From: Candidatus Izemoplasma sp.
GTDB taxonomy: Bacteria > Bacillota_I > Bacilli_A > Izemoplasmatales > Izemoplasmataceae
Assembly (NCBI GenBank): GCA_036172455.1
Contig: JAXKVY010000001.1
Coordinates: forward strand, 1 to 64,000
DNA length: 64,000 nucleotides
Direction of reading: 5' to 3'
This document shows, one piece after another, positions 1-64,000 of this stretch; the stretch's first letter is position 1; each line of letters starts with the position of its first letter. The translations under genes and the position numbers were made by a program. Under the pieces are notes generated by a model. It had not been told where the DNA came from and ran no database searches. It worked only from the letters and a program-made list of their open reading frames with translations.

Positions 1-126
1 TTTACAACACTATATGAACTCGAATATAAGTTAAATGATTATGTCCATTGGTTTAATAACTTAAGAATCCATGGATCATTGGAGTATCTAAGCCCTATTC
101 AATATCGATTACAGTACTCCATATAA
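1..126 (+). CDS. IS3-family transposase, C-terminal end only (cut by window edge)
   Basis: Frame 1 is open from the first base to a TAA at 124-126 and gives 41 residues. They contain the YVHWFNNLRIHGSLEYLSP stretch typical of the C-terminal end of the IS3-family (IS150-like) DDE integrase, where W-FN-R-H-SL-Y-SP-Y is well conserved. Only the tail is visible, so I cannot say whether the element outside the window is intact. The DNA beyond the stop looks like the element's terminal repeat. Confidence 0.8.
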   Translation, partial: FTTLYELEYKLNDYVHWFNNLRIHGSLEYLSPIQYRLQYSI

Positions 127-136
127 AAATTGTTTA

Positions 137-155
137 AAAAAGGGTTGCCATTCCA
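137..155 (+). repeat. putative right terminal inverted repeat of the IS element
   Basis: About 10-30 bases after the transposase stop the sequence runs through an A-run into GGGTTGCCATTCCA and ends in CA, as IS3-type right ends usually do. The matching left end lies outside the window, so this is inferred from position and form only. Confidence 0.4.
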
Positions 156-250
156 GAACATTAGTATATTATTTTTTATTCATAAACTCTCTATAGTTAA
201 AAGATCAAATTTGTGTTATAAAACGTTCTAGAAACTTTTGATAATATCCT

Positions 251-278
251 TTGATATATTTGTAAAGTGTGGTACTAT
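251..278 (+). promoter_or_regulatory. promoter for the MFS gene
   Basis: TTGATA (251-256), a 16-base spacer and TACTAT (273-278). It lies inside the longest possible reading frame (which could begin at 238), which supports a translation start downstream at the GTG at 301. Confidence 0.5.
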
Positions 279-300
279 AACAAAGATTTGGAGTGGTAAT

Positions 301-1566
301 GTGAGGCAGTTAGTGTTAAAAATAAATCAGCGTTTTTATTATGGTTGGGTGATTGTACTATTGAGTGCTCTGACCTTCTTTTTAAGTGCCCCAGGACAAA
401 CCTATTCCATTAGTGTTTTTATTGATGTATATAAAAGTGAATTTGCTTTTTCTTCTACAGTTATTTCAACAGCCTATAGTGTTGCGACGGTGATTAGTGG
501 TTCAATGTTGGTGTTTATGGGACGGGCTATTGATCGATTTGGTATTAGACGAATGTTAATAGTTGTACCAATTATGCTTGGCATAACGACCTTTTTTAAT
601 AGTTATGTTTCAGGAATATATATGATATTTGTAGGGTTTATTTTTTTACGATACTTTGGACAAGGATCGATGACACTTATTCCAAGTACAGTAATTCCTC
701 AGTGGTTTGAAAAAAGACGGGCGTTTGCGATTAGTTTAGCTACTATGGGGGGATTACTAGCGATGCTAGCGGTGCCTTCAATCAATTTATGGTTGATTTC
801 TCAAATTGGCTGGCGTAATGCTTGGCGAGTGTGGTCATTAATTCTAACGGTAGGGTTTGTACCTCTTGTGTTTTTGTTCGCATCTAATCGACCAGAAGAT
901 ATTGGGATGACTATCGAGAATGATGTTTCATTAGATGAAGAAGCGGTAGAAAAAGCGCTCCAAAAAATGAATCAAAAGAGTTTTTCTTTAAAACAAGCAT
1001 TACGTGTTGAAGAGTTCTGGATTGTAGGGATGATTAGTATGATTCCAGCAATGTTTAGTACCGGTCTTGCCTTTCATTTCTTTTCGGTAATGGCATTACG
1101 GGATATTAATAGTGAAGCGGCTGCGGTGATTTTGGGATTACTAGCACTTCCTGCATTTATTATGCCATTTGTATCTCACATAGTTGTCGATCATTATCCT
1201 GTTAAATATATTTTATCTACAACATTAACGATGACAATATTGAGTATGCTTTTCTTAATATTTGGCGTAGTAAATGCAACATTTGCGGTTATTTTCATCT
1301 TGTTTTATGGTTTAGGGATTGCCATTCAGTCACTTTCAACCAATGTTTTATGGCCAAATTATTTTGGACGAAAACATCTTGGAAGTATACGTGGTGCGGC
1401 TACTGTTTTTATGGTTATAGGTAGTGCCTTAGGCCCATTGCCGTTTGGAATATCATATGATATCACTGGTAATTATAATGTAGCCATAGTCGGCATGATG
1501 ATTTTTACTGCCGTTGCCTTAGTACTTTCTTTTACCATATCAAAGCCGGTTAAAAAACGTGTTTAG
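301..1566 (+). CDS. MFS transporter (oxalate/formate antiporter-like group)
   Basis: A membrane transporter of the major facilitator superfamily with about 12 hydrophobic segments. The RFYYGWVIVL opening and the GRAIDRFGIRR loop between helices 2 and 3 are typical of the OFA/monocarboxylate-type branch. The frame is open upstream to 238, but GGAGTGG at 290-296 places the ribosome at GTG 301 and a promoter sits just before it, so 301 is preferred (421 residues). The substrate cannot be told from sequence. A bidirectional hairpin separates it from the convergent gene on the other strand. Confidence 0.8.
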   Translation: MRQLVLKINQRFYYGWVIVLLSALTFFLSAPGQTYSISVFIDVYKSEFAFSSTVISTAYSVATVISGSMLVFMGRAIDRFGIRRMLIVVPIMLGITTFFNSYVSGIYMIFVGFIFLRYFGQGSMTLIPSTVIPQWFEKRRAFAISLATMGGLLAMLAVPSINLWLISQIGWRNAWRVWSLILTVGFVPLVFLFASNRPEDIGMTIENDVSLDEEAVEKALQKMNQKSFSLKQALRVEEFWIVGMISMIPAMFSTGLAFHFFSVMALRDINSEAAAVILGLLALPAFIMPFVSHIVVDHYPVKYILSTTLTMTILSMLFLIFGVVNATFAVIFILFYGLGIAIQSLSTNVLWPNYFGRKHLGSIRGAATVFMVIGSALGPLPFGISYDITGNYNVAIVGMMIFTAVALVLSFTISKPVKKRV

Positions 1567-1570
1567 ATAA

Positions 1571-1595
1571 AAAAAGGTGCCATTGGCACCTTTTT
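1571..1595. terminator. bidirectional terminator
   Basis: GGTGCC-ATT-GGCACC (1576-1590), flanked by A5 on the left and T5 on the right, between two convergent genes. It can serve both. Confidence 0.8.
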
Positions 1596-1600
1596 GCGTT

Positions 1601-2353
1601 TTATCTAGGGTATAAATCGCCCATTTCATCGGTTTCTAAACTCGCGCGACGATTGCGTTGTGATTTAATTAAACTTTGATAGTAGTCTGTGTTGTCTTTG
1701 ACGTCTTCAACCATCTTATCAACATAATCAACAAATTCTTGTTCCGAGAGTTTATTATCTAGTTGTCTTGTGTCTAAGGCAAAAAGATTATCCCCTGTCA
1801 TCGTTATATGATCATTATTAGGGATATAATGGAAGTATAAACTTTCATTCATTGTTGGGATAAAACGAATCGCTAAGTTCTCAGGATCTTTTTTGCGTTC
1901 AATTTCTTTGATATTAGTGGTTGCTCTAAAATACGTAATTGGGTACGTTTTAACTTCCCGCGGTACTGGAATGCCTTTATCTAGGTTTTGTAAATCTAAT
2001 TCAAATACAAGTCTGTAATCAACACTTAAATCTTCATGTGTCTCCTTATGAAGCGCCATTAATTTTTTATGTGCTTTCTCATATTCTTCTTTAGAAAAAG
2101 TATCTAACACTTTAATGTGATCAGAAAGTTCTGTGTTAAGACGTTTGTTTTCATCATCAAAATGAACTTCTTGTAATATGATGTTTCCATCAACTTCATA
2201 TGTATTTGATTCAGTTGTATGAAATGATGAATAGCCATGATCATCATGAACAAATTTCTGATGTGTGACGTTGCCATCTTCATAAAAGCGAACCAGTTCA
2301 AATCCATTTGAGTTATACTTAATACGTTCTGTATAAAGTGCTCGTGGTTTCAT
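1601..2353 (-). CDS. hypothetical protein, 250 aa
   Basis: I do not recognise this family. The product is soluble and charged, with no signal peptide or membrane segment. The N-terminal ~80 residues are rich in short beta-like stretches (GFELVRFYEDGNVT, YEVDGNIILQEVHFDDEN) reminiscent of a repeated sheet, and the middle has an acidic/basic helical part. A strong ribosome site (AGGAGGAG) sits just before the ATG. It appears monocistronic, with its own terminator shared with the convergent MFS gene. Confidence 0.7.
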   Translation of the reverse strand: MKPRALYTERIKYNSNGFELVRFYEDGNVTHQKFVHDDHGYSSFHTTESNTYEVDGNIILQEVHFDDENKRLNTELSDHIKVLDTFSKEEYEKAHKKLMALHKETHEDLSVDYRLVFELDLQNLDKGIPVPREVKTYPITYFRATTNIKEIERKKDPENLAIRFIPTMNESLYFHYIPNNDHITMTGDNLFALDTRQLDNKLSEQEFVDYVDKMVEDVKDNTDYYQSLIKSQRNRRASLETDEMGDLYPR

Positions 2354-2463
2354 AATCTCCTCCTATTTATATTTTTCTTAATTAAATTATAGCACATCCT
2401 AAAAGCGTTTTCATTAGATATACTATTTTTTCATTAGCAGTCTTTATTCTACTGAACTATGTA

Positions 2464-2493
2464 TAAAAAAAGATCTCAACAAAATGAGATCTT
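2464..2493 (-). terminator. terminator of the diguanylate cyclase gene
   Basis: A 9-bp perfect stem AAGATCTCA/TGAGATCTT (2470-2493) with a 6-base loop, followed on the minus strand by a T-run. Confidence 0.8.
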
Positions 2494-2498
2494 CAATA

Positions 2499-4028
2499 TT
2501 ATTGGGTATTTGCTTTGTCTTTTAAGGCCTTTATGAGTTTGTCTTTATAATTACCTTTATCTGACTTTCTCGAGTACATGTTTTCATCTGCTTCCGATAG
2601 CACTTGATCCATTGTTTTATCTGAGTTTTTATTTGTTCCGAGACCATATGAATATTGAATAATATCTAATATCGGCTTATCTTGATTTTGTTGGTCAAGT
2701 AACGTGATTAAATGCTTAACCGTTTTTATGTCACGATTAATTATGATAAGTAAGAACTCATCGCCACCTAATCGAATCGGAATGATGTCATCTTTATTGG
2801 ATAAGTCAAGGAGTTGATTTGCAAAACGTTGTAATAGTTTATCGCCTGCTTCGTGTCCTAAGTAATCGTTAAACAGTTTTAATCCATCAAGATCAAAGAG
2901 AATAATATGGTAATGTTGATTACTGTTATCTAAGTCATCTCTTATCTCTTCTAAGTAATTGCGGTTGAATAATCGTGTCATTAAGTCATGTGTTTTAATA
3001 TATTGAATGCCATGAATATATTTTTGATTAGCGGTATCATCGTAAAAGAGGTAAAATTTTCCTGAATACTTATAAAATGGTAAATGAATATCTTTTGAAT
3101 GCATATTAAAGTATAGCTTATCATCGTTAAAATTAAGATCATCCAGTTCATTGGCATCTTCATATATAATCGCATAGTCTTGAATTGTCTTTAGTAAACT
3201 ATCAAACCTTAACTCTTCATCAACTTTAATATCAAATAAACGTTTAAAGGCTTTTGAGGCATCTACCACAATATTCTTATCATTGACAATAACGTATTTC
3301 TCACGTAAATTATCTAGAATAAAGTGATTACGATCAACCCCTAAAATTAATTTTAAGTCACGCATGTAAAAGACATAATAAAGTAAAGAGATGAAGAAGA
3401 TAAAAACGATATATGTTGGATCAAGTGTAAAGGTATAGACAAAAATATGTATGATATTCAATGAAATGCCAAGAATAATGCCAGTCACAATAAACAGAAA
3501 CGGTACATAATCTTTATTAGAACGCAAGTTTTTGTATAAACTCTTAACAATAAAATACCCAGTGATTAATATCAATGTATATGACGCAGCAGTGTGGATA
3601 TGGAAAAAGGCTCCATTAGTTGCCTGTCTGTAATCTATATATCTAAAGTCACTACTTGGCAAACTTTTAAGCATTAATTGATGATATTGATTAGTATAGG
3701 CTATGACTAGATCAATACTTAAGAAAGTCCACAATAAGACATGGATAACCATCGGAATCTTCTTTTTCATATATGTCACTATCGAATATAAAAAGATAAT
3801 ACATATTAAATAAACTAAAGGATATATTGATACGGTTAAATAATATAACAAGGTACCATTAACCAAAAAGTTACGTACAGCTAAAATAGCACTCCACAAA
3901 AAAAGTAGAAGTGATAAGTACTTAAAATATTTGTAACGAGGATCAACATTAAATAAATCATAATGGGTGAGTGGAACAAGTGCCATAATTGATAAGATGA
4001 TAAAGATAATCCATATATAAAGAGTCAT
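2499..4028 (-). CDS. membrane-bound GGDEF diguanylate cyclase
   Basis: Predicted to make cyclic di-GMP from two GTP at the membrane. The first ~225 residues form about seven hydrophobic segments like the N-terminal 7TM sensor domain of some histidine kinases. A PAS-like linker (~235-330) follows. The GGDEF domain runs from about 340 to 490 and has FDLDGLKLFNDYLGHEAGD and an intact RLGGDEFLL, with GGDEF at 421-425. The usual product-inhibition site (RxxD five residues before GGDEF) is not present; KDDI occupies that place. Ribosome site GGAGG and the ATG at 4028 agree. No EAL or HD-GYP partner is in the window, and the sensed signal is unknown. Confidence 0.88.
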   Translation of the reverse strand: MTLYIWIIFIILSIMALVPLTHYDLFNVDPRYKYFKYLSLLLFLWSAILAVRNFLVNGTLLYYLTVSIYPLVYLICIIFLYSIVTYMKKKIPMVIHVLLWTFLSIDLVIAYTNQYHQLMLKSLPSSDFRYIDYRQATNGAFFHIHTAASYTLILITGYFIVKSLYKNLRSNKDYVPFLFIVTGIILGISLNIIHIFVYTFTLDPTYIVFIFFISLLYYVFYMRDLKLILGVDRNHFILDNLREKYVIVNDKNIVVDASKAFKRLFDIKVDEELRFDSLLKTIQDYAIIYEDANELDDLNFNDDKLYFNMHSKDIHLPFYKYSGKFYLFYDDTANQKYIHGIQYIKTHDLMTRLFNRNYLEEIRDDLDNSNQHYHIILFDLDGLKLFNDYLGHEAGDKLLQRFANQLLDLSNKDDIIPIRLGGDEFLLIIINRDIKTVKHLITLLDQQNQDKPILDIIQYSYGLGTNKNSDKTMDQVLSEADENMYSRKSDKGNYKDKLIKALKDKANTQ

Positions 4029-4060
4029 TTTCGTACCTCCTAAATAGTTGTTTCAAGTCG

Positions 4061-4088
4061 AATATATCATATCATAAATCGTTTTCAA
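4061..4088 (-). promoter_or_regulatory. promoter of the diguanylate cyclase gene
   Basis: On the minus strand: TTGAAA (4088-4083), 16-base spacer, TATATT (4066-4061), about 33 bases before the start codon. Confidence 0.45.
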
Positions 4089-4246
4089 ACGCACGTTAAA
4101 TGTTGATATTAACTTAAATACTTTAAGTATTACAACATAATATAAGTTAGTAACAATTGGGTATAAAGTAAGAACCTACTAATTGAATTTTATCTTTTCT
4201 AAAATAGAGTAATAGTCGCTAGTTTGTGGTAATTTTGTTTTACCGC

Positions 4247-4275
4247 TTGGCAAGTTTCTGAAAATATGATACACT
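4247..4275 (+). promoter_or_regulatory. promoter of tRNA-Arg(CCG)
   Basis: TTGGCA (4247-4252), 17-base spacer, TACACT (4270-4275), 15 bases before the tRNA. Confidence 0.55.
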
Positions 4276-4290
4276 ATTATGGCAAATAGT

Positions 4291-4367
4291 GCTCCCGTAG
4301 CTCAGTTGGATAGAGCGCAACCCTCCGAAGGTTGAAGTCGCATGTTCGAATCATGTCGGGAGCGCCA
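4291..4367 (+). tRNA. tRNA-Arg (anticodon CCG)
   Basis: 77 bases with a full cloverleaf: acceptor GCTCCCG/CGGGAGC, D-arm with TAGCTCAGTTGGATAGAGC, anticodon stem CAACC/GGTTG with loop CTCCGAA, T-loop TTCGAAT, and an encoded CCA. It reads CGG codons. Confidence 0.95.
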
Positions 4368-4410
4368 AATGAAGAGTTTTCAAGGTGCAAATCTTGAACT
4401 CTTGACCATT

Positions 4411-4440
4411 AAAAAGTGCAATGCAAGTTGCCCTTTTTTT
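4411..4440 (+). terminator. probable terminator after tRNA-Arg(CCG)
   Basis: An imperfect AAGTGCAA/TTGCCCTT stem followed by T7. A second hairpin (AAGAGTT..CAAG with CTTGAACTCTT, about 4372-4404) lies between it and the tRNA. Confidence 0.5.
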
Positions 4441-4496
4441 ATAGACATTTTGACTGAAGATATGATATAATGACTTGTCAAACGGAGTGATATAAC

Positions 4497-6320
4497 ATGA
4501 AAAAATCAAACTATAAAATGTTATTAATAATCATTGGATATCTCTTTTTTTTACGGGGTATTTTGATGATAACAACGGGGATGAGCATCTTCCATTTGGG
4601 GGTTATATTTGATCTGGTCTTAGTGACATTTTGGATTGGGGCAATTGGCTTTTTTATCCGGTCTTTAACGGGACAAAAGATTTTTTACATTACAGTGATT
4701 TTAATCGCCACAGTATTTGTTATTAGTGACAGCATTTACTATGATTATTTTGATACGATTAGTGCAGTTAAAAGTTTAGATGGATTAAAGTGGCTAAAAG
4801 AAGGAACGACTTTGGAATACAATATTCAAATCCCCTTAGTGACTGTTTACGTGATTCCAGTTTTTATTGGGCTCATTGTGTACATAATCAAGAAAATGCA
4901 ACAACCAGATCATTATCGATTAAATCACTTGGCCATTATTTCGATTATTTTTGTTATTCAGATTGGATTGTATTTATCATGGACAACAGGAGAATATGAG
5001 AATAGATTAGAGTATTATCAAAGTGATGCCTATTTGTTTGCGAGTATGCATGATAGGGTCTTATATAGTGAGAAATATGGGTATTACCATTATCACTTAT
5101 TAGATATTACTAAGTTGAATCCAGATGTTGATGCGATTGATGTTATGGATGAAGCAGAGGACTATTTTGACAGTAGAGACCATCACCTGAATGAGTATAG
5201 TGACCAATACAATGGGTATAATCTTATTACGATTTTAGGCGAGTCACTCGATACACGTTTTATAGATCCTACTCTGACGCCAAATCTTTATAAGATGTAT
5301 AGTGAAGGTATGCGGTTTGACAATTATTATACGCCTGTTTTCCAACAGGGGGCAACATGTAATAGTGAGTATATGAGTCTTGTTGGATTAAGTGCGATAA
5401 ATACCAATGACTGGTCTAATAATATTTGTGACACGTATAGTACAAATGCTTTTCCATATAGTTTACCTAACCAGCTACAAACGATAGGATATGATACATA
5501 TTATTTCCATAGTGGCCATGAATGGTTTTATAATAGAAGTACAATCATTCCTCATTATGGATTTGAAACAGTTAAATTTCAAGAAGATTTATACCGTGAT
5601 GGTTACAATGATTTTAATGAACACTTCGATTCACAAATGACCTATTTCTTTGATGAATATGTGTCATATGATAATCCCTTTCATATCAACCTGTTAACTT
5701 ATTCAGGGCATGGCGCATATAATCAAGAGGCGTTTAATATTCATTTAGATCAACTTAATCAGGCGTATCCAAACACAACATTCGATTCACAAGTTGAGAA
5801 CTATATGTTAAAATTAATTGAGACAGACAAAATGATTGGTGACATCATGAATCTCTTAGAAAGTAAGGGTGAATTAGATAATACATTGTTTGCGGTGTTT
5901 CCTGACCATTATCCATACATGATGGAAGAAGAGACCTATCAATCGTTTTTAGACTTAGAAGAAGATAGTAAAGAAATTCATCATCAAACACTTCTGATAT
6001 ATGCGACTGGCATGCAAGGTGAAACCTTTGATGTGACTGGTAGTACAATTGATATTCCTCCTACTTTGCTCAATTTACTTGATAGTTCATTGAACTTTAA
6101 TTACTTTATGGGACATGATTTGTTATCTGTAAATAACAATTATGTATTATTTAATGATTTAAGTATCACTGATGGTAAGAATGTGTTATATTTAGATGGT
6201 ACCTATATTGGTGATATATCACAAAAAGATCATTTAGAAACAGTATTGGCTGAGAAAATAAAATTATTTGAAATTCAACAAGGGTTATTGAATATTGATT
6301 ACTTTAAAACCTTAAATTAA
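4497..6320 (+). CDS. lipoteichoic acid synthase-like sulfatase-fold membrane enzyme
   Basis: Member of the LtaS family, whose proteins transfer glycerol phosphate from phosphatidylglycerol to a growing chain outside the cell. About five membrane segments fill residues 7-165, followed by an extracellular sulfatase-like domain. Expected active-site positions are visible: Glu249 (GES), the nucleophile Thr287 (QGATCNSEY), His405 (SGHGAY) and Asp470-His471 (FPDHYP), with spacing like the Staphylococcus enzyme. At 607 residues the length is normal. The start follows an extended -10 (TGATATAAT) and GGAGTG. A different phosphoglycerol transferase activity is possible. Confidence 0.8.
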   Translation: MKKSNYKMLLIIIGYLFFLRGILMITTGMSIFHLGVIFDLVLVTFWIGAIGFFIRSLTGQKIFYITVILIATVFVISDSIYYDYFDTISAVKSLDGLKWLKEGTTLEYNIQIPLVTVYVIPVFIGLIVYIIKKMQQPDHYRLNHLAIISIIFVIQIGLYLSWTTGEYENRLEYYQSDAYLFASMHDRVLYSEKYGYYHYHLLDITKLNPDVDAIDVMDEAEDYFDSRDHHLNEYSDQYNGYNLITILGESLDTRFIDPTLTPNLYKMYSEGMRFDNYYTPVFQQGATCNSEYMSLVGLSAINTNDWSNNICDTYSTNAFPYSLPNQLQTIGYDTYYFHSGHEWFYNRSTIIPHYGFETVKFQEDLYRDGYNDFNEHFDSQMTYFFDEYVSYDNPFHINLLTYSGHGAYNQEAFNIHLDQLNQAYPNTTFDSQVENYMLKLIETDKMIGDIMNLLESKGELDNTLFAVFPDHYPYMMEEETYQSFLDLEEDSKEIHHQTLLIYATGMQGETFDVTGSTIDIPPTLLNLLDSSLNFNYFMGHDLLSVNNNYVLFNDLSITDGKNVLYLDGTYIGDISQKDHLETVLAEKIKLFEIQQGLLNIDYFKTLN

Positions 6321-6339
6321 ATATTTTTCTCGCTTTTGC

Positions 6340-6368
6340 TTTACAAAAACAAGGCGTTATATTATAAT
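6340..6368 (+). promoter_or_regulatory. promoter of tRNA-Arg(TCT)
   Basis: TTTACA (6340-6345), 17-base spacer, TATAAT (6363-6368). Confidence 0.65.
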
Positions 6369-6383
6369 AAATAACGCTGTAAT

Positions 6384-6460
<77 letters not shown>

Positions 6461-6469
6461 AAAAAATGT

Positions 6470-6498
6470 AATCAAGCGATTTTTCGCTTGATTTTTTT
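6470..6498 (+). terminator. terminator of tRNA-Arg(TCT)
   Basis: ATCAAGCGA/TCGCTTGAT stem (6471-6492) followed by T7. Confidence 0.85.
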
Positions 6499-6547
6499 AT
6501 AGGTATGATTTACTCTATTTTTATAAAGTGGGTAAAAAATGAAATAA

Positions 6548-6591
6548 ATTACCTATTTTATGTTGACGTGAGTAATCATTACCTATATAAT
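6548..6591 (+). promoter_or_regulatory. promoter and candidate operator of the Fic gene
   Basis: TTGACG (6563-6568), 17-base spacer, TATAAT (6586-6591). The 9-mer ATTACCTAT occurs at 6548-6556 and again 30 bases later at 6578-6586, on the same face of the helix and straddling the -35 box. The Fic protein has a C-terminal winged-helix-like region, so self-regulation is possible. Confidence 0.5.
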
Positions 6592-6616
6592 TGAAATATG
6601 GAAAGGATGATCCTGT

Positions 6617-7681
6617 ATGTTTACATTAAAACAACTACCCCCAAAAGCAAATTTCAATAAGACAGAGATATTATATAAAACAATTGCTGCTCATAAGGCT
6701 TTAGCAGAATTGAAAGGATACTCAGATGTATTACCAAATAAGAATATATTAATCAATGCAGTAACAATTAATGAAGCAAAAGATAGTTCAGAAATTGAGA
6801 ATATTATAACGACACATGATGAGTTGTATAAGGCACTTAGTACATCAAATGCAAGCATTGCTGCAAAAGAAGTGGTTAATTATCGGACTGCTTTATGGAA
6901 TGGGTATGAGTTAATTAATGAGTATGGATTTTTATCAATCAACATGATTGTGAAAATCCAATCTATCGTGGAGCAAAGTGAAGCAGGAATTAGAAAGGTA
7001 CCGGGTACTGTATTACGAAATGAGCGAACAAAAGAAACAGTATATACACCACCGGTTGGTTATGACGAAATTATCCGACTAATGACAAATTTGGAGGAGT
7101 ATATTAATAATGATGAAGATCAAATTGATGATTTGATAAAATTAGCAGTGATTCATTATCAATTTGAGTCTATTCATCCATTTTACGATGGAAATGGAAG
7201 AACTGGGCGAATCATCAATGTCATTTATCTTACCTTGAAAGGGTTGCTGGATACACCTATATTGTACCTAAGTTCTTACATCAATAATAATAAAGCTGAT
7301 TATTATCGTCATCTTCAGGAAGTTCGAGATACAGATTCGTGGGATGGTTGGGTATTATATATGTTAGAAGGTATAGCCGAAACAGCAACTAAAACGTTAA
7401 ACATTATGAAGCGTATTAATCAACTTATAGAGGAAATGATTGAAGAAATTAAACAAGCTTTACCAAAAATTTACTCAAAAGAGTTAATTGATGTTATTTT
7501 TTATGAGTTTTATACGAAGATATCATTTGTGGAAAAAGGTGTGGGTGTCACTCGTAAAACAGCATCAAGTTATCTTTCTCAGTTAGAAGATAAAGGATTT
7601 TTGCGATCAGAAAAGATTGGGAGAGAACGAGTTTATGTAAATGAACGTTTATATGAAATGATTAAAAAAGCTAATTTCTAG
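6617..7681 (+). CDS. Fic-domain protein (AMPylase type) with C-terminal winged helix
   Basis: Fic proteins move AMP (sometimes another nucleotide part) from ATP to a hydroxyl on a target protein. The motif HPFYDGNGRTGR is complete at 187-198, with catalytic His187. Residues 57-62 (SSEIEN) match the inhibitory [S/T]xxxE[G/N] motif, which in class II Fic proteins lies N-terminal to the Fic core and blocks ATP, so the enzyme is probably autoinhibited. The last ~80 residues look like a winged-helix DNA-binding domain (VTRKTASSYLSQLEDKGFLRSEKIGRERVY). Ribosome site AAAGGAT. The gene stands alone between a tRNA-Arg gene and a decayed copy of it, which suggests arrival by transfer. No antitoxin or integrase is present. 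Confidence 0.9.
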   Translation: MFTLKQLPPKANFNKTEILYKTIAAHKALAELKGYSDVLPNKNILINAVTINEAKDSSEIENIITTHDELYKALSTSNASIAAKEVVNYRTALWNGYELINEYGFLSINMIVKIQSIVEQSEAGIRKVPGTVLRNERTKETVYTPPVGYDEIIRLMTNLEEYINNDEDQIDDLIKLAVIHYQFESIHPFYDGNGRTGRIINVIYLTLKGLLDTPILYLSSYINNNKADYYRHLQEVRDTDSWDGWVLYMLEGIAETATKTLNIMKRINQLIEEMIEEIKQALPKIYSKELIDVIFYEFYTKISFVEKGVGVTRKTASSYLSQLEDKGFLRSEKIGRERVYVNERLYEMIKKANF

Positions 7682-7686
7682 GAAGA

Positions 7687-7747
7687 ACGATAGCTAAGAA
7701 ACCTTCTAAGCCGTCTGTTGGGGGTTTGAATCCCTCCCGGAATGCCA
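7687..7747 (+). pseudogene. tRNA-Arg(TCT) remnant
   Basis: Bases 7702-7747 match the 3' 46 bases of the tRNA at 6415-6460 with three mismatches, including the anticodon loop, T-arm, acceptor strand and CCA. Just before, CGATAGCTAAG resembles the tRNA's CGGTAGCTCAG, but most of the D-arm and the 5' acceptor strand are missing. It cannot fold as a tRNA. It reads as a decayed tandem tRNA copy, or as an attachment-site-like duplication bounding the Fic gene. Confidence 0.85.
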
Positions 7748-7757
7748 TTAAAAAGCA

Positions 7758-7787
7758 TAGGTTAGTCTTTAAAGGCTAACCTTTTTT
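7758..7787 (+). terminator. terminator behind the tRNA remnant
   Basis: GGTTAG/CTAACC stem (extendable by TCTTT/AAAGG) at 7760-7781 followed by T6. Its place, 12 bases after the CCA, suggests the remnant was once a transcribed tRNA gene. Confidence 0.7.
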
Positions 7788-7859
7788 ATGTTTTGAGATT
7801 ATATTAGAGAAAAGTCGTCGGTCGTGACTGTGTTAAGCAATTTAGAAAGAAAAAATGGG

Positions 7860-8039
7860 CTAAACTACGAACTCATTACTGATTTTATTCTTTTGTTTGA
7901 TATTTTTCTTTTCTCCTTCAGACATATGCATATCATCGGATAAGGAAACTCTTTTTAATTTCCACCACACGCCAACTCTGTTAAACAGATTAATTGGTAC
8001 TTGATGAGGGAATAGGTGGAACGAAAGAAGAGGACACAT
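7860..8039 (-). CDS. small ORF or decayed gene fragment, 59 aa (doubtful)
   Basis: A minus-strand frame opens at ATG 8039 and ends at TAG 7860. The sequence (NRVGVWWKLKRVSLSDDMHM and a lysine-rich end) has protein-like composition, but no ribosome site precedes the ATG and a stop lies two codons upstream in frame. It may be the last part of a degraded gene. The rest of 7790-8100 shows nothing else I can name. Confidence 0.2.
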   Translation of the reverse strand: MCPLLSFHLFPHQVPINLFNRVGVWWKLKRVSLSDDMHMSEGEKKNIKQKNKISNEFVV

Positions 8040-8105
8040 GGTGTACTAAACACAATAAGTAAGCCATAGTTGGTATTTCTTTATTGAAACTGCAGACTAA
8101 AAAGT

Positions 8106-8134
8106 TTGAAAATAAAATTATTATAGGTTATACT
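8106..8134 (+). promoter_or_regulatory. promoter of the repeat lipoprotein gene
   Basis: TTGAAA (8106-8111), 17-base spacer, TATACT (8129-8134), followed by GAGAGGAG and the ATG at 8155. Confidence 0.6.
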
Positions 8135-8154
8135 AATCTTGAGAGGAGATTATT

Positions 8155-9456
8155 ATGAAAAAAATAATTGTTATGTTAGTGTTTCTATTTATTCTTACAT
8201 TAGCATCATGTGATTTACCAGACGATAATAATGACTCTGATAATATTTTATTTGAGTTACCACCATTTGCTACATATTTCTTAGGTCTAAATGACGATTT
8301 AACTCAAGAGCAATTCAGTTCATTAGATGGTATTGAATCTGTCTATGAATTAGAAGGCGATGTAGTTATTACTATCAGTGAAGATTTCGAACTCAGAGCT
8401 TCTGGATCGCGTGGTGGATTTGCCGTTGGTGGGTTTTCTCCAGCAATACTAATTGGTGGCGATTCTGACGATGATAATGATCCGCTTTCAATAGAAGCGT
8501 TATTAGATTTTCCACAAATTAAAAACGCTAGAGAAGAAGATGGTAAAATTGTAATTACCATTGATTCGAGTGACGATTTTGAACTCAGAGCTTCTGGATC
8601 GCGTGGCGGATTTGCTGTTGGTGGATTTAGCCCAGCTATTGCGTTTACGGATTATACAGATGATGATATGTATGAAGAAGCGATTGCGAACCTTGATAAA
8701 GTACATCAAGTTTATACGAATCCTGATGGTCTAACGACATTATTGCTTGATACATCTTTAACTTATAGAACCATGTTAACTGCGTCAGGTAGTAGAGGTG
8801 GATTTGCTATGGGTGGATTTACTCCTGCTATCTTATGGACTGACGATGAGGATGATGATACGAGTGTTGATCTAGATTCTATGGTTTCCACAATGGCTAT
8901 TAAAAGCGCGGAAATTAATGATAATAATCAGCTGAAGATAGTCGTTGAAGAAGGTTTTAACATTAAATTTTCTGCATCAGGTTCTCGTGGTGGATTTGCT
9001 GTGGGCGGATTTACTCCTGCTATTTTAATCACTGAAGATACAGATGATGATACATTAGACAGTGCTTTAATGTTTAGAAATCATGCTGCCATTGAGTCAT
9101 ATACAATACATAATGATGGGTCTTCATCTGTTGTATTAAATAAAAATAATCTAGATGCTTTTATAGATATATTCCATAAAGAATTAACATCATTTTTAAA
9201 AGAAATGCCCCGTGAATATTATGGCATGAAATATGACGACATCATATATGAACAAGATTTATCTGTAATTGAACTCATTGTTAATGAAGAATTTGTTGCT
9301 AAACATGACTTAAATAATGAGTATTACTCAAATATGTATAAGACATTAGAACACTACCAGTACTTATTCCATCTCTTTAGTGAAAATAATATGTCGTATG
9401 AATTTATTGTCCGATATGAAGACAAAACTTTTTATAGACATACATTGTATGAGTAA
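8155..9456 (+). CDS. lipoprotein with four 64-residue repeats carrying ASGSRGGFAVGGFSPAI
   Basis: Family not recognised. A lipoprotein signal peptide ends in LTLASC (Cys19 predicted lipidated), so the protein should sit on the outer face of the membrane. A 17-residue motif ASGSRGGFAxGGFxPAI occurs at 82-98, 146-162, 210-226 and 274-290, exactly 64 residues apart. Each copy follows a short strand-like segment (VVITISEDFELR, KIVITIDSSDDFELR, KIVVEEGFNIKF) and is followed within a few residues by an Asp-rich stretch (DSDDDND, DYTDDD, DDEDDD, EDTDDD). The last ~130 residues are unique. The repeats suggest tandem small domains with a glycine loop and an acidic, possibly cation-binding, turn. An alternative is a repeated ligand or processed peptide. 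Monocistronic. Confidence 0.85.
   Translation: MKKIIVMLVFLFILTLASCDLPDDNNDSDNILFELPPFATYFLGLNDDLTQEQFSSLDGIESVYELEGDVVITISEDFELRASGSRGGFAVGGFSPAILIGGDSDDDNDPLSIEALLDFPQIKNAREEDGKIVITIDSSDDFELRASGSRGGFAVGGFSPAIAFTDYTDDDMYEEAIANLDKVHQVYTNPDGLTTLLLDTSLTYRTMLTASGSRGGFAMGGFTPAILWTDDEDDDTSVDLDSMVSTMAIKSAEINDNNQLKIVVEEGFNIKFSASGSRGGFAVGGFTPAILITEDTDDDTLDSALMFRNHAAIESYTIHNDGSSSVVLNKNNLDAFIDIFHKELTSFLKEMPREYYGMKYDDIIYEQDLSVIELIVNEEFVAKHDLNNEYYSNMYKTLEHYQYLFHLFSENNMSYEFIVRYEDKTFYRHTLYE
8398..9024 (+). repeat. fourfold coding repeat inside the lipoprotein gene
   Basis: Motif copies at 8398-8448, 8590-8640, 8782-8832 and 8974-9024, period 192 bases. The first two are nearly identical in DNA. The third and fourth differ mostly at silent positions, so the amino-acid motif is being kept while the DNA drifts. 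Confidence 0.9.
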
Positions 9457-9903
9457 ATCAACACCAAGATATCTTAGACATTTAATAAAACATTATGATA
9501 TAGCAAAAAAAATAGTATGTGTAGTCGTGTAAGGATTTTGACGTAAATAAAATCTATTACATAAGAAACTATACTAACACCAATAGGGTTCTTTATTGTC
9601 AATATGAATGCCACCTTAGTGAAATGATAAGATGTTAATAAACACAAAAAACGTGATTATTAACATCTTTTTTGTATACAATATAGTATAAGGATTGATT
9701 TTTATTGTTTAATTAGTTTAAATCCTAATACTTAGTGGTTTTAGATTAAGTGAATTTTATATGTTCTTTGGTAAAACTATAACAATTACAGATAAGTATA
9801 TTCTATAAATATATTAGATAATTTTAAATAAAGATTTGCTAATGTCTTTATTTATAATTCTTATTATTATATAATAATAGTAAGTGTAGAAAGGAATTGA
9901 GTT
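9457..9903. other. intergenic stretch, nothing recognised except one terminator
   Basis: Very AT-rich with no open frame of note. The only clear element is the hairpin at 9631-9673. The last part carries the -10-like TATAAT repeats and AAAGGAA ribosome site of the next gene. Confidence 0.6.
9631..9673 (+). terminator. terminator-like hairpin
   Basis: Perfect 11-bp stem GATGTTAATAA/TTATTAACATC (9631-9641 with 9657-9667) then T6. It lies 175 bases after the lipoprotein stop, so the lipoprotein mRNA has a long 3' tail, or an unseen short transcript ends here. Confidence 0.65.
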
Positions 9904-10818
9904 ATGAAAAAATTAGTATTTAAGAATCGTATTGTCAACATTGTTGTAGGATCAATCTTTATATTGCTGGCGGCAGTCGGTTATTTTTCGGGATGGATTG
10001 AAGAGTTTTTACCAATCTTTATCGCAACAGTCATTTTGTTCATCGCCTTAAAACAATTTATCTTTTCATTTCGTGAGATATCAAATAAGAATGCCATTAT
10101 CATACTATTGATTGAGATATTATTAGATTTTGGTATTGTAGCTGCGATGATTTATTATGGAACATACCTTAATCTATTGATTGGAGCGTTTATTTACTTA
10201 AGAGGGTTAGTATATCTTATTATTAATTTTGTCACAGACCGTGACATTGAATTTGGCGAATATATGTTGCATATCGTCTTTATTACTGTAGGAGCATTTT
10301 TCCTCTTTACATCAATAGATACCCAAACCGTCTTAATCTTAACATTAACAGGTATTTTAGCCATTATTGGAATCATTTATTTACAAGATGGCATTCGTAA
10401 GGTCTTAAAAAAACAACAAGCACAAAAAAAGACCAAACAAAAAACTGAAAAAGTCAAAGAGAAAAAAGAGAGTACAATAAGCCAAGAATTAAAAGAAACC
10501 TATAAGTCATCACCACAAAAAGAAAATAAGGATAAAAAACCTGCAACACCGAGTCAAACCCATAAAACAACAAAACCAGAAACTGAATTACCTGCTGGTA
10601 AGAAAGTGAAAGATACAACTGATAAAAAGGTTGACTCACCAGATAAAAAAACGGTGGCTGAAGAAACCATTAAAGTGAACAAAGGCCCAGATAAGTCTGC
10701 TTTGTTTGATAAAACAGTTGTTGAACTTAAAGAGATGGCAAGAGATAGAAATTTATCTGGCTATTCTCAATTAAAGAAATCAGAACTTGTTGACTTAATC
10801 GTAAAAAACGACAAATAA
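9904..10818 (+). CDS. HdeD-like (DUF308-type) membrane protein with lysine-rich linker and C-terminal SAP-like domain
   Basis: Residues 1-160 form about six hydrophobic segments in short repeated pairs, like HdeD/DUF308 proteins. Residues ~163-262 are a low-complexity linker very rich in Lys, Glu, Thr and Pro. The final 38 residues (TVVELKEMARDRNLSGYSQLKKSELVDLIV) match the helix-turn-helix-like SAP/Rho-N fold, usually a nucleic-acid-binding unit. The sequence thus suggests a membrane anchor tethering a DNA- or RNA-binding tip on a flexible basic arm. The function is not known. ATG with AAAGGAA upstream; single gene. Confidence 0.75.
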   Translation: MKKLVFKNRIVNIVVGSIFILLAAVGYFSGWIEEFLPIFIATVILFIALKQFIFSFREISNKNAIIILLIEILLDFGIVAAMIYYGTYLNLLIGAFIYLRGLVYLIINFVTDRDIEFGEYMLHIVFITVGAFFLFTSIDTQTVLILTLTGILAIIGIIYLQDGIRKVLKKQQAQKKTKQKTEKVKEKKESTISQELKETYKSSPQKENKDKKPATPSQTHKTTKPETELPAGKKVKDTTDKKVDSPDKKTVAEETIKVNKGPDKSALFDKTVVELKEMARDRNLSGYSQLKKSELVDLIVKNDK

Positions 10819-10825
10819 TCGTTAA

Positions 10826-10852
10826 GGGATGTCCTAATGACATTCCTTTTTT
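10826..10852 (+). terminator. terminator
   Basis: GGGATGTC/GACATTCC stem (10826-10846), one G-T pair, followed by T6. Confidence 0.8.
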
Positions 10853-10925
10853 CGTTAATTTGTGTTAATGTGTTTCAATATTAAAAAAATATGTTAAAAT
10901 AAATTGAATGAAAGGAGAATCTATT

Positions 10926-11435
10926 ATGGAATATGAATTTAGTCAAAAAGTATCACGAGATGATTACATCGCGTTTGTTACTAATCACATCAAGAAAAGC
11001 TTTTTAAAATTATCAAATATATTGCTATTTACAATCAGTATTGGGTATTTAGTAATTAGCCCATTCGTTTTAGGGGAACAAGATTTTACCTTTATGTATA
11101 TAGGGTTAGGAATCGTTGCCTTATTAACTGCGATGGTGTTTTATGTTCGTAAGAACGCAGGGAAAACATATGATCGTAATCCTGATGCTTTTGATATGAC
11201 GTATCGACTGGATGAAGAAAAACTAACGTATATTGTACCTGAAGGTGAGATTGAAAAGCCTTGGGAAGAATTTCATAGTCTTTATGAAACTGAAGATTAT
11301 CTATATCTATATGTGAATAAAAACAGTGGACTTGTATTTGTTAAATCACAAGTTACCTCAGAACAATTAGCCTTCATCATCGGACATGGAAAAGTGAATA
11401 TGAAGCCAAAACATATTAAATTATTGAAAAAATAG
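10926..11435 (+). CDS. YcxB-like family membrane protein, 169 aa
   Basis: Two hydrophobic segments (about residues 30-75) follow a short N-terminal region. The C-terminal half (YRLDEEKLTYIVPEGEIEKPWEEFHSLYETEDYLYLYVNKNSGLVFVKSQ) matches the YcxB-like domain, whose role is unknown. The frame begins at 10908, but AAGGAGA at 10911-10917 lies inside that extension and is correctly spaced from the ATG at 10926, so 10926 is chosen. Its terminator overlaps the stop codon. Confidence 0.75.
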   Translation: MEYEFSQKVSRDDYIAFVTNHIKKSFLKLSNILLFTISIGYLVISPFVLGEQDFTFMYIGLGIVALLTAMVFYVRKNAGKTYDRNPDAFDMTYRLDEEKLTYIVPEGEIEKPWEEFHSLYETEDYLYLYVNKNSGLVFVKSQVTSEQLAFIIGHGKVNMKPKHIKLLKK

Positions 11436-11455
11436 CACATTGTGCTATTTTTATT
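11430..11455 (+). terminator. terminator overlapping the stop codon
   Basis: AAATAGCACA/TGTGCTATTT (11430-11450) then a T-rich run. The TAG stop lies in the stem. Confidence 0.7.
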
Positions 11456-11507
11456 TTAAACAGGGTTAAGCTGTGTTAAAATGGACAGTGAAGTGGTGGT
11501 GAAAAAA

Positions 11508-11984
11508 ATGCAAATAGAAATATTTGAAAGCAACGTAACAAAGGAAGATACAAAGGACTTACCACATCGTGTGGCATGTCGAGGTATCATAGAAAAAGAG
11601 GGTAAATATTTGGTTGTCGTATTAGAAAAATATGATATAACAACGTTTCCTGGTGGTGGCATTGAAGGTGAAGAGTCTTTAGAAGCGTGTGTCATCCGTG
11701 AAGTGATGGAAGAAACTGGGATACTTTGTGCACCGCAAAAAGAGACAATCAGAATTAAAGAGTATTTTGAAAATAGCGTCTGGACAAATATCTATTTTTT
11801 ATGTGACTATATAAATGAAGAAAGCAAACCCAAATTGACACAGGAAGAACGTGATCTTGAGTTAACTACAAAATGGGTTACGAAAGAATGGCTTTTGGAT
11901 AATTTTGAACATAATATGACCAAACATAAATTTGGTCCACAGATCCATAATCGTGAGTTTTTAGGATTGATTCATAGTTTATAA
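11508..11984 (+). CDS. Nudix hydrolase
   Basis: Nudix enzymes cleave nucleoside diphosphates linked to another group, using Mg2+. A full Nudix box is present: GGIEGEESLEACVIREVMEETGI (G-x5-E-x7-REVxEExGI). The frame reaches back to an ATG at 11481, but a -10-like TTAAAAT overlaps that codon and GGTGGTG at 11496-11502 better serves the ATG at 11508 (158 aa). The substrate cannot be inferred. The next gene starts 12 bases downstream, so the two may be co-transcribed. Confidence 0.85.
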   Translation: MQIEIFESNVTKEDTKDLPHRVACRGIIEKEGKYLVVVLEKYDITTFPGGGIEGEESLEACVIREVMEETGILCAPQKETIRIKEYFENSVWTNIYFLCDYINEESKPKLTQEERDLELTTKWVTKEWLLDNFEHNMTKHKFGPQIHNREFLGLIHSL

Positions 11985-11996
11985 AGGGGGAAACCT

Positions 11997-13787
11997 ATGA
12001 GTGAAATGACAATTACAAAGAGTAAGTTTATGGAATATATTCGATGTAATCGGTATGCGGCATTAAATAAAGCATATAAACGCAAGGATATGGATGACGC
12101 ATCGATGGATAGGCTGTATGATTTAGTAGACTCTTTGGATGGAATGGAATTAGAAGATGTCCTTGATGTTAATGATATCGATACTGCTCATCTCGATGTG
12201 ATGATGCCCTATTTCGATCAAGTCGAGGTCCTCGCAGCGCGAAAGGTTATGGCAGACTTTGGTGGTGAAACACGATATGGAACCACCTATGGAACACAGA
12301 AACTATTTTTACGGGAGCACAAAAACTTTAACTTGATGTGCTATACCGATATTTATAATCAGGTTGACGATCACGTTAATATTATTGAGGTTAAGGCAAC
12401 AACCTCTAATAAGTATTTAAATATGTCCTATAAAGAAAACAAAGTCGAACACCACCTTTTTTATGTGGGTGATAATAATATTTTAAAACTCAGTGAAACT
12501 AGGGACAAAAGTTATTTATCAAGCAAAAAATATATGACAAAGCGTAACCGATTAAAAGAACGTTTTCGTGATGAAGGGGTATACACTTATGACCTTGCGT
12601 TTCAGCGATTTGTAATTGGTGACAGTATTCAGGAGGCAACATATTATTTGGGTGTTTTAAATCATGAGTATGTTTTTGATGGGACCTATATCGATGGCTC
12701 AGCCCACTATACAAATGATAGCATTCGGTTAATTGATGTGACGCCGTTAATTGAAGAAATGCAAGATGAAATTGAAGCTGCAATCGATACTGTAATCGAT
12801 CGGATTATAGAAGACGATATAAACCGCGTACCACTTGGAAAACACTGCCAATTAAAGAAAATGCGCGAATGTATTTATAAAGACCTGTGTTATGATCAAT
12901 TTCCTAAAACAAATAGTTTATTGATGTACATCGATAAACATCACGGATTTAAAGACCCCAGTGGAGAAAAACACGAATACTTTGATATGGTGAATGATGG
13001 CATGCGCTCAATGACCGATGTACCATCAGATTGGCTACATCGAAAGAATAATATTATCCAACAAAATGTTGCGACAACACACGAACCACATATTGATTAT
13101 CAAAAAATAAGAGATGGCATTGAAACGATTAACTATCCGATATATCATTTGGACTTTGAAAGTTTTCCATGCCCACTCCCACGTTTTAAAGGGGAAACAC
13201 CATATACCCAGAGTTTATTTCAGTTTAGTCTTCACATCGAAAAAGAACCAGGTGTTTGTGATAAAGAAGCTGATCACTATGAGTTTTTAGCAAAAGATCA
13301 TAACGATAATCGTGAAGAGCTTGTCAAACAGTTATGTGCCCATATTAAAGATGATGGGGGTAGTGTGATGGTCTATAACCAAGCATTTGAAAAGACGCGG
13401 ATTAAAGAATTAGCTGAATGGTTCCCCGAGTATAAAGAGCAATTATTAGGCATCAATGAACGATTGTTTGATTTGATGCATATTATCAAAACGAATAGTA
13501 AACTCTATCAATCGCTTGGATATGATGATGAACGGGCGAAGACTGTGAACTATTATCATGAAGACCTTAAAGGTAGCTATAGTATTAAAAAAGTATTACC
13601 GATTTTTAGCGAGTTAACGTATGCCGACATGATTGTTGGTAATGGGATGGAAGCGGTATATGCATATGCGAGTTATGATACAATGACAAAGACAGAAAAA
13701 GACCGAACAATTAACGCGTTAATCGAGTATTGTAAACAGGATACCTGGGCGATGGTTGAAATCTTAGACAATCTCAGAAAGATTTAG
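11997..13787 (+). CDS. DUF2779 protein: predicted two-nuclease protein
   Basis: The N-terminal ~290 residues resemble a PD-(D/E)xK nuclease of the Cas4/RecB type (KSKFMEYIRCNRYAAL start, IIEVKATTS core, cysteine-bearing CQLKKMRECIYKDLC region as in iron-sulfur nucleases). The C-terminal ~210 residues are the DUF2779 domain, with a DnaQ/RNase H-like pattern: LDFES, VYNQAFEKTRIKEL and IEYCKQDTWAM, holding acidic residues expected to bind metal. The whole has the usual length of the family (596 aa). It is probably a DNA or RNA exonuclease, but no process has been assigned. AAAGGGGG precedes the ATG. Confidence 0.8.
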   Translation: MSEMTITKSKFMEYIRCNRYAALNKAYKRKDMDDASMDRLYDLVDSLDGMELEDVLDVNDIDTAHLDVMMPYFDQVEVLAARKVMADFGGETRYGTTYGTQKLFLREHKNFNLMCYTDIYNQVDDHVNIIEVKATTSNKYLNMSYKENKVEHHLFYVGDNNILKLSETRDKSYLSSKKYMTKRNRLKERFRDEGVYTYDLAFQRFVIGDSIQEATYYLGVLNHEYVFDGTYIDGSAHYTNDSIRLIDVTPLIEEMQDEIEAAIDTVIDRIIEDDINRVPLGKHCQLKKMRECIYKDLCYDQFPKTNSLLMYIDKHHGFKDPSGEKHEYFDMVNDGMRSMTDVPSDWLHRKNNIIQQNVATTHEPHIDYQKIRDGIETINYPIYHLDFESFPCPLPRFKGETPYTQSLFQFSLHIEKEPGVCDKEADHYEFLAKDHNDNREELVKQLCAHIKDDGGSVMVYNQAFEKTRIKELAEWFPEYKEQLLGINERLFDLMHIIKTNSKLYQSLGYDDERAKTVNYYHEDLKGSYSIKKVLPIFSELTYADMIVGNGMEAVYAYASYDTMTKTEKDRTINALIEYCKQDTWAMVEILDNLRKI

Positions 13788-13795
13788 TAATTCGG

Positions 13796-13823
13796 TTTAC
13801 AAATATGAGATGTATGTTATAAT
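13796..13823 (+). promoter_or_regulatory. promoter of tig
   Basis: TTTACA (13796-13801), 16-base spacer and TATAAT (13818-13823) with an extended TGT before the -10. Confidence 0.7.
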
Positions 13824-13860
13824 AAGTCAGTGTTTTTGAAATATTAGGAGGAATAACAAA

Positions 13861-15150
13861 ATGGCCAAAATCGATGAATTAAGCGGAAGTAAAGTTCGCA
13901 TTGAAATCGAAGTTAGCGCAGAACAATTAGACCACGGACTTGAACACGCATATGCGGAAATCAAGGATGATGTGGAAGTTAAAGGATTTCGTAAAGGCAA
14001 TGTACCACAAAGTGTGTATGAAAAGAAATATGGTGTCGAATCACTATATGATAAAGCAATCAACCATGTCCTACAAGAAACATATGTTGATGCTGTCACA
14101 AGTAATGACATTGAAGTGGTTGCTCAACCGAAAATTGATTTAGACGTTACAACTGTTGAAAAAGGTAAAGGATTTACCTACGTTGCTGAGGTTGCTGTAA
14201 AACCTGAGGTAACATTAGGTGACTATAAAGGATTAACTTTTGAAAAACAAGATACAGAAGTAACTGATGAACAAGTTGATGAAGAAATCAACAAGTTATT
14301 ACAACAAAATGCAGAACTTGTCTTAAAAGAAGATGGCGAAGTTGAAGAAGGCGACACAGCAATCTTTGATTTCGAAGGCTTTGTTGATGGTGAAGCATTT
14401 GAAGGTGGAAAAGCTGAAAACTACGAGTTAAAAATTGGTAGTGGACAATTCATTCCTGGTTTTGAAGAAGGAATGAAAGGTATGAAACCTGGTGAAGAAC
14501 GTGATGTTAATGTCACATTCCCAGAAAACTATCAAGCAGAAAACTTAAAAGGTAAAGATGCTGTCTTTAAAGTTAAATTACATGAAATTAAAGAAACAGA
14601 AACACCTGAGTTAACAGAAGATTTCGTCAAAGAACTTGATCGTGAAGGAATTGACTCAGTAGAGGCCTTAAAAGCTGATACACGTCAGAAACTTGAAGAT
14701 CAATTAGAAGAGAAAAATAAAAATGCACGAATTGATTTTGCGGTTGCAGAAGCAACAAATAATGCGACATTCGATTTACCAAAAGAAATGGTTGAAAATG
14801 AAAAGAATCGTTTAGTTGACAACGTGAAACAACAAGCAAAACAATACAACTTAGAATTAGAGCAATACTTACAATTTAGTGGTATTAGCAAAGAAGACTT
14901 CGACAAAAACATGATGAAAGATGCAGAAAAATCTGTATCATACAACTTAGTTGTTGAAGCGATTGGTAATGCTGAAGGTATCAAAGCATCTGATGAAGAA
15001 GTTGAAACAAAATACGAAGAACTAGCAAATCAATATAATATGGGTGTTGAGCAAATTAAAGCGGCCGTAAATGATGACGCTGTAAAACACGAAGTTGTTT
15101 ACAGAAAAACAATTGATTTCTTAGTCGAAAACTTAGATATTCAAGAATAA
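13861..15150 (+). CDS. tig: trigger factor
   Basis: Ribosome-bound chaperone and peptidyl-prolyl isomerase that meets nascent chains at the exit tunnel. The L23-docking signature GFRKGNVP sits at about residues 42-49 in the N-terminal domain. The FKBP-type isomerase domain follows (about 150-245, GDTAIFDFEGFVDGEAFEGG and GSGQFIPGFEEGMKGM), then the long helical chaperone domain. Length 429 is normal. Strong AGGAGG site, own promoter and own terminator. Confidence 0.97.
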   Translation: MAKIDELSGSKVRIEIEVSAEQLDHGLEHAYAEIKDDVEVKGFRKGNVPQSVYEKKYGVESLYDKAINHVLQETYVDAVTSNDIEVVAQPKIDLDVTTVEKGKGFTYVAEVAVKPEVTLGDYKGLTFEKQDTEVTDEQVDEEINKLLQQNAELVLKEDGEVEEGDTAIFDFEGFVDGEAFEGGKAENYELKIGSGQFIPGFEEGMKGMKPGEERDVNVTFPENYQAENLKGKDAVFKVKLHEIKETETPELTEDFVKELDREGIDSVEALKADTRQKLEDQLEEKNKNARIDFAVAEATNNATFDLPKEMVENEKNRLVDNVKQQAKQYNLELEQYLQFSGISKEDFDKNMMKDAEKSVSYNLVVEAIGNAEGIKASDEEVETKYEELANQYNMGVEQIKAAVNDDAVKHEVVYRKTIDFLVENLDIQE

Positions 15151-15156
15151 CGGTAC

Positions 15157-15184
15157 AAGGCATTACCTCTGGTAGTGCCTTTTC
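15157..15184 (+). terminator. terminator of tig
   Basis: 11-bp stem AAGGCATTACC/GGTAGTGCCTT (15157-15181), loop TCT, T-run. Confidence 0.85.
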
Positions 15185-15201
15185 CTTAACGAGGTGTTAA
15201 G

Positions 15202-16014
15202 ATGATTAAGATGGTAGTGGCTGATTTAGATGGTACATTGTTAAAGTCCGACCTAAGTATTAGTAACCAAACAATTGAAGCTATCAATCAATTAAGAGAC
15301 AAGGGGATTATTTTTACCATAGCGACGGGGCGTCCTGAACAATTAGTTAAAGAAGTCGTTGATAATTTAAATATCGACATTCCTGTCATCATGTATAATG
15401 GCAGTGTTGTGGGTCATCCGTTTCAAGAAGAAAGATTATTTGAAAAAGGACTCGATCAAAAAACGGTTAAAGAAATTATTACCTATTGTGAACAAGAACA
15501 GATTACATATATGCCATATCACCGCGACATGATTTTATCACATCCAAACTCGCGGCTTTCATTTTATCAAAAACGCAATCAAAAATTACCTAAAAAACAA
15601 CGTGCCGTATTTAAAGATATTACGTCAGTTGAAGCAATTGAAAAATATATATTTCATAAAATATTATTAATCGAATATGATCACAAACGCTATGATGAGA
15701 TTACTGAAAAAATGCAAACATATGATGGTATTTCAGTAGTCGCAAGCAATGTGGGGTTTATTGATATTAATCCCTTAGGCGTTAGTAAAGGTGATGGACT
15801 AAAGCGATTAGCTGATTATTTTAATGTGTCGCTTGACGACATTGTCGTGTTTGGTGACCAAGATAATGATGTGTCAATATTAGCGGCTGCCGGCATTGGT
15901 GTGGCAATGGAAAATGCTTCTAAAAAGGCCAAGAAAGCGGCGGACGAGATAACCGATTCAAATGATGAAGACGGTGTTGCACGTTGGATTATTCAGCATA
16001 TTTTAAAAAAGTAA
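15202..16014 (+). CDS. Cof-type HAD-IIB phosphatase
   Basis: Haloacid-dehalogenase-fold sugar-phosphate or flavin-phosphate phosphatase. DLDGTLL at the start carries the catalytic Asp pair, motif II is IATGRP, a C2B cap lies in the middle, and the C-terminal VFGDQDNDVSIL binds Mg2+. Length 270 fits the Cof/YidA-type group. GAGGTG precedes the ATG. The true substrate cannot be read from sequence. Confidence 0.9.
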   Translation: MIKMVVADLDGTLLKSDLSISNQTIEAINQLRDKGIIFTIATGRPEQLVKEVVDNLNIDIPVIMYNGSVVGHPFQEERLFEKGLDQKTVKEIITYCEQEQITYMPYHRDMILSHPNSRLSFYQKRNQKLPKKQRAVFKDITSVEAIEKYIFHKILLIEYDHKRYDEITEKMQTYDGISVVASNVGFIDINPLGVSKGDGLKRLADYFNVSLDDIVVFGDQDNDVSILAAAGIGVAMENASKKAKKAADEITDSNDEDGVARWIIQHILKK

Positions 16015-16035
16015 TTGACAACGATATCTTCTTCC

Positions 16036-16064
16036 TTTACAAATCACCGTTTTGTTTTTATAAT
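16036..16064 (+). promoter_or_regulatory. promoter of ptsI-ptsH
   Basis: TTTACA (16036-16041), 17-base spacer, TATAAT (16059-16064). Confidence 0.7.
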
Positions 16065-16101
16065 TAAGATAACGGTATAAACAATATGAAAGGGCGAGAT
16101 T

Positions 16102-17823
16102 ATGAAGAAACTAACGGGTATAGGCGCGAGTGATGGGATTGCCATCGAAAAGGTTTTTGTCTTAGAAGATATAGATGTGACCGCAGAAAAGCAATCCATT
16201 ACAGATCCTGATGCAGAAAAGCAACGATTAAAAGATGCCTTGAGTCTTGCGGAAAGTGAACTAGAAGCGATTCGCGACAAAACCAAAAAGGAACTTGATG
16301 ATGAACATGCGATGATTTTTGATGCCCATATTCAAATTGTTAATGATCCTGAAATGGCGAATCAAGTTGAATCAAAAATTGATAATGACTTGGTAAATGC
16401 AGAATATGCGTATCAAGAAGTAGCAAATGCTTTTGCAGAAATGTTTAAAGCGATGGATAATGATTACATGAAAGAAAGAGCGGCAGATGTCGTTGATGTC
16501 AGTCGTCGTGTTATTGCGCATTTAATGGATATCACATTAAATGATCCATCAACAATCGATGAAGAAGTCATAGTTGTTGCCAATGATTTAACACCAAGTG
16601 ATACAGCTCAATTAAATAAACAATATGTAAAAGGGTTTATCACAAATATTGGTGGTCGCACGTCGCATAGTGCTATCATGGCAAGAAGTTTAGAAATCCC
16701 TGCGATTGTAGGGACGAAAAATATCACTGAACAAGTACAGGATGGAGACATGGTTATCTTAGATGGCCTTGATGGCAAAGTGATTATCAGCCCATCTGAA
16801 AGTGATATAAAAACGTATCAAGCCAAAGCCAAAGAGTATGCTGAAAAGGTTAAAATTTGGGAACAATATACTGATAAAAAAAGTATCACAGAAGATAAAC
16901 ATCATGTTGAAATCGCAGCTAATATAGGCTCTCCTGATGATATAACGAGTGTGTTAAATAGTGGGGCAGAAGGGATAGGCCTTTATCGTACTGAGTTTTT
17001 ATATATGAATAGTGATGAATTACCTACTGAAGAAGAACAATTTGTCGCTTATAAAAAAGTCTTAGAAGCTATGGGAGATAAAAAAGTTGTAATTCGCACA
17101 TTAGATATTGGTGGCGATAAACAACTGGATTATTTAAAATTAGATGATGAGCTAAATCCGTTTTTAGGTCACCGTGCATTGCGCTTGTGTTTAGCTGAAA
17201 AAGCATTATTTAAAACGCAATTACGGGCCCTTTTAAGAGCAAGTAAATACGGAAACTTACATATTATGTTCCCGATGGTTGCAACCCTTGATGAGTTGCG
17301 ACAAGCAAAAGCTGTTTTAGAAGAAGCAAAAACTGAATCCTTAGCTGATAACAATGAAGTTGGAGAACCAAAAGTTGGTATTATGGTTGAAATTCCATCA
17401 GTTGCGATTTTGGCTGATAAATTTGCTAAAGAAGTTGATTTCTTTAGCATCGGAACGAATGACTTAATTCAGTATTCATTTGCTGCTGGCAGAATGAATG
17501 AAAAAGTAAGTTACTTGTATCAACCGTATAATCCATCACTATTACGTTTAATTAAAATGGTGATTGATGCTTCACATGACGCTGGTATTTGGACAGGTAT
17601 GTGTGGTGAAATGGCGGGAGACGCTGTGGCGGCACCGATTTTATTAGGTCTAGGATTAGATGAGTTTTCAATGAGTGCATCGAGTGTATTAAGAACTCGT
17701 CATTTATTTAGCCAACTGAATTATGAAAAGATGCAACAAGAAGCCACAAAAGTACTCGATTTTGCAACGAATCAGGAAGTAAAAACATATTTTGAAAAAA
17801 TAATAAAGGAGAACACACAATGA
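16102..17823 (+). CDS. ptsI: PTS enzyme I (phosphoenolpyruvate-protein phosphotransferase)
   Basis: Takes phosphate from phosphoenolpyruvate and passes it to HPr, the first step of all PTS sugar uptake. The phosphorylated residue is His189 in GGRTSHSAIMARSLEIPAIVG. The PEP-binding TIM-barrel half shows GIGLYRTEFLYM, GGDKQLDYL, the FSIGTNDLIQY motif and the GMCGEMAGD cysteine motif. Length 573 is standard. It is the first gene of the pair; ptsH follows with a 4-base overlap, the reverse of the usual ptsH-ptsI order. Confidence 0.97.
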   Translation: MKKLTGIGASDGIAIEKVFVLEDIDVTAEKQSITDPDAEKQRLKDALSLAESELEAIRDKTKKELDDEHAMIFDAHIQIVNDPEMANQVESKIDNDLVNAEYAYQEVANAFAEMFKAMDNDYMKERAADVVDVSRRVIAHLMDITLNDPSTIDEEVIVVANDLTPSDTAQLNKQYVKGFITNIGGRTSHSAIMARSLEIPAIVGTKNITEQVQDGDMVILDGLDGKVIISPSESDIKTYQAKAKEYAEKVKIWEQYTDKKSITEDKHHVEIAANIGSPDDITSVLNSGAEGIGLYRTEFLYMNSDELPTEEEQFVAYKKVLEAMGDKKVVIRTLDIGGDKQLDYLKLDDELNPFLGHRALRLCLAEKALFKTQLRALLRASKYGNLHIMFPMVATLDELRQAKAVLEEAKTESLADNNEVGEPKVGIMVEIPSVAILADKFAKEVDFFSIGTNDLIQYSFAAGRMNEKVSYLYQPYNPSLLRLIKMVIDASHDAGIWTGMCGEMAGDAVAAPILLGLGLDEFSMSASSVLRTRHLFSQLNYEKMQQEATKVLDFATNQEVKTYFEKIIKENTQ

Positions 17824-18080
17824 GAAGAGAATACAAAATAGTGGATGAAGCCGGACTACATGCTCGCCCAGCGAGTTTGTTAGTTAAAGAAGCAGCAAAG
17901 TTTGAGAATGACATCCTTATTGCGTTTAAAGAAAAGAAATTAACGTTAAAATCCATTATGGCAGTCATGAGTTTAGGGGTTCCTAAAAACTCGGTTATTG
18001 CGATTGAAGTTGAGGGTGAAGATGCTGAAGAGGTATTTAATGCCCTTGAAAAAGTATTGGTAGAACAAGCGTTGATTTAA
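17820..18080 (+). CDS. ptsH: PTS phosphocarrier HPr
   Basis: Small carrier that relays phosphate from EI to sugar-specific EIIA domains, including the fructose IIA in this window. His14 (GLHARPAS) is the relay site. Ser45 in LKSIMAVMSLGV matches the site used by HPr kinase for carbon catabolite control in Gram-positive bacteria. HPr kinase itself is not in this window. The start codon overlaps the ptsI stop as ATGA, so the two are translationally coupled. Confidence 0.96.
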   Translation: MRREYKIVDEAGLHARPASLLVKEAAKFENDILIAFKEKKLTLKSIMAVMSLGVPKNSVIAIEVEGEDAEEVFNALEKVLVEQALI

Positions 18081-18102
18081 CCAGTAGACATACTGGTTTT
18101 TT
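18079..18102 (+). terminator. terminator of ptsI-ptsH
   Basis: AACCAGTA-GACA-TACTGGTT (18079-18098) followed by T4. Confidence 0.85.
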
Positions 18103-18194
18103 CTTTGCATCTTTTTATATCGTATTACTTTATAAATAAGCAAAGATATACTATAATACATAAGAAATCAAAGATGCGTTAAAATGTTTATTCG

Positions 18195-18223
18195 TTGAAA
18201 AAAAGAGACATTAAACGTATAAT
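18195..18223 (+). promoter_or_regulatory. promoter of lon
   Basis: TTGAAA (18195-18200), 17-base spacer, TATAAT (18218-18223). I see no CIRCE or other heat-shock operator. Confidence 0.6.
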
Positions 18224-18259
18224 TATAATGTAAGTAGTACACAAAAAAGAGGTGAGATT

Positions 18260-20584
18260 ATGTACGAAAGAAATGTTTACACCGAAGGCCAATTGCCAAG
18301 TATTGCGATACGGGGAGTCGCACCGTTTCCACATACTGATATGCGTATTGAAGTCGGCCGTGCAGTTAGTAAAAATGCATTAACAGAAGCCGAAAACAAT
18401 CACGATGGGTATGTTCTTTTACTTGTGCAAGAAGATCCCACTCACGACACACCAACAAAAGACAATGTTTTAGAATATGGTGTCGTTGCTAAAATTGGAA
18501 TTAAAATCAAATTACCTAATAAAAATTATAAAGTTAAATTCGACCCAATTATTCGTGCGAAAGTTGATGAGATTACACAAGTCAATCCATTCTTCATGTG
18601 TACATTCAAAACAATGCCAACAAAACAAGATGATATTGATCATGAGTTAGCGCTTGTTAGAATGTTAACCAAACAAATCCTTGACAATAGTAAACAGGTA
18701 TTAAATAATCCTAAACAAGCTATTGAAGCTATTCAAAAAGGCGTATCAAGCGATAAATTATGTGATTTGGTCGCAAGTAACTTAAAGGTAAGTGAAAGTC
18801 AAAAGTTCAAATATTTGAAGACAGATTCGTTAAATAAACGCTTAACGTATTTATTAGAAGATGTCGAAAAAGAAAAATACATGACAGATATTGAGAATCA
18901 AATCAATATGACTGTCAAGAAAAACATTGATGAAAACCAAAAAGAGTATTATCTTCGTGAAAAGATGAAGGCCATCCAAGAAGAACTTGGAGACAAGGTG
19001 AAAAAAGAAAGCGACATCGAAGAACTAAAAGAGCAAATTTTAGCCAAAAAAATGCCTGAACATATTGAAGAAAAGGCGCTTTATGAATTACAACGCTATC
19101 AAAGCATACCAACATCTAGTGGAGAATCTGGTGTTATAAGAACATATTTAGATTTCTTACTTGATTTACCATGGCATGAAGAAAGTGTTGATGAAACGGA
19201 TATCCATAAGGCAGAAGATGCCCTCGATAAAACCCACTTTGGTCTTGAAAAAGTCAAAGAACGGATCATTGAGTATTTGGCTGTAAAAATTTTAACAGGA
19301 AAAAATCCACAAACGATCCTATGTTTAGTTGGGCCACCAGGTGTTGGGAAAACATCTCTAGCCCAAAGTATTGCCAAAGCCTTAGGGCGTAAGTTTGTTA
19401 AACAATCCCTAGGTGGGGTTAAAGATGAATCAGAAATTCGTGGACACCGTAGAACGTACTTAGGGGCATTACCTGGGCGTATCTTACAAGGAATGAAAAA
19501 AGCTAAAGTCGTAAACCCTGTCTTCTTATTAGATGAGGTTGACAAATTAGGATCAGACTATAAAGGGGACCCGAGTGCGGCATTATTAGAGGTATTAGAT
19601 CCTGAACAAAATGCGAATTTTAGTGATCATTACTTAGAAGACGAATACGACTTAAGTCATGTTCTCTTTATTGCAACGGCGAACTACTTAGGTAATATTC
19701 CTGCGCCATTACGTGATCGTATGGAAATTATTGAACTCTCTAGTTATACTGAATTAGAAAAAGTCAATATAGCCAAAATTCACTTAGTCGAGAAACAACT
19801 GAGTAATCATGGCTTAGATAAAGACAAATTTGAAATCACTGATGATGCGATCTTAGAAATGATTCAAAGTTATACAAGAGAAGCTGGCGTGAGACAACTT
19901 GATCGAATATTTGGATCACTTGTCCGTAAAGCTATTAAGATTATCTTAGGCGATAAAAAAGACAAAGTTGTCATTGAAAAAGATGATTTACAAGAGTTCT
20001 TAGGAAAACCTAAGTTTAAAAACTCAAAAGCAGAGAAAGATGATCAAGTCGGTGTTGTGACTGGGCTTGCTTATACCCAATTTGGTGGTGACACATTACC
20101 AGTTGAGGTAACTTACTACAAAGGTAAAGGCAACTTAGTGTTAACCGGTAAACTGGGTGATGTAATGAAAGAAAGTGCCCAAGCTGCGCTAAGTTATGTA
20201 AAATCTAACGCAGAAAGACTTGGCATTGATATGGAACTTTTTAAAGATAATGATATTCATATTCATGTACCTGAAGGAGCCGTACCAAAAGATGGACCAA
20301 GTGCGGGGGTAACCATTACTACAGCGATTGTCAGTGTCTTGACAAATAAAAAAGTTGATCACTTCATTGGCATGACCGGTGAAATCACATTACGAGGTCG
20401 TGTTTTACCAATTGGTGGTTTAAAAGAAAAATCAATTGCGGCACATCGCAGCGGATTAAAAACAATTATGATTCCATTAGACAATAAAAAAGACTTAGAA
20501 GACATTCCAGATGATGTCAGAAAAGACTTAGAAATTGTCCCTGTCGAAATGATTGATGAAATCATTACGCGTGCATTAAAATAA
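18260..20584 (+). CDS. lon: ATP-dependent protease Lon
   Basis: Cytoplasmic AAA+ serine protease that degrades damaged and regulatory proteins. The N-terminal substrate domain (LPSIAIRGVAPFPHT) is followed by a coiled-coil section, the AAA+ module with Walker A GPPGVGKTS and Walker B VFLLDEVDKL, and the peptidase domain. Catalytic Ser681 (PKDGPSAGV) and Lys724 (GGLKEKS) are both there with the usual 43-residue spacing. Length 774 fits the LonA type. Single gene with its own promoter and terminator. Confidence 0.97.
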   Translation: MYERNVYTEGQLPSIAIRGVAPFPHTDMRIEVGRAVSKNALTEAENNHDGYVLLLVQEDPTHDTPTKDNVLEYGVVAKIGIKIKLPNKNYKVKFDPIIRAKVDEITQVNPFFMCTFKTMPTKQDDIDHELALVRMLTKQILDNSKQVLNNPKQAIEAIQKGVSSDKLCDLVASNLKVSESQKFKYLKTDSLNKRLTYLLEDVEKEKYMTDIENQINMTVKKNIDENQKEYYLREKMKAIQEELGDKVKKESDIEELKEQILAKKMPEHIEEKALYELQRYQSIPTSSGESGVIRTYLDFLLDLPWHEESVDETDIHKAEDALDKTHFGLEKVKERIIEYLAVKILTGKNPQTILCLVGPPGVGKTSLAQSIAKALGRKFVKQSLGGVKDESEIRGHRRTYLGALPGRILQGMKKAKVVNPVFLLDEVDKLGSDYKGDPSAALLEVLDPEQNANFSDHYLEDEYDLSHVLFIATANYLGNIPAPLRDRMEIIELSSYTELEKVNIAKIHLVEKQLSNHGLDKDKFEITDDAILEMIQSYTREAGVRQLDRIFGSLVRKAIKIILGDKKDKVVIEKDDLQEFLGKPKFKNSKAEKDDQVGVVTGLAYTQFGGDTLPVEVTYYKGKGNLVLTGKLGDVMKESAQAALSYVKSNAERLGIDMELFKDNDIHIHVPEGAVPKDGPSAGVTITTAIVSVLTNKKVDHFIGMTGEITLRGRVLPIGGLKEKSIAAHRSGLKTIMIPLDNKKDLEDIPDDVRKDLEIVPVEMIDEIITRALK

Positions 20585-20590
20585 TATCTA

Positions 20591-20618
20591 AACACCCAAG
20601 TCATTTGGGTGTTTTTTT
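20591..20618 (+). terminator. terminator of lon
   Basis: AACACCCAA/TTGGGTGTT stem (20591-20613) followed by a T-run. Confidence 0.88.
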
Positions 20619-20696
20619 ATGACATTCTAAGTGGGATTGTGTATTTAGAAAAGGACTAAATTGTGGTAAAATAATATAGAAAGAGGAGGAAGATAT

Positions 20697-22454
20697 ATGA
20701 AAACATGGAATTTGAATGACTTGTATGAATCATTTGATTCAGAAGCATTCCAACAAGATTTAGCAACCATTGAAGTCGAGATAAAGGCAATGAATGAATT
20801 TGCTAAAGCGGCCTTTGATTCGCCAGATGAGGCAAAGGAGAAACTCTTAACTTATATCAAACAACAAGAGAGTTTACAAACATACTTCCGTAAGGCATTT
20901 GCGTTTTGTTCACTCTCAATCAGTGTCGATGCGAGTAACACAGAAGCACGTAAGTACATGAATACTTTACAAGAACACTCAAGTAACACGACATACGCAT
21001 CAACACGCTTCACTAAATGGTTACCAACGGTAAAAGACTTAGATACTATTATTGAGACGACCGATGAGCTAAAAGATGCAAAGTATTATTTAGAACGTAT
21101 CTTAACCCAAGCAAAACATGTATTAAGCGATAAGGAAGAAGCCATTATTGCAAAGATGCGCAATACAGGATCATCAGCATGGTCACAGTTACAAGGGGAG
21201 TTAACATCGACTTTAAAAGTCCCTTATGATGGAAAAGAGATCACGTTAAGTGAAGTGAGAAACTTATCCAGTGACAAAGATCAAACCGTAAGAAAGAATG
21301 CTTACCTAGCTGAACAAAAAGCTTATCCTAAAATTGAACGTTCTGTTGCTTATGCGATGAATGGTGTAAAAGGGGAAGTTAATACATTATCAAAATTAAG
21401 AGGATATAACAGTCCATTAGCCCAAGCTGTTGAGCAATCACGGATGAAACAAGAAACATTAGATGCGTTGATTGCCGCAATGAAAGAATATTTACCGGTA
21501 TTCCAGACTTATTTAAAACGCAAAGGGGCGTTACTCGGTCATGATGACAAGATACCATATTATGATTTATTCGCACCTCTAGGTAAAAGTTCACGCACCT
21601 TTACCGAAGAAGAAGCAATGACTTATATCTTTAAAAATTTTAAAACATTTAGTGATGACTTAGAAGGATTGGCTAGACGTGCTTGGAATGAGGAATGGAT
21701 TGATTTCACCCCACGCGATGGAAAACGCGGTGGCGCATTTTGTTCAAACTTACATCCGATCAAACAATCACGTATTCTGACAAACTTCACCGGTAGCTTT
21801 AGTAATGTCATAACGTTAGCCCATGAACTTGGACATGCTTACCATGGAGATCAAATCTTTAAAGAACGCCCAATCAACTCAAGTTATACAATGCCTGTCG
21901 CAGAAACAGCATCAACATTCTGTGAAACGATTGTTAAGAATGCCGCGTTAGAAGATGCGGAAAAAGAGGAAAAAATCTTCATTTTAGAACAATCAATTAT
22001 GGGATCAACCCAAGTTATTGTCGATATTTATTCACGGTTTTTATTCGAATCAAAAGTCTTTGAAACACGGCAAGAAACCCCATTAAATAGCGACATGTTA
22101 AAAACAATGATGCTAGACGCTCAAAAAGCTGCCTATGGCGATGCTTTGGATGAGGACTTTATGCATCCATATGCTTGGTTAAATAAACCACATTATTATA
22201 TTGGCGGATTATCATTCTATAACTTCCCTTATGCATTCGGATTATTATTTGCAAAAGGCATTTATGCCGCATATAAAGAACAAGGCGATGCCTTTGTTGA
22301 TAAAATTAACATGTTATTACAAAAAACAGGACAAAAATCTGTCGAAGATGTCGCACGTTTAGTTGGTCTTGATGTGACAGATAAAGATTTCTGGAAAACC
22401 AGTTTAGATGTCATTAAAGATGAAATAGATTTATTTTTAGAATTAACAAAATAA
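20697..22454 (+). CDS. pepF: oligoendopeptidase F (M3 zinc peptidase)
   Basis: Cytoplasmic metallopeptidase that trims short peptides. The zinc motif HELGH is at 376-380 (ITLAHELGHAYHGDQIF), with the second ligand region ETASTFCETI about 25 residues later. At 585 residues the length matches the PepF/M3B family. AGAGGAGGAAG precedes the ATG. It stands alone between the lon terminator and its own. Confidence 0.95.
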   Translation: MKTWNLNDLYESFDSEAFQQDLATIEVEIKAMNEFAKAAFDSPDEAKEKLLTYIKQQESLQTYFRKAFAFCSLSISVDASNTEARKYMNTLQEHSSNTTYASTRFTKWLPTVKDLDTIIETTDELKDAKYYLERILTQAKHVLSDKEEAIIAKMRNTGSSAWSQLQGELTSTLKVPYDGKEITLSEVRNLSSDKDQTVRKNAYLAEQKAYPKIERSVAYAMNGVKGEVNTLSKLRGYNSPLAQAVEQSRMKQETLDALIAAMKEYLPVFQTYLKRKGALLGHDDKIPYYDLFAPLGKSSRTFTEEEAMTYIFKNFKTFSDDLEGLARRAWNEEWIDFTPRDGKRGGAFCSNLHPIKQSRILTNFTGSFSNVITLAHELGHAYHGDQIFKERPINSSYTMPVAETASTFCETIVKNAALEDAEKEEKIFILEQSIMGSTQVIVDIYSRFLFESKVFETRQETPLNSDMLKTMMLDAQKAAYGDALDEDFMHPYAWLNKPHYYIGGLSFYNFPYAFGLLFAKGIYAAYKEQGDAFVDKINMLLQKTGQKSVEDVARLVGLDVTDKDFWKTSLDVIKDEIDLFLELTK

Positions 22455-22478
22455 GGCCTTGGCCTTATTTTTTTTTGC
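22450..22478 (+). terminator. terminator of pepF
   Basis: AATAAGGCC/GGCCTTATT stem (22450-22469) with a 2-base loop and a long T-run. It includes part of the stop codon. Confidence 0.85.
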
Positions 22479-22519
22479 TTTTTACACAAAAATATGAAAA
22501 AAAATGGAAAAGTAACGAA

Positions 22520-22552
22520 AAAGTTTGACAAACTTTGGAAAAGTGATAAAAT
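22520..22552 (+). promoter_or_regulatory. promoter and probable operator of the fructose operon
   Basis: TTGACA (22525-22530), 16-base spacer, TAAAAT (22547-22552) with extended TG. A perfect 17-base palindrome AAAGTTTGACAAACTTT (22520-22536) covers the -35 box. The adjacent gene encodes a DeoR-type repressor, so this is a likely self-regulated operator. Confidence 0.65.
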
Positions 22553-22587
22553 TAAATTAGATATGAAAGCGTTTCAGGAGTGATTAT

Positions 22588-23277
22588 ATGCAAAAAAGTA
22601 AACGAATGAAAGCTATTAAAAATTATCTTCAACAACATAAAGATGTTCAAATTAGTGAATTGACAGATATTATTGAAGCGAGTGAATCAACGATTAGACG
22701 AGATATAAAAGAGTTGGCTAAAGAAGGATTTTTGGTTGAACTTTACGGAAGTATTGTTTTAAATCAACAAAACGATCCTGATACTTTATTAAACCGACGT
22801 CTTGGCGAACAGGTAGCTGAGAAGTCAGTTATTGGTGAAAAAGCAGCCCAAAAAATTAAAAATAATGATTTTATCTATATTGATGCTGGATCAACTACCT
22901 ATTATATGTTGCGGTTTATTCAAGCGCACAATATCACGATTGTTACGAACGGATTAAATATTGCCATTGAAGCGTCACGATTAAATTTCAGTGTTTATAT
23001 GGTTGGTGGCGAAGTTAAATATATTACAACAGCTATAGTTGGTGAACAAGCAATACAATCAATTCAAAAATACCATTTTGATAAGTGTTTTATGGGTGTT
23101 AATGGTTATAATGATGAGAGCTATACGACACCAGAAATTCGAGAAGGTAGTCTCAAACACGAAGTGATAAAGCATAGTAATGTGACATATGTTCTAGCAG
23201 ATACTTCGAAATATAATAAACAAACAAATTACGCATTTGCATCACGTGATGAAGGACATCTTATTAATGAAGGTTAG
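22588..23277 (+). CDS. fruR: DeoR-family regulator of the fructose PTS operon
   Basis: N-terminal DeoR helix-turn-helix (about residues 6-60, ISELTDIIEASESTIRRDIKELAKEGFLVELYGS) and a C-terminal sugar-phosphate sensor domain with the IDAGSTTYYM and VTNGLNIA patterns. The first gene of the operon with fruK and the three EII genes, so its ligand is probably fructose 1-phosphate, as in other FruR proteins. At 229 residues it is slightly shorter at the C-terminal end than most members. Confidence 0.88.
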   Translation: MQKSKRMKAIKNYLQQHKDVQISELTDIIEASESTIRRDIKELAKEGFLVELYGSIVLNQQNDPDTLLNRRLGEQVAEKSVIGEKAAQKIKNNDFIYIDAGSTTYYMLRFIQAHNITIVTNGLNIAIEASRLNFSVYMVGGEVKYITTAIVGEQAIQSIQKYHFDKCFMGVNGYNDESYTTPEIREGSLKHEVIKHSNVTYVLADTSKYNKQTNYAFASRDEGHLINEG

Positions 23278-23288
23278 GAGTGTTATTA

Positions 23289-24209
23289 ATGATTTATACA
23301 TGCACACTGAACCCGGCAATTGATTATCGAATTGAATGTGATACGTTTAATCTTGGTACATTAAATAGATCATCATTCAGTAAATTTACTGTTGGGGGTA
23401 AGGGCATCAATGTATCAATGGTGTTAAAAGAACTTGATACAAAAAGCGTTGCGATTGGGTACACCGGGGGATTTACAGGTACTTACATCAAAGAATATTT
23501 AATCGACGAATTAAATATTGAAAATCATTTTATCGATATTCCTTCGCCAACACGAATTAATGTTAAGTTACTTGTTGATGATGAAGAAACTGAAATCAAT
23601 CAAAGTGGTCCCATTATCGGTACTGAAGAACTCAAACTTTTAACCGATTTTATTGATACGTTAAACACCGATGATATATTAGTCTGTGGAGGATCGCAAG
23701 GACGTTCCAAGCAAAATAGTTACTTAGAGATTGCCAAACAATGTCATCATAAAAACATTGATTTTATCATTGATTCGTCAGGTCAATCAATGTTAGATGT
23801 ACTCGCTTATCATCCCCTTCTTGTGAAACCAAATATCTATGAATTAGAAGAATATTTTGATGTGACCTTGAATACCGAAGATAAAATAATTAGTTATGGC
23901 AAGAAATTAATTGATTTAGGTGCAAAGAATGTTATTGTGTCGCGTGGTGAAAAAGGCTCACTGTTTATTAATGACAACCATATTTATCGCGCCGATTTAA
24001 TCATTGGTGATGTAAAAAACACTGTTGGTGCAGGTGATAGTATGGTGGCTGGATTTGTCAGTGCTTATACGCAAAGACAAAACGATAAACAAGCCTATCA
24101 ATTAGCTGTTGCTAGTGCAACAGCAACTGCTTTTAGCTATAGTTTAGCGAAGAGAGAAGATATAGATAAGTATTTAAACCAGGTTGTGGTTAATGAGGTG
24201 AAAAGATGA
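23289..24209 (+). CDS. fruK: 1-phosphofructokinase
   Basis: PfkB-family kinase converting fructose 1-phosphate and ATP to fructose 1,6-bisphosphate. It has the family start TCTLNPAIDYRIECD, GGKGINVSMVLKELD and the anion-hole/catalytic motif VGAGDSMVAGF. The frame opens at a GTG (23280), but that codon overlaps the ribosome site TTAGGAG, so the ATG at 23289 is taken (306 aa). It overlaps the IIA gene by ATGA. Confidence 0.93.
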   Translation: MIYTCTLNPAIDYRIECDTFNLGTLNRSSFSKFTVGGKGINVSMVLKELDTKSVAIGYTGGFTGTYIKEYLIDELNIENHFIDIPSPTRINVKLLVDDEETEINQSGPIIGTEELKLLTDFIDTLNTDDILVCGGSQGRSKQNSYLEIAKQCHHKNIDFIIDSSGQSMLDVLAYHPLLVKPNIYELEEYFDVTLNTEDKIISYGKKLIDLGAKNVIVSRGEKGSLFINDNHIYRADLIIGDVKNTVGAGDSMVAGFVSAYTQRQNDKQAYQLAVASATATAFSYSLAKREDIDKYLNQVVVNEVKR

Positions 24210-24673
24210 AAATTGTAGATTTAATTACTAAAGACATCATTACACTTGAGTTATCATCTTCAACAAAACAAGATGTGATTCAAGAATTGGCAGAATTGTT
24301 AAAAAGCGATGACAGAATCAGTGATTTAGATAAGTTTGTTGAAGAAGTCAACAAACGTGAAGCCTTAGGAAGTACTGGTGTTGGCTATGGTGTCGCCATC
24401 CCCCATGCTAAAACCAAATACGTTAAACGTTCTAGTCTAGTGTTTGGTCGGACAAATGAAGGATTTGATTATGATAGCTTAGATGGCAAAGAGACTGATC
24501 TTTTCTTCATGATTGCTGTCCCAGAAGGGGGAGAAAATCTTCATTTAAGAACACTCGCAAAATTGTCACGCGGGTTAATGGATGAAACATTTAGAGAAGA
24601 ATTACGTAACGCGAAAACAAAAGAAGCATTAATTCATACATTAAGTCAAATTGATAAGGAGGAAGCAAAATGA
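24206..24673 (+). CDS. PTS fructose-type EIIA component
   Basis: Receives phosphate from HPr at His67 (VAIPHAKTKYV) and passes it to IIB. The 155-residue protein is one complete EIIA domain of the fructose/mannitol family. IIA, IIB and IIC are separate genes here, while in many Gram-positive bacteria they form one FruA polypeptide. Start and stop codons overlap with fruK and the IIB gene as ATGA. Confidence 0.93.
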   Translation: MKIVDLITKDIITLELSSSTKQDVIQELAELLKSDDRISDLDKFVEEVNKREALGSTGVGYGVAIPHAKTKYVKRSSLVFGRTNEGFDYDSLDGKETDLFFMIAVPEGGENLHLRTLAKLSRGLMDETFREELRNAKTKEALIHTLSQIDKEEAK

Positions 24674-24996
24674 AATTAATTGTCGGTGTAACATCATGTC
24701 CAACAGGGATAGCACATACGTATATGGCTGCCGAAAGTATTGAAAAAGCAGCAAAAAAAGCTGGTGCAAAAGCAAAAGTTGAAACCAATGGTTCAATCGG
24801 TGTTGAAAACAAATTATCAGACAAAGACATTGAAGAAGCGGTAGCGGTGATTGTTGCCGCAGATGCACGTGTGAAAATGAAACGTTTTGATGGCAAACCG
24901 TTAATTGAAGTCAGTGTGTCAGAAGCAATAAAAAATAGTAAAAAACTTGTAGAAGACGCATTGGATGGCAAATTTAAAACTTACGAGCACAAATAA
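24670..24996 (+). CDS. PTS fructose-type EIIB component
   Basis: Carries phosphate on Cys10 (VGVTSCPTGIAHTYMAAE), the standard fructose IIB signature, and hands it to the sugar in the IIC channel. A single 108-residue domain, coupled to the IIA gene by a 4-base overlap. Confidence 0.93.
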   Translation: MKLIVGVTSCPTGIAHTYMAAESIEKAAKKAGAKAKVETNGSIGVENKLSDKDIEEAVAVIVAADARVKMKRFDGKPLIEVSVSEAIKNSKKLVEDALDGKFKTYEHK

Positions 24997-25019
24997 ACAA
25001 AATATAAAGGAGGAGTTTC

Positions 25020-26057
25020 ATGAAAAGTTCTAATATTTACAAGCACATTATGAGTGGTGTATCACAAATGATCCCATTCGTTGTGGCTGGGGGGATTATG
25101 ATTGCCCTAGCATTCTTGCTCGATGCAGGAAACATTGGGGCAAGTGATTATGGTTGGGGAAACAGTGTCGCTGCATGGTTTGGTGACACAGGTAAAATTG
25201 CATTCGGATTTATGCTACCAATTTTGGCAGGATTTATCGCATATTCGATTGCAGATCGTCCAGGATTTGTTCCCGGTTTTGTTGGTGGAGCATTAGCTAG
25301 TAACGGTGGCAGTGGTTTCTTAGGCGCATTACTTATTGGATTTATTGCAGGATATATCGTTCTTGGATTAAAACAGTTATTTAAGGGATTACCAACGTCT
25401 TTCCGTGGTATTCAACCAGTATTGTTATTCCCATTATTTGGGACAATACTTGCCGCACTTGCGATGTTACTTGTCAACTTAATTGTCACACCTATCAATG
25501 AAGGACTTGTTGATTTCTTAACAGGACTTGAAGGTACGAGTGCTATATTAGTTGGCCTTGTTGCTGGTGGAATGATGGCCGTTGACATGGGTGGACCAAT
25601 TAACAAAGCAGCATATGTCGTTGGTGTTGGAACACTAGCAGGTGGCGTATCAACCACATTAATGGCTGCTGTTATGGCTGGGGGAATGACCCCACCACTT
25701 GGTATCGCTTTAGCAACTGTTTTATTCAAAGGTAAATTTAATGAACAACAAATTGAAGCTGGAAAAACCAACTGGGTAATGGGATTTAGTTTCATTACTG
25801 AAGGTGCCATTCCGTTTGCAGCAGCAAATCCGAAAGCTGTATTACCATCAATTATTGCTGGTAGTGCTTTAGCTGGTGCATTAGTTGGATTGTTTGGTGT
25901 TGCATCACCAGCACCACATGGTGGATTATTTGTTGTACCTGTCATGAGTGGTTGGGTATGGTTTATTATTGCCCTTGCTGCAGGAACCGTATTAACAGCA
26001 TTCTTACTCAAACTCTTATTACCTGATGCAGTTGAATTAGAAACAGAAGAAGAATAA
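25020..26057 (+). CDS. fruA: PTS fructose-type EIIC permease
   Basis: The membrane channel of the fructose PTS, about nine hydrophobic segments. Conserved stretches are MSGVSQMIPFVVAGGIMIAL at the start, FVPGFVGGALA, the MAVDMGGPINKAAY loop and ITEGAIPFAA near the end, all diagnostic of fructose IIC. Length 345 is right for a free-standing IIC. It is the last gene of the fruR-fruK-IIA-IIB-IIC operon and has a strong GGAGG site. Confidence 0.94.
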   Translation: MKSSNIYKHIMSGVSQMIPFVVAGGIMIALAFLLDAGNIGASDYGWGNSVAAWFGDTGKIAFGFMLPILAGFIAYSIADRPGFVPGFVGGALASNGGSGFLGALLIGFIAGYIVLGLKQLFKGLPTSFRGIQPVLLFPLFGTILAALAMLLVNLIVTPINEGLVDFLTGLEGTSAILVGLVAGGMMAVDMGGPINKAAYVVGVGTLAGGVSTTLMAAVMAGGMTPPLGIALATVLFKGKFNEQQIEAGKTNWVMGFSFITEGAIPFAAANPKAVLPSIIAGSALAGALVGLFGVASPAPHGGLFVVPVMSGWVWFIIALAAGTVLTAFLLKLLLPDAVELETEEE

Positions 26058-26080
26058 CAGTAAACGATAACTTCAAGTAA

Positions 26081-26111
26081 AAAGTGAAGCACCTTGCTTC
26101 ACTTTTTTTTT
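26081..26111 (+). terminator. terminator of the fructose operon
   Basis: 11-bp stem AAAGTGAAGCA/TGCTTCACTTT (26081-26105) followed by T-run. Confidence 0.9.
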
Positions 26112-26174
26112 GGAAAGTATTTTGTTCATCACAAAGATTTGTTATAATAGAAGATAGTGAACAGGAGTGAGACA

Positions 26175-27200
26175 ATGATTGATTTTAGAAGTGATACCGT
26201 CACAAAGCCAACTGTAAAAATGCGACAAGCAATGGCCAACGCCATTGTTGGTGATGATGTCTATCAAGATGATCCAACAATTAACGAATTAGAACGTTTG
26301 GCTGCACAAATTACCGGTAAAGAAGCAGCATTATTTGTTACCAGTGGCACAATGGGCAACCAGTTGTCGATTATGACGCACACTAAACGTGGTGATGAAA
26401 TTATTGTCGGTGCGCATTCACACATTAAAACCTATGAAGTTGGTGCAACTGCTGTGTTATCACAAGTTAGTTTTCAACTAATCGCAGAAGATAGAGGGAT
26501 GTTACCGCTTGATCAAATCCAAGAGAGCATTCGAACGCAAGATGTCCATTATCCCGATACCTCGCTTATTTGTTTGGAAAATGCACATGGCAGTGGTGTT
26601 GTGTTACCGATTAGTTACATGAAAGATGTTTATACGCTTGCCAAAAAAAACAATCTAAAGGTTCATCTAGATGGCGCGCGACTCTTTAATGCAGCGACCG
26701 CGTTAGATGTTGATGTTAAACAAATTACACAATATGTTGATAGTGTCACCTTTTGTTTATCAAAAGGATTAGCCGCACCTGTTGGTAGCATCATATGTGG
26801 TGATAAAATATTTATCGAAAACGCACGTAAAGGTCGTAAATTATTAGGTGGAGGTATGCGCCAAGTCGGTGTCTTAGGAGCACCGGGTATTATTTCATTA
26901 AAAGAGATGCGCCACCGGTTACATATTGATCATGAACATGCCCGATTTTTGGCTAAAACACTAGATGACATGCCTGAATTCAGTGTTGACTATAAACGTT
27001 TAGACATTAATATGGTATTTGTGAAGAGCACACTTGATTTTCACAAACTCGCCACTTATTTAAAACAGAAAAACATCATTATTGGGGGTTATAAAGGGGA
27101 CTATTTACGTATTGCACTGCATAATGATATCACCAAACAGGATGTAAAACTGTTGATTCAAGAAATTAAAAACTTCATAAAGGCGGATGCTAATGCTTAA
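26175..27200 (+). CDS. ltaE: low-specificity L-threonine aldolase (PLP enzyme)
   Basis: Cleaves threonine or allo-threonine to glycine and acetaldehyde. Typical features: DFRSDTVTKPT at the N-terminus, GDDVYQDDPT, LENAHGSG, HLDGARLFNA and the PLP-binding lysine in FCLSKGLAAPVGS. The frame opens at GTG 26157, but AGGAGTGAG lies within that extension and points to ATG 26175 (341 aa). It overlaps the esterase gene, which in turn overlaps engB, so the three form an operon. Confidence 0.92.
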   Translation: MIDFRSDTVTKPTVKMRQAMANAIVGDDVYQDDPTINELERLAAQITGKEAALFVTSGTMGNQLSIMTHTKRGDEIIVGAHSHIKTYEVGATAVLSQVSFQLIAEDRGMLPLDQIQESIRTQDVHYPDTSLICLENAHGSGVVLPISYMKDVYTLAKKNNLKVHLDGARLFNAATALDVDVKQITQYVDSVTFCLSKGLAAPVGSIICGDKIFIENARKGRKLLGGGMRQVGVLGAPGIISLKEMRHRLHIDHEHARFLAKTLDDMPEFSVDYKRLDINMVFVKSTLDFHKLATYLKQKNIIIGGYKGDYLRIALHNDITKQDVKLLIQEIKNFIKADANA

Positions 27201-27900
27201 CCAAGCGATTTTTTTAACAGGTAGCTGTCCTATTGGTGTGTTGATACTGCATTCGCTGTATGAAACACCTTCGCAAATGTCTGATTTAGCAAAAAAACTA
27301 AACGCTGCCGGATATACCGTTCACGCACCTGTATTAACAGGCCATGATCAGTCCTTTGAAGACATTATTGAAACCGATATCTATCAATGGGATGAAGACG
27401 TTAAAAAGGCTTATCAATTTTTAAAAGATAATCACTTGAAGGTTGTTGTGATTGGCATGAGCATCGGTGGTAGTCTTGCCGTTAAATTGGCAGAAAACAG
27501 TGATTTGTTTGGACTCATTACAGTCAATGCGGCAATCATTGGTTTTCCAATCGCCTATGACATTCGTGATTTTGCACAAAAAAAGAACGATGTTACAGTT
27601 AAAGACTACGAGAAACACCGTCGAAAATATTTTGATTTTGTCATTGAACTTGGACAAACAGCTAACTTAAAGAAAATTACCGCACCACTATTTGTCGTTC
27701 AAGGAAAAAAAGATCAAAACCGGTATAAAACATCATCCGATATGTTAATGACACTAACAACAAGTACCATTAAAGAACGTAAAGACTATGAAAATAGCGA
27801 ACACTTAGCTTTGTTGGGACCTGATAAATCCCAAATTGAAAAAGATATATTAGCCTTTATCAAACGCTTAGAAAGGCGGAACAATAATGCAAATTCATGA
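27193..27900 (+). CDS. carboxylesterase-type alpha/beta hydrolase
   Basis: Serine hydrolase resembling the Est30/YvaK-type carboxylesterases. The nucleophile elbow is GMSIGGS, an Asp lies in VVQGKKDQN and the His in ENSEHLALLGPD. Two ATGs are possible (27187, 27193). The first touches the ribosome site AAAGGCGG, so the second is preferred. It overlaps ltaE by 8 bases and engB by 14. The natural substrate is unknown. Confidence 0.85.
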   Translation: MLNQAIFLTGSCPIGVLILHSLYETPSQMSDLAKKLNAAGYTVHAPVLTGHDQSFEDIIETDIYQWDEDVKKAYQFLKDNHLKVVVIGMSIGGSLAVKLAENSDLFGLITVNAAIIGFPIAYDIRDFAQKKNDVTVKDYEKHRRKYFDFVIELGQTANLKKITAPLFVVQGKKDQNRYKTSSDMLMTLTTSTIKERKDYENSEHLALLGPDKSQIEKDILAFIKRLERRNNNANS

Positions 27901-28468
27901 TGTTGAATTTACGACCAGTGCCGTAACAAGTGAACACTACCCTGAGGACTTTTTACCAGAAATTGTCTTCGTTGGACGTAGTAACGTGGGAAAAAGTAGC
28001 TTAATCAATTCAATTTTAGGACGTAAAAACATTGCATATACTTCAAGTAAGCCAGGGAAAACACAAACAATTAATTTTTTTGAAATCAACAAGGCGTTTT
28101 ATTTTGTTGATGTGCCGGGATATGGGTATGCCAAACGCAGTAAAAAAGATATCGCAGCGTTTACACAGATGATTGATGAATATTTATTAGAACGCGAACA
28201 ATTACGTCTCGTGTTTCAGTTGGTTGATTTTCGTCATCCACCGACCAAAGCTGATCAAAATATGTTTCATTATTTAGCAACTTATAATATTCCAACAATT
28301 GTGATTGGTACTAAAATGGATAAAGTTCCCAAAACAAAACGCTTGAAGCAAGAAGAAGAATTGTTAAAGACACTAGGCATTAAAAAACATCAGTTCATTC
28401 CTTTTTCAGCATTAACCAAAGAAAATATCGAATGGATTTATGATGTGATTGAACAAGCAATTCAATAG
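27887..28468 (+). CDS. engB: ribosome biogenesis GTPase EngB/YsxC
   Basis: Small GTPase needed for assembly of the large ribosomal subunit. G1 is GRSNVGKSS, G2 includes SSKPGKTQTINFF, G3 is DVPGYGYA, G4 is TKMDK and G5 FSALT. Length 193 is standard. Translationally linked to the esterase gene upstream. No plus-strand terminator of its own is obvious; the first hairpin downstream is the tail of a minus-strand RNA and is followed on this strand by TTTATTTT, so it could end this operon as well. Confidence 0.96.
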   Translation: MQIHDVEFTTSAVTSEHYPEDFLPEIVFVGRSNVGKSSLINSILGRKNIAYTSSKPGKTQTINFFEINKAFYFVDVPGYGYAKRSKKDIAAFTQMIDEYLLEREQLRLVFQLVDFRHPPTKADQNMFHYLATYNIPTIVIGTKMDKVPKTKRLKQEEELLKTLGIKKHQFIPFSALTKENIEWIYDVIEQAIQ

Positions 28469-28475
28469 ACAACAT

Positions 28476-28729
28476 AAAAAAACACCTTTAAAGTGCACTC
28501 AAAATCACTTTAAAGATGTTTATTTTAATGTAGCAATGATTAAATTTTGCTACGTTGTTTCCATATAAAAGGAAGAGGAGACCTTATTCAGGATTTTATA
28601 AATATCCTTTCTTAAATACCGTAACAGATACTTAAGTTGAACAATGCGAATAGTTTAAATTACTAAAATAATTTAGAATCTAAAACACTTTGCCTATTCT
28701 TGAGATACTTACTTATAACGCCTCTTCAC
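28476..28729 (-). ncRNA. structured RNA, copy A (unrecognised family)
   Basis: No protein frame. Predicted transcript of ~254 nt starting GTGAAGAGG and ending in a 15-bp hairpin (28481-28495 with 28506-28520, one mismatch) followed on the minus strand by T7, an intrinsic terminator. Other helices: P1 28721-28727 with 28572-28578; P2 28703-28711 with 28599-28607; P3 28627-28635 with 28612-28620; P4 28547-28553 with 28530-28536. The same helices exist in copy B, 525-530 bases to the right, with five compensatory base-pair changes. The closed rod plus hairpin form recalls regulatory RNAs such as 6S, but I see no sequence match to any known RNA. Confidence 0.7.
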
Positions 28730-28735
28730 ACTTAT

Positions 28736-28803
28736 ATTTAAGCACTTTAAAGAAATAAAGTCAATAGCTTTTGTCATTCTTTTTATCCACATAGTTTTCC
28801 ACA
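28736..28803 (-). promoter_or_regulatory. promoter and upstream box pair of RNA copy A
   Basis: On the minus strand: TTGACT (28764-28759), 17-base spacer, TTAAAT (28741-28736). Upstream are two direct boxes TGTGGAAAA (28803-28795) and TGTGGATAA (28791-28783), 12 bases apart. The second is a perfect DnaA-box consensus (TTATCCACA on the plus strand). Confidence 0.55.
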
Positions 28804-29003
28804 GTCCTCTGGTCAATTAGGTTGATGATATAGTGATGTCGTTAACTAGTTTGCTTAAAAACTGGTTATGGAAAACTTTTTAAAAAAAAGAAGATAAAAA
28901 GTTTTAAAAAAATATTTTTTTGTATTTTTACTGTTACTAAACTAAAATATCAATGGATCAATGATGTGAATAAGTTGTTCTTAAATAATTAACTGAAGCC
29001 TAT

Positions 29004-29254
29004 AAAAAAATACCTCTAAAGTGTGCTCATAATCACTTTAGAGGTATTTATCTTATTGCAGCAATGCTTTAATTTTGCTGCACTCTTTCTATTAAAAAGG
29101 AAGAGGAGACCTTATTCAGGATTTTATAAATACTTTTGTTGAATACCATAAAGATACTCAATGTGAACAATACTAATTCTTTAAATCTCTAAATAAATTT
29201 AGAATCTTAAATACTCTTCTTATTCTCAAATATTTACTTATAACTCCTCTTCAC
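29004..29254 (-). ncRNA. structured RNA, copy B (unrecognised family)
   Basis: Paralogue of copy A, predicted ~251 nt, also starting GTGAAGAGG. Terminator hairpin is a perfect 15-bp stem (29009-29023 with 29034-29048) followed on the minus strand by T7. P1 extends to 9 bp (29244-29252 with 29100-29108), P2 29228-29236 with 29127-29135, P3 29153-29161 with 29139-29147, P4 29075-29081 with 29058-29064. Relative to copy A, base pairs change together in P2 (one), P3 (one), P4 (one) and the terminator (two), which supports selection on structure. Confidence 0.7.
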
Positions 29255-29260
29255 ACTTAT

Positions 29261-29328
29261 ATTAAAACACTGTAAAGAGATAAAGTCAATGATATTTACC
29301 ATTCTTTTTATCCACATTGTTTTCCACA
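29261..29328 (-). promoter_or_regulatory. promoter and upstream box pair of RNA copy B
   Basis: On the minus strand: TTGACT (29289-29284), 17-base spacer, TTTAAT (29266-29261). Upstream boxes TGTGGAAAA (29328-29320) and TGTGGATAA (29316-29308) have the same 12-base spacing as in copy A. Confidence 0.6.
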
Positions 29329-29496
29329 ATGTATTGGTCAATTGTATGCATTAGATAACTGTGCGACATATGTCTGAAAAAATAAATTAGGTTGTGGAAA
29401 ACTATTTTAACTTTATGGATAAAACATTTTAATGATATCGACATTGATTAAAATATGGTATAATAATGATAGTTTTAAAAAAGGAGAGAAATAAGA

Positions 29497-30495
29497 ATGA
29501 AAGTATTAATGATTGGTGGAACAGGAATTATTTCAACCGCTGTTTGTGATGAAATGGTGAATCGGGGAATCAATCTTACTGTGATGAACCGTGGAACACA
29601 TAATGATATATTAGATGACCGGATTAAGACCATTGTTTGTGATGTCAATGATGAGGATGCGGTAAATAAGGCGTTACAAGATAAAGATTATGACTCAATA
29701 ATCGACTGGATCGCTTTTACTGAAGATGATATTGAGCGCGATATTCGCTTATTTAAAGGGAAAACAGATCAATTTATCTTTATTAGTAGTGCCTCAGCTT
29801 ATCAAAAACCATTACCATATATTCCGATTACTGAAGACGTGCCACTTGATAACCCTTATTGGCAATACAGTAAAAATAAACAATTGTGTGAAGAACGGTT
29901 AATGAAAGCACATGATGAGACCTTTAACGTCACGATTATCCGTCCGTCGCATACATATAATGAGAAAATGATGATCATGCAGTTAAAGAGCCATCAAAAA
30001 CCATTTGGTATCTTTAAACGCATTCAAGAGGATAAACCAATTATCTTACCTGATGAAGGACTTAACTTATGGACAATTACATATAATAAAGATTTTGCGA
30101 AAGGCTTTGTCGATGTCGTAGGCAATGAGAAGACATATGGTGAGATTTATCATTTAACTAGCAATACAGCTTATACATGGGAACGTATAATAGAAATGTA
30201 TTATAAAGCATTTGATAAAACACCTAACTTAGTGTATGTACCAATGGATGCATTACTTAAGGTTTTTCCAGAGTTTGAAGGCGAACTAAAAGGCGATAAA
30301 GATAAAAGCACAACTTTTGATAATACGAAGATTCAAAGTGTTGCGCCACATTATAGTTCGGGTACACACTATTGGGAAATTGCCCCAAAAGTTGTTGAAT
30401 ATTACTTAGATCATCCCGAATTACAAACTTATGATGAGGCATTTGAAGAACAGTATGATGCACTTGTTGAGCGATTTCAAAAAAAGGATGAATAA
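29497..30495 (+). CDS. NAD-dependent epimerase/dehydratase-like SDR protein
   Basis: Extended/atypical short-chain dehydrogenase with a Rossmann start MKVLMIGGTGIISTAV, ISSASAY, and a YSKNK (YxxxK) catalytic pair at about residues 128-132. The middle (NVTIIRPSHTY) and end resemble the group of nucleoside-diphosphate-sugar epimerase-like or CSP41-like proteins. The substrate is unknown. A strong extended -10 TGGTATAAT (29456-29464) and AAAGGAGAG lie before the ATG. Monocistronic. Confidence 0.82.
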   Translation: MKVLMIGGTGIISTAVCDEMVNRGINLTVMNRGTHNDILDDRIKTIVCDVNDEDAVNKALQDKDYDSIIDWIAFTEDDIERDIRLFKGKTDQFIFISSASAYQKPLPYIPITEDVPLDNPYWQYSKNKQLCEERLMKAHDETFNVTIIRPSHTYNEKMMIMQLKSHQKPFGIFKRIQEDKPIILPDEGLNLWTITYNKDFAKGFVDVVGNEKTYGEIYHLTSNTAYTWERIIEMYYKAFDKTPNLVYVPMDALLKVFPEFEGELKGDKDKSTTFDNTKIQSVAPHYSSGTHYWEIAPKVVEYYLDHPELQTYDEAFEEQYDALVERFQKKDE

Positions 30496-30508
30496 CTGAG
30501 TTAGACTG

Positions 30509-30537
30509 TTTACATCTTCTTTAAAGTGTGGTATTAT
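30509..30537 (+). promoter_or_regulatory. promoter of the valS leader
   Basis: TTTACA (30509-30514), 17-base spacer, TATTAT (30532-30537) with extended TGG. Confidence 0.65.
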
Positions 30538-30544
30538 ATCGGTA

Positions 30545-30764
30545 AATACAAGGAATAGGAAGAGTAAAGTTAACTTATGGTGTAGAGAATTAGTGGTTGG
30601 TGAAAACTAATGCATAATTAACTTGAAGGTAGCCTTGGAGTAGTGATACTGAAAACCAGTAGGTATCAACGTGTCTCGCGTTAAGAGATTAAGTGCTAGT
30701 TATTAGAACTAAGGTGGTACCGCGGACTTTATGGTTCGTCCTTTTACAAGGACGGACTTTTTTT
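30545..30764 (+). promoter_or_regulatory. T-box riboswitch (tRNA-Val) controlling valS
   Basis: Leader that reads through a terminator when tRNA-Val is uncharged. The T-box AAGGTGGTACCGCG is at 30711-30724. The likely specifier codon is GTA at 30629-30631 in GAAGGTAGCC on the 3' side of stem I. The terminator GTTCGTCCTT/AAGGACGGAC (30734-30757) ends in T7, and the T-box sequence can compete with its 5' side. valS starts 20 bases later. Confidence 0.93.
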
Positions 30765-30784
30765 ATAGACAAGGAGGTTTCAAA

Positions 30785-33388
30785 ATGAAAGAGTTAGACA
30801 AAAAGTACAACCATCTGCAAGTTGAAGATGGAAAATACGATTTTTGGAAAGAAGGTGGGTATTTTAAGAGTGGTGATCTATCTAAAGAACCATTCACTAT
30901 CGTGATTCCACCACCAAATGTCACTGGGAAATTACATCTTGGTCATGCATGGGATAATACAATGCAAGATTTAATTATCCGACGTAAACGTATGCAAGGC
31001 TATGATGCTTTATATTTACCAGGAATGGACCATGCTGGGATTGCGACACAGGCTAAAGTTGATGCGAAACTGAGAGAACAAGGTATCAGCCGTTACGATC
31101 TTGGTCGTGAAAAATTTTTAGATGTTGCATGGGAGTGGAAACGCGAATATGCAGATCATATTAGAGAGCAATGGGAAGCACTCGGAATTAGTGTTGATTA
31201 TGATAAAGAACGGTTTACGCTTGATGAAGGATTAAATGATGCTGTAACTGAAGTATTCGTTACATTATATAATAAAGGCTTAATTTACCGTGGAGAACGG
31301 ATTATTAACTGGGATGTTCAAGCGAATACAGCACTGTCCAATATTGAAGTGGAACATAAAGAAGTAAAAGGCGCTTTTTACTATTTTAAATATGTCTTAG
31401 AAGATGGCGATGACTTTTTAGAAATTGCCACAACACGTCCTGAAACAATGTACGGTGATACAGCTTTAATGGTACATCCAGATGATGATAGATTCAAAGA
31501 CTATGTGGGTAAAAAAGCGTATATACCAGGGACAGATAGACTCATTCCAATTATCGAAGATGAGTATGTTGATCGTGAGTTTGGTACCGGCTGTGTTAAA
31601 GTTACCCCAGCACATGATCCGAATGACTTTGAAGTAGGTGTCCGTCATGACTTAGATAAAATTCTTTGTATGAATGAAGATGGCACCATGAATGCGTACG
31701 CAGGAAAATATCAAGGTATGGACCGCTTTGAATGCCGTAAAGCCTGTGTTAAAGACTTACAAGAAACTGGATTGTGCACAAAAATAGAAGAACTTGTTCA
31801 CAATGTCGGACACTCAGAGCGTACAGGTGTTATTGTAGAACCACGCATGTCAAAACAATGGTTTGTTAAAATGAAGCCATTAAGTGAACAAGCTGTTGAT
31901 CAATCAGAAGTTGAATTCGTACCTAAACGTTTTGAAAAAACATTCTTGCATTGGATGGATGGTACCCTTGATTGGTGTATATCACGTCAATTATGGTGGG
32001 GACACCGGATCCCAGCATGGTACCGCGATGGCGAAGTCTATGTTGGTAAAGATGCGCCTGAAGGTGAGGGATGGGAACAAGATACCGATGTATTAGATAC
32101 ATGGTTTAGTAGTGCATTATGGCCATTCAGTACCTTAGGTTGGCCAGAAAAGACCGATGACTTTAAACGATATTATCCGAATGATGTCATGGTTACAGGC
32201 TATGATATTATCTTCTTCTGGGTTGCGCGAATGATATTCCAAGCGTTAGAGTTTACCGGAGAATCCCCGTTTAAATACTGTTTAATTCATGGTTTGATTC
32301 GAGATCGGGATGGCCGTAAAATGAGTAAATCACTCGGTAATGGTGTTGATCCAATTGAAATTAAAGAACAATATGGTATGGATACCTTACGCTATTTCTT
32401 AACAACCAATTCTGCACCGGGTATGGATTTACGCTTTGAAATTGAAAAGGTTGAATCATCTTGGAATTTCATTAATAAACTCTGGAACATCTCACGATTT
32501 GTCTTAATGAATTTAGATGATCTAGCCTTTGATGAGATAGAGATTGATACCGATAAACTGACCATGGCTGACGAGTGGATTTTAACTCGATTAAATGAAA
32601 CCATTAACAGCATGGATTATAATTATGAAAAATTCGAGTTTGGTGAAGCGGCTAGAGCCATTCATACGTTCAGTTGGGAAGAATTTGCGGCATGGTATGT
32701 TGAAATTGCTAAAATCGATCTCTTTGGAGATGATGAAGCACGTAAACAAACAGTCCGCTCAATCTTAGCATATGTTTTACTTGATATCATGAAGTTATTA
32801 CATCCATTTATGCCGTTTGTGACAGAAGAAATTTATCAAAAGTTACCACACGATACTGACTCTATCATGGTCGCAAAATGGCCTGAAGCAATTGAAGAAT
32901 TCACCAATAAATCATCGAAAAAGCATATCGAAATGATTCAAGAAATGATCAAACACGCACGTAATATTCGACAAAAATATGATGTTGCGCCATCAAAACC
33001 GATAGATGTCTATATTAAAACATCATCTGATATTCAAGCGGTACTTAAACAAAATAGTTCGATAATCAAACGATTTATCAATCCAGAAACGCTTGTCATT
33101 GATCAGGATATTACCTTAGATAAAGAGGTTGTTAGTATTGTTTTAACAGATGTTGAGTTGTTGTTACCACTGGGATCACTAGTTGATATTACAAAAGAAA
33201 TTGAACGATTAGATAATGAGTTGAGCCGTTTAACCGGTGAAATAAAACGCTGTGAAGGGATGCTGTCAAATAAGAACTTTGTTGAAAAAGCACCTGAGTT
33301 TAAAGTCAATGAAGAACGTGAAAAACTAGCGGACTATAAAGAGCAATACAATACAGTTAAAGCACGTTTAGAGGAACTTAAAGACTAA
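30785..33388 (+). CDS. valS: valyl-tRNA synthetase
   Basis: Class I synthetase attaching valine to tRNA-Val. HIGH motif is [20 protein letters not shown] motif is [10 protein letters not shown], the editing domain lies between ([15 protein letters not shown]), and the C-terminal end is the tRNA-binding coiled coil. A longer frame begins at 30731 but overlaps the T-box terminator. AAGGAGG at 30771-30777 fixes the start at ATG 30785 (867 aa). Followed directly by folC with a 1-base overlap. Confidence 0.97.
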
Positions 33389-34647
33389 TGTTTCAAACGA
33401 TTGATTCAGCAATTGCTTGGATTGAGTCAGTAAAAAAGTTCGGAAGCAAACTAGATTTATCTCGAATGGAACTTGCCTGTGAATTGCTTGGCCATCCTGA
33501 GAAAGATCTGAATGTCATTCATATTGCTGGCACTAACGGAAAAGGCTCAACGGTCGCCTTTCTAAATGCCATGTTGCGTGAGGCTGGATATCATGTGGGG
33601 ACATTTACAAGCCCTTATATTGTGCGATTCAATGAGCGCATTACACTAGATGATACGCCAATACCAGATGATGAATTACTTTTCTACATTAATGAAATGC
33701 ACGCATTGCATCATAAAGTTTTGAACGAATATAATCAAGTGATCACATTCTTTGAACTTGTCACTTTAATATCATTTTGTTATTTTCATGAGAACAAACC
33801 TGACTTTGTGATTTATGAAGTTGGTTTAGGTGGCAGGTTGGATGCGACAAATGTTGTTCAACCACTTGCTACAGCAATCACATCGATCAGCTATGATCAT
33901 ATGGGAGTTTTAGGAGACACCCTTGAATCCATTGCCCTGAACAAGTTGGGTATTGTAAAGGACAGTGTACCTCTCATATCAACCGTTGATCAACCTGAAT
34001 TAAAACCGTTATTTGAACATGTCACCTCAGAACACAATGCCCCGTATTTTCCAGTTGATATAAAACGTATAGAAAAAGGTTTGTGCACTAACAAAAACTG
34101 TTTCCGTTTTGAAGGGATGACATATGAGATTCCTTTATTAGGCAGTCATCAACCTAATAATGCAGTATTAGCAATTGCGTTGATGCAACTGCTTAAAAAA
34201 GAAATGTATATTACATTTGATGATGAAATGATTCATAAGGGACTTAAAGCCGCAAAGTGGCCAGGACGTATGGAACAGTTTGGTAATACATTTTTAGATG
34301 GTGCCCACAATATAGGGGGAATAAAAGCTTTAAAAGAAACGGTGATGTCTTTATTCCATGATCGGACAATACATGTATTGTACACATCCATGGCCGATAA
34401 AGAATATTATGATATTATCCAGGTGATTGAACAATTTGCAGATACAATAACATTTACTCAGTTTGATTACCCGCGGTGTGAAAAAGCAAAAATTCTATTT
34501 GATGTTTCGACACACCCTAAACGTGATTATGTTGTTGATGCGCATCAAGCCTATGATGCGTTATTGCAAACCTATCCCGATGATATTATTATAATTACCG
34601 GAAGTTTATACTTTATTAGTTACATGCGACATTACTTAACAGACTAA
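33388..34647 (+). CDS. folC: folylpolyglutamate synthase / dihydrofolate synthase
   Basis: Mur-ligase-fold enzyme adding glutamate to folates. P-loop HIAGTNGKGSTVAF, FTSPYIVRFNERI, the YEVGLGGRLDATN motif and FLDGAHNIGG are all present, and length 419 is typical. Its ATG shares one base with the valS stop (TAATG), so it is co-transcribed with valS under the T-box, an arrangement common in Bacillota. With thyA and folA elsewhere in the window, folate use is well covered. Confidence 0.95.
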   Translation: MFQTIDSAIAWIESVKKFGSKLDLSRMELACELLGHPEKDLNVIHIAGTNGKGSTVAFLNAMLREAGYHVGTFTSPYIVRFNERITLDDTPIPDDELLFYINEMHALHHKVLNEYNQVITFFELVTLISFCYFHENKPDFVIYEVGLGGRLDATNVVQPLATAITSISYDHMGVLGDTLESIALNKLGIVKDSVPLISTVDQPELKPLFEHVTSEHNAPYFPVDIKRIEKGLCTNKNCFRFEGMTYEIPLLGSHQPNNAVLAIALMQLLKKEMYITFDDEMIHKGLKAAKWPGRMEQFGNTFLDGAHNIGGIKALKETVMSLFHDRTIHVLYTSMADKEYYDIIQVIEQFADTITFTQFDYPRCEKAKILFDVSTHPKRDYVVDAHQAYDALLQTYPDDIIIITGSLYFISYMRHYLTD

Positions 34648-34674
34648 GCATCCACTATGTGGGTGCTTTTTTTT
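34647..34674 (+). terminator. terminator of valS-folC
   Basis: AGCATCCAC-TAT-GTGGGTGCT (34647-34667) followed by T-run, overlapping the end of the stop codon. Confidence 0.85.
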
Positions 34675-34724
34675 GAGAAAAATAGACCCTATATCGATAT
34701 GATATAGGTGAATGGAGTGATGAA

Positions 34725-35400
34725 ATGTATATGATTAAAGAAATGCCACATCATGAACGTCCCCGTGAAAAGATGTTACATCAGGGCAAGGAACTCATGT
34801 CCAATGTTGAGTTAGTCGCAATTATTTTAAGAACTGGACATCAACACAAAAATGTATTAGAACTTGCTAAAGCTATTGTCTACCAAAAAGATAGTTTACA
34901 AGCAGTAGCCAATATGACTGTAGAAGAGTTATGTAATATCAAAGGCATTGGGACATCTAAAGCGATACAACTCAAGGCTGCGTTTGAATTAGGACGTAGA
35001 ACCGCCCAGGAACAATCTAAACAAAAACTTATCTTAAGTTCTCCCGAATCTATTTTTTCTTATATTAAGCACGATGTAAAATCAAACACAAGAACATTTT
35101 ATCGCTCTATTTTTTACAACAAAAGGCGCATTGATCAAACATGAGACATTGTTTATTGGCACATTAAACAGTGCAATAGTACACCCGCGAGCCTTATTTA
35201 AGAAAGCAGTTATGGCATCAGCCGCATCATTTGTTGTCTGTCATAACCACCCAAGTGGAGACCCAACACCTTCCAATAATGATTTAAAAATCACAAAACG
35301 TATTAAAGAAAATGCCAAGATGATGGATATTGTTTTTATGGATCATGTGATTATTGGTGAAGATAAGTATTTTTCTTTTAAAGAAAAAGGGCTTCTTTAG
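34725..35400 (+). pseudogene. radC: radC (UPF0758), broken by a frameshift
   Basis: The first part (34725-35144 frame) gives the RadC N-terminus, EMPHHERPREKMLHQGKELM, and the helix-hairpin-helix NIKGIGTSKAIQL. After SNT at 35090 the expected continuation HFIALFFTTKGALIKHETLF is found in another frame from 35095, so the four bases 35091-35094 stand where three or six are needed (a loss of two or gain of one). The second part keeps the JAB-type metal motif HNHPSGDPTPS to the stop at 35400. The break could be a real mutation or a sequencing error. RadC proteins have no settled function despite the DNA-repair name. Confidence 0.88.
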
Positions 35401-35410
35401 TGAATATGTC

Positions 35411-35501
35411 TTGCAATTTAAACAAAAGTTAGTATAATGAATATGGTGCGTTAAATGAGCACGATATAATCATTGACAAAAGGGTGATTATTTGGTATCA
35501 T
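35411..35501 (+). promoter_or_regulatory. two promoters in series before rplU
   Basis: TTGCAA-16-TATAAT (35411-35438) and TTGACA-17-TATCAT with extended TGG (35473-35501). Confidence 0.6.
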
Positions 35502-35502
35502 T

Positions 35503-35594
35503 TTTACGCTACACATAAGGCATACCGCACAGAAAAGGTATTAAAGCATAGCACCTTAATGGCGCGTCTTAAAAAATAATGAGGAGGTGCTTTT
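35503..35594 (+). promoter_or_regulatory. ribosomal protein L21 leader
   Basis: A ~90-base untranslated leader in the place of the known L21 leader. AGCACCT (35550-35556) can pair with AGGTGCT (35585-35591), which contains the ribosome site of rplU, so a hairpin can shut off translation. This is consistent with feedback by L21, but the family match is by position and mechanism only. Confidence 0.55.
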
Positions 35595-35903
35595 ATGTAC
35601 GCAATTATTGAAACAGGTGGAAAACAAGTGAAGGTATCAGAGGGATCAACAATCTATGTTGAGAAAATTGATGCTGATGTTGAAGAAACCGTAACGTTCG
35701 ATAAAGTCTTACTTGTAGGTGGCGAAGATCTTAAGATCGGTAACCCTTACGTAGACGGTGTAACCGTTGAAGGTAAAGTCGAAAAACACGGTAAACAACG
35801 TAAAATCATTGTTTTCAAGATGAAACCTAAGAAAAAATATCGTCGTAAACAAGGACATAGACAACCATATACAAAACTTACAATTACAAAAATTAACGCG
35901 TAG
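35595..35903 (+). CDS. rplU: 50S ribosomal protein L21
   Basis: Binds 23S rRNA in the large subunit. The start [17 protein letters not shown] and the basic end [21 protein letters not shown] are diagnostic; length 102 is standard. First gene of the rplU-rpmA pair with a GGAGGTG ribosome site that is part of the leader hairpin. Confidence 0.97.
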
Positions 35904-35933
35904 ATAGAATTTAAATTATTGGAGGTGACTACG

Positions 35934-36218
35934 ATGTTATTAGAAATGAATATGTTAAAATGTATGGCTTCTAAAAAAGGGGTTGGGTCGACTAAGAATG
36001 GTCGTGACAGTGAGTCAAAACGCTTAGGAGCTAAAGTAGCTGATGGTCAATTCTGTAGTGCGGGTTCTATCATTTATCGTCAACGTGGAACAAAAGTTCA
36101 TCCAGGTAACAATGTAGGGATCGGCGGAGACGATACCCTATATAGTAAAGTAGATGGCGTTGTAAAATACGAGCGAATTGGTAGAAATCGGAAACAAGCT
36201 TCCGTATATCCAGAATAA
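35934..36218 (+). CDS. rpmA: 50S ribosomal protein L27 with unusual N-terminal extension
   Basis: Large-subunit protein whose N-terminus reaches the peptidyl-transferase centre. The body [23 protein letters not shown] is standard. GGAGGTGA at 35921-35928 fixes the start at ATG 35934, giving the extension [11 protein letters not shown] before ASKKG. In Bacillota the extension normally ends LNLQFFASKKG and is cut by the protease Prp. Here that motif is replaced, and the prp gene usually lying between rplU and rpmA is absent (30-base gap). Initiation at the last Met of the extension would give a ready-made N-terminus, but no ribosome site precedes it. Confidence 0.93.
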
Positions 36219-36223
36219 ACCAC

Positions 36224-36254
36224 ATGGCAAATCACATTGTGATTTGCCATTTTC
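36224..36254 (+). terminator. terminator of rplU-rpmA
   Basis: ATGGCAAATCACA/TGTGATTTGCCAT inverted repeat (36224-36250) then T4. Confidence 0.8.
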
Positions 36255-36299
36255 ATTGTTTCTTAGTATACTTAAAGTATCTCATATAGAGGTGGCACT

Positions 36300-37313
36300 A
36301 TGATTGAATTAGCCAACGAAAAAGACTTACATATCCTTGATGATATAGCTAAACGGGCTATTGTGGATATGCAAGCAAACAATATTCCACAATGGACTCT
36401 AGATTACCCACGGGAAAAAGACTTTAGGCAAGATATAGCGTTAAATCAACTCTATATTGTAAAGCGTAACCGTCAAATTGTGGGTTTTTCTGTGATTCGT
36501 AAAGAAAATGATAGGGCATATCAAACGATAGATACCTGGCATAAAGATAATAGTTTAGTCATACACCGTTTGGTGGTTGATCCCGACCATCAACATAAAG
36601 GTGTAGGCACTGAATTGTTTACCTATGCAAAGAAACAATGTTTATCAGGAGATTACGAGTCGATTAAAATTGATACCCACCCAGACAACTATAGAATGAA
36701 AGCTTTAATCCTTAAACAAGGCTTTGAAGCAAGAGGATATTTAGAAACAATCCACCGCGATGCCTATGAATGGGTAGTTCGTGAACACATTAAAGACAAT
36801 GTGATGAAGCGTGTTGTGATCTTAGGTGCCAGTGGTACAGGGAAAACAACCCTATGTCGTATGATTGCCAATAAGTATAACCTAGATATGTTGCATCTTG
36901 ATCAAATGTATTGGTTAAAAGATTGGCAGAATCTCAGTAAAGAAGCATTTAATCGTAAAATGAATCACTATTTAACTACTCATCATCGCTGGGCGATTGA
37001 TGGAAATTACACGAACAATGCCCACTTTGATAAACGCCTGCAACTCGCATCAACCATCATCTTTTTAGATTATGGTACGCAGGCTGCCTTAAAAGGCATT
37101 CATGAACGGGCAGAAAAATATAAATATCGTACACGAAGTGATATGGCAGAAGGCTGTATCGAAGGAATCGATCAAATCTTTTTACAATATGTGGCCTTTT
37201 TTGATGACAAGGCCCGTAAAATCAAGGCATATATTAATCAATTTAAAGAAGATAAAAATGTCTTAATCTTTCAATCACGTCAAGAATTAATGACGTGGTT
37301 TAACCGTCACTAG
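36300..37313 (+). CDS. fusion of GNAT acetyltransferase and P-loop (topology-modulation/adenylate-kinase-like) domain
   Basis: Residues 1-165 form a GNAT acetyltransferase ([25 protein letters not shown], the acetyl-CoA loop, then [18 protein letters not shown]). Residues 168-337 form a small P-loop kinase-like domain like FlaR/topology-modulation proteins, with Walker [25 protein letters not shown] and AIDGNYTN. The two parts are usually separate proteins. DNA runs through without a break. At the junction the codons GTG ATG AAG ([10 protein letters not shown]) could give a second start, but I see no good ribosome site. Substrates unknown. GAGGTGG ribosome site; obgE follows 11 bases later. 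Confidence 0.85.
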
Positions 37314-37324
37314 GAGGTGACAAT

Positions 37325-38608
37325 ATGTTTGTAGATGTAGCAAAAATAAATGTTTCGTCAGGAAAAGGTGGCGATGGTATTGTTGCCTTTAGACGAGAAA
37401 AGTATGTCCCTAAAGGAGGACCTGCTGGTGGTGATGGTGGTAAAGGTGGTAGTGTGATTTTTGTTGGTAATGAAGGGATGTCCACACTCATCGACTTGAA
37501 ATATAATAAAATTTTAAAAGCTGAAGACGGAGAAAACGGTAAACCAAAACGGATGCATGGTGCGGACGCTGAGGACTTAGTTGTTGACGTTCCACTAGGA
37601 ACGACCATCTATAATGTTGAGACCAACACCGTCATTGGCGATATTACGCGTCATGAACAAGAAGTTGTTGTATGTAAAGGTGGACGTGGTGGACGTGGTA
37701 ATGTCCAATTTACCACTAGTAAAAATACAGCACCAGAAATCGCTGAAAAAGGTGAACCTGGAGAAACCCTTGATATTCGTGTTGAACTAAAGGTTTTAGC
37801 GGATGTTGGACTAGTTGGATTACCAAGTGTTGGTAAATCAACTTTAATTAGTGTTGTGTCTAACTCAAAGCCAAAAGTTGCGGCGTATCACTTTACGACA
37901 TTGCAACCTAATTTAGGTGTTGTTAAAGTAGACAATGATCGTTCATTTGTAATGGCGGACTTACCAGGGTTGATTGAAGGCGCTAGTTTAGGTCAAGGAC
38001 TCGGTCATCAATTTTTACGTCATATTGAACGTACACGGGTGATTCTCCATTTAATTGACATGGGTGCTACAGAAGGTAGAGACCCTTATCAAGATTATGT
38101 CAAAATCAACGAGGAATTGAAAGCATATAAATACGACTTAATGTCGCGCCCACAAATTATTGTGGCAAATAAAATGGATGTGCCAGGCGCAGAGGATAAC
38201 TTAGAGTTATTTAAAGCAGAACTTGAAGGGGATATTCCGATTATCCCAATAAGTGCCGTAACAAGAGACAATGTTCAACAATTACTGTATAAAACGGCTG
38301 ATTTACTTGAAACAGCACCAACCTTGCATGACATGCAATCTGATCGTGAGGAAGATGTTGTTGAATATACTTTTGAGAAGAAAGAAAAACCATTTGAGAT
38401 CAATCTTGGTGATGATGGCATCTATGAAGTCACAGGAACAACCTTAAAACGTATCTTTGAAATGACTGATTTCACGAAAGACCAGGGTGTTAAACGTTTT
38501 GCTCGCCAGTTACGACAACTAGGTGTTGATCACGCATTGCGTGAACGTGGCGTTAAACACGGTGACACAGTACGTATCTTTGATTTTGAATTTGAGTTTA
38601 TAGATTAA
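37325..38608 (+). CDS. obgE: Obg-family GTPase
   Basis: GTPase linked to ribosome assembly and stress signalling. The glycine-rich Obg fold is at the N-terminus ([33 protein letters not shown]), the G domain follows with [17 protein letters not shown] and ANKMD, and a C-terminal OCT domain (about 345-427) completes it. Length 427 is standard. In Bacillota obgE normally follows rplU-rpmA; here the fusion gene is inserted between. Confidence 0.97.
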
Positions 38609-38612
38609 TGCA

Positions 38613-38651
38613 AACACCGATAGTTAGCAATACTAACTATCGGTGTTTTTA
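38613..38651 (+). terminator. terminator of obgE
   Basis: Perfect 15-bp stem AACACCGATAGTTAG/CTAACTATCGGTGTT (38613-38647), then T-run. Confidence 0.93.
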
Positions 38652-38679
38652 TTGTATACTACCGTGTTTGTGGTATAAT
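38652..38679 (+). promoter_or_regulatory. promoter of ruvA
   Basis: TTGTAT (38652-38657), 16-base spacer, TATAAT (38674-38679) with extended TGG. Confidence 0.6.
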
Positions 38680-38700
38680 AATATAAGGAGATGATATAAC

Positions 38701-39258
38701 ATGTATGCATATTTAAATGGCACAGTTACAGACATTTTACCGAACTCCGTGGTCATTGATGTCGGTGGTGTGGGATATGATGTATTAACCCCAAATCCAT
38801 ATGAATATAATAAAAATGAAACAACGACGATCTATGTTTATCAACATGTTCGTGAAGATGCGATTTTGTTATATGGGTTTAAAGATAAGGATGCGAAAGC
38901 TCTATTCATTAAATTACTAGGAGTAAAAGGAATCGGGCCGAAAAGTGCCGTTGCGATTCTAGCGAGTGGTAACACCAATGACGTTGTTCACGCGATTGAA
39001 GTTGGGAATGCGAAGTTTCTTACAAAATTTCCTGGTATAGGACCAAAAGCAAGCCAACAAATCATTTTAGATTTGAAAGGTAAACTAGCGCTTGATGAAA
39101 CCAGCATATCATCTGAATCCATCACTGAAGTTGAAGCGGCATTAAAATCATTAGGATATCGTGCTCGCGAAATTCAAAAAGCGATTAAAGATTTAGATGG
39201 ATCAAAGCCAACAGATACATTAATCAAAGAAGCATTAGGGAAAATGTTAAAAAAATAA
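38701..39258 (+). CDS. ruvA: Holliday junction DNA helicase subunit RuvA
   Basis: Binds four-way DNA junctions and loads RuvB. N-terminal OB fold (MYAYLNGTVTDILPNSVVIDVGGVGYDV), two helix-hairpin-helix motifs (LLGVKGIGPKSAVAIL and LTKFPGIGPKASQQIILDL) and the C-terminal RuvB-binding domain. Length 185 is normal. It ends at its own terminator; ruvB, its usual neighbour, is not beside it. RecU elsewhere in the window would supply the resolvase step. Confidence 0.95.
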   Translation: MYAYLNGTVTDILPNSVVIDVGGVGYDVLTPNPYEYNKNETTTIYVYQHVREDAILLYGFKDKDAKALFIKLLGVKGIGPKSAVAILASGNTNDVVHAIEVGNAKFLTKFPGIGPKASQQIILDLKGKLALDETSISSESITEVEAALKSLGYRAREIQKAIKDLDGSKPTDTLIKEALGKMLKK

Positions 39259-39264
39259 TATTAG

Positions 39265-39295
39265 AAAAGCGGAAATGCGATGCATTTCCGCTTTT
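39265..39295. terminator. terminator between ruvA and the convergent asparaginase gene
   Basis: 14-bp stem AAAAGCGGAAATGC/GCATTTCCGCTTTT (39265-39295). Best suited to ruvA, but able to act on both strands. Confidence 0.85.
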
Positions 39296-39302
39296 TATAT
39301 AC

Positions 39303-40280
39303 TTATAAACTGAATAATTGACAAATATCATCATGATCATAATCGTTGCTGATAGCAAGCATTAACAAGATACGCGCTTTTTGTCCATTTAAGCTTCCGC
39401 CTAAAATACAGCCCCGATTCACTAAATCTTTTCCACCACCAGGATAAGCATAACTATCAAGTACCCGCCCTGAGACACAGCGCGATACAATGACGACAAA
39501 GATACCACTGTTAATTGCGCGATCAACCGCATCAATCATAATCGGTGGTAAGTTACCGCGACCTAAAGCTTCAATAACTATCCCACGTGCTTCTTGTTCA
39601 ATTAAATAATCAATTATATCTCCAGTCATTCCAGCATAGGCTTTAATAAGATAAACATCATCAACAAGTCTGTTTTCTAAACGATAGTCTTTAAAATGTG
39701 TGATTTCACGGTAATAGATGACTTCACCTTGATCAATGATCCCAAGTGGACCAAACTCGATTGATTTAAATGTATCAAGACTCATTGTATGGGTCTTAGT
39801 GACTTCAATGGCACTGTTTATGGTATCATTCAAGACAACAAGTGTTCCTTTTCCCATACTTAGAGGTGAAAAACATACCCGGATACTTGAAAATAAATTA
39901 GTGACACCATCATATCCAAGCTCACTTGCGTTTTTCATTGAACCAGTAACAACCACAGGTTTATTCGACCGAATAGTACAATGCAGATAAAAAGCCGTTT
40001 CCTCAAGTGTATCGGTTCCATGAACAATAACCACACCAGCAATATCATCTCGATCAGCATATGATTGGACAAGTCGCGATAAACGCTGCATATCTTTTGG
40101 TGTAATCGCAGGCGATTGCTTACGTGAAAACTCTTCAACAAATAAATGATTAAACTCTTCAATCCCAGATAATGTATTTGTGATTTCTTCAGGTGTCAAT
40201 GTTGGAATAGCACCGTGCAATTTATCATCGACAGTCATTCCAATAGTTCCCCCTGTATAAATTAATGCCACATTTTGCAT
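39303..40280 (-). CDS. ansA: L-asparaginase (type I)
   Basis: Hydrolyses asparagine to aspartate and ammonia in the cytoplasm. Both catalytic threonine motifs are present: LIYTGGTIGM and VVIVHGTDTLEETAFYL; a third, SMKNASELGYDG, follows. No signal peptide, so type I rather than the secreted type II. The frame could begin at GTG 40289, but GAGGTG is correctly spaced from the ATG at 40280 (325 aa). Confidence 0.92.
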   Translation of the reverse strand: MQNVALIYTGGTIGMTVDDKLHGAIPTLTPEEITNTLSGIEEFNHLFVEEFSRKQSPAITPKDMQRLSRLVQSYADRDDIAGVVIVHGTDTLEETAFYLHCTIRSNKPVVVTGSMKNASELGYDGVTNLFSSIRVCFSPLSMGKGTLVVLNDTINSAIEVTKTHTMSLDTFKSIEFGPLGIIDQGEVIYYREITHFKDYRLENRLVDDVYLIKAYAGMTGDIIDYLIEQEARGIVIEALGRGNLPPIMIDAVDRAINSGIFVVIVSRCVSGRVLDSYAYPGGGKDLVNRGCILGGSLNGQKARILLMLAISNDYDHDDICQLFSL

Positions 40281-40289
40281 AAAACTCAC

Positions 40290-40948
40290 CTCAAAATTAA
40301 ACTAACTATATAATATCATATTTTGATAAAAAGAAGTAGGTGAAATTAAAAAAAGAAAAAGTGTCATTTAGTTAACATAATACTTTATTAAAAGCGATTT
40401 ATAGATCAATGGTCATGACCACAATATATCTCAGAAATTACATTGATCAATCTTTCCATTTTTATAGCTAAATTTGCTTGAAGTTTATCGTTAATGTATA
40501 ACCGAGAATTATTTTAATTTCGAGAGAGGTAAATTTCAAAAAAGAGAGGTTTCTCATATATAGAAATGTATGATAATTATGAAGACTTATAACACCTTTA
40601 TTATAACGTTATATATTAGTTAACATAATATATATTATAAGAAGTCAAATAAAAATAAACAAACTTGTTCTTTTTCTTGAAAACCTTATCATATTACCAC
40701 AATAATTATAAAAACGAATTACTTTTCTAGCTTATACTACTGGTTAACATATTCATATTTTTAAAATGACCATATTAAATATTATCAAAACCACTACTTC
40801 TTTTGGGGAGGATTTCGATATTTTAAATTTGCGATAATTCAGTATTTTTTGAGTCTAATGAGTATTCACTGGGGTAGAAACTAAAAATTCCTTAGAACGC
40901 AAATTTGATAGCATATAGCGTTTCTGCAATATACTGTTAAAACCATCA
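40290..40948. other. long intergenic region with short repeats, no gene recognised
   Basis: About 660 bases of very AT-rich DNA. The 15-mer TTAGTTAACATAATA occurs at 40368-40382 and again at 40616-40630; a relative (GGTTAACATA) lies near 40742. AAATTTGCG near 40826 and CGCAAATTT near 40900 form an inverted repeat around ~65 bases. No open frame over 30 codons looks coding. Confidence 0.6.
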
Positions 40949-40952
40949 AAAA

Positions 40953-40972
40953 ACCTGTCCAAATGAACAGGT
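40953..40972 (-). terminator. terminator of the PHP phosphatase gene
   Basis: ACCTGT/ACAGGT stem (40953-40972) followed on the minus strand by T6. It touches the stop codon. Confidence 0.65.
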
Positions 40973-41745
40973 CATAGATGCTTAATATCATTTAGTTTTA
41001 AAGCCTTATAATCTTCTTCTGCTTTTTGCATGTAGGTGTCATATAGTAATTTAGGAGCATGACAATCACTAGATAAAATTGTTGGTGCGCCAATTTCTTT
41101 TACGATCTTAAAGAATTCGAGTCTTGGATAAGGCTTTTTTTGGCCTTCTGATGTTTTTATTTGCTTTTTGCGGTAACCATTGGCATTATACTCAAGAGCA
41201 ACACGATGAGTTTTCGCAGCTTCTGCAATTTGATAAGCTACTGCCTTTGCGGTGTCATCAAACTCTTTATAACCATGTAAGTAAACATCAGGATGCGCTA
41301 TTATGTCAAAGAATCCAGTTTTAATCGCCTTTACAACGATATTTCCGTATTGTTTGATTTCTTGTTTTGTTGTTAAGGCAAATGCGGATTGCCGAGTAGA
41401 GACATCATCACCATAATAAATATAATGTTGTCCTAAAATGATAAAATCCAGGTCTTCTTTAAATGATTCGTATATTGTATGATCAATGGGAAAATATTCA
41501 ATCTCTAAACCCTTTAGGATGGTTATTTTATCCTTATAAATCGCCTGGTTTTGTTCTATTTCTGCTAAATATCGATAATATTGATCGGTTGTCATACGTC
41601 TTGGGTCATGCATCCAGTCCATCGGCGCATGATCGCTCATGCCGAGCAGTGTAAAGCCGTGTTTAAGCGCTTTTTTAACGTAATCTTTAGTTGTACCTGT
41701 CGCATGTTTACAATATTTATGATGGGTATGATAGTTGTATTTCAT
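40972..41745 (-). CDS. PHP-domain histidinol-phosphatase-like phosphoesterase
   Basis: PHP-fold metal-dependent phosphatase of the HisK type. Metal ligands are visible in YNYHTHHKYCKHATG at the N-terminus, MSDHAPM, IILGQHYI, IIAHPDVYL and the C-terminal SSDCHAP. The frame opens at GTG 41760, but GTGAGG serves the ATG at 41745 better (257 aa). No histidine biosynthesis genes are nearby, so the substrate may not be histidinol phosphate. Confidence 0.85.
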   Translation of the reverse strand: MKYNYHTHHKYCKHATGTTKDYVKKALKHGFTLLGMSDHAPMDWMHDPRRMTTDQYYRYLAEIEQNQAIYKDKITILKGLEIEYFPIDHTIYESFKEDLDFIILGQHYIYYGDDVSTRQSAFALTTKQEIKQYGNIVVKAIKTGFFDIIAHPDVYLHGYKEFDDTAKAVAYQIAEAAKTHRVALEYNANGYRKKQIKTSEGQKKPYPRLEFFKIVKEIGAPTILSSDCHAPKLLYDTYMQKAEEDYKALKLNDIKHL

Positions 41746-41931
41746 GTTATCTTGCCTCACTAGAGAATTTTAATTATAGTCACGATGTAATTAATGACCC
41801 CAAATAAAACAAAAAATGTATAAAATATTCAATAAACGCGGTCATTATTACACGTTTTTACAGTTCTTATCGTGTCCATTATTGTAACATGTATTGATCA
41901 TTAATACAAAGCATAAACTTCTCCTAATTGA

Positions 41932-41960
41932 TTGTAGATTAGCCCTTCCTGTGGTAAAAT
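41932..41960 (+). promoter_or_regulatory. promoter of rarA
   Basis: TTGTAG (41932-41937), 17-base spacer, TAAAAT (41955-41960) with extended TGG. Confidence 0.5.
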
Positions 41961-41975
41961 AGACACGGTGATTAG

Positions 41976-43220
41976 ATGAATAATAAACGACCGCTTGCCT
42001 ACCGGGCAAGACCTCATAACTTTGATCATATCGTTGGGCAGGACCATATTGTTGGGAAAACAGGTGTGATCAGTCGCATGCTTGCGCAAGATAGCGTATT
42101 TAGTCTTATTTTATATGGCCCACCAGGTGTTGGAAAAACAACGATCGCAGAAGCTATTGGTGAAAAATATGGATTAAATACCTTTAAATTTAACGCTTCA
42201 ACCGATAAAAAGGCGCAGTTACGGGACATTATTGAACAAAGTAAGCGATATGGGGCTTTGGTAATAATTGATGAAATCCATCGAATGAACAAAGATATTC
42301 AGGATTATTTACTCCCGCATGTCGAATCGGGGAATATTACGATGATTGGTTTAACAACGAATAATCCTTATCATTCTGTGAACCCCGCGATAAGGTCGCG
42401 TGTTCACGTTTTAAAATTAAAGGAGATAAAGACTGACGATATTATAAAACGCCTTAAACAGGTGGAAATAGACTTTAAAAATGAACTAACAGGGACGTTA
42501 GAGAGTTCTGTCTATCAATATATAGCTCAGGCTGCTAATGGAGAAATACGCACAGCATTAAATATGCTTGAACTACTTCATATGAGTTTTCCTGAACAAA
42601 CTATATCGCTAGATATAGCTAAAAACACTTTATTACAGCCATCATTATCGCTAGATAAGGATGAAGACAATTATTATAATATCTTGAGTGCCTTTCAAAA
42701 ATCTATACGTGGTAGTGATGTGGATGCCGCACTTCATTATTTGGCTAGGCTTATTATGATGGAAGATTTAGATTCAATATTACGCCGTATGAGTGTTATT
42801 GCTTTTGAAGATATTGGCTTAGCGAACCCGAATATTGTCTCTAGAATGCATGCGACAGCTTACACGTGTGAACGATTAGGCTTTCCCGAAGCGCGAATTC
42901 CGCTCGGATTTATGGTAATTGATCTTGCATTAAGCCCGAAATCTAATAGCGCTGAAGCATCTATTGATCGAGCACTTGCTGATATTGAGGCTGGTAAAAC
43001 CTATAAAATACCGAATCATATCATTAATGTCAGTAATTTTGAGGACAAAGCTGCGTATAAGTATCCGCATGACTATGAAGATGCGATTGTTTCCCAACAA
43101 TACTTACCGAATGAATTAATTGGGAAATCCTATTATAAAGCCAAGGAAACAGGCAAATATGAACGCGCATTAAAGGCAAGGCAAGATTGGTTAAACAAAA
43201 TATTAAAAAAGAAACTGTAG
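41976..43220 (+). CDS. rarA: replication-associated recombination protein A (RarA/MgsA)
   Basis: AAA+ ATPase acting at stalled replication forks. It opens with the usual LAYRARPHNFDHIVGQDHIVG; Walker A is YGPPGVGKTT, Walker B VIIDEIHR, sensor 1 GLTTNNP, arginine finger AIRSR. The C-terminal tetramerisation domain includes FEDIGLANP and PNHI. Length 414 is standard. The start is preceded by GGTGATTAG. Confidence 0.95.
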   Translation: MNNKRPLAYRARPHNFDHIVGQDHIVGKTGVISRMLAQDSVFSLILYGPPGVGKTTIAEAIGEKYGLNTFKFNASTDKKAQLRDIIEQSKRYGALVIIDEIHRMNKDIQDYLLPHVESGNITMIGLTTNNPYHSVNPAIRSRVHVLKLKEIKTDDIIKRLKQVEIDFKNELTGTLESSVYQYIAQAANGEIRTALNMLELLHMSFPEQTISLDIAKNTLLQPSLSLDKDEDNYYNILSAFQKSIRGSDVDAALHYLARLIMMEDLDSILRRMSVIAFEDIGLANPNIVSRMHATAYTCERLGFPEARIPLGFMVIDLALSPKSNSAEASIDRALADIEAGKTYKIPNHIINVSNFEDKAAYKYPHDYEDAIVSQQYLPNELIGKSYYKAKETGKYERALKARQDWLNKILKKKL

Positions 43221-43239
43221 GCAAACAGTTTCTTTTTTT
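43208..43239 (+). terminator. terminator of rarA
   Basis: AAAGAAACTG/CAGTTTCTTT stem (43208-43235) then T-run, overlapping the stop codon. Confidence 0.85.
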
Positions 43240-43368
43240 GTAGTTAACACTATCAATTTCTAAATATCAGGGGAATCCTATCCTTAGGCCGGTTTTTAAT
43301 TAATCATCATAATCTGTTATGTAAATTAGAAACCAAGCATTTATAAAACTACATGTATGTGAACCGCT

Positions 43369-43752
43369 CTACTGAAAATCACATTGGATGTTAATTGACT
43401 TATTTATCTTAGTAGGGACGGTTAATTCAGCTAATTTGTGTTCATAGTAATCATATAAGGCATTTCGAACAGTAATTGTGGTTGGATAGCGAAAAATTTT
43501 AATATGACTGGTTGTTAAAAGATTAAATGCATAGTGTCCAATGTCTGGAGCAAGTAAAACATCAATATCTTCTTCTAACAGTTGCTTTGTAATAACCTTT
43601 GCCCGTTTAATAGTCACTTTAGCTGAATTGTTTGTGATAAATGTATACTGTAGTTTACTATGATCATAGATACATAAATATGGGCTTTTTCCCAAACTTG
43701 TTGCCGCAAAATCATGCATAGTTTTGGTTGAAGCTGGAATGGCGATGCGCAT
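43369..43752 (-). CDS. NifX/NifB-type (dinitrogenase Fe-Mo cofactor-like) domain protein
   Basis: A single 127-residue domain of the NifX/NifB C-terminal family (MRIAIPASTKTMHDFAATSLGKSPYLCIYD; IDVLLAPDIGHYAFNLL). In bacteria without nitrogenase such proteins are common and unassigned, possibly handling Fe-S or other metal clusters. The ATG is two bases after the stop of the upstream DUF134-NifX gene and has no ribosome site of its own, so it is probably made by translational coupling. Confidence 0.78.
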   Translation of the reverse strand: MRIAIPASTKTMHDFAATSLGKSPYLCIYDHSKLQYTFITNNSAKVTIKRAKVITKQLLEEDIDVLLAPDIGHYAFNLLTTSHIKIFRYPTTITVRNALYDYYEHKLAELTVPTKINKSINIQCDFQ

Positions 43753-43754
43753 GA

Positions 43755-44456
43755 TTATTCGTGATGATGGTGCCCATGGTGATGGTGATGGTCATGATGT
43801 CCGCATGACTTTTGACTTGACACCAACGTCCCTCCAAGATATTCTTCTAAATTGGTTGTAATGTCGCCTTGGGCACCTAGAATAACATCAATATTATTGT
43901 GTTTAAATAAGGTAATGGCACGCTGCCCCATATTACCAGTAATAATGACATCAACATTTTGATCACGCAAGAATGTCGGGATGACACCTGGTTGATGTGG
44001 AGGCGGTGTGATATAGTTGGTCTCTTCAAGAGTGTGCTTGTTAACGGTAAACAAAGCAAATTCCTTTGAATGACCAAAATGACCTCCGACAGTTTGACGG
44101 TCTTCGGTTGGAAAAGCGATGATTTTATGTGTTTTGTGTTCTGTTCCCATATTATTCTCTCCTTTTAATTGTATATGATGGGTTGTATTATCTATCTGGA
44201 AGGCTTCGTTATGCAAGATAGCTTCTAAGAGCTTTTTACGGCCATCAGATAATAAACGTTGAATGGTTGCTCGTGAGACATGCATGGACTTTGCAGCATC
44301 AATTTGACTCATTTGCTCGATATCGCATAGTCGCATGGCTTCAAATTCATCGAGTGTAATGTGTTGTGTGGGTAATTTAGATTGTTGAGAACTGACAGGT
44401 TGATAATCTCGTGTTGCGCTTAAACGACGGGCAAAACGTTTTTTTCGGTATCGCAT
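43755..44456 (-). CDS. DUF134 regulator fused to a NifX domain with a His-rich tail
   Basis: Residues ~1-85 are a DUF134 domain with a sigma-like helix-turn-helix (ITLDEFEAMRLCDIEQMSQIDAAKSMHVSRATIQRLLSDGRKKL). Residues ~105-215 are a NifX domain (KIIAFPTEDRQTVGGHFGHSKEFALF, DVIITGNMGQRAITLF). The end CGHHDHHHHHGHHHHE should bind metal. The frame reaches to 44483, but AAGGAGG fixes the start at ATG 44456 (233 aa). An internal ATG at 44150, preceded by AAAGGAGAG, could produce the NifX half alone. A palindromic operator lies just upstream. Confidence 0.85.
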   Translation of the reverse strand: MRYRKKRFARRLSATRDYQPVSSQQSKLPTQHITLDEFEAMRLCDIEQMSQIDAAKSMHVSRATIQRLLSDGRKKLLEAILHNEAFQIDNTTHHIQLKGENNMGTEHKTHKIIAFPTEDRQTVGGHFGHSKEFALFTVNKHTLEETNYITPPPHQPGVIPTFLRDQNVDVIITGNMGQRAITLFKHNNIDVILGAQGDITTNLEEYLGGTLVSSQKSCGHHDHHHHHGHHHHE

Positions 44457-44469
44457 AAAAACCTCCTTA

Positions 44470-44518
44470 ATGTGCATATGCACATAAATATCATATCTTA
44501 TGCATACATATTTGTCAA
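44470..44518 (-). promoter_or_regulatory. promoter and palindromic operator of the DUF134-NifX operon
   Basis: On the minus strand: TTGACA (44518-44513), 17-base spacer, TATGAT (44495-44490). A perfect 16-base palindrome ATGTGCATATGCACAT (44470-44485) begins 4 bases after the -10, covering the transcription start. A second palindrome TATGCATA (44499-44506) lies in the spacer. The adjacent DUF134 protein is the natural candidate to bind. Confidence 0.75.
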
Positions 44519-44594
44519 TGGGTAATGAACATTTTCATTGTACTTTGTGTATAAAATGTTTATAATGATGTTAAGATAATTTTGGAGTGATTAT

Positions 44595-45833
44595 ATGAGT
44601 CGTTTAGAAAAGCAAAGTTATTTTGCCTACCTTTGGCATGGGGTTTTTTTAGCATTAACCATGAGTATGTTAGACTTGAATACAGTGTTTCCTACTTTGG
44701 TGGATACCTTAACGAGTCAACCCATTGTATTTGGGATCTTATACTCAATGATGTTAGGGGTACCATTGGTCTTTAATATTGTTTTTAGTCATCATTTACG
44801 TAAGATTATATATAAAAAGAAATTCCTTATTATGGGTATGTATTTACGTGGGATTGCGTTTTTAGGAATGGCCATTATGACGTATTACTTTGCTTTAAGT
44901 AATCCATCATTAACGATTGCTAGTTATTTTATATTTGTGTTTATGTTTTCAATTAGTGCGGGATTTGCCGGCATTAGTTATTCGGATATTTTGGGAAAAA
45001 CAATTCAACGTGAGAATCGAACGACGTTATATAGTATAAAACAGTTACTTAGCGCGGTTGCAGGTATTATAGGGGGATTAATTATCACGCGGATATTCAA
45101 CCTTGGCATAGCGTTCCCAATGAATTATACTATCAGCTTGATGATTGGGTTTATCGGCTTATTTATTGCATCTATAGGTTTTTGGATATTAAAAGAACCA
45201 CCCTCTATAATCGGAGAAACAACGACCACATTTGGTGATTATATTAAAGAAATTCCCACGGTATTAAAAACTGATCTGTCTTTTAAACGGTATATAGTAG
45301 TAGAAAATTTAAGTAGTTTTAGTATTATGATATTACCGTTTTATATTATATATGCAAAAAATGTCTTCAATTTAGAGAATCGTTATATTGGTATCTATTT
45401 GCTAATTCAGATCATTGGTACTGTCGTTTCAAATATTATATGGGGCTTGATTGCCAAAAAGACAAGCGCAAAGCGTGTTGTCCTGGTCTGTATATTGTTA
45501 GGCGGCACCAATCCACTTATCGCTCTCATATTGGGGATGACTAGCCCTATATTATATGGAATTATATTCTTTATATTAGGCTTTACCATCAGTGGTCGTA
45601 AAGTTGGGTTCGAACCGTTCTTATTAGATTTATCGCCTGATGCTAAGCGTGTCCAGTATTTAGGAATTCGTGGCAGTCTAAATGTGTTGGTGGTATTACT
45701 TCCTTTAGCTGGGGCTTTATTCATCGATTATATTGGATACACAGTTACATTCAGTATTGTTTTTGCTGTGATGATGCTTGCAGCAATCTTACTAACGGGT
45801 ATTGATAAACAAGTCATTGAAGACTGTCAATGA
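44595..45833 (+). CDS. MFS transporter
   Basis: Membrane transporter of the major facilitator superfamily, about 12 hydrophobic segments over 412 residues. The YLWHGVFLALTMSMLDLNTVFPTLVDTL opening and GISYSDILGKTIQRENRTTLY after helix 4 are distinctive, but I cannot assign a substrate. TTTGGAGTG ribosome site before the ATG. It shares no operon with the DUF2254 gene 70 bases downstream that I can prove. Confidence 0.8.
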   Translation: MSRLEKQSYFAYLWHGVFLALTMSMLDLNTVFPTLVDTLTSQPIVFGILYSMMLGVPLVFNIVFSHHLRKIIYKKKFLIMGMYLRGIAFLGMAIMTYYFALSNPSLTIASYFIFVFMFSISAGFAGISYSDILGKTIQRENRTTLYSIKQLLSAVAGIIGGLIITRIFNLGIAFPMNYTISLMIGFIGLFIASIGFWILKEPPSIIGETTTTFGDYIKEIPTVLKTDLSFKRYIVVENLSSFSIMILPFYIIYAKNVFNLENRYIGIYLLIQIIGTVVSNIIWGLIAKKTSAKRVVLVCILLGGTNPLIALILGMTSPILYGIIFFILGFTISGRKVGFEPFLLDLSPDAKRVQYLGIRGSLNVLVVLLPLAGALFIDYIGYTVTFSIVFAVMMLAAILLTGIDKQVIEDCQ

Positions 45834-45902
45834 TAAATTCTCGAGTTTTTCTTTTATCTTCGTATAGAACTTAATATAATAATAATGAAAGTTGGTGGTT
45901 GA

Positions 45903-47201
45903 ATGAAATCATTATGGCAAACGATAAAAGCAAAGTATTACTTTATTCCAGCGCTTTATGTACTGAGTGCTTTGCTTTTAATTACGATTGCACATATCTT
46001 AGAAAATGAGCAATTAATCCCTCGTGTATTGACAACGAGTGTCAGTTATGGAGATGCATTATTACCAATGATGATTGGTTCTATTGTTACACTGATGACA
46101 ATTACGTTTTCATTGATGATGGTTGTATTAACTATGTATGGAGCTCAGTTTTCGCCAAGAACCTTGCAAGACTTCTTGTCGAGTAAGCAAAGTCAACATG
46201 TGTTAGGCTTTCTTATTGGAACCTCTATTTATGCGGTCATTAATTTTTATTTAATTCATGATTTTCAAGCCAGGGTCATTACCCCTATGATCGCAACGGT
46301 ACTCTTTATATTAAGTATTCTTCTCTTTGCCTATTTTATTTATTATGTATCAAAAAATGTGCAAATTACATCCTACGTAAGACGGTTAGTTAAAACCATC
46401 GATCATACCGTAGAAAAGCGCCATCAAGAGGTGCTAGATAACCCCGATATACTTTATCAAAAAGAAGTTACGTTAGAAAAAATCCTTGATGAGAAACCAA
46501 ATTTGTATAAGGCGCAGAAAAGTGGCTATGTTATTGGCTATCAACTCCAAGAGTTAAAAGCACTCGCAGAAGAATATAAGTGTGTATTAATTACTAAAAA
46601 ACAAGTAGGACAATATGTTTTAGAGGAAGATGCCTTAATTGCGATTCATCAAATTGACTCAGTAGATGAAGAATTACACAATAGAATTGCCGATTGTATT
46701 AGTATTAGTAGCGAAGCTAAAATTGATTCGACCTTTGATTCTGGAACAAAGAAATTAGTAGAAATAGCTGTTAAAGCGCTCTCTCCAGGGATTAACGATC
46801 CTGAGACAAGTCGCTTTTGTATTTCAAACTTAGGGTTTATTTTACAAAAATTATCAACGATTTTAGCGCATACAGTATACCAAGTGAATGGTGAGATACG
46901 GCTTGTTAGCCGGCAAGTATATTTTACAAAGGTGTTGTATGATCATTTTGCTGAAATCAAGTTATATGGCTTTAATAACTTCTCAATTATCACTGAAACC
47001 GTCAAATCATTAACACGGATTGCACAAAATACTGATTATGAACAAAACCAAGAAATATGGAAGTTTGTCCATTATTTACTTGATGATGTTGACTTAACGA
47101 CATTGCATGAATACGATCTATCTCCGATTCATAATGCTGTTGATCGTTTGGCAGAGCATTTAGAAGTTGAGAACGATTTATCCGATGAAAAAACAGCGTG
47201 A
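45903..47201 (+). CDS. DUF2254 predicted membrane protein
   Basis: Four N-terminal membrane segments (about residues 13-150) including SIVTLMTITFSLMMVVLTMYGAQFSPRTLQDFL, the hallmark of DUF2254, and a cytoplasmic C-terminal region with VEIAVKALSPGINDPETS, the second conserved block. Length 432 is normal. The family has no known function. Confidence 0.88.
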   Translation: MKSLWQTIKAKYYFIPALYVLSALLLITIAHILENEQLIPRVLTTSVSYGDALLPMMIGSIVTLMTITFSLMMVVLTMYGAQFSPRTLQDFLSSKQSQHVLGFLIGTSIYAVINFYLIHDFQARVITPMIATVLFILSILLFAYFIYYVSKNVQITSYVRRLVKTIDHTVEKRHQEVLDNPDILYQKEVTLEKILDEKPNLYKAQKSGYVIGYQLQELKALAEEYKCVLITKKQVGQYVLEEDALIAIHQIDSVDEELHNRIADCISISSEAKIDSTFDSGTKKLVEIAVKALSPGINDPETSRFCISNLGFILQKLSTILAHTVYQVNGEIRLVSRQVYFTKVLYDHFAEIKLYGFNNFSIITETVKSLTRIAQNTDYEQNQEIWKFVHYLLDDVDLTTLHEYDLSPIHNAVDRLAEHLEVENDLSDEKTA

Positions 47202-47223
47202 GCATAAGCCCACGCTGTTTTAT
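47187..47223. terminator. bidirectional terminator between DUF2254 and rnj genes
   Basis: AAAACAGCGTG/CACGCTGTTTT stem (47190-47221) between convergent genes, overlapping the plus-strand stop codon. Confidence 0.85.
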
Positions 47224-47229
47224 ATACGG

Positions 47230-48903
47230 TTATAATTGTGTATCGATCAGTACAGGAATTAATATTGGTCGACGTTTGGTTTTGTTGTATAAAAAGTTCC
47301 CTATTTCGTCTCTAACATGTTTTTTGTAGTCACGCCAGTTGATATAGCCGCCCTTGAATTCTTTCTCACTAATGCGTTTAAACGCTTCTTTAACGTCATC
47401 AATTAAATCTTCGTTTTCTTTCATGTAGACAAAGCCACGAGAGACAACTTCTGGTTCACTGACTAAAACTTTCTTTCTAGCATCAACGTTCGCGATTAAG
47501 AGCATCACACCATCTTGCGCTAACATTTCACGATCGCGTAAGACAACATCGCTCAGATCACCTTCTAAGATACCATCAACTAAGAAATCATCTGTTTTGT
47601 AGCGTTCACTGGTATCTTTGATTTTACCATTGATGAATGTTGCGACTTCACCATTTTCTAAGGTGATGATGTTATTGTCGCTATAGCCCATCTGCATCAT
47701 GATGTCTTTAACCGCGTATTGATGTCTATATTCACCAATAATCGGTACGATATAACGGGGTTCTAACATGTTGACTAATAATTGAATATCATTAGCACTG
47801 GCATGTGCTTTTGGTAAGATACTTTTATCTATCTTAATCATGTTCACATCATTACGATAAAGTATATCTAAGGTCCTAGCAGCTATGTTTTCAGTTCCAG
47901 GGATGGGTGGCGTTAATGAAATAATGGTATCGGCTTGGTTAATATGAATCAACCGATCTATTTTTTTCACCATACGCTGTAGCATATAAAATGGTTCATG
48001 ACGTTCCCCAGCAACTAATACGACACCGTTTTTAAGTTCGTTTTTATTGTGATCATCAATGAAACGCAGGCGTTTTAACTTATCTTTTGGAATGGGTAAA
48101 TAACCTAAGTTCACGGCGATATCAACAATACGTTGTGTTTTTCTTCCAATAATCGCAATATCCTTATCGTATTTTAAGGCAATATCAATCACCTTTTGAA
48201 TACGTGATAAATCAGTTGAGAACGCGCTCACAATTATACGGCTTTCAGCCTCCATAAAAGCTTGATTCAAGGCATAATCCAACTGTGTATTGTCGGGGTT
48301 GCTGTTCATTTGATCAGCGCCTAATGATTCGGTGAGTAAGGCTAAGATGTTTCTTCCTGCTATTTGCGATAATTTGGCATAGTCAGTTTTATAATGCATA
48401 CTCACGCTTTGATTAAATGAATAATCTGCGGCGTAAACAATCGTCCCATCAGGGGTATTGATTGCAATCCCGAGCGTTTCTGGGATACTATGGGTTACTC
48501 GGAAGAAATCAACTGTGATATCATCAAAACGCATTGTTTTTGATCCATCAACTGTGAACATATTTAAGTCATCCACAGAGATATCATCATCTTTTAAACT
48601 ATCTTTCAGAATTTCTAATGTAAAACTCGATCCATAAATCGGTGGGTTCACGATCTTGAGTAGTTTGTTGACAGCACCAATATGGTCTTCATGTCCATGA
48701 CTCAAAAATAATCCTGCGATGCGATCTTTATGTTGTTCAATATAGCTTAAATCAGGTATAATACAATCAACCCCGAATAGTTCTTGAGTCGGGTATTTAA
48801 GTCCAGCGTCTAATATAAAAAGTTTGTTATTAATATCGATAAGATACATGTTTTTTCCGTCTTCGCCTAGGCCTCCTAGCGCGAAGAATTTAATTTTTGA
48901 CAT
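47230..48903 (-). CDS. rnj: ribonuclease J
   Basis: Metallo-beta-lactamase-fold RNase with 5'-3' exonuclease and endonuclease activity, central to RNA turnover in this group. Metal motif HGHEDH at 69-74, beta-CASP domain in the middle (VSAFSTDLSRIQKV), and C-terminal domain to 557 residues, as in RNase J1. GGAGGA ribosome site. Monocistronic. Confidence 0.96.
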   Translation of the reverse strand: MSKIKFFALGGLGEDGKNMYLIDINNKLFILDAGLKYPTQELFGVDCIIPDLSYIEQHKDRIAGLFLSHGHEDHIGAVNKLLKIVNPPIYGSSFTLEILKDSLKDDDISVDDLNMFTVDGSKTMRFDDITVDFFRVTHSIPETLGIAINTPDGTIVYAADYSFNQSVSMHYKTDYAKLSQIAGRNILALLTESLGADQMNSNPDNTQLDYALNQAFMEAESRIIVSAFSTDLSRIQKVIDIALKYDKDIAIIGRKTQRIVDIAVNLGYLPIPKDKLKRLRFIDDHNKNELKNGVVLVAGERHEPFYMLQRMVKKIDRLIHINQADTIISLTPPIPGTENIAARTLDILYRNDVNMIKIDKSILPKAHASANDIQLLVNMLEPRYIVPIIGEYRHQYAVKDIMMQMGYSDNNIITLENGEVATFINGKIKDTSERYKTDDFLVDGILEGDLSDVVLRDREMLAQDGVMLLIANVDARKKVLVSEPEVVSRGFVYMKENEDLIDDVKEAFKRISEKEFKGGYINWRDYKKHVRDEIGNFLYNKTKRRPILIPVLIDTQL

Positions 48904-49037
48904 ATTTATCCTCCTATTCTTTATTATTATAACACAGTCATTTCAAATAGTATATTACCAGGCGAATTTTTTCATAAAAGAGCGTTTCTTAAAGTCATAT
49001 CTATGTTACACTAGTATATATAAGGTGAGGTGACACA

Positions 49038-49622
49038 ATGGTAAACTACCCAAATAAAAAACAGTCATTTAAACGCAAAAAGGTCAGTTATTCTAATCGA
49101 GGAATGTCCTTTGAAGCATTGATTAATGAAGCGAATGAGTATTATTTAACGCATGATATTGCAGTCATTCATAAAAAGCCGATTCCGATTCAAGTTGTGA
49201 AGGTTCATTATCCATCACGTGAAGGAGCTGTGATTAAAGAAGCCTATTATAAAGTGCCATCCACCACCGATTATAATGGGATATATCAAGGGTTTTATAT
49301 TGATTTTGAGGCAAAAGAGACGCGCAATAAGACATCGTTTCCTTTAAAAAATATTCATCACCATCAAATCACGCATATGCAAAAGGTTGCTAAGCATGGT
49401 GGCATTGCCTTCATACTAATCTATTTTAAACGGCATGACACAATGCATTTACTTGATATTGCGCAACTAACGTATTATGTCAATCGGGCTAAGAAAGGCC
49501 GAAAGTCGATTACGTATGAAGAAATTTGTCAAAACGGTTATCCCCTTGATGAAGGGTATGCCCCTAGAATTGCGTATTTAAATGTAGTTGATCAATTGAT
49601 TGCACACAAAAAGTCGGATTAA
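49038..49622 (+). CDS. recU: Holliday junction resolvase RecU
   Basis: Cuts four-way junctions; the Gram-positive counterpart of RuvC. The N-terminal [19 protein letters not shown], the catalytic region [21 protein letters not shown] with the conserved Asp and Glu-x-Lys, and the stalk region HHHQITHMQ are all present. Length 194 is standard. It shows the Bacillota-type recombination set together with ruvA. Confidence 0.95.
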
Positions 49623-49631
49623 CCGACTTTT
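49609..49631. terminator. bidirectional terminator between recU and glgC
   Basis: AAAAGTCGG/CCGACTTTT stem with A-runs and T-runs on both sides, between convergent genes. Confidence 0.88.
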
Positions 49632-49640
49632 TTTATGAGG

Positions 49641-50867
49641 TTATTCAATGGTGCTACCCGGGGCGATTTTTTTATCTGTAAAGGTTGCCCCAGAAGACAC
49701 GCGGCAGTTGCGTGTAATGACTGTTGCTTTTGGCACTGTGACATTCGTACCAATCGCATTGACGCCACTACTGAGTAAATCAGGGCGTTTTTTATTTGGT
49801 GTATAGTCATCGCCTTCACCAATAATGACAAATTCTTCAATTTTACAGCGTTTATCAATGATGGCGTTTTCGATATAAGCATTTGGTAAAATTTCGGTGT
49901 CATTTAAAATGACGCTATTAATGACTGTTGCGCCTGGATGGATTACAACACCGGGACTGATCACGCTTTGCTTCACTGTTCCGGCGATGATGCTTCCATT
50001 GGACAGTAAAGCTTGTTTAATGATCGCTTTTGATCCGACTTTTACACTTGGCATGTCTTCACTTCTGGTATAAATTTTCCAATTAGGATCATACATGTCT
50101 AAAGGAATTTTATCAACGGTTGATGTCAATTCAACATTTGCACTTAAGTAGGCATCATATGTCCCTACATCCTTCCAATAGTCATTAAAGATATGGGTGT
50201 ATAAGGTTTCTGTTTTTAATAAATGGGGAATAATATGTTTACCAAAGTCTAAATCCGCTTCTTTGACGGTTTCTAAGGCATTGAGTAAGACATCTGTATT
50301 AAAGACGTAAATGCCCATTGAGGCTAAGTTACTATCGGGGTTGTCGGGTTTCTCTGCAAATTTGGTTATTTTGCCGTCATCGTTTGCCGTTAAAATACCG
50401 AATCGATGGGCGTCATCCCAATCTACAGGCTGAACAGCAATTGTACAAGCCGCATCTTTTTCTTTGTGTAATGCGATCATTTTGCGATAATCCATCTTAT
50501 AGACATGATCGCCTGATAAAATTAAGACATATTCAGGGTTTTTACGTTTAATAAACTCAATGTTTTGTAATACCGCATCGGCAGTCCCGCTATACCAATC
50601 TTTGTGGGGTTGTAATAAACTAAGTGATGAATCTCTTCGGTCAAGGTCCCACGGTTTTCCCATACCAATATGTTCATTTAGGGATAACGGTAAATATTGG
50701 GTTAGAATAGCGATGTTAAAGATACCTGAGTTTGTACAGTTACTGAGTGTAAAGTCGATAATACGAAATTTACCGGCAAAGGGTACGGCAGGTTTTACCC
50801 GTTTTTCCGACAAGACATCTAAGCGACTACCCCGGCCTCCGGCAAGGATCATAGCTAATGTTTCCAT
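49641..50867 (-). CDS. glgC: glucose-1-phosphate adenylyltransferase
   Basis: Makes ADP-glucose, the activated sugar for glycogen. The N-terminal [53 protein letters not shown] and a C-terminal left-handed beta-helix (hexapeptide repeats such as [20 protein letters not shown]) are typical of GlgC. Length 408. It follows glgA after one base and its ribosome site lies inside the end of glgA. Confidence 0.95.
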
Positions 50868-50868
50868 T

Positions 50869-52293
50869 TTATTCCTCCTTAAGTTGTGTGTATAAGGTTA
50901 TATATTTTTGGGCACTAACTTCCCAACTAAAGTCCTGGTTCATAGCGCGTCTAATGAGTTGTTTCCATAGTGTTTGATCGCCATAAACTTCTAATGCATT
51001 ATTAATCGCAAACAACATATCACCAGCATCATAGTTTTCAAAGCCAAAGCCCGTGCCTTCATGGGTATATTTGTTATAAATTTCAATAGTATCCCTTAGG
51101 CCACCTGTTTTACGGACAATTGGAATCGTACCGTAAGCTAAACTAATAAGCTGTGATAAGCCACATGGTTCGAATCGACTTGGCATTAGAAACATGTCTG
51201 CCCCCGCATAAATTTTACGGGCAACCTCATCACTATAGCCAACATAAACACCAACATTATCTGGGTAAGCATCTCGTAATTCTTCAAATAGGTGTTCTAA
51301 GTATTGATCACCTGATCCGATTAAAACAAACTGGGCATCTTCTTTTTTGATAATCCCTTCAATAACATCCGCGACTAAATCAAATCCTTTCGCTTCAGTT
51401 AAACGTGATACCATACCGATAATCGGCCGATGATTATGCGCAAGTGAGAAATACTCTCGTAACGCTTTTTTATTTTCTCGTTTGCCTTTCAGATAATTAT
51501 ACAAACTATATGAATAGGTTAAGGTTGGATCATTTTTAGGATGAAACGTTGTATAATCAATGCCGTTGACAATACCATACAAGTCATCTTTTCTCGGTTT
51601 TAAAACATTTTGCATACCATAGCCAAAGTAATCATATAAGATTTCATCAGCGTAGGTTTCTGAGACAGTGGTGATGATATCAGCGGTACTAATCCCGGTT
51701 TTTAAGAAATTAATCATATTATCGAATTCTAACAAATCGCTATATTCAAGGTTTAAATAAGGCATTAATTCTTTACTGAACACCCCTTGATAGGCTATGT
51801 TATGTATAGTCATAATCGTCTTAATATTTTGATATTTAGGGGTTTTGTTATATTTAGAGGATAAAATATAAGGAATTAATCCTGATTGCCAATCATTACA
51901 ATGAATAATATCAGGATAATACTCTAACGCATTTAACATCTTAACAACGGCATTGTTAAAAAATCCATAACGCTCACCATCATCGTAGTGTCCGTATAAT
52001 GTATCACGATAGCCAAAATAATACTCATTATCAACAAAATAATATGTCACGTTATCGTGTTCAATGAATTCAATCCCTGCATATTCTTCTTTTTTACCTA
52101 CTTTCACACGAAAATGTGTCAGGGGTTTAAAGCTATCTTTAAAGCGTTTTTTGGTCACCCCATGTTTGGGTAAAACCACGCGCGCATCAACACCTAAACT
52201 TACCAGCTCTTTAGGAAGTGATCCTAATACATCCGCAAGGCCACCTGTTTTACTAAATGGCACAGCTTCACTCCCGACAAATAATATTTTCAT
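50869..52293 (-). CDS. glgA: glycogen synthase (ADP-glucose type)
   Basis: GT5 glycosyltransferase extending alpha-1,4-glucan from ADP-glucose. N-terminal substrate loop [13 protein letters not shown] and C-terminal GT-B motifs ([34 protein letters not shown]). The frame is open back to 52527, but the family start [18 protein letters not shown] is preceded by GGAGG, so ATG 52293 is chosen (475 aa). Cotranscribed with glgC. No branching enzyme or phosphorylase is in this window. Confidence 0.95.
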
Positions 52294-52376
52294 ATAAAAA
52301 CCTCCATTCACTTCTTTATTATACCGTAGATTAGTTTGAGATAAAAGGGTTAAAGAATAAAATAAATAAGGCATAC

Positions 52377-52406
52377 AAAAAGTGATACCTGTTGGTACCA
52401 CTTTTT
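52377..52406 (-). terminator. terminator of thiT
   Basis: AAAAAGTGATACC/GGTACCACTTTTT stem with one A-C mismatch; T-run on the minus strand. Confidence 0.75.
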
Positions 52407-52421
52407 TGGTTGCCGAGTGTT

Positions 52422-52943
52422 TTATTCCATTTGTTTTAATGGAAAGTAAACGACCACACCAACTAACAGAGTTAAGATAAGTGCTGGCAATAGATAAGTC
52501 GCATTGTAAACAATTGAATATACCCACACATTTTGATCCCCTGCATACTCACTAAATAGTAAGACACCAGCTAGGACATGACTCAAGAATCTTAAGCAAT
52601 ATCCAACCACAATTGCTAAGGCAAATGTAACAATGTTATCACCAGTAAAGCGCTTGATAAATCCAACAAGACCAATAACGCCAAAGGCAATTGTGTAATC
52701 AAGGAAGAATGATCCCCAATGATACAATACCCCATCAAGCATTAAGTTTAGTAAGCCGTAAACGACTCCTCCAATTACACCAGCCAGTGGTCCATTGCGC
52801 CACGCAATAACAATTAATGGCAAGACACTAATTGATACACGCCCTCCTTGTGGCATATTTGGTAAGAAACTAAATGCAAATTCAAGAACAAAGGCCATGG
52901 CCACTAAAATAGCCACTTCGACAAGTACTCGTGTGTTGTTCAT
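52422..52943 (-). CDS. thiT: thiamine ECF transporter S component ThiT
   Basis: Membrane protein that binds thiamine for a shared energy-coupling-factor transporter. Six hydrophobic segments; MPQGGRVSISVLPLIVIAWRNGPLAGVIGGVVYGLLNL and the C-terminal YSIVYNATYLLPA contain the known thiamine-contact regions of the family. Length 173 fits. The ECF ATPase/T genes are not in the window. A TPP riboswitch with a terminator directly before the ribosome site (AAAGGAGG) controls it. Confidence 0.93.
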   Translation of the reverse strand: MNNTRVLVEVAILVAMAFVLEFAFSFLPNMPQGGRVSISVLPLIVIAWRNGPLAGVIGGVVYGLLNLMLDGVLYHWGSFFLDYTIAFGVIGLVGFIKRFTGDNIVTFALAIVVGYCLRFLSHVLAGVLLFSEYAGDQNVWVYSIVYNATYLLPALILTLLVGVVVYFPLKQME

Positions 52944-52960
52944 GATAACCTCCTTTAAAA

Positions 52961-52993
52961 AAAGATTTGTCCCATAAACCTAAGACAAATCTT
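52961..52993 (-). terminator. riboswitch-controlled terminator before thiT
   Basis: AAGATTTGTC/GACAAATCTT 10-bp stem (52961-52971 with 52984-52993), minus-strand T7, ending 9 bases before the thiT ribosome site. Its 12-base loop and flank are exactly complementary to 53007-53020, a ready antiterminator. Confidence 0.85.
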
Positions 52994-53109
52994 AATATGT
53001 AGAGTTATCTTAGGTTTATGGTAGTGTTGTATTTACTTATGTGTAATACCATTACCCTAAGATAAAAGAAAAATCTTAGGATAATTGCCTAAGATTATAA
53101 TTTTTCAAC

Positions 53110-53190
53110 TATGTATCCTTTTTTGGCATTATCCAATAAGTGCGGTCGGTGTTTGCAACACCCTCTCAGCCAGTTCACTAGCTCCCGATT
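53110..53190 (-). promoter_or_regulatory. TPP riboswitch (THI element)
   Basis: Minus strand: GGGAGC, ACTGGCTGAGAGGGTG (CTGAGA pyrimidine-sensing core) and ACTTATTGGATAATGCC (pyrophosphate-sensing half), the standard TPP aptamer in the right order. Lies ~170 bases upstream of thiT. Confidence 0.92.
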
Positions 53191-53203
53191 AAATTACACA
53201 TAT

Positions 53204-53231
53204 ATTATAGCATATTTGTGCCATTGTGCAA
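53204..53231 (-). promoter_or_regulatory. promoter of the thiT leader
   Basis: Minus strand: TTGCAC (53231-53226), 16-base spacer, TATAAT (53209-53204). Confidence 0.65.
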
Positions 53232-53272
53232 GGATAATATATAAATACTTCAACCCCGTTGCAAAACAATCC

Positions 53273-53637
53273 TTATGTTGATTGACAAGACGCCAAGCTA
53301 AGCGCAAAGATGAATAACAAGAGATACCAAACAATTGTACTTATAGGGGATGTAAAAAAGATTATAAGACTTTGTTTGATCCGTGCAGAATGATTACGTT
53401 TTTTGACAACAAAGTAAAAAGCGATGATCCGTACAAGGCTAATTGCCCATAACGCTAACGATACAAAAACCCCAGCGTAACTTAATGGTAAAAAGATTGA
53501 TGCGACTTCCGGATATCAATTACATCTTTTAATAGATAAAATACCCCAAATAATAGAATACCAATGAATAGATTGATAATATGGACTATAAACAGATACT
53601 GTTCATGTGTATTAAAACGTGTTGTGTCTTCATTCAT
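53273..53637 (-). pseudogene. small membrane protein gene with a frameshift
   Basis: Starts at ATG 53637 after GAGGTGAT and reads MNEDTTRFNTHEQYLFIVHIINLF... with one membrane segment, then stops at 53482-53484. If one base is restored near 53509-53511, the reading continues EVASIFLPLSYAGVFVSLALWAISL..., adding two more membrane segments, to TAA at 53273. The total span (365 bases) is not a multiple of three. Family unknown. Either a decayed gene or a sequencing error. Confidence 0.7.
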
Positions 53638-53696
53638 GATATCACCTCATACTGTCAGTATACTAATATTTTGATATTCAAACTAATTATATGCAC

Positions 53697-53722
53697 TAAA
53701 AAAAGCCTACATAAGTAGGCTT
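53697..53722 (-). terminator. terminator of pdp
   Basis: AAGCCTAC-ATAA-GTAGGCTT (53703-53722), minus-strand T7, touching the stop codon. Confidence 0.85.
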
Positions 53723-55013
53723 AGGTTATAATTTCAAAAATAATATCACGTTTAGAGACCGGTGTATCGATTATGGTGAATGCGTCTTCGACATCTGTTA
53801 AGATTTCATCAATCGCATCTAGATTATTATATATTTTTGCGATAACATCACCTTGAGACACTGAATCACCAACTTTTTTTGTTAAAACAATCCCAACATC
53901 TGGATCGATATCATCATCTTTTGTTTTACGTCCTGCGCCAAGTTTCATAGCCGATAAGCCAATCGTTAAGGCATTAATCTTTTCAATGTATCCATCTTTT
54001 TTGGCGGTTATTTCAACGATTTCTTTAACATTAATGAAATCTTCTAAGGCAGGTAATTTACCACCTTGTGCCTCAATAAATGCATGTTGTTTTTTTAAGG
54101 CATCTAAGTTGTCAATCTTTTGATTAATGAGTGTTTTTGCATCGTCTAATGAATCGGTTAAACCAGCCGCTTTAATCATATGACTTCCTATTGCTTTACA
54201 TAATTTCGTTAAATCGTCAGGACCTTTACCTTGTAATGTCTCGATCGCTTCAACAACTTCTAGTTTGTTTCCAACGGCATACCCTAGCGGTTGCGACATA
54301 TCCGTGATGAAGGCGACCACTTTACGGTCTAAGTTAGTCCCGATTTTAACCATTAACTGTGAGAGTTCTTTGGCATCATCTAAGGATTTCATAAACGCGC
54401 CTTCTCCAACTTTAACATCAAGGACGATCACATCACTACCACTGGCTAATTTTTTACTCATAATACTGGATGCGATTAATGGAATACTTGGCACGGTCGC
54501 AGTGACATCTCTTAATGCATACAAAAGTTTATCTGCTGGGGTTAAATTAGCGGTTTGTCCAGCAACAGCAATGCCGATATCATTTACTTGATGAATGAAA
54601 TCATCGATATCAATATTGATACTTAGTCCAGGAATACTCTCTAATTTATCTAAAGTTCCCCCCGTATGACCGAGTCCACGACCACTTAATTTAGCTACTT
54701 TTGCGCCTGTACTCGCAACAAGTGGACCTAATACTAAGGTTGTTTTATCGCCTACACCACCGGTAGAATGTTTATCGACTTTTCGGCCACTAATTTGTGA
54801 CAGATCAATTTGGTCACCACTATTTAAAATCTCTAACGTTAATGTGGTACTTTCTCGATCGGTCATTCCTTTAAAATATATTGCCATACATAAAGCACTG
54901 ACTTGGTAGTCAGGTATCTCTTTATGGGTATATCCTTGAATAAAAAACGCGATTTCTTCATCACTTAAGGCGTGACCATCCCGTTTCTTTTCAATAATGT
55001 CTACCATTCTCAT
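53721..55013 (-). CDS. pdp: pyrimidine-nucleoside phosphorylase
   Basis: Phosphorolysis of uridine and thymidine to base and (deoxy)ribose 1-phosphate. Signature KHSTGGVGDKTTL in the phosphate-binding loop, SGRGLGHTGGTLDKLESIPG, and SSIMSKKLASGSD. C-terminal domain with DGYIEKINALTIGLSAMKLGAGR. Length 430 matches the family. Near thyA, it suggests thymidine/dUMP recycling. Confidence 0.95.
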   Translation of the reverse strand: MRMVDIIEKKRDGHALSDEEIAFFIQGYTHKEIPDYQVSALCMAIYFKGMTDRESTTLTLEILNSGDQIDLSQISGRKVDKHSTGGVGDKTTLVLGPLVASTGAKVAKLSGRGLGHTGGTLDKLESIPGLSINIDIDDFIHQVNDIGIAVAGQTANLTPADKLLYALRDVTATVPSIPLIASSIMSKKLASGSDVIVLDVKVGEGAFMKSLDDAKELSQLMVKIGTNLDRKVVAFITDMSQPLGYAVGNKLEVVEAIETLQGKGPDDLTKLCKAIGSHMIKAAGLTDSLDDAKTLINQKIDNLDALKKQHAFIEAQGGKLPALEDFINVKEIVEITAKKDGYIEKINALTIGLSAMKLGAGRKTKDDDIDPDVGIVLTKKVGDSVSQGDVIAKIYNNLDAIDEILTDVEDAFTIIDTPVSKRDIIFEIIT

Positions 55014-55081
55014 CTAAATCACCTCTTATTTGTATGTGTATTATAACATATTTGTATCTGGTTAGTAAGTTTTATACACTG

Positions 55082-55903
55082 TCATGAGACAGTGTGTTCA
55101 AATGTGTTAAGTTGCCCTTGGATAATGCCTTTTACATGCTCACTTAATTCAATACTGTTCATATCTTTATAGTCTTCATATTTCATTAACGGATGAATAT
55201 GCACATAGACATGAAATGGTCTTATTGGAAAATGCTTAAAGACTTTACAAACATTATATTGCGTTATGATTAACAAGTCTGCCTTGGGTTTCATGGCGAG
55301 TTTAAACGCCCCCGGTTTAAAGTCAATCATTTTATTACTACGGGAACGTCTTCCTTCGGGGAAAATCGCCATAGGAATTCCGGATTTGACGTTTTTAATC
55401 CCTTGTATAATACTTCTTGCGGCACTCCGGTTTGCTTCTTTTGCGATAAAGACATTGCCTAAAATTTTAATCCAACGTCCAAATATAGGCCATGATTTTA
55501 AAGCTTCTTTGGCAATAAAATCAAGAGGCATATGCTCAAAAATCGGTTTAATGATGATAATATCATAGTTTTCTTGATGATTTCCAACAAGAACAAATGG
55601 ATGATCAGGAATATGTTCTTTACCACTCACATAGACTTTGATTCTGAAAATGTGAAGTCCAAACCGCAGTAATGCACGCGCAAACGCATGATTGAAATGA
55701 TCGTCCTTTGGCTTATTTTGTCTGATAAACGATAGAAGCCATGTCATGATTAGGACAGAGATAAAAGCTATAATAAAGGCTAGGATAATAATGACTAATG
55801 TCATAATGATATCTGAGTAGTGCGTAAATTGATAGGTGTCAGTTAATATCATTATAAGCGCAGTATAGGCTAAAACAAAACTATAATAGATAAAGGTGAC
55901 CAT
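55082..55903 (-). CDS. plsC: 1-acyl-sn-glycerol-3-phosphate acyltransferase
   Basis: Adds the second fatty acid in phosphatidic acid synthesis at the membrane. Two N-terminal membrane segments (about 5-55), then HX4D motif GNHQENYD, substrate motif FPEGRRSRS and PGAFKLA. Length 273 is slightly long because of the N-terminal hydrophobic part. Last gene of the minus-strand group with thyA and folA, 5 bases after folA. Confidence 0.93.
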   Translation of the reverse strand: MVTFIYYSFVLAYTALIMILTDTYQFTHYSDIIMTLVIIILAFIIAFISVLIMTWLLSFIRQNKPKDDHFNHAFARALLRFGLHIFRIKVYVSGKEHIPDHPFVLVGNHQENYDIIIIKPIFEHMPLDFIAKEALKSWPIFGRWIKILGNVFIAKEANRSAARSIIQGIKNVKSGIPMAIFPEGRRSRSNKMIDFKPGAFKLAMKPKADLLIITQYNVCKVFKHFPIRPFHVYVHIHPLMKYEDYKDMNSIELSEHVKGIIQGQLNTFEHTVS

Positions 55904-55908
55904 GTCGA

Positions 55909-56379
55909 TCAGATCCTTTCATATACCGTAAATCTTAAGTCACCAGATTGCTGTTCTTGAATCTTTTTGAATTGACTATAATCAATTGCTGGGAATCGTA
56001 CATCACCTTCAAAGAATTTGTCGATATGGGTAATATATAACCGATCAGCTAAATCTAATGTTAAGTCATAAATCGTTTTTCCACCGATAATAAATAACTC
56101 TTCATTACGGTCAACTTGACTTAGATAGGTTATGACATCATCAGTCACTTCGATGCCTGGATATTCAAATCCTGTTTTACTGGCTACAATATTTTTTCTT
56201 CCAGGTAAAGGCTTCTTAGTGTAAGACAATATGGATTCAAAGGTCTTTTCACCCATTAAAATGGTGTGACCCATAGTTGTTTTCTTAAAGTAAGCTAAGT
56301 CTTCTTTATAATGCCATGGCAATAAGTTGCCTTTTCCAATGACATTATTTTTTGCCATAGCGACAATTATTGAAATCAT
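55909..56379 (-). CDS. folA: dihydrofolate reductase
   Basis: Reduces dihydrofolate with NADPH, regenerating the cofactor used up by thymidylate synthase. ISIIVAMAKNNVIGKGNLLPWHYKEDLAYF holds the substrate loop with acidic residue; GHTILMGEKTFESI and LFIIGGKTIY bind NADPH. Length 156 normal. Its ATG overlaps the thyA stop (TAATG). Confidence 0.96.
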   Translation of the reverse strand: MISIIVAMAKNNVIGKGNLLPWHYKEDLAYFKKTTMGHTILMGEKTFESILSYTKKPLPGRKNIVASKTGFEYPGIEVTDDVITYLSQVDRNEELFIIGGKTIYDLTLDLADRLYITHIDKFFEGDVRFPAIDYSQFKKIQEQQSGDLRFTVYERI

Positions 56380-57260
56380 TAGACACTCACCTTCGCTTTA
56401 ATCCGCGGATGCGGGTTGTATCCTTCAAGTGTAAAGTCAGCATATGTAAATGCTTCGATAGAGGTTACATCTGGATTAATATGCATGGTAGGTAATGGTC
56501 TTGGTTCTCTTGCTAATTGCGTATGGACTTGTTTTAAGTGATCTAAATAAATATGGGTATCACCTAATGTATGGACAAACTCACCAAGTTCAAGATTTGT
56601 CACCTGTGCAATCATCATCGTTAATAAGGCATAACTTGCAATATTAAAAGGCACCCCTAAAAAGACATCAGCGCTCCGTTGATAAAGTTGACAACTGAGT
56701 TTCCCATCGTTGACATAAAATTGAAACATCATATGACAGGGTGGTAATGCCATTTTATCAATGAGTGGTGGATGCCAAGCATTGACAATCATACGGCGAC
56801 TATCAGGATTGTTTTTAATGGTATGAATGACCTGTTTTAATTGATCGACAACTTCACCATTAGGCCCTTCATATGCGCGCCATTGACGACCATATACAGG
56901 GCCTAAATTTCCGTGTTTCTTGGCAAATTCATCATCTGTTTTTATTTTATCAACAAACTCAGTCATTGTCTCTCCTTGAAAATCAGCATGTTTTGTATAA
57001 TTTTGGTAAGGCCACTCATTCCATATCCGAACATTGTTATCCACTAAGTATTTTATATTCGTATTGCCTTGTATAAACCAAAGCAATTCATGAATGATAG
57101 ATTTTAAATGCACTTTTTTAGTTGTTAACAGCGGGAAACCGTCACTTAAATCAAATCGCATTTGATATCCAAAGGTACTTAAGGTTCCTGTTCCAGTGCG
57201 ATCTTCTTTTTTACTGCCATTGTCTAAGACATAATGTAATAAGTCTAAGTATTGTCTCAT
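56379..57260 (-). CDS. thyA: thymidylate synthase (ThyA type)
   Basis: Converts dUMP to dTMP with methylene-tetrahydrofolate. Conserved RTGTGT, the catalytic cysteine in [37 protein letters not shown] and the FEGYNPHP-like end. At 293 residues it has the short insertion seen in some Gram-positive enzymes. Sits between the small membrane gene and folA with overlapping codons at both ends. Confidence 0.97.
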
Positions 57261-57526
57261 TTCGGTTCTTCCTCTCGATCATTAGTAATGTATTTTACCA
57301 GTTGTTTTAATAAAACAGCAATCGCAAAAATAGCCGGTATGGTGGGGGTAAATGGTCCTGCCCATAATAATACATAAGCACTTCCAAATCCAATTAAGGC
57401 GGCAGAGCCCCTTAATATACCTAATAAAACACTCACCCATGCCGGGATATAAAAGATAATTGCTGCAAACAATATATAAACAAACATATCTTTAACGAAT
57501 ATGTTCTCCTTTAGCCATTTTTTCAT
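57257..57526 (-). CDS. small membrane protein, 89 aa
   Basis: Unrecognised. Two or three hydrophobic segments ([56 protein letters not shown]) and a charged end. GGTGAT precedes the ATG. It leads the operon and overlaps thyA by ATGA, so it is expressed with nucleotide and folate genes, but nothing else points to a role. Confidence 0.75.
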
Positions 57527-57592
57527 AAAATCACCAGTTTTTTTTGCTAATCATATTATATCAAAATTATATCATTATTGAAATAACAATCA

Positions 57593-57626
57593 TAAAAAAA
57601 CACTATTTTTACATAGTGTTTTTTTA
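57593..57626. terminator. bidirectional terminator after ssb
   Basis: AACACTAT/ATAGTGTT stem with A7 on the left and T7 on the right. Confidence 0.8.
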
Positions 57627-57630
57627 TACC

Positions 57631-57966
57631 TTACGTGTTTTTGGTTTGAGTATTAATAAATGTGATTTTCTCGGCAATAACTTCTGAGTAAGAAAATGAT
57701 TTGCCCTCTTCATATTCAAAATAACGTTGAGCAAGACGTGCTTTAATACCTACAGTTGATCCTTTCTTACAATACTGTACAGTGTTTTCTGCGATGCCCC
57801 GCCATAACGAACATTTAATAAAATCTGTATCATATTCGCCTGTTTTGGCATTCTTAAATGTTCGATCCACAGCCAGTGTGATCGTGGTCACTTTTGTACC
57901 ATCATCTAATGTTCTTAGTTCTGGGTCATAGACAAGTCGTCCGACTAAAATTACTTGATTTAACAT
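57631..57966 (-). CDS. ssb: single-stranded DNA-binding protein, short form
   Basis: OB-fold ssDNA-binding protein: MLNQVILVGRLVYDPELRTLDDGTKVTTITLAVDR and the RGIAENTVQYCKKGS region. The frame extends to 58092, but AAAGGAGG sets the start at ATG 57966 (111 aa). It ends after the OB fold, with no linker and no acidic tail for partner proteins, like B. subtilis SsbB. The main SSB is probably elsewhere, beside rpsF and rpsR. Confidence 0.93.
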   Translation of the reverse strand: MLNQVILVGRLVYDPELRTLDDGTKVTTITLAVDRTFKNAKTGEYDTDFIKCSLWRGIAENTVQYCKKGSTVGIKARLAQRYFEYEEGKSFSYSEVIAEKITFINTQTKNT

Positions 57967-58274
57967 AGTACCTCCTTTTTTTACTAGAATATATACTTTA
58001 GGTTTAAAAGGAAAGCTACTAAATGGCGTGATTTTGTGAGAGGGTATAGCGCATTTTATCAAATTTAGGGAGCCTTGCTGATTTATCGACACCTATTTGT
58101 CTTATTATCAAAAGATATGAGAAAATTTAGATGATTTTGCAATCTTTTTAGTAAAACAAACGATTGAGATAAATCTTATATTACGCCAACCTGTGGTGAG
58201 CTTATAGTAATAAAATAAATCAAGAATGATCTTACGGTATAGCGTTAGTTAACATATATGACTTATTTTAAGCA

Positions 58275-58305
58275 AATAAAAAAGAGTTTGATTTCAAACT
58301 CTTTT
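58275..58305 (-). terminator. terminator of the DUF3137-lemA pair
   Basis: 12-bp stem AAAAGAGTTTGA/TCAAACTCTTTT (58280-58305) with a 2-base loop; minus-strand T-run. Confidence 0.82.
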
Positions 58306-58316
58306 CATGAACGGTA

Positions 58317-58880
58317 TTAAAACTCGATTTTCACATCTTCACGTTTTTGGATATCTGCTTCAAAGAACTCTTTTTGCTGCATGTTAATCATACCTGCGAC
58401 AATACTTGTTGGGAATGTGACAATCCGTGAATTTAAAATCGAAACATTGGAGTTGTACAAACGACGTGCAGCTTGTAGATGTTCTTCAACATCACTGATG
58501 CTGTTTTGTAGACTCGCAAATGACTGTTGCGCTTTTAAATCAGGATAGGCTTCAATCGCCACATTGATTCCTGACTGCAAGGTGTTCATTTTGTTCATAA
58601 ATTCTTGTTTGTCCTCCATAGACATTGAGCGTGGTTTTCCTGAACGCCATTTGGTCACATTTTCAAGTGTTTCTTTTTCATGTTTGGCATACCCTTTAAC
58701 AGTATTCACCATTTTTGTTAAGACATCAAATCGTTTTGTTAACGCGACATCAATCCCACTTTCTGATTCATTGACTTTGACTTCTAGTCTTCTTAAACTG
58801 TTCATTGTTGCGATGTACCACAGTACTGGGAATATTATGATGACAGCAACAACTAGTAATACAATAACGATATTTGGCAT
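58317..58880 (-). CDS. lemA: LemA family protein
   Basis: One N-terminal membrane segment then a long helical bundle (NSLRRLEVKVNESESGIDVALTKRFDVLTKMVNTVKGYAKHE...; LQAARRLYNSNVSILNSRIVTFPTSIVA). Length 187 is normal. The family is widespread with no proven function. Second gene after the DUF3137 protein, a common pairing. Confidence 0.95.
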   Translation of the reverse strand: MPNIVIVLLVVAVIIIFPVLWYIATMNSLRRLEVKVNESESGIDVALTKRFDVLTKMVNTVKGYAKHEKETLENVTKWRSGKPRSMSMEDKQEFMNKMNTLQSGINVAIEAYPDLKAQQSFASLQNSISDVEEHLQAARRLYNSNVSILNSRIVTFPTSIVAGMINMQQKEFFEADIQKREDVKIEF

Positions 58881-58891
58881 AATGTTTCCTC

Positions 58892-59761
58892 CTATTTTTT
58901 AAATATTTTATTGTTTAATCTAAGTTCATGAACAACATCTTTTACAACTAATAAATCGCGTCTAAATTCTTCTATGAGTGAAGTATTAATCGGGCGATAA
59001 AGCTGTAGTTCAAAGGTATCTCGGCGGTTGTTGATGCCAATATAGAGTTTGTTTTCTATAAAGGAAAATCCAATATTCCCACGATTATGTTGTTCAAAAT
59101 CCATAAGTGCTTCCATAAAATGAGGTGTTAACACATAAAACGCTGTATGATCATTGGTGGTGTAGGTCGTAAACGTATCATTAAAGGCAACACTTTCAAG
59201 TTGTACACGGTTGAAATCACGATTACTTTGCGGTCGTCCGCGTTCTAATACTTGTACAAATCCATCAAATCTCTTGTTAAAATCAAAGATGAATAAACGG
59301 CCTTGATAATATGTTTCATAGTATGTTCGTGTCCCGTTTTTGGTGTGTCTCACATGACGTTCTTCTAGCTTAACATCACTAGATTCAAATTTGACACCAT
59401 CAATTTTACCTGAAATATAATCTTCAGAATGAAACCGATCAGCGCGTTTCATGAATTCACATGAATAGACATCATAAGCACTTAATCCCTTTCCTGCTGA
59501 GAAATAGCCTTCATCTAGTTCATCTTTAATCAATTCCGTCATGACTTCTGATTTAAAGCGTTTGCTGACGTCACTAAATATTACTGATCCAATAATAAGC
59601 AAAATTATACCAACAAACCCAAGGGGTAAGGCAATATATAACTTAAATGACTGCATAACAAGTAAATATGTAAATACAGCGACAACGATGGCAATCCCAC
59701 CAATTGTAATGAGCCGTTCAGCTTTGCTTTTTTGTTGTTGATACGCATTTAATTTATCCAT
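58892..59761 (-). CDS. DUF3137 membrane protein
   Basis: Two N-terminal membrane segments (about 15-65) then a cytoplasmic domain with the DUF3137 pattern (FKSEVMTELIKDEL, DYISGKIDGVKFESSDVKLE, YYQGRLFIFDFNKRFDG, SFIENKLYIGIN). The frame runs to 59812, but GAGGAG points to ATG 59761 (289 aa). DUF3137 genes often sit directly before lemA, as here (11-base gap), so the two probably act together. Role unknown. Confidence 0.88.
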   Translation of the reverse strand: MDKLNAYQQQKSKAERLITIGGIAIVVAVFTYLLVMQSFKLYIALPLGFVGIILLIIGSVIFSDVSKRFKSEVMTELIKDELDEGYFSAGKGLSAYDVYSCEFMKRADRFHSEDYISGKIDGVKFESSDVKLEERHVRHTKNGTRTYYETYYQGRLFIFDFNKRFDGFVQVLERGRPQSNRDFNRVQLESVAFNDTFTTYTTNDHTAFYVLTPHFMEALMDFEQHNRGNIGFSFIENKLYIGINNRRDTFELQLYRPINTSLIEEFRRDLLVVKDVVHELRLNNKIFKK

Positions 59762-59772
59762 ATAAACTCCTC

Positions 59773-61263
59773 TTATGTAAATTTCTGTGTTGCCATGATC
59801 GCTTTTTGCCATTGTGTATATAAGTGATTACGCTTAGCTTCTGTCATCTTAGGTTTAAATGTTTTATCCTCTCTTGCACAGTTTTTAAGTTCATCAATAC
59901 TTGCATAAAACCCACTTGCTAAACCACTCATATAAGCCGCACCTAACGCCGTTGATTCAATGATTTGTGGACGAATGATGGTCTTGTTTAACACATCACT
60001 TTGAAATTGCATTAAAAAGTCATTCATACTGGCGCCCCCATCCACTTTTAAATATTTGGGTGTGATTTTAGATTCTTTTGCCATGACATCAATGATGTCT
60101 TTGGTTTGAAAGGCTAAAGATTGCAGTGTTGCGCGTGTAATATGTGCTTGTGTTGTGCCGCGTGTAAGACCGAAAATGGCCCCTTTTGCTTCACTATTCC
60201 AATACGGTGTACCAAGGCCAGCAAAAGCTGGTACAACGACAACCCCCCGTGTATCAGTTACTGTTTTGGCTAATGTTTCAGAATCACTAGCTGAGTCAAA
60301 GAAATGAAGATAATCTCGTAACCATTGAATCGCACTACCGGCTACAAATACACTCCCTTCAAGGGCATAAGTAACATTTCCATCGATGCTGTATGCAATG
60401 GTTGTTAGTAGACCACTTTCGGAAGTTACAGGGGTTTTTCCTGTATTCATCAGCATAAAACAGCCTGTTCCATAGGTGTTTTTAATACTTCCTTGTTCAA
60501 GACACAGTTGCCCGAACAAGGCTGCTTGTTGGTCACCAAGTACCCCAGCAATAGGAATTTCAGCCCCAAAAAACATTTCGCGAGCCGTTTGTCCAAAAAT
60601 CGCATTCGAATCAACAACTTCTGGTAAACAACGCTTATTTATGCCTAATAAAGAAAGAATTTCATCATCCCAAGTGTGGGTGTGAATATTATATAATAAT
60701 GTTCTTGATGCATTGGTCACATCGGTCTTATGAACTTTATGACCTGACAATTTATATAATAACCAACTATCTACGGTTCCCACCATCAGTTGGTCATTGT
60801 CCATTTTTTCTTGTATACCAGGTACATTTTCCAAGGCCCATTTAATTTTTGTCCCACTAAAATACGGATCGATAACAAGCCCTGTTTTATCCTTAAAAAA
60901 AGACGATAAACCTTGTTGTTTTAATGCTTTACAGATATCATTACTTTGTTTTGACTGCCAGACAATAGCGTCATAAAGTGGTTCACCTGTTTCTCTATCC
61001 CATAAAACGATTGTTTCACGTTGGTTTGTAATCCCAATACTGGCGATTTCTTCAGGTAGTATTTCTGCGCTTAGTAAACTCTCAGCCAAGGTGTTTAGAA
61101 CGGTTCTCCATATATCATATGCGCGTTGTTCAACGGTATTTTCATCCCGATATATCATCTCAATTTCACGCTGTGCTTGTGAAACAATCCGACCTGATTT
61201 ATCAAATACGATGGTTCTAGATGAGGTTGTACCTTGATCAATTGCAATCACATACTTTTGCAT
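59773..61263 (-). CDS. glpK: glycerol kinase
   Basis: Phosphorylates glycerol to glycerol 3-phosphate. FGGY motifs: YVIAIDQGTTSSRTIVFDKSG, the GVLGDQQAALFGQ ATP region and GLTRGTTQAHITRATLQSLAFQT. The frame starts with GTG 61272, but AAGGATGTGA suits ATG 61263 (496 aa). In many Gram-positive GlpKs a histidine two residues before the FYG/FFG step is phosphorylated by HPr; here that stretch reads REMFFGAEIPIAG with Met at the place, so HPr control may be lost. No glpF or glpD nearby. Confidence 0.96.
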   Translation of the reverse strand: MQKYVIAIDQGTTSSRTIVFDKSGRIVSQAQREIEMIYRDENTVEQRAYDIWRTVLNTLAESLLSAEILPEEIASIGITNQRETIVLWDRETGEPLYDAIVWQSKQSNDICKALKQQGLSSFFKDKTGLVIDPYFSGTKIKWALENVPGIQEKMDNDQLMVGTVDSWLLYKLSGHKVHKTDVTNASRTLLYNIHTHTWDDEILSLLGINKRCLPEVVDSNAIFGQTAREMFFGAEIPIAGVLGDQQAALFGQLCLEQGSIKNTYGTGCFMLMNTGKTPVTSESGLLTTIAYSIDGNVTYALEGSVFVAGSAIQWLRDYLHFFDSASDSETLAKTVTDTRGVVVVPAFAGLGTPYWNSEAKGAIFGLTRGTTQAHITRATLQSLAFQTKDIIDVMAKESKITPKYLKVDGGASMNDFLMQFQSDVLNKTIIRPQIIESTALGAAYMSGLASGFYASIDELKNCAREDKTFKPKMTEAKRNHLYTQWQKAIMATQKFT

Positions 61264-61361
61264 CTTAATCACATCCTTATCCCTATTTTACCAAAAGTCA
61301 TAGAATAATTAAATAAAAAATCGATTTTATGCTATAATAAGTAAAGAAGAGGGTGATTTAG

Positions 61362-62291
61362 ATGGAAAAAGAATTGACATTAGTCGATCCGTATGAGCAT
61401 GATTTACACTGTTACGTGTGGGAAACTGACGTTGAAGTGAAAGGGATTATTCAAATAATCCATGGAGCTGGGGAACATATGAAACGCTATGAGCATTTTG
61501 CTAAAGCCTGTAATGAGGCTGGGTTTCATGTGATTGGTAGTGATTTATTAGGACATGGACTCTCCGCTACTAAAGATGATCGTGTCTTTTTCTCAGATTC
61601 TATTGGTTTCCATATTGTCTATGAAGGAATCCGAACAGTAAGGGATTATATTGAAGAACAATATCCTACTTTAGATGTTATTTTATTTGCCCATTCAATG
61701 GGATCGTTTTTCGGTCGCTATGCGATGATTCATAATCATCATCAGTATACACAAGCTATCTTCTCTGGTACTGGGGTGTTTAGTAGTTTTAAAACCCGTG
61801 TTGGTATAGTCCTTGCTAAATTAATTGCGTTGGTCCGTGGCAATGAGTATGTCAGTGATTTCTTTAATCATAGAATCTTAGATGGTCACATCAGACATAT
61901 GCGTAGAAACGGCTTGATTCATCGCAAAATTGATTGGTTAACGCAAGATCGAGACATGATTAAAGCGTTCAAAGATGATCCTTTAACAGGAAAACCATTT
62001 ACGATTAAAGCGCAACAAGATGTGTTAAGCATTATTCCCGAAATTCAAAACAAATCATTGATTAAAGCAGGGGCTAGTTCAGCCGCACTACTTTTCATTA
62101 GTGGTGAGTATGATGCCTTATCTGATTATGGCAATGGCATTAAGACATTATGTCGGATATATCAAGATTCGGGATATTCTAATGTGCATTATAAGGTCTT
62201 AAATAATTGTCGACATGAAATAATCAACGAAATTGAACGCGATAAACACATAGAAACGATTTTATCATTTATTCAGTCCAATTTAAAATGA
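61362..62291 (+). CDS. lysophospholipase / monoacylglycerol lipase-like hydrolase
   Basis: Serine alpha/beta hydrolase of the Hydrolase_4 family. IIHGAGEHMKRYEHFA oxyanion loop, nucleophile AHSMGSFFGRY, Asp in ISGEYDALSDYG and His in NNCRHEIINE form the triad. Length 309 is typical. It could release glycerol or glycerophosphate from lipids, which would suit glpK next door, but the two are divergent genes. GAGGGTGA ribosome site. Confidence 0.88.
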   Translation: MEKELTLVDPYEHDLHCYVWETDVEVKGIIQIIHGAGEHMKRYEHFAKACNEAGFHVIGSDLLGHGLSATKDDRVFFSDSIGFHIVYEGIRTVRDYIEEQYPTLDVILFAHSMGSFFGRYAMIHNHHQYTQAIFSGTGVFSSFKTRVGIVLAKLIALVRGNEYVSDFFNHRILDGHIRHMRRNGLIHRKIDWLTQDRDMIKAFKDDPLTGKPFTIKAQQDVLSIIPEIQNKSLIKAGASSAALLFISGEYDALSDYGNGIKTLCRIYQDSGYSNVHYKVLNNCRHEIINEIERDKHIETILSFIQSNLK

Positions 62292-62319
62292 TGCCTTACA
62301 AATAAGGCATCATTTTTTT
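62285..62319. terminator. bidirectional terminator
   Basis: AAATGATGCCTTA/TAAGGCATCATTT stem with T7 on the plus strand, between convergent genes. Confidence 0.88.
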
Positions 62320-63581
62320 ATGAGTATTTTAGCAGTTTGTGCATCCTTTAAGATAGCTTTTGCGTGATTGATATCATCGAGGGTAATGGTTTTAGAATAA
62401 TCAAGTATGTTGAACAAATCATCCTTTAAGAAATGATATTTTGTAAATTGGTTCGCAATATATTCAATGCTATTCAAGGCATGAATAAAGCCACCTAGGA
62501 TTTGCTTTTTCACACGCAAGAAATCTGTTTCATTAAACGTTAAGGTATCCAGTTCTTGTAAGTAAGTATCTAGGGCTGTTAAGAATGCCTCTGCTTGTGG
62601 TGTATTACAACTAAATAATACATTTGCTGTGTCTTGCTCAATGGTAATATCAACATCAAAAGAGTCATTAATATAACCTTTTTCAATCCATGCTTGATAG
62701 CGGTCTGTGCTTTTACCTATAATGAGTTCAAGCAACATCGCAAATATGAGTTCTTGTTTCATGACATGGTGATCCGATAATTGACTTGGATCAAGTTTAG
62801 CCCCTAAGGCACTATGGGGGACAAAAACATCTTTCTGTAACAATGTAAGGGTATCATCCACAACGTCAGTTGGCTCTTGAATGGGAGTTTCTTGTAATGT
62901 TGTATTTTTTTCTTGATAAGGAATTATTAAATTATGTAGCGTATCTTCTATCGTCTCTAAATTAACATTTCCAGCAATAACCATGACCATCTCTTTGGGA
63001 TGGTAATACTGTTTGTGCACAGTGTTTAATAACTCAGGTGTAATCTGTGTGATACTCTCTTTTGTCCCTAAAACACGGTGTTTTATCGGATGATTATGAT
63101 ACATATTATCCATCAATGTTTCATACATGACCGCGTTAGGATCATCTTGATACATATCAATTTCTTCGGCAATAACGCTGATTTCCTTGGACACACCTTT
63201 TTCTGTAAAGGTTGGCTCGTAGACGAGATCTATCAATGTATGTAGATTGGTCTTAAGATCCTCAGAACAGGAAAAGAGATACGTTGTTTGATTATTTTGT
63301 GTATAGGCATTAACACTCGCATGGTGTTTCGCAAACTTTGTCGATAGTTCTTCCCCATCACGATCAAATAATTTATGTTCTAAGAAATGCGCTGTCCCTA
63401 AAGGAATTTCAATTGAGGTATCTGTTTTATGCAGGGTCGTTGTGTTCGCACCAAAGGGTGTGGTTAAAGTGACATAGGTTTTATGAAAGTTTGGTTTCGG
63501 TATAACAACAATAGATAAACCACTGTGATGTTGATAGGTGTAGGTAGTTTCTTGGAGCGCTTTATAGGTTGTTGTTTTCAT
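62310..63581 (-). CDS. M16 family zinc peptidase (YmfH-like)
   Basis: Pitrilysin-type metallopeptidase. The inverted zinc motif HFLEH is in GTAHFLEHKLFD, with the downstream ligand in EKGVSKEISVIAEEIDMYQDDP. Length 423 fits the YmfH branch, which in Bacillota pairs with a YmfF-type partner, exactly the layout here. GGGGG ribosome site; its start lies inside the end of the upstream gene (20-base overlap). Confidence 0.93.
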   Translation of the reverse strand: MKTTTYKALQETTYTYQHHSGLSIVVIPKPNFHKTYVTLTTPFGANTTTLHKTDTSIEIPLGTAHFLEHKLFDRDGEELSTKFAKHHASVNAYTQNNQTTYLFSCSEDLKTNLHTLIDLVYEPTFTEKGVSKEISVIAEEIDMYQDDPNAVMYETLMDNMYHNHPIKHRVLGTKESITQITPELLNTVHKQYYHPKEMVMVIAGNVNLETIEDTLHNLIIPYQEKNTTLQETPIQEPTDVVDDTLTLLQKDVFVPHSALGAKLDPSQLSDHHVMKQELIFAMLLELIIGKSTDRYQAWIEKGYINDSFDVDITIEQDTANVLFSCNTPQAEAFLTALDTYLQELDTLTFNETDFLRVKKQILGGFIHALNSIEYIANQFTKYHFLKDDLFNILDYSKTITLDDINHAKAILKDAQTAKILIKK

Positions 63582-64000
63582 CGTTACCCCCTTCTACAAT
63601 AACCGTCACATTTAAGATGAGTTGTTTTGCACATCTTGCTATATCATCTTGAGTCACACGCTTAACAGCTTCAATCGCATGATCTGGATCAAATGGCTTA
63701 TTAAAGTATAAGCCCTTAGCTAAATGATTGAGTAAGCTATAACTAGAATCTAGACTTGATATTAGAGATGTGATAATCGCTTTTTTCGCAATAGTAAGGT
63801 GATCTGTTTGGTAAGTAGTTGATTTAATCGAATCAATAACATCATTAATTAATGGTAATACCGCTTCTTCGTTTGATTTCTCAATGCCGGTATAAATAAT
63901 GACACTCCCTTTAAACTGATCATAACTCGAGCCTATAAAATAACATAATCCTGCGTTATTTCTTACTTCATGAAAGAGTAGACTATCACTGCCACCACCA
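63562..64000 (-). CDS. M16 family peptidase-like partner (YmfF-like), C-terminal part
   Basis: Minus-strand frame open from the right edge to TAA at 63562-63564, 145 residues visible. GGGSDSLLFHEVRNNAGLCYFIGSSYDQFKGSVIIYTG is the conserved C-terminal M16 block with the R-Y pair that contacts substrate. The N-terminal half is outside the window, so I cannot say whether the zinc site is present; YmfF-type partners often lack it. Ends overlapping the YmfH-like gene. Confidence 0.85.
   Translation of the reverse strand, partial: GGGSDSLLFHEVRNNAGLCYFIGSSYDQFKGSVIIYTGIEKSNEEAVLPLINDVIDSIKSTTYQTDHLTIAKKAIITSLISSLDSSYSLLNHLAKGLYFNKPFDPDHAIEAVKRVTQDDIARCAKQLILNVTVIVEGGNDENNNL

Follow-up and report, generated by a model that had tools for sequence, protein, structure and literature searches.

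The window, by which we mean the whole stretch of 64,000 nucleotides analysed from a Candidatus Izemoplasma genome, carries near its start a gene for a surface lipoprotein in which a short glycine-rich core occurs four times. The features of the gene are as follows.

8106..8134, plus strand: promoter-like site TTGAAA-17-TATACT, a consensus match only, at 10 of 12 consensus positions
8141..8149, plus strand: likely ribosome-binding site GAGAGGAGA, from the sequence
8155..9456, plus strand: lipoprotein open reading frame, 433 aa, ATG start, read from the sequence
8155..8211, plus strand: signal peptide with lipobox L-A-S-C19, by reading; Pfam LPAM_1 matches only below cut-off
8266..8457, plus strand: 64-aa unit 1 (aa 38-101), set by register, core near the C-terminal end of the unit
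8398..8448, plus strand: core 1, ASGSRGGFAVGGFSPAI (aa 82-98)
8458..8649, plus strand: 64-aa unit 2 (aa 102-165), set by register
8590..8640, plus strand: core 2, ASGSRGGFAVGGFSPAI (aa 146-162)
8650..8841, plus strand: 64-aa unit 3 (aa 166-229), set by register
8782..8832, plus strand: core 3, ASGSRGGFAMGGFTPAI (aa 210-226)
8842..9033, plus strand: 64-aa unit 4 (aa 230-293), set by register
8974..9024, plus strand: core 4, ASGSRGGFAVGGFTPAI (aa 274-290)
9034..9225, plus strand: fifth unit, without a core (aa 294-357), with an acidic run and helix-like and hairpin-like parts in register
9016..9453, plus strand: C-terminal domain (aa 288-433), with weak resemblance over aa 288-377 to the Bacillota lipoprotein domain of L129-L133

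The lipobox, LASC at residues 16-19 with C19 as the lipidated position by reading, makes a typical lipoprotein signal and bears out the lipid anchoring proposed in the initial annotation. That annotation also described four exact 64-residue repeats. The spacing is exactly 64, and the 17-residue core, ASGSRGGFA[V/M]GGF[S/T]PAI, which starts at residues 82, 146, 210 and 274, is near-identical throughout: cores 1 and 2 are the same, core 3 has V to M and S to T, and core 4 has S to T. Exactness does not extend to the rest of the units, where 3 to 8 of 47 residues are identical. An Asp-rich run comes after every core, as had been observed (DSDDDND, DYTDDD, DDEDDD and EDTDDD); the core itself has one charged residue and consists mostly of Gly, Phe, Ala and Val. 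When the five units, including the coreless fifth, are compared in register, their similarity exceeds that obtained by shuffling (p=0.0004) or by circular shifts (p=0.0008). This signal lies mostly in the acidic columns. What the units share in register is chiefly the acidic run and, ahead of a hydrophobic strand, a turn of the DG type; outside the core they retain only that run and a weak pattern of helix and hairpin. The protein may be pictured as an array of units of about 64 residues, each with an acidic run, a putative helix and a putative beta-hairpin, of which four end in the core. An AlphaFold2 model of the lipoprotein has a pLDDT of 34.6, below useful confidence.

At the DNA level the four cores have drifted. 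About half of the same-residue codons differ between copies, while the peptide changes at no more than 2 of 17 positions. The closest pairs at silent sites are cores 1/2 (6 of 17 same-residue codons differ) and cores 3/4 (5 of 16), where random draws from codon usage give about 11. The four comparisons across these pairs show differences in 8-11 of 15-16 same-residue codons, with 10.0-10.7 expected. Silent sites are near saturation across the core array, and the core peptide is preserved. Both the silent drift between copies 1/2 and 3/4 and the selection on the motif itself, as first proposed, are upheld; silent sites so nearly saturated beside a peptide hardly changed support selection acting on the core peptide.

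The gene sits in a variable slot. Five relatives examined have other genes there and no homologue of the lipoprotein, which agrees with its earlier assignment to the accessory part of the window. A tRNA-Arg gene (6384-6460) lies upstream, and between the two is a gene for a SoFic-type Fic/DOC protein (6617-7681; PADLOC SoFic, E 4.7e-115). Because the SoFic gene lies beside both tRNA-Arg and the lipoprotein gene, the slot resembles a small accessory island linked to a tRNA. Downstream, the YcxB-NUDIX-DUF2779-trigger factor block is for the most part conserved among relatives. In the membrane protein encoded at 9904-10818 the linker is long and charged, and the C-terminal domain is of the Rho_N type (PF07498). 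Elsewhere in the window, a T-box leader (30542-30746; Rfam) stands directly 5' of a valyl-tRNA synthetase-like gene. The neighbours of the lipoprotein gene (sulfatase, SoFic, membrane proteins, NUDIX, DUF2779, trigger factor) include no modifying or processing enzyme adjoining it, so that the suggestion of a precursor of repeated peptides gains no support.

A whole-protein search of GTDB contigs, plasmids and phages found no relative of the lipoprotein, and in relatives of the host such a search matches the signal peptide only. The core profile has no match in 391 other genomes of a phylum sample or in 89 other genomes of the order, three of which belong to the same genus, and within its own genome the core pattern is confined to the lipoprotein gene. 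Since the relatives of the host are without it, the core was probably acquired horizontally. The host assembly measures 1.69 Mb, and most of the relatives also have small genomes. No known profile family in Pfam, NCBIfam, PHROGs or PDB covers the lipoprotein or the core; a resemblance to the Caf1 F1 antigen was rejected, being weak (Pfam 0.027, PDB 0.009) and out of the 64-residue register. Cation binding, another early suggestion, drawn only from the Asp runs, is not supported; searches of Pfam and NCBIfam up to E 10 found neither RTX GGxGxDxUx nonapeptides nor any calcium-binding profile in the lipoprotein.

The initial annotation knew of no family with this core. As to profile families that holds; relatives of the core nevertheless occur, as shaft repeats of S74-type fibres in Bacteroidota. 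A degenerate DNA pattern for GSRGGFAxGGF, run over GTDB contigs, matched in Bacteroidales, Marinilabiliales, Chlorobiota-named genomes, one Patescibacteria-like contig and two frames that look like chance matches. In Bacteroidota the proteins are exported fibres of large size, built of an N-terminal domain and shaft repeats of the form '...EYLRVTPDSVRVYIDD..KGSRGGFAVGGFSPGK'. YadA-like head repeats are often present in them, as is an S74 chaperone domain (PF13884, E 3e-18; present in L008), and many tail-fibre PHROGs match them. The core is a tandem shaft element of these fibres, with 4-38 core-profile matches per genome. Core fibres occur in 45 of 393 genomes of one Bacteroidota order and in 2 of 296 genomes from an even draw of the phylum of that order. 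Neither Pfam nor PDB yielded an entry for the shaft repeat, and no NCBIfam match rose above cut-off; for the strings GGFAVGGF and SRGGFAVGG, searchable only where open-access text prints them, no paper was found. An AlphaFold2 model of the fibre shaft, from 22 sequences, reached a pLDDT of 54.2, below useful confidence, and all Foldseek matches had E>=1, several of them being trimeric fibre shafts.

On single Bacteroidota contigs (L169, L176, L163 and L192), five to eight fibre genes with the core are clustered in tandem. The core also occurs on a third scaffold, an 84-aa protein on the Patescibacteria-like contig (L015:7230-7484), which ends in ...GADIYIEQEPEENVKVSGSRGGFAVGGFNSE. An 88-aa phage protein encoded shortly before terminase genes (L101:4998-5264) starts with MGSKGGFAVGGFTPGY, a close match to the core that is possibly due to chance. 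Tailspike-like proteins of phages L110, L111 and L114, with GTLGGGFAIGGFSPS or GGFAIGGFGPS, and look-alikes in other phage proteins were judged chance and set aside.

A fibre-repeat HMM built without the lipoprotein finds all four of its cores, at 21.9-31.5 bits; with those cores masked, the same HMM gives no significant match. Lipoprotein and Bacteroidota fibres both carry an identical core peptide in tandem on an exported protein, and in each the core comes after an acidic turn and a hydrophobic strand of short length. They differ in spacing, mostly 38-50 residues in the fibres and 64 in the lipoprotein, and in what lies between: the inter-core hairpin YLRVTPDSVRVYI of the fibres has no counterpart in the lipoprotein by the masked-core HMM, whereas the lipoprotein has an acidic run with a helix insert, and a lipobox. 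Pfam finds neither the S74 chaperone nor a YadA-like head in it. YadA-type left-handed beta-roll heads likewise carry short Gly-rich strand-turn repeats on a surface adhesin, but their repeats differ from those of the lipoprotein in length and consensus.

The units weakly resemble instead a Bacillota lipoprotein domain, compared here through real members (L129-L133; consensus 'TIPAEFVGE.TQEDL...GYKSITLNDDGSATYxMTKxxHKEM'). This domain, without a Pfam or NCBIfam match, was found on virus-classified contigs and plasmids. Its proteins are lipoproteins, like the 433-aa protein with its lipobox, and show a PA-acidic-helix-hairpin order with 'DGS' that is colinear with the 64-aa unit and with aa 288-377; unlike the 433-aa protein, they have no repeats and no core. 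By hhalign, aa 288-377 match at E 0.0033 (probability 10%) and a profile of the 64-aa unit at E 1.4e-4 (probability 53%), which is no more than suggestive of a relationship between the units and this domain. Because masking the cores leaves no fibre match, and the units look toward the Bacillota domain instead, the core seems to be shared between lipoprotein and fibres and the scaffold not.

The fibres allow the evolution of the core to be followed across many genomes. We compared 11 core positions of cores 1 and 2, taken from orthologous slots (core 1 after VFAVYxxGVRVYV, core 2 after EYLRVTPDSVRVYI), in 103 fibres from 30 genomes. In this sample, whose genomes are unequally related and whose core-finding pattern fixes GFA[V/I] and misses strongly divergent cores, identity between core 1 and core 2 is 0.868 within the same protein, 0.862 between different proteins of the same genome, and 0.554 between genomes. 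Core 1 compared with core 1 between genomes does no better, at 0.55. With one fibre per genome, the mean for core 1 against core 2 is 0.839, against a shuffled mean of 0.479 and a shuffle maximum of 0.567. A small but significant extra match is seen within proteins (0.885 vs 0.861; 0 of 1000 shuffles). When fibres of equal flank divergence are compared, agreement between cores still holds within a genome (0.80-0.95) and does not hold between genomes (0.50-0.61 below 90% flank identity). The hairpins between the cores are not matched (0.381 within proteins vs 0.435 between genomes). The acidic turn varies in the fibres while the core does not, which again lends cation binding no support. No core1-core2 pair is identical in nucleotides, neither among 103 same-protein pairs nor among 718 same-genome cross pairs, and 0.477 of same-residue codons differ, where the codon usage of the genomes predicts 0.508. 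Core copies that belong to the same fibre genome evolve in concert as peptide. The lipoprotein shows the same core signature on a small scale, as a single case with no sequenced relative; the data on concerted evolution come from the fibres.

Because the peptide is re-matched genome by genome without homogenisation of the DNA, the core behaves as would be expected of a surface in contact with one common partner. Since the lipoprotein shows the same signature, we tentatively favour, at somewhat less than even confidence, a core that serves as an interaction surface for packing or docking, likeliest core to core, displayed four times on a lipid-anchored surface protein. Such a putative contact surface would be obliged to match its partner, and the likeliest partner of a core would be another core. 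The cores that pack together might belong to one chain, to different chains of an oligomer, or to separate fibres expressed together; core-core contact would account for the matching within proteins and also for that among paralogues in tandem gene clusters. In the lipoprotein, four cores, set at a constant interval of 64 residues along a lipid-anchored arm, may lead to self-association or repeated docking at the cell surface. The multivalent display proposed at the outset may also apply and comes close to this reading.

Same-genome matching would be accounted for equally well if the core were a short recognition motif for a genome-encoded partner acting in trans, be it a modifying enzyme, a surface receptor or an anchor, which would co-evolve with every copy in the genome. 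Identity between proteins of one genome is about that within a protein (0.862 and 0.868, with 0.554 between genomes), and the core stands on unrelated scaffolds, including the 84-aa protein of L015 and possibly the 88-aa phage protein of L101; both points fit such a partner. No candidate gene was seen, however, in the fibre gene arrays inspected or next to the lipoprotein gene; a horizontally moved core would need its partner in the new host too, and the extra match within proteins (0.885 vs 0.861, 0/1000 shuffles) points to contacts in cis. We regard a partner in trans as somewhat unlikely. Unlikely, in our estimate, is that the core is a strain-specific homotypic tag, self-sticking and common to the fibres of one genome, which passed from phylum to phylum on scaffolds of different kinds and would let the lipoprotein self-assemble or join Bacteroidota fibres with the same version.

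Binding of an external ligand, such as a glycan, a surface or the fibres of another species, with the array providing avidity, would suit the repeated display on exported proteins in lipoprotein and fibres alike, as well as the stretch of 14 residues (GSRGGFAVGGFSPA) in which the lipoprotein core is identical to fibre cores from a single Bacteroidota genome (L008). A core with one charged residue and mostly Gly, Phe, Ala and Val is unlike typical ligand sites, however, and we think this improbable. Quite improbable, too, is convergence, in which a Gly/Phe-rich strand-turn element arose independently in lipoprotein and fibres. Scaffold similarity between the two is absent, and large databases do hold chance-like look-alikes (an alphaproteobacterial ORF, a Bosea frame, and phage tailspikes with GGGFAIGGFSPS); yet the match covers about 15 residues and takes in the hydrophobic strand and acidic turn ahead of them, and lipoprotein and fibres alike have the core as the invariant part of a tandem array on an exported protein. 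Ordinary tandem duplication, with cores of no special function kept alike by gene conversion, is largely contradicted and scarcely credible, for although tandem arrays and clustered fibre paralogues favour recombination, 0 of 821 same-genome core1-core2 comparisons are identical in nucleotides, silent sites are near codon-usage saturation and flanks are not homogenised; rare, short and old conversion followed by silent drift may still have contributed in the fibre cores.

A near-identical peptide of about 15 residues, common to the fibre paralogues of one genome and re-matched in each genome, is an unusual sign of co-evolution at the peptide level. It points to an undescribed rule of self-recognition or docking in bacterial surface fibres, and with the peptide also present on a lipoprotein of another phylum, unrelated to the fibres, its role may be probed in a small and tractable protein.
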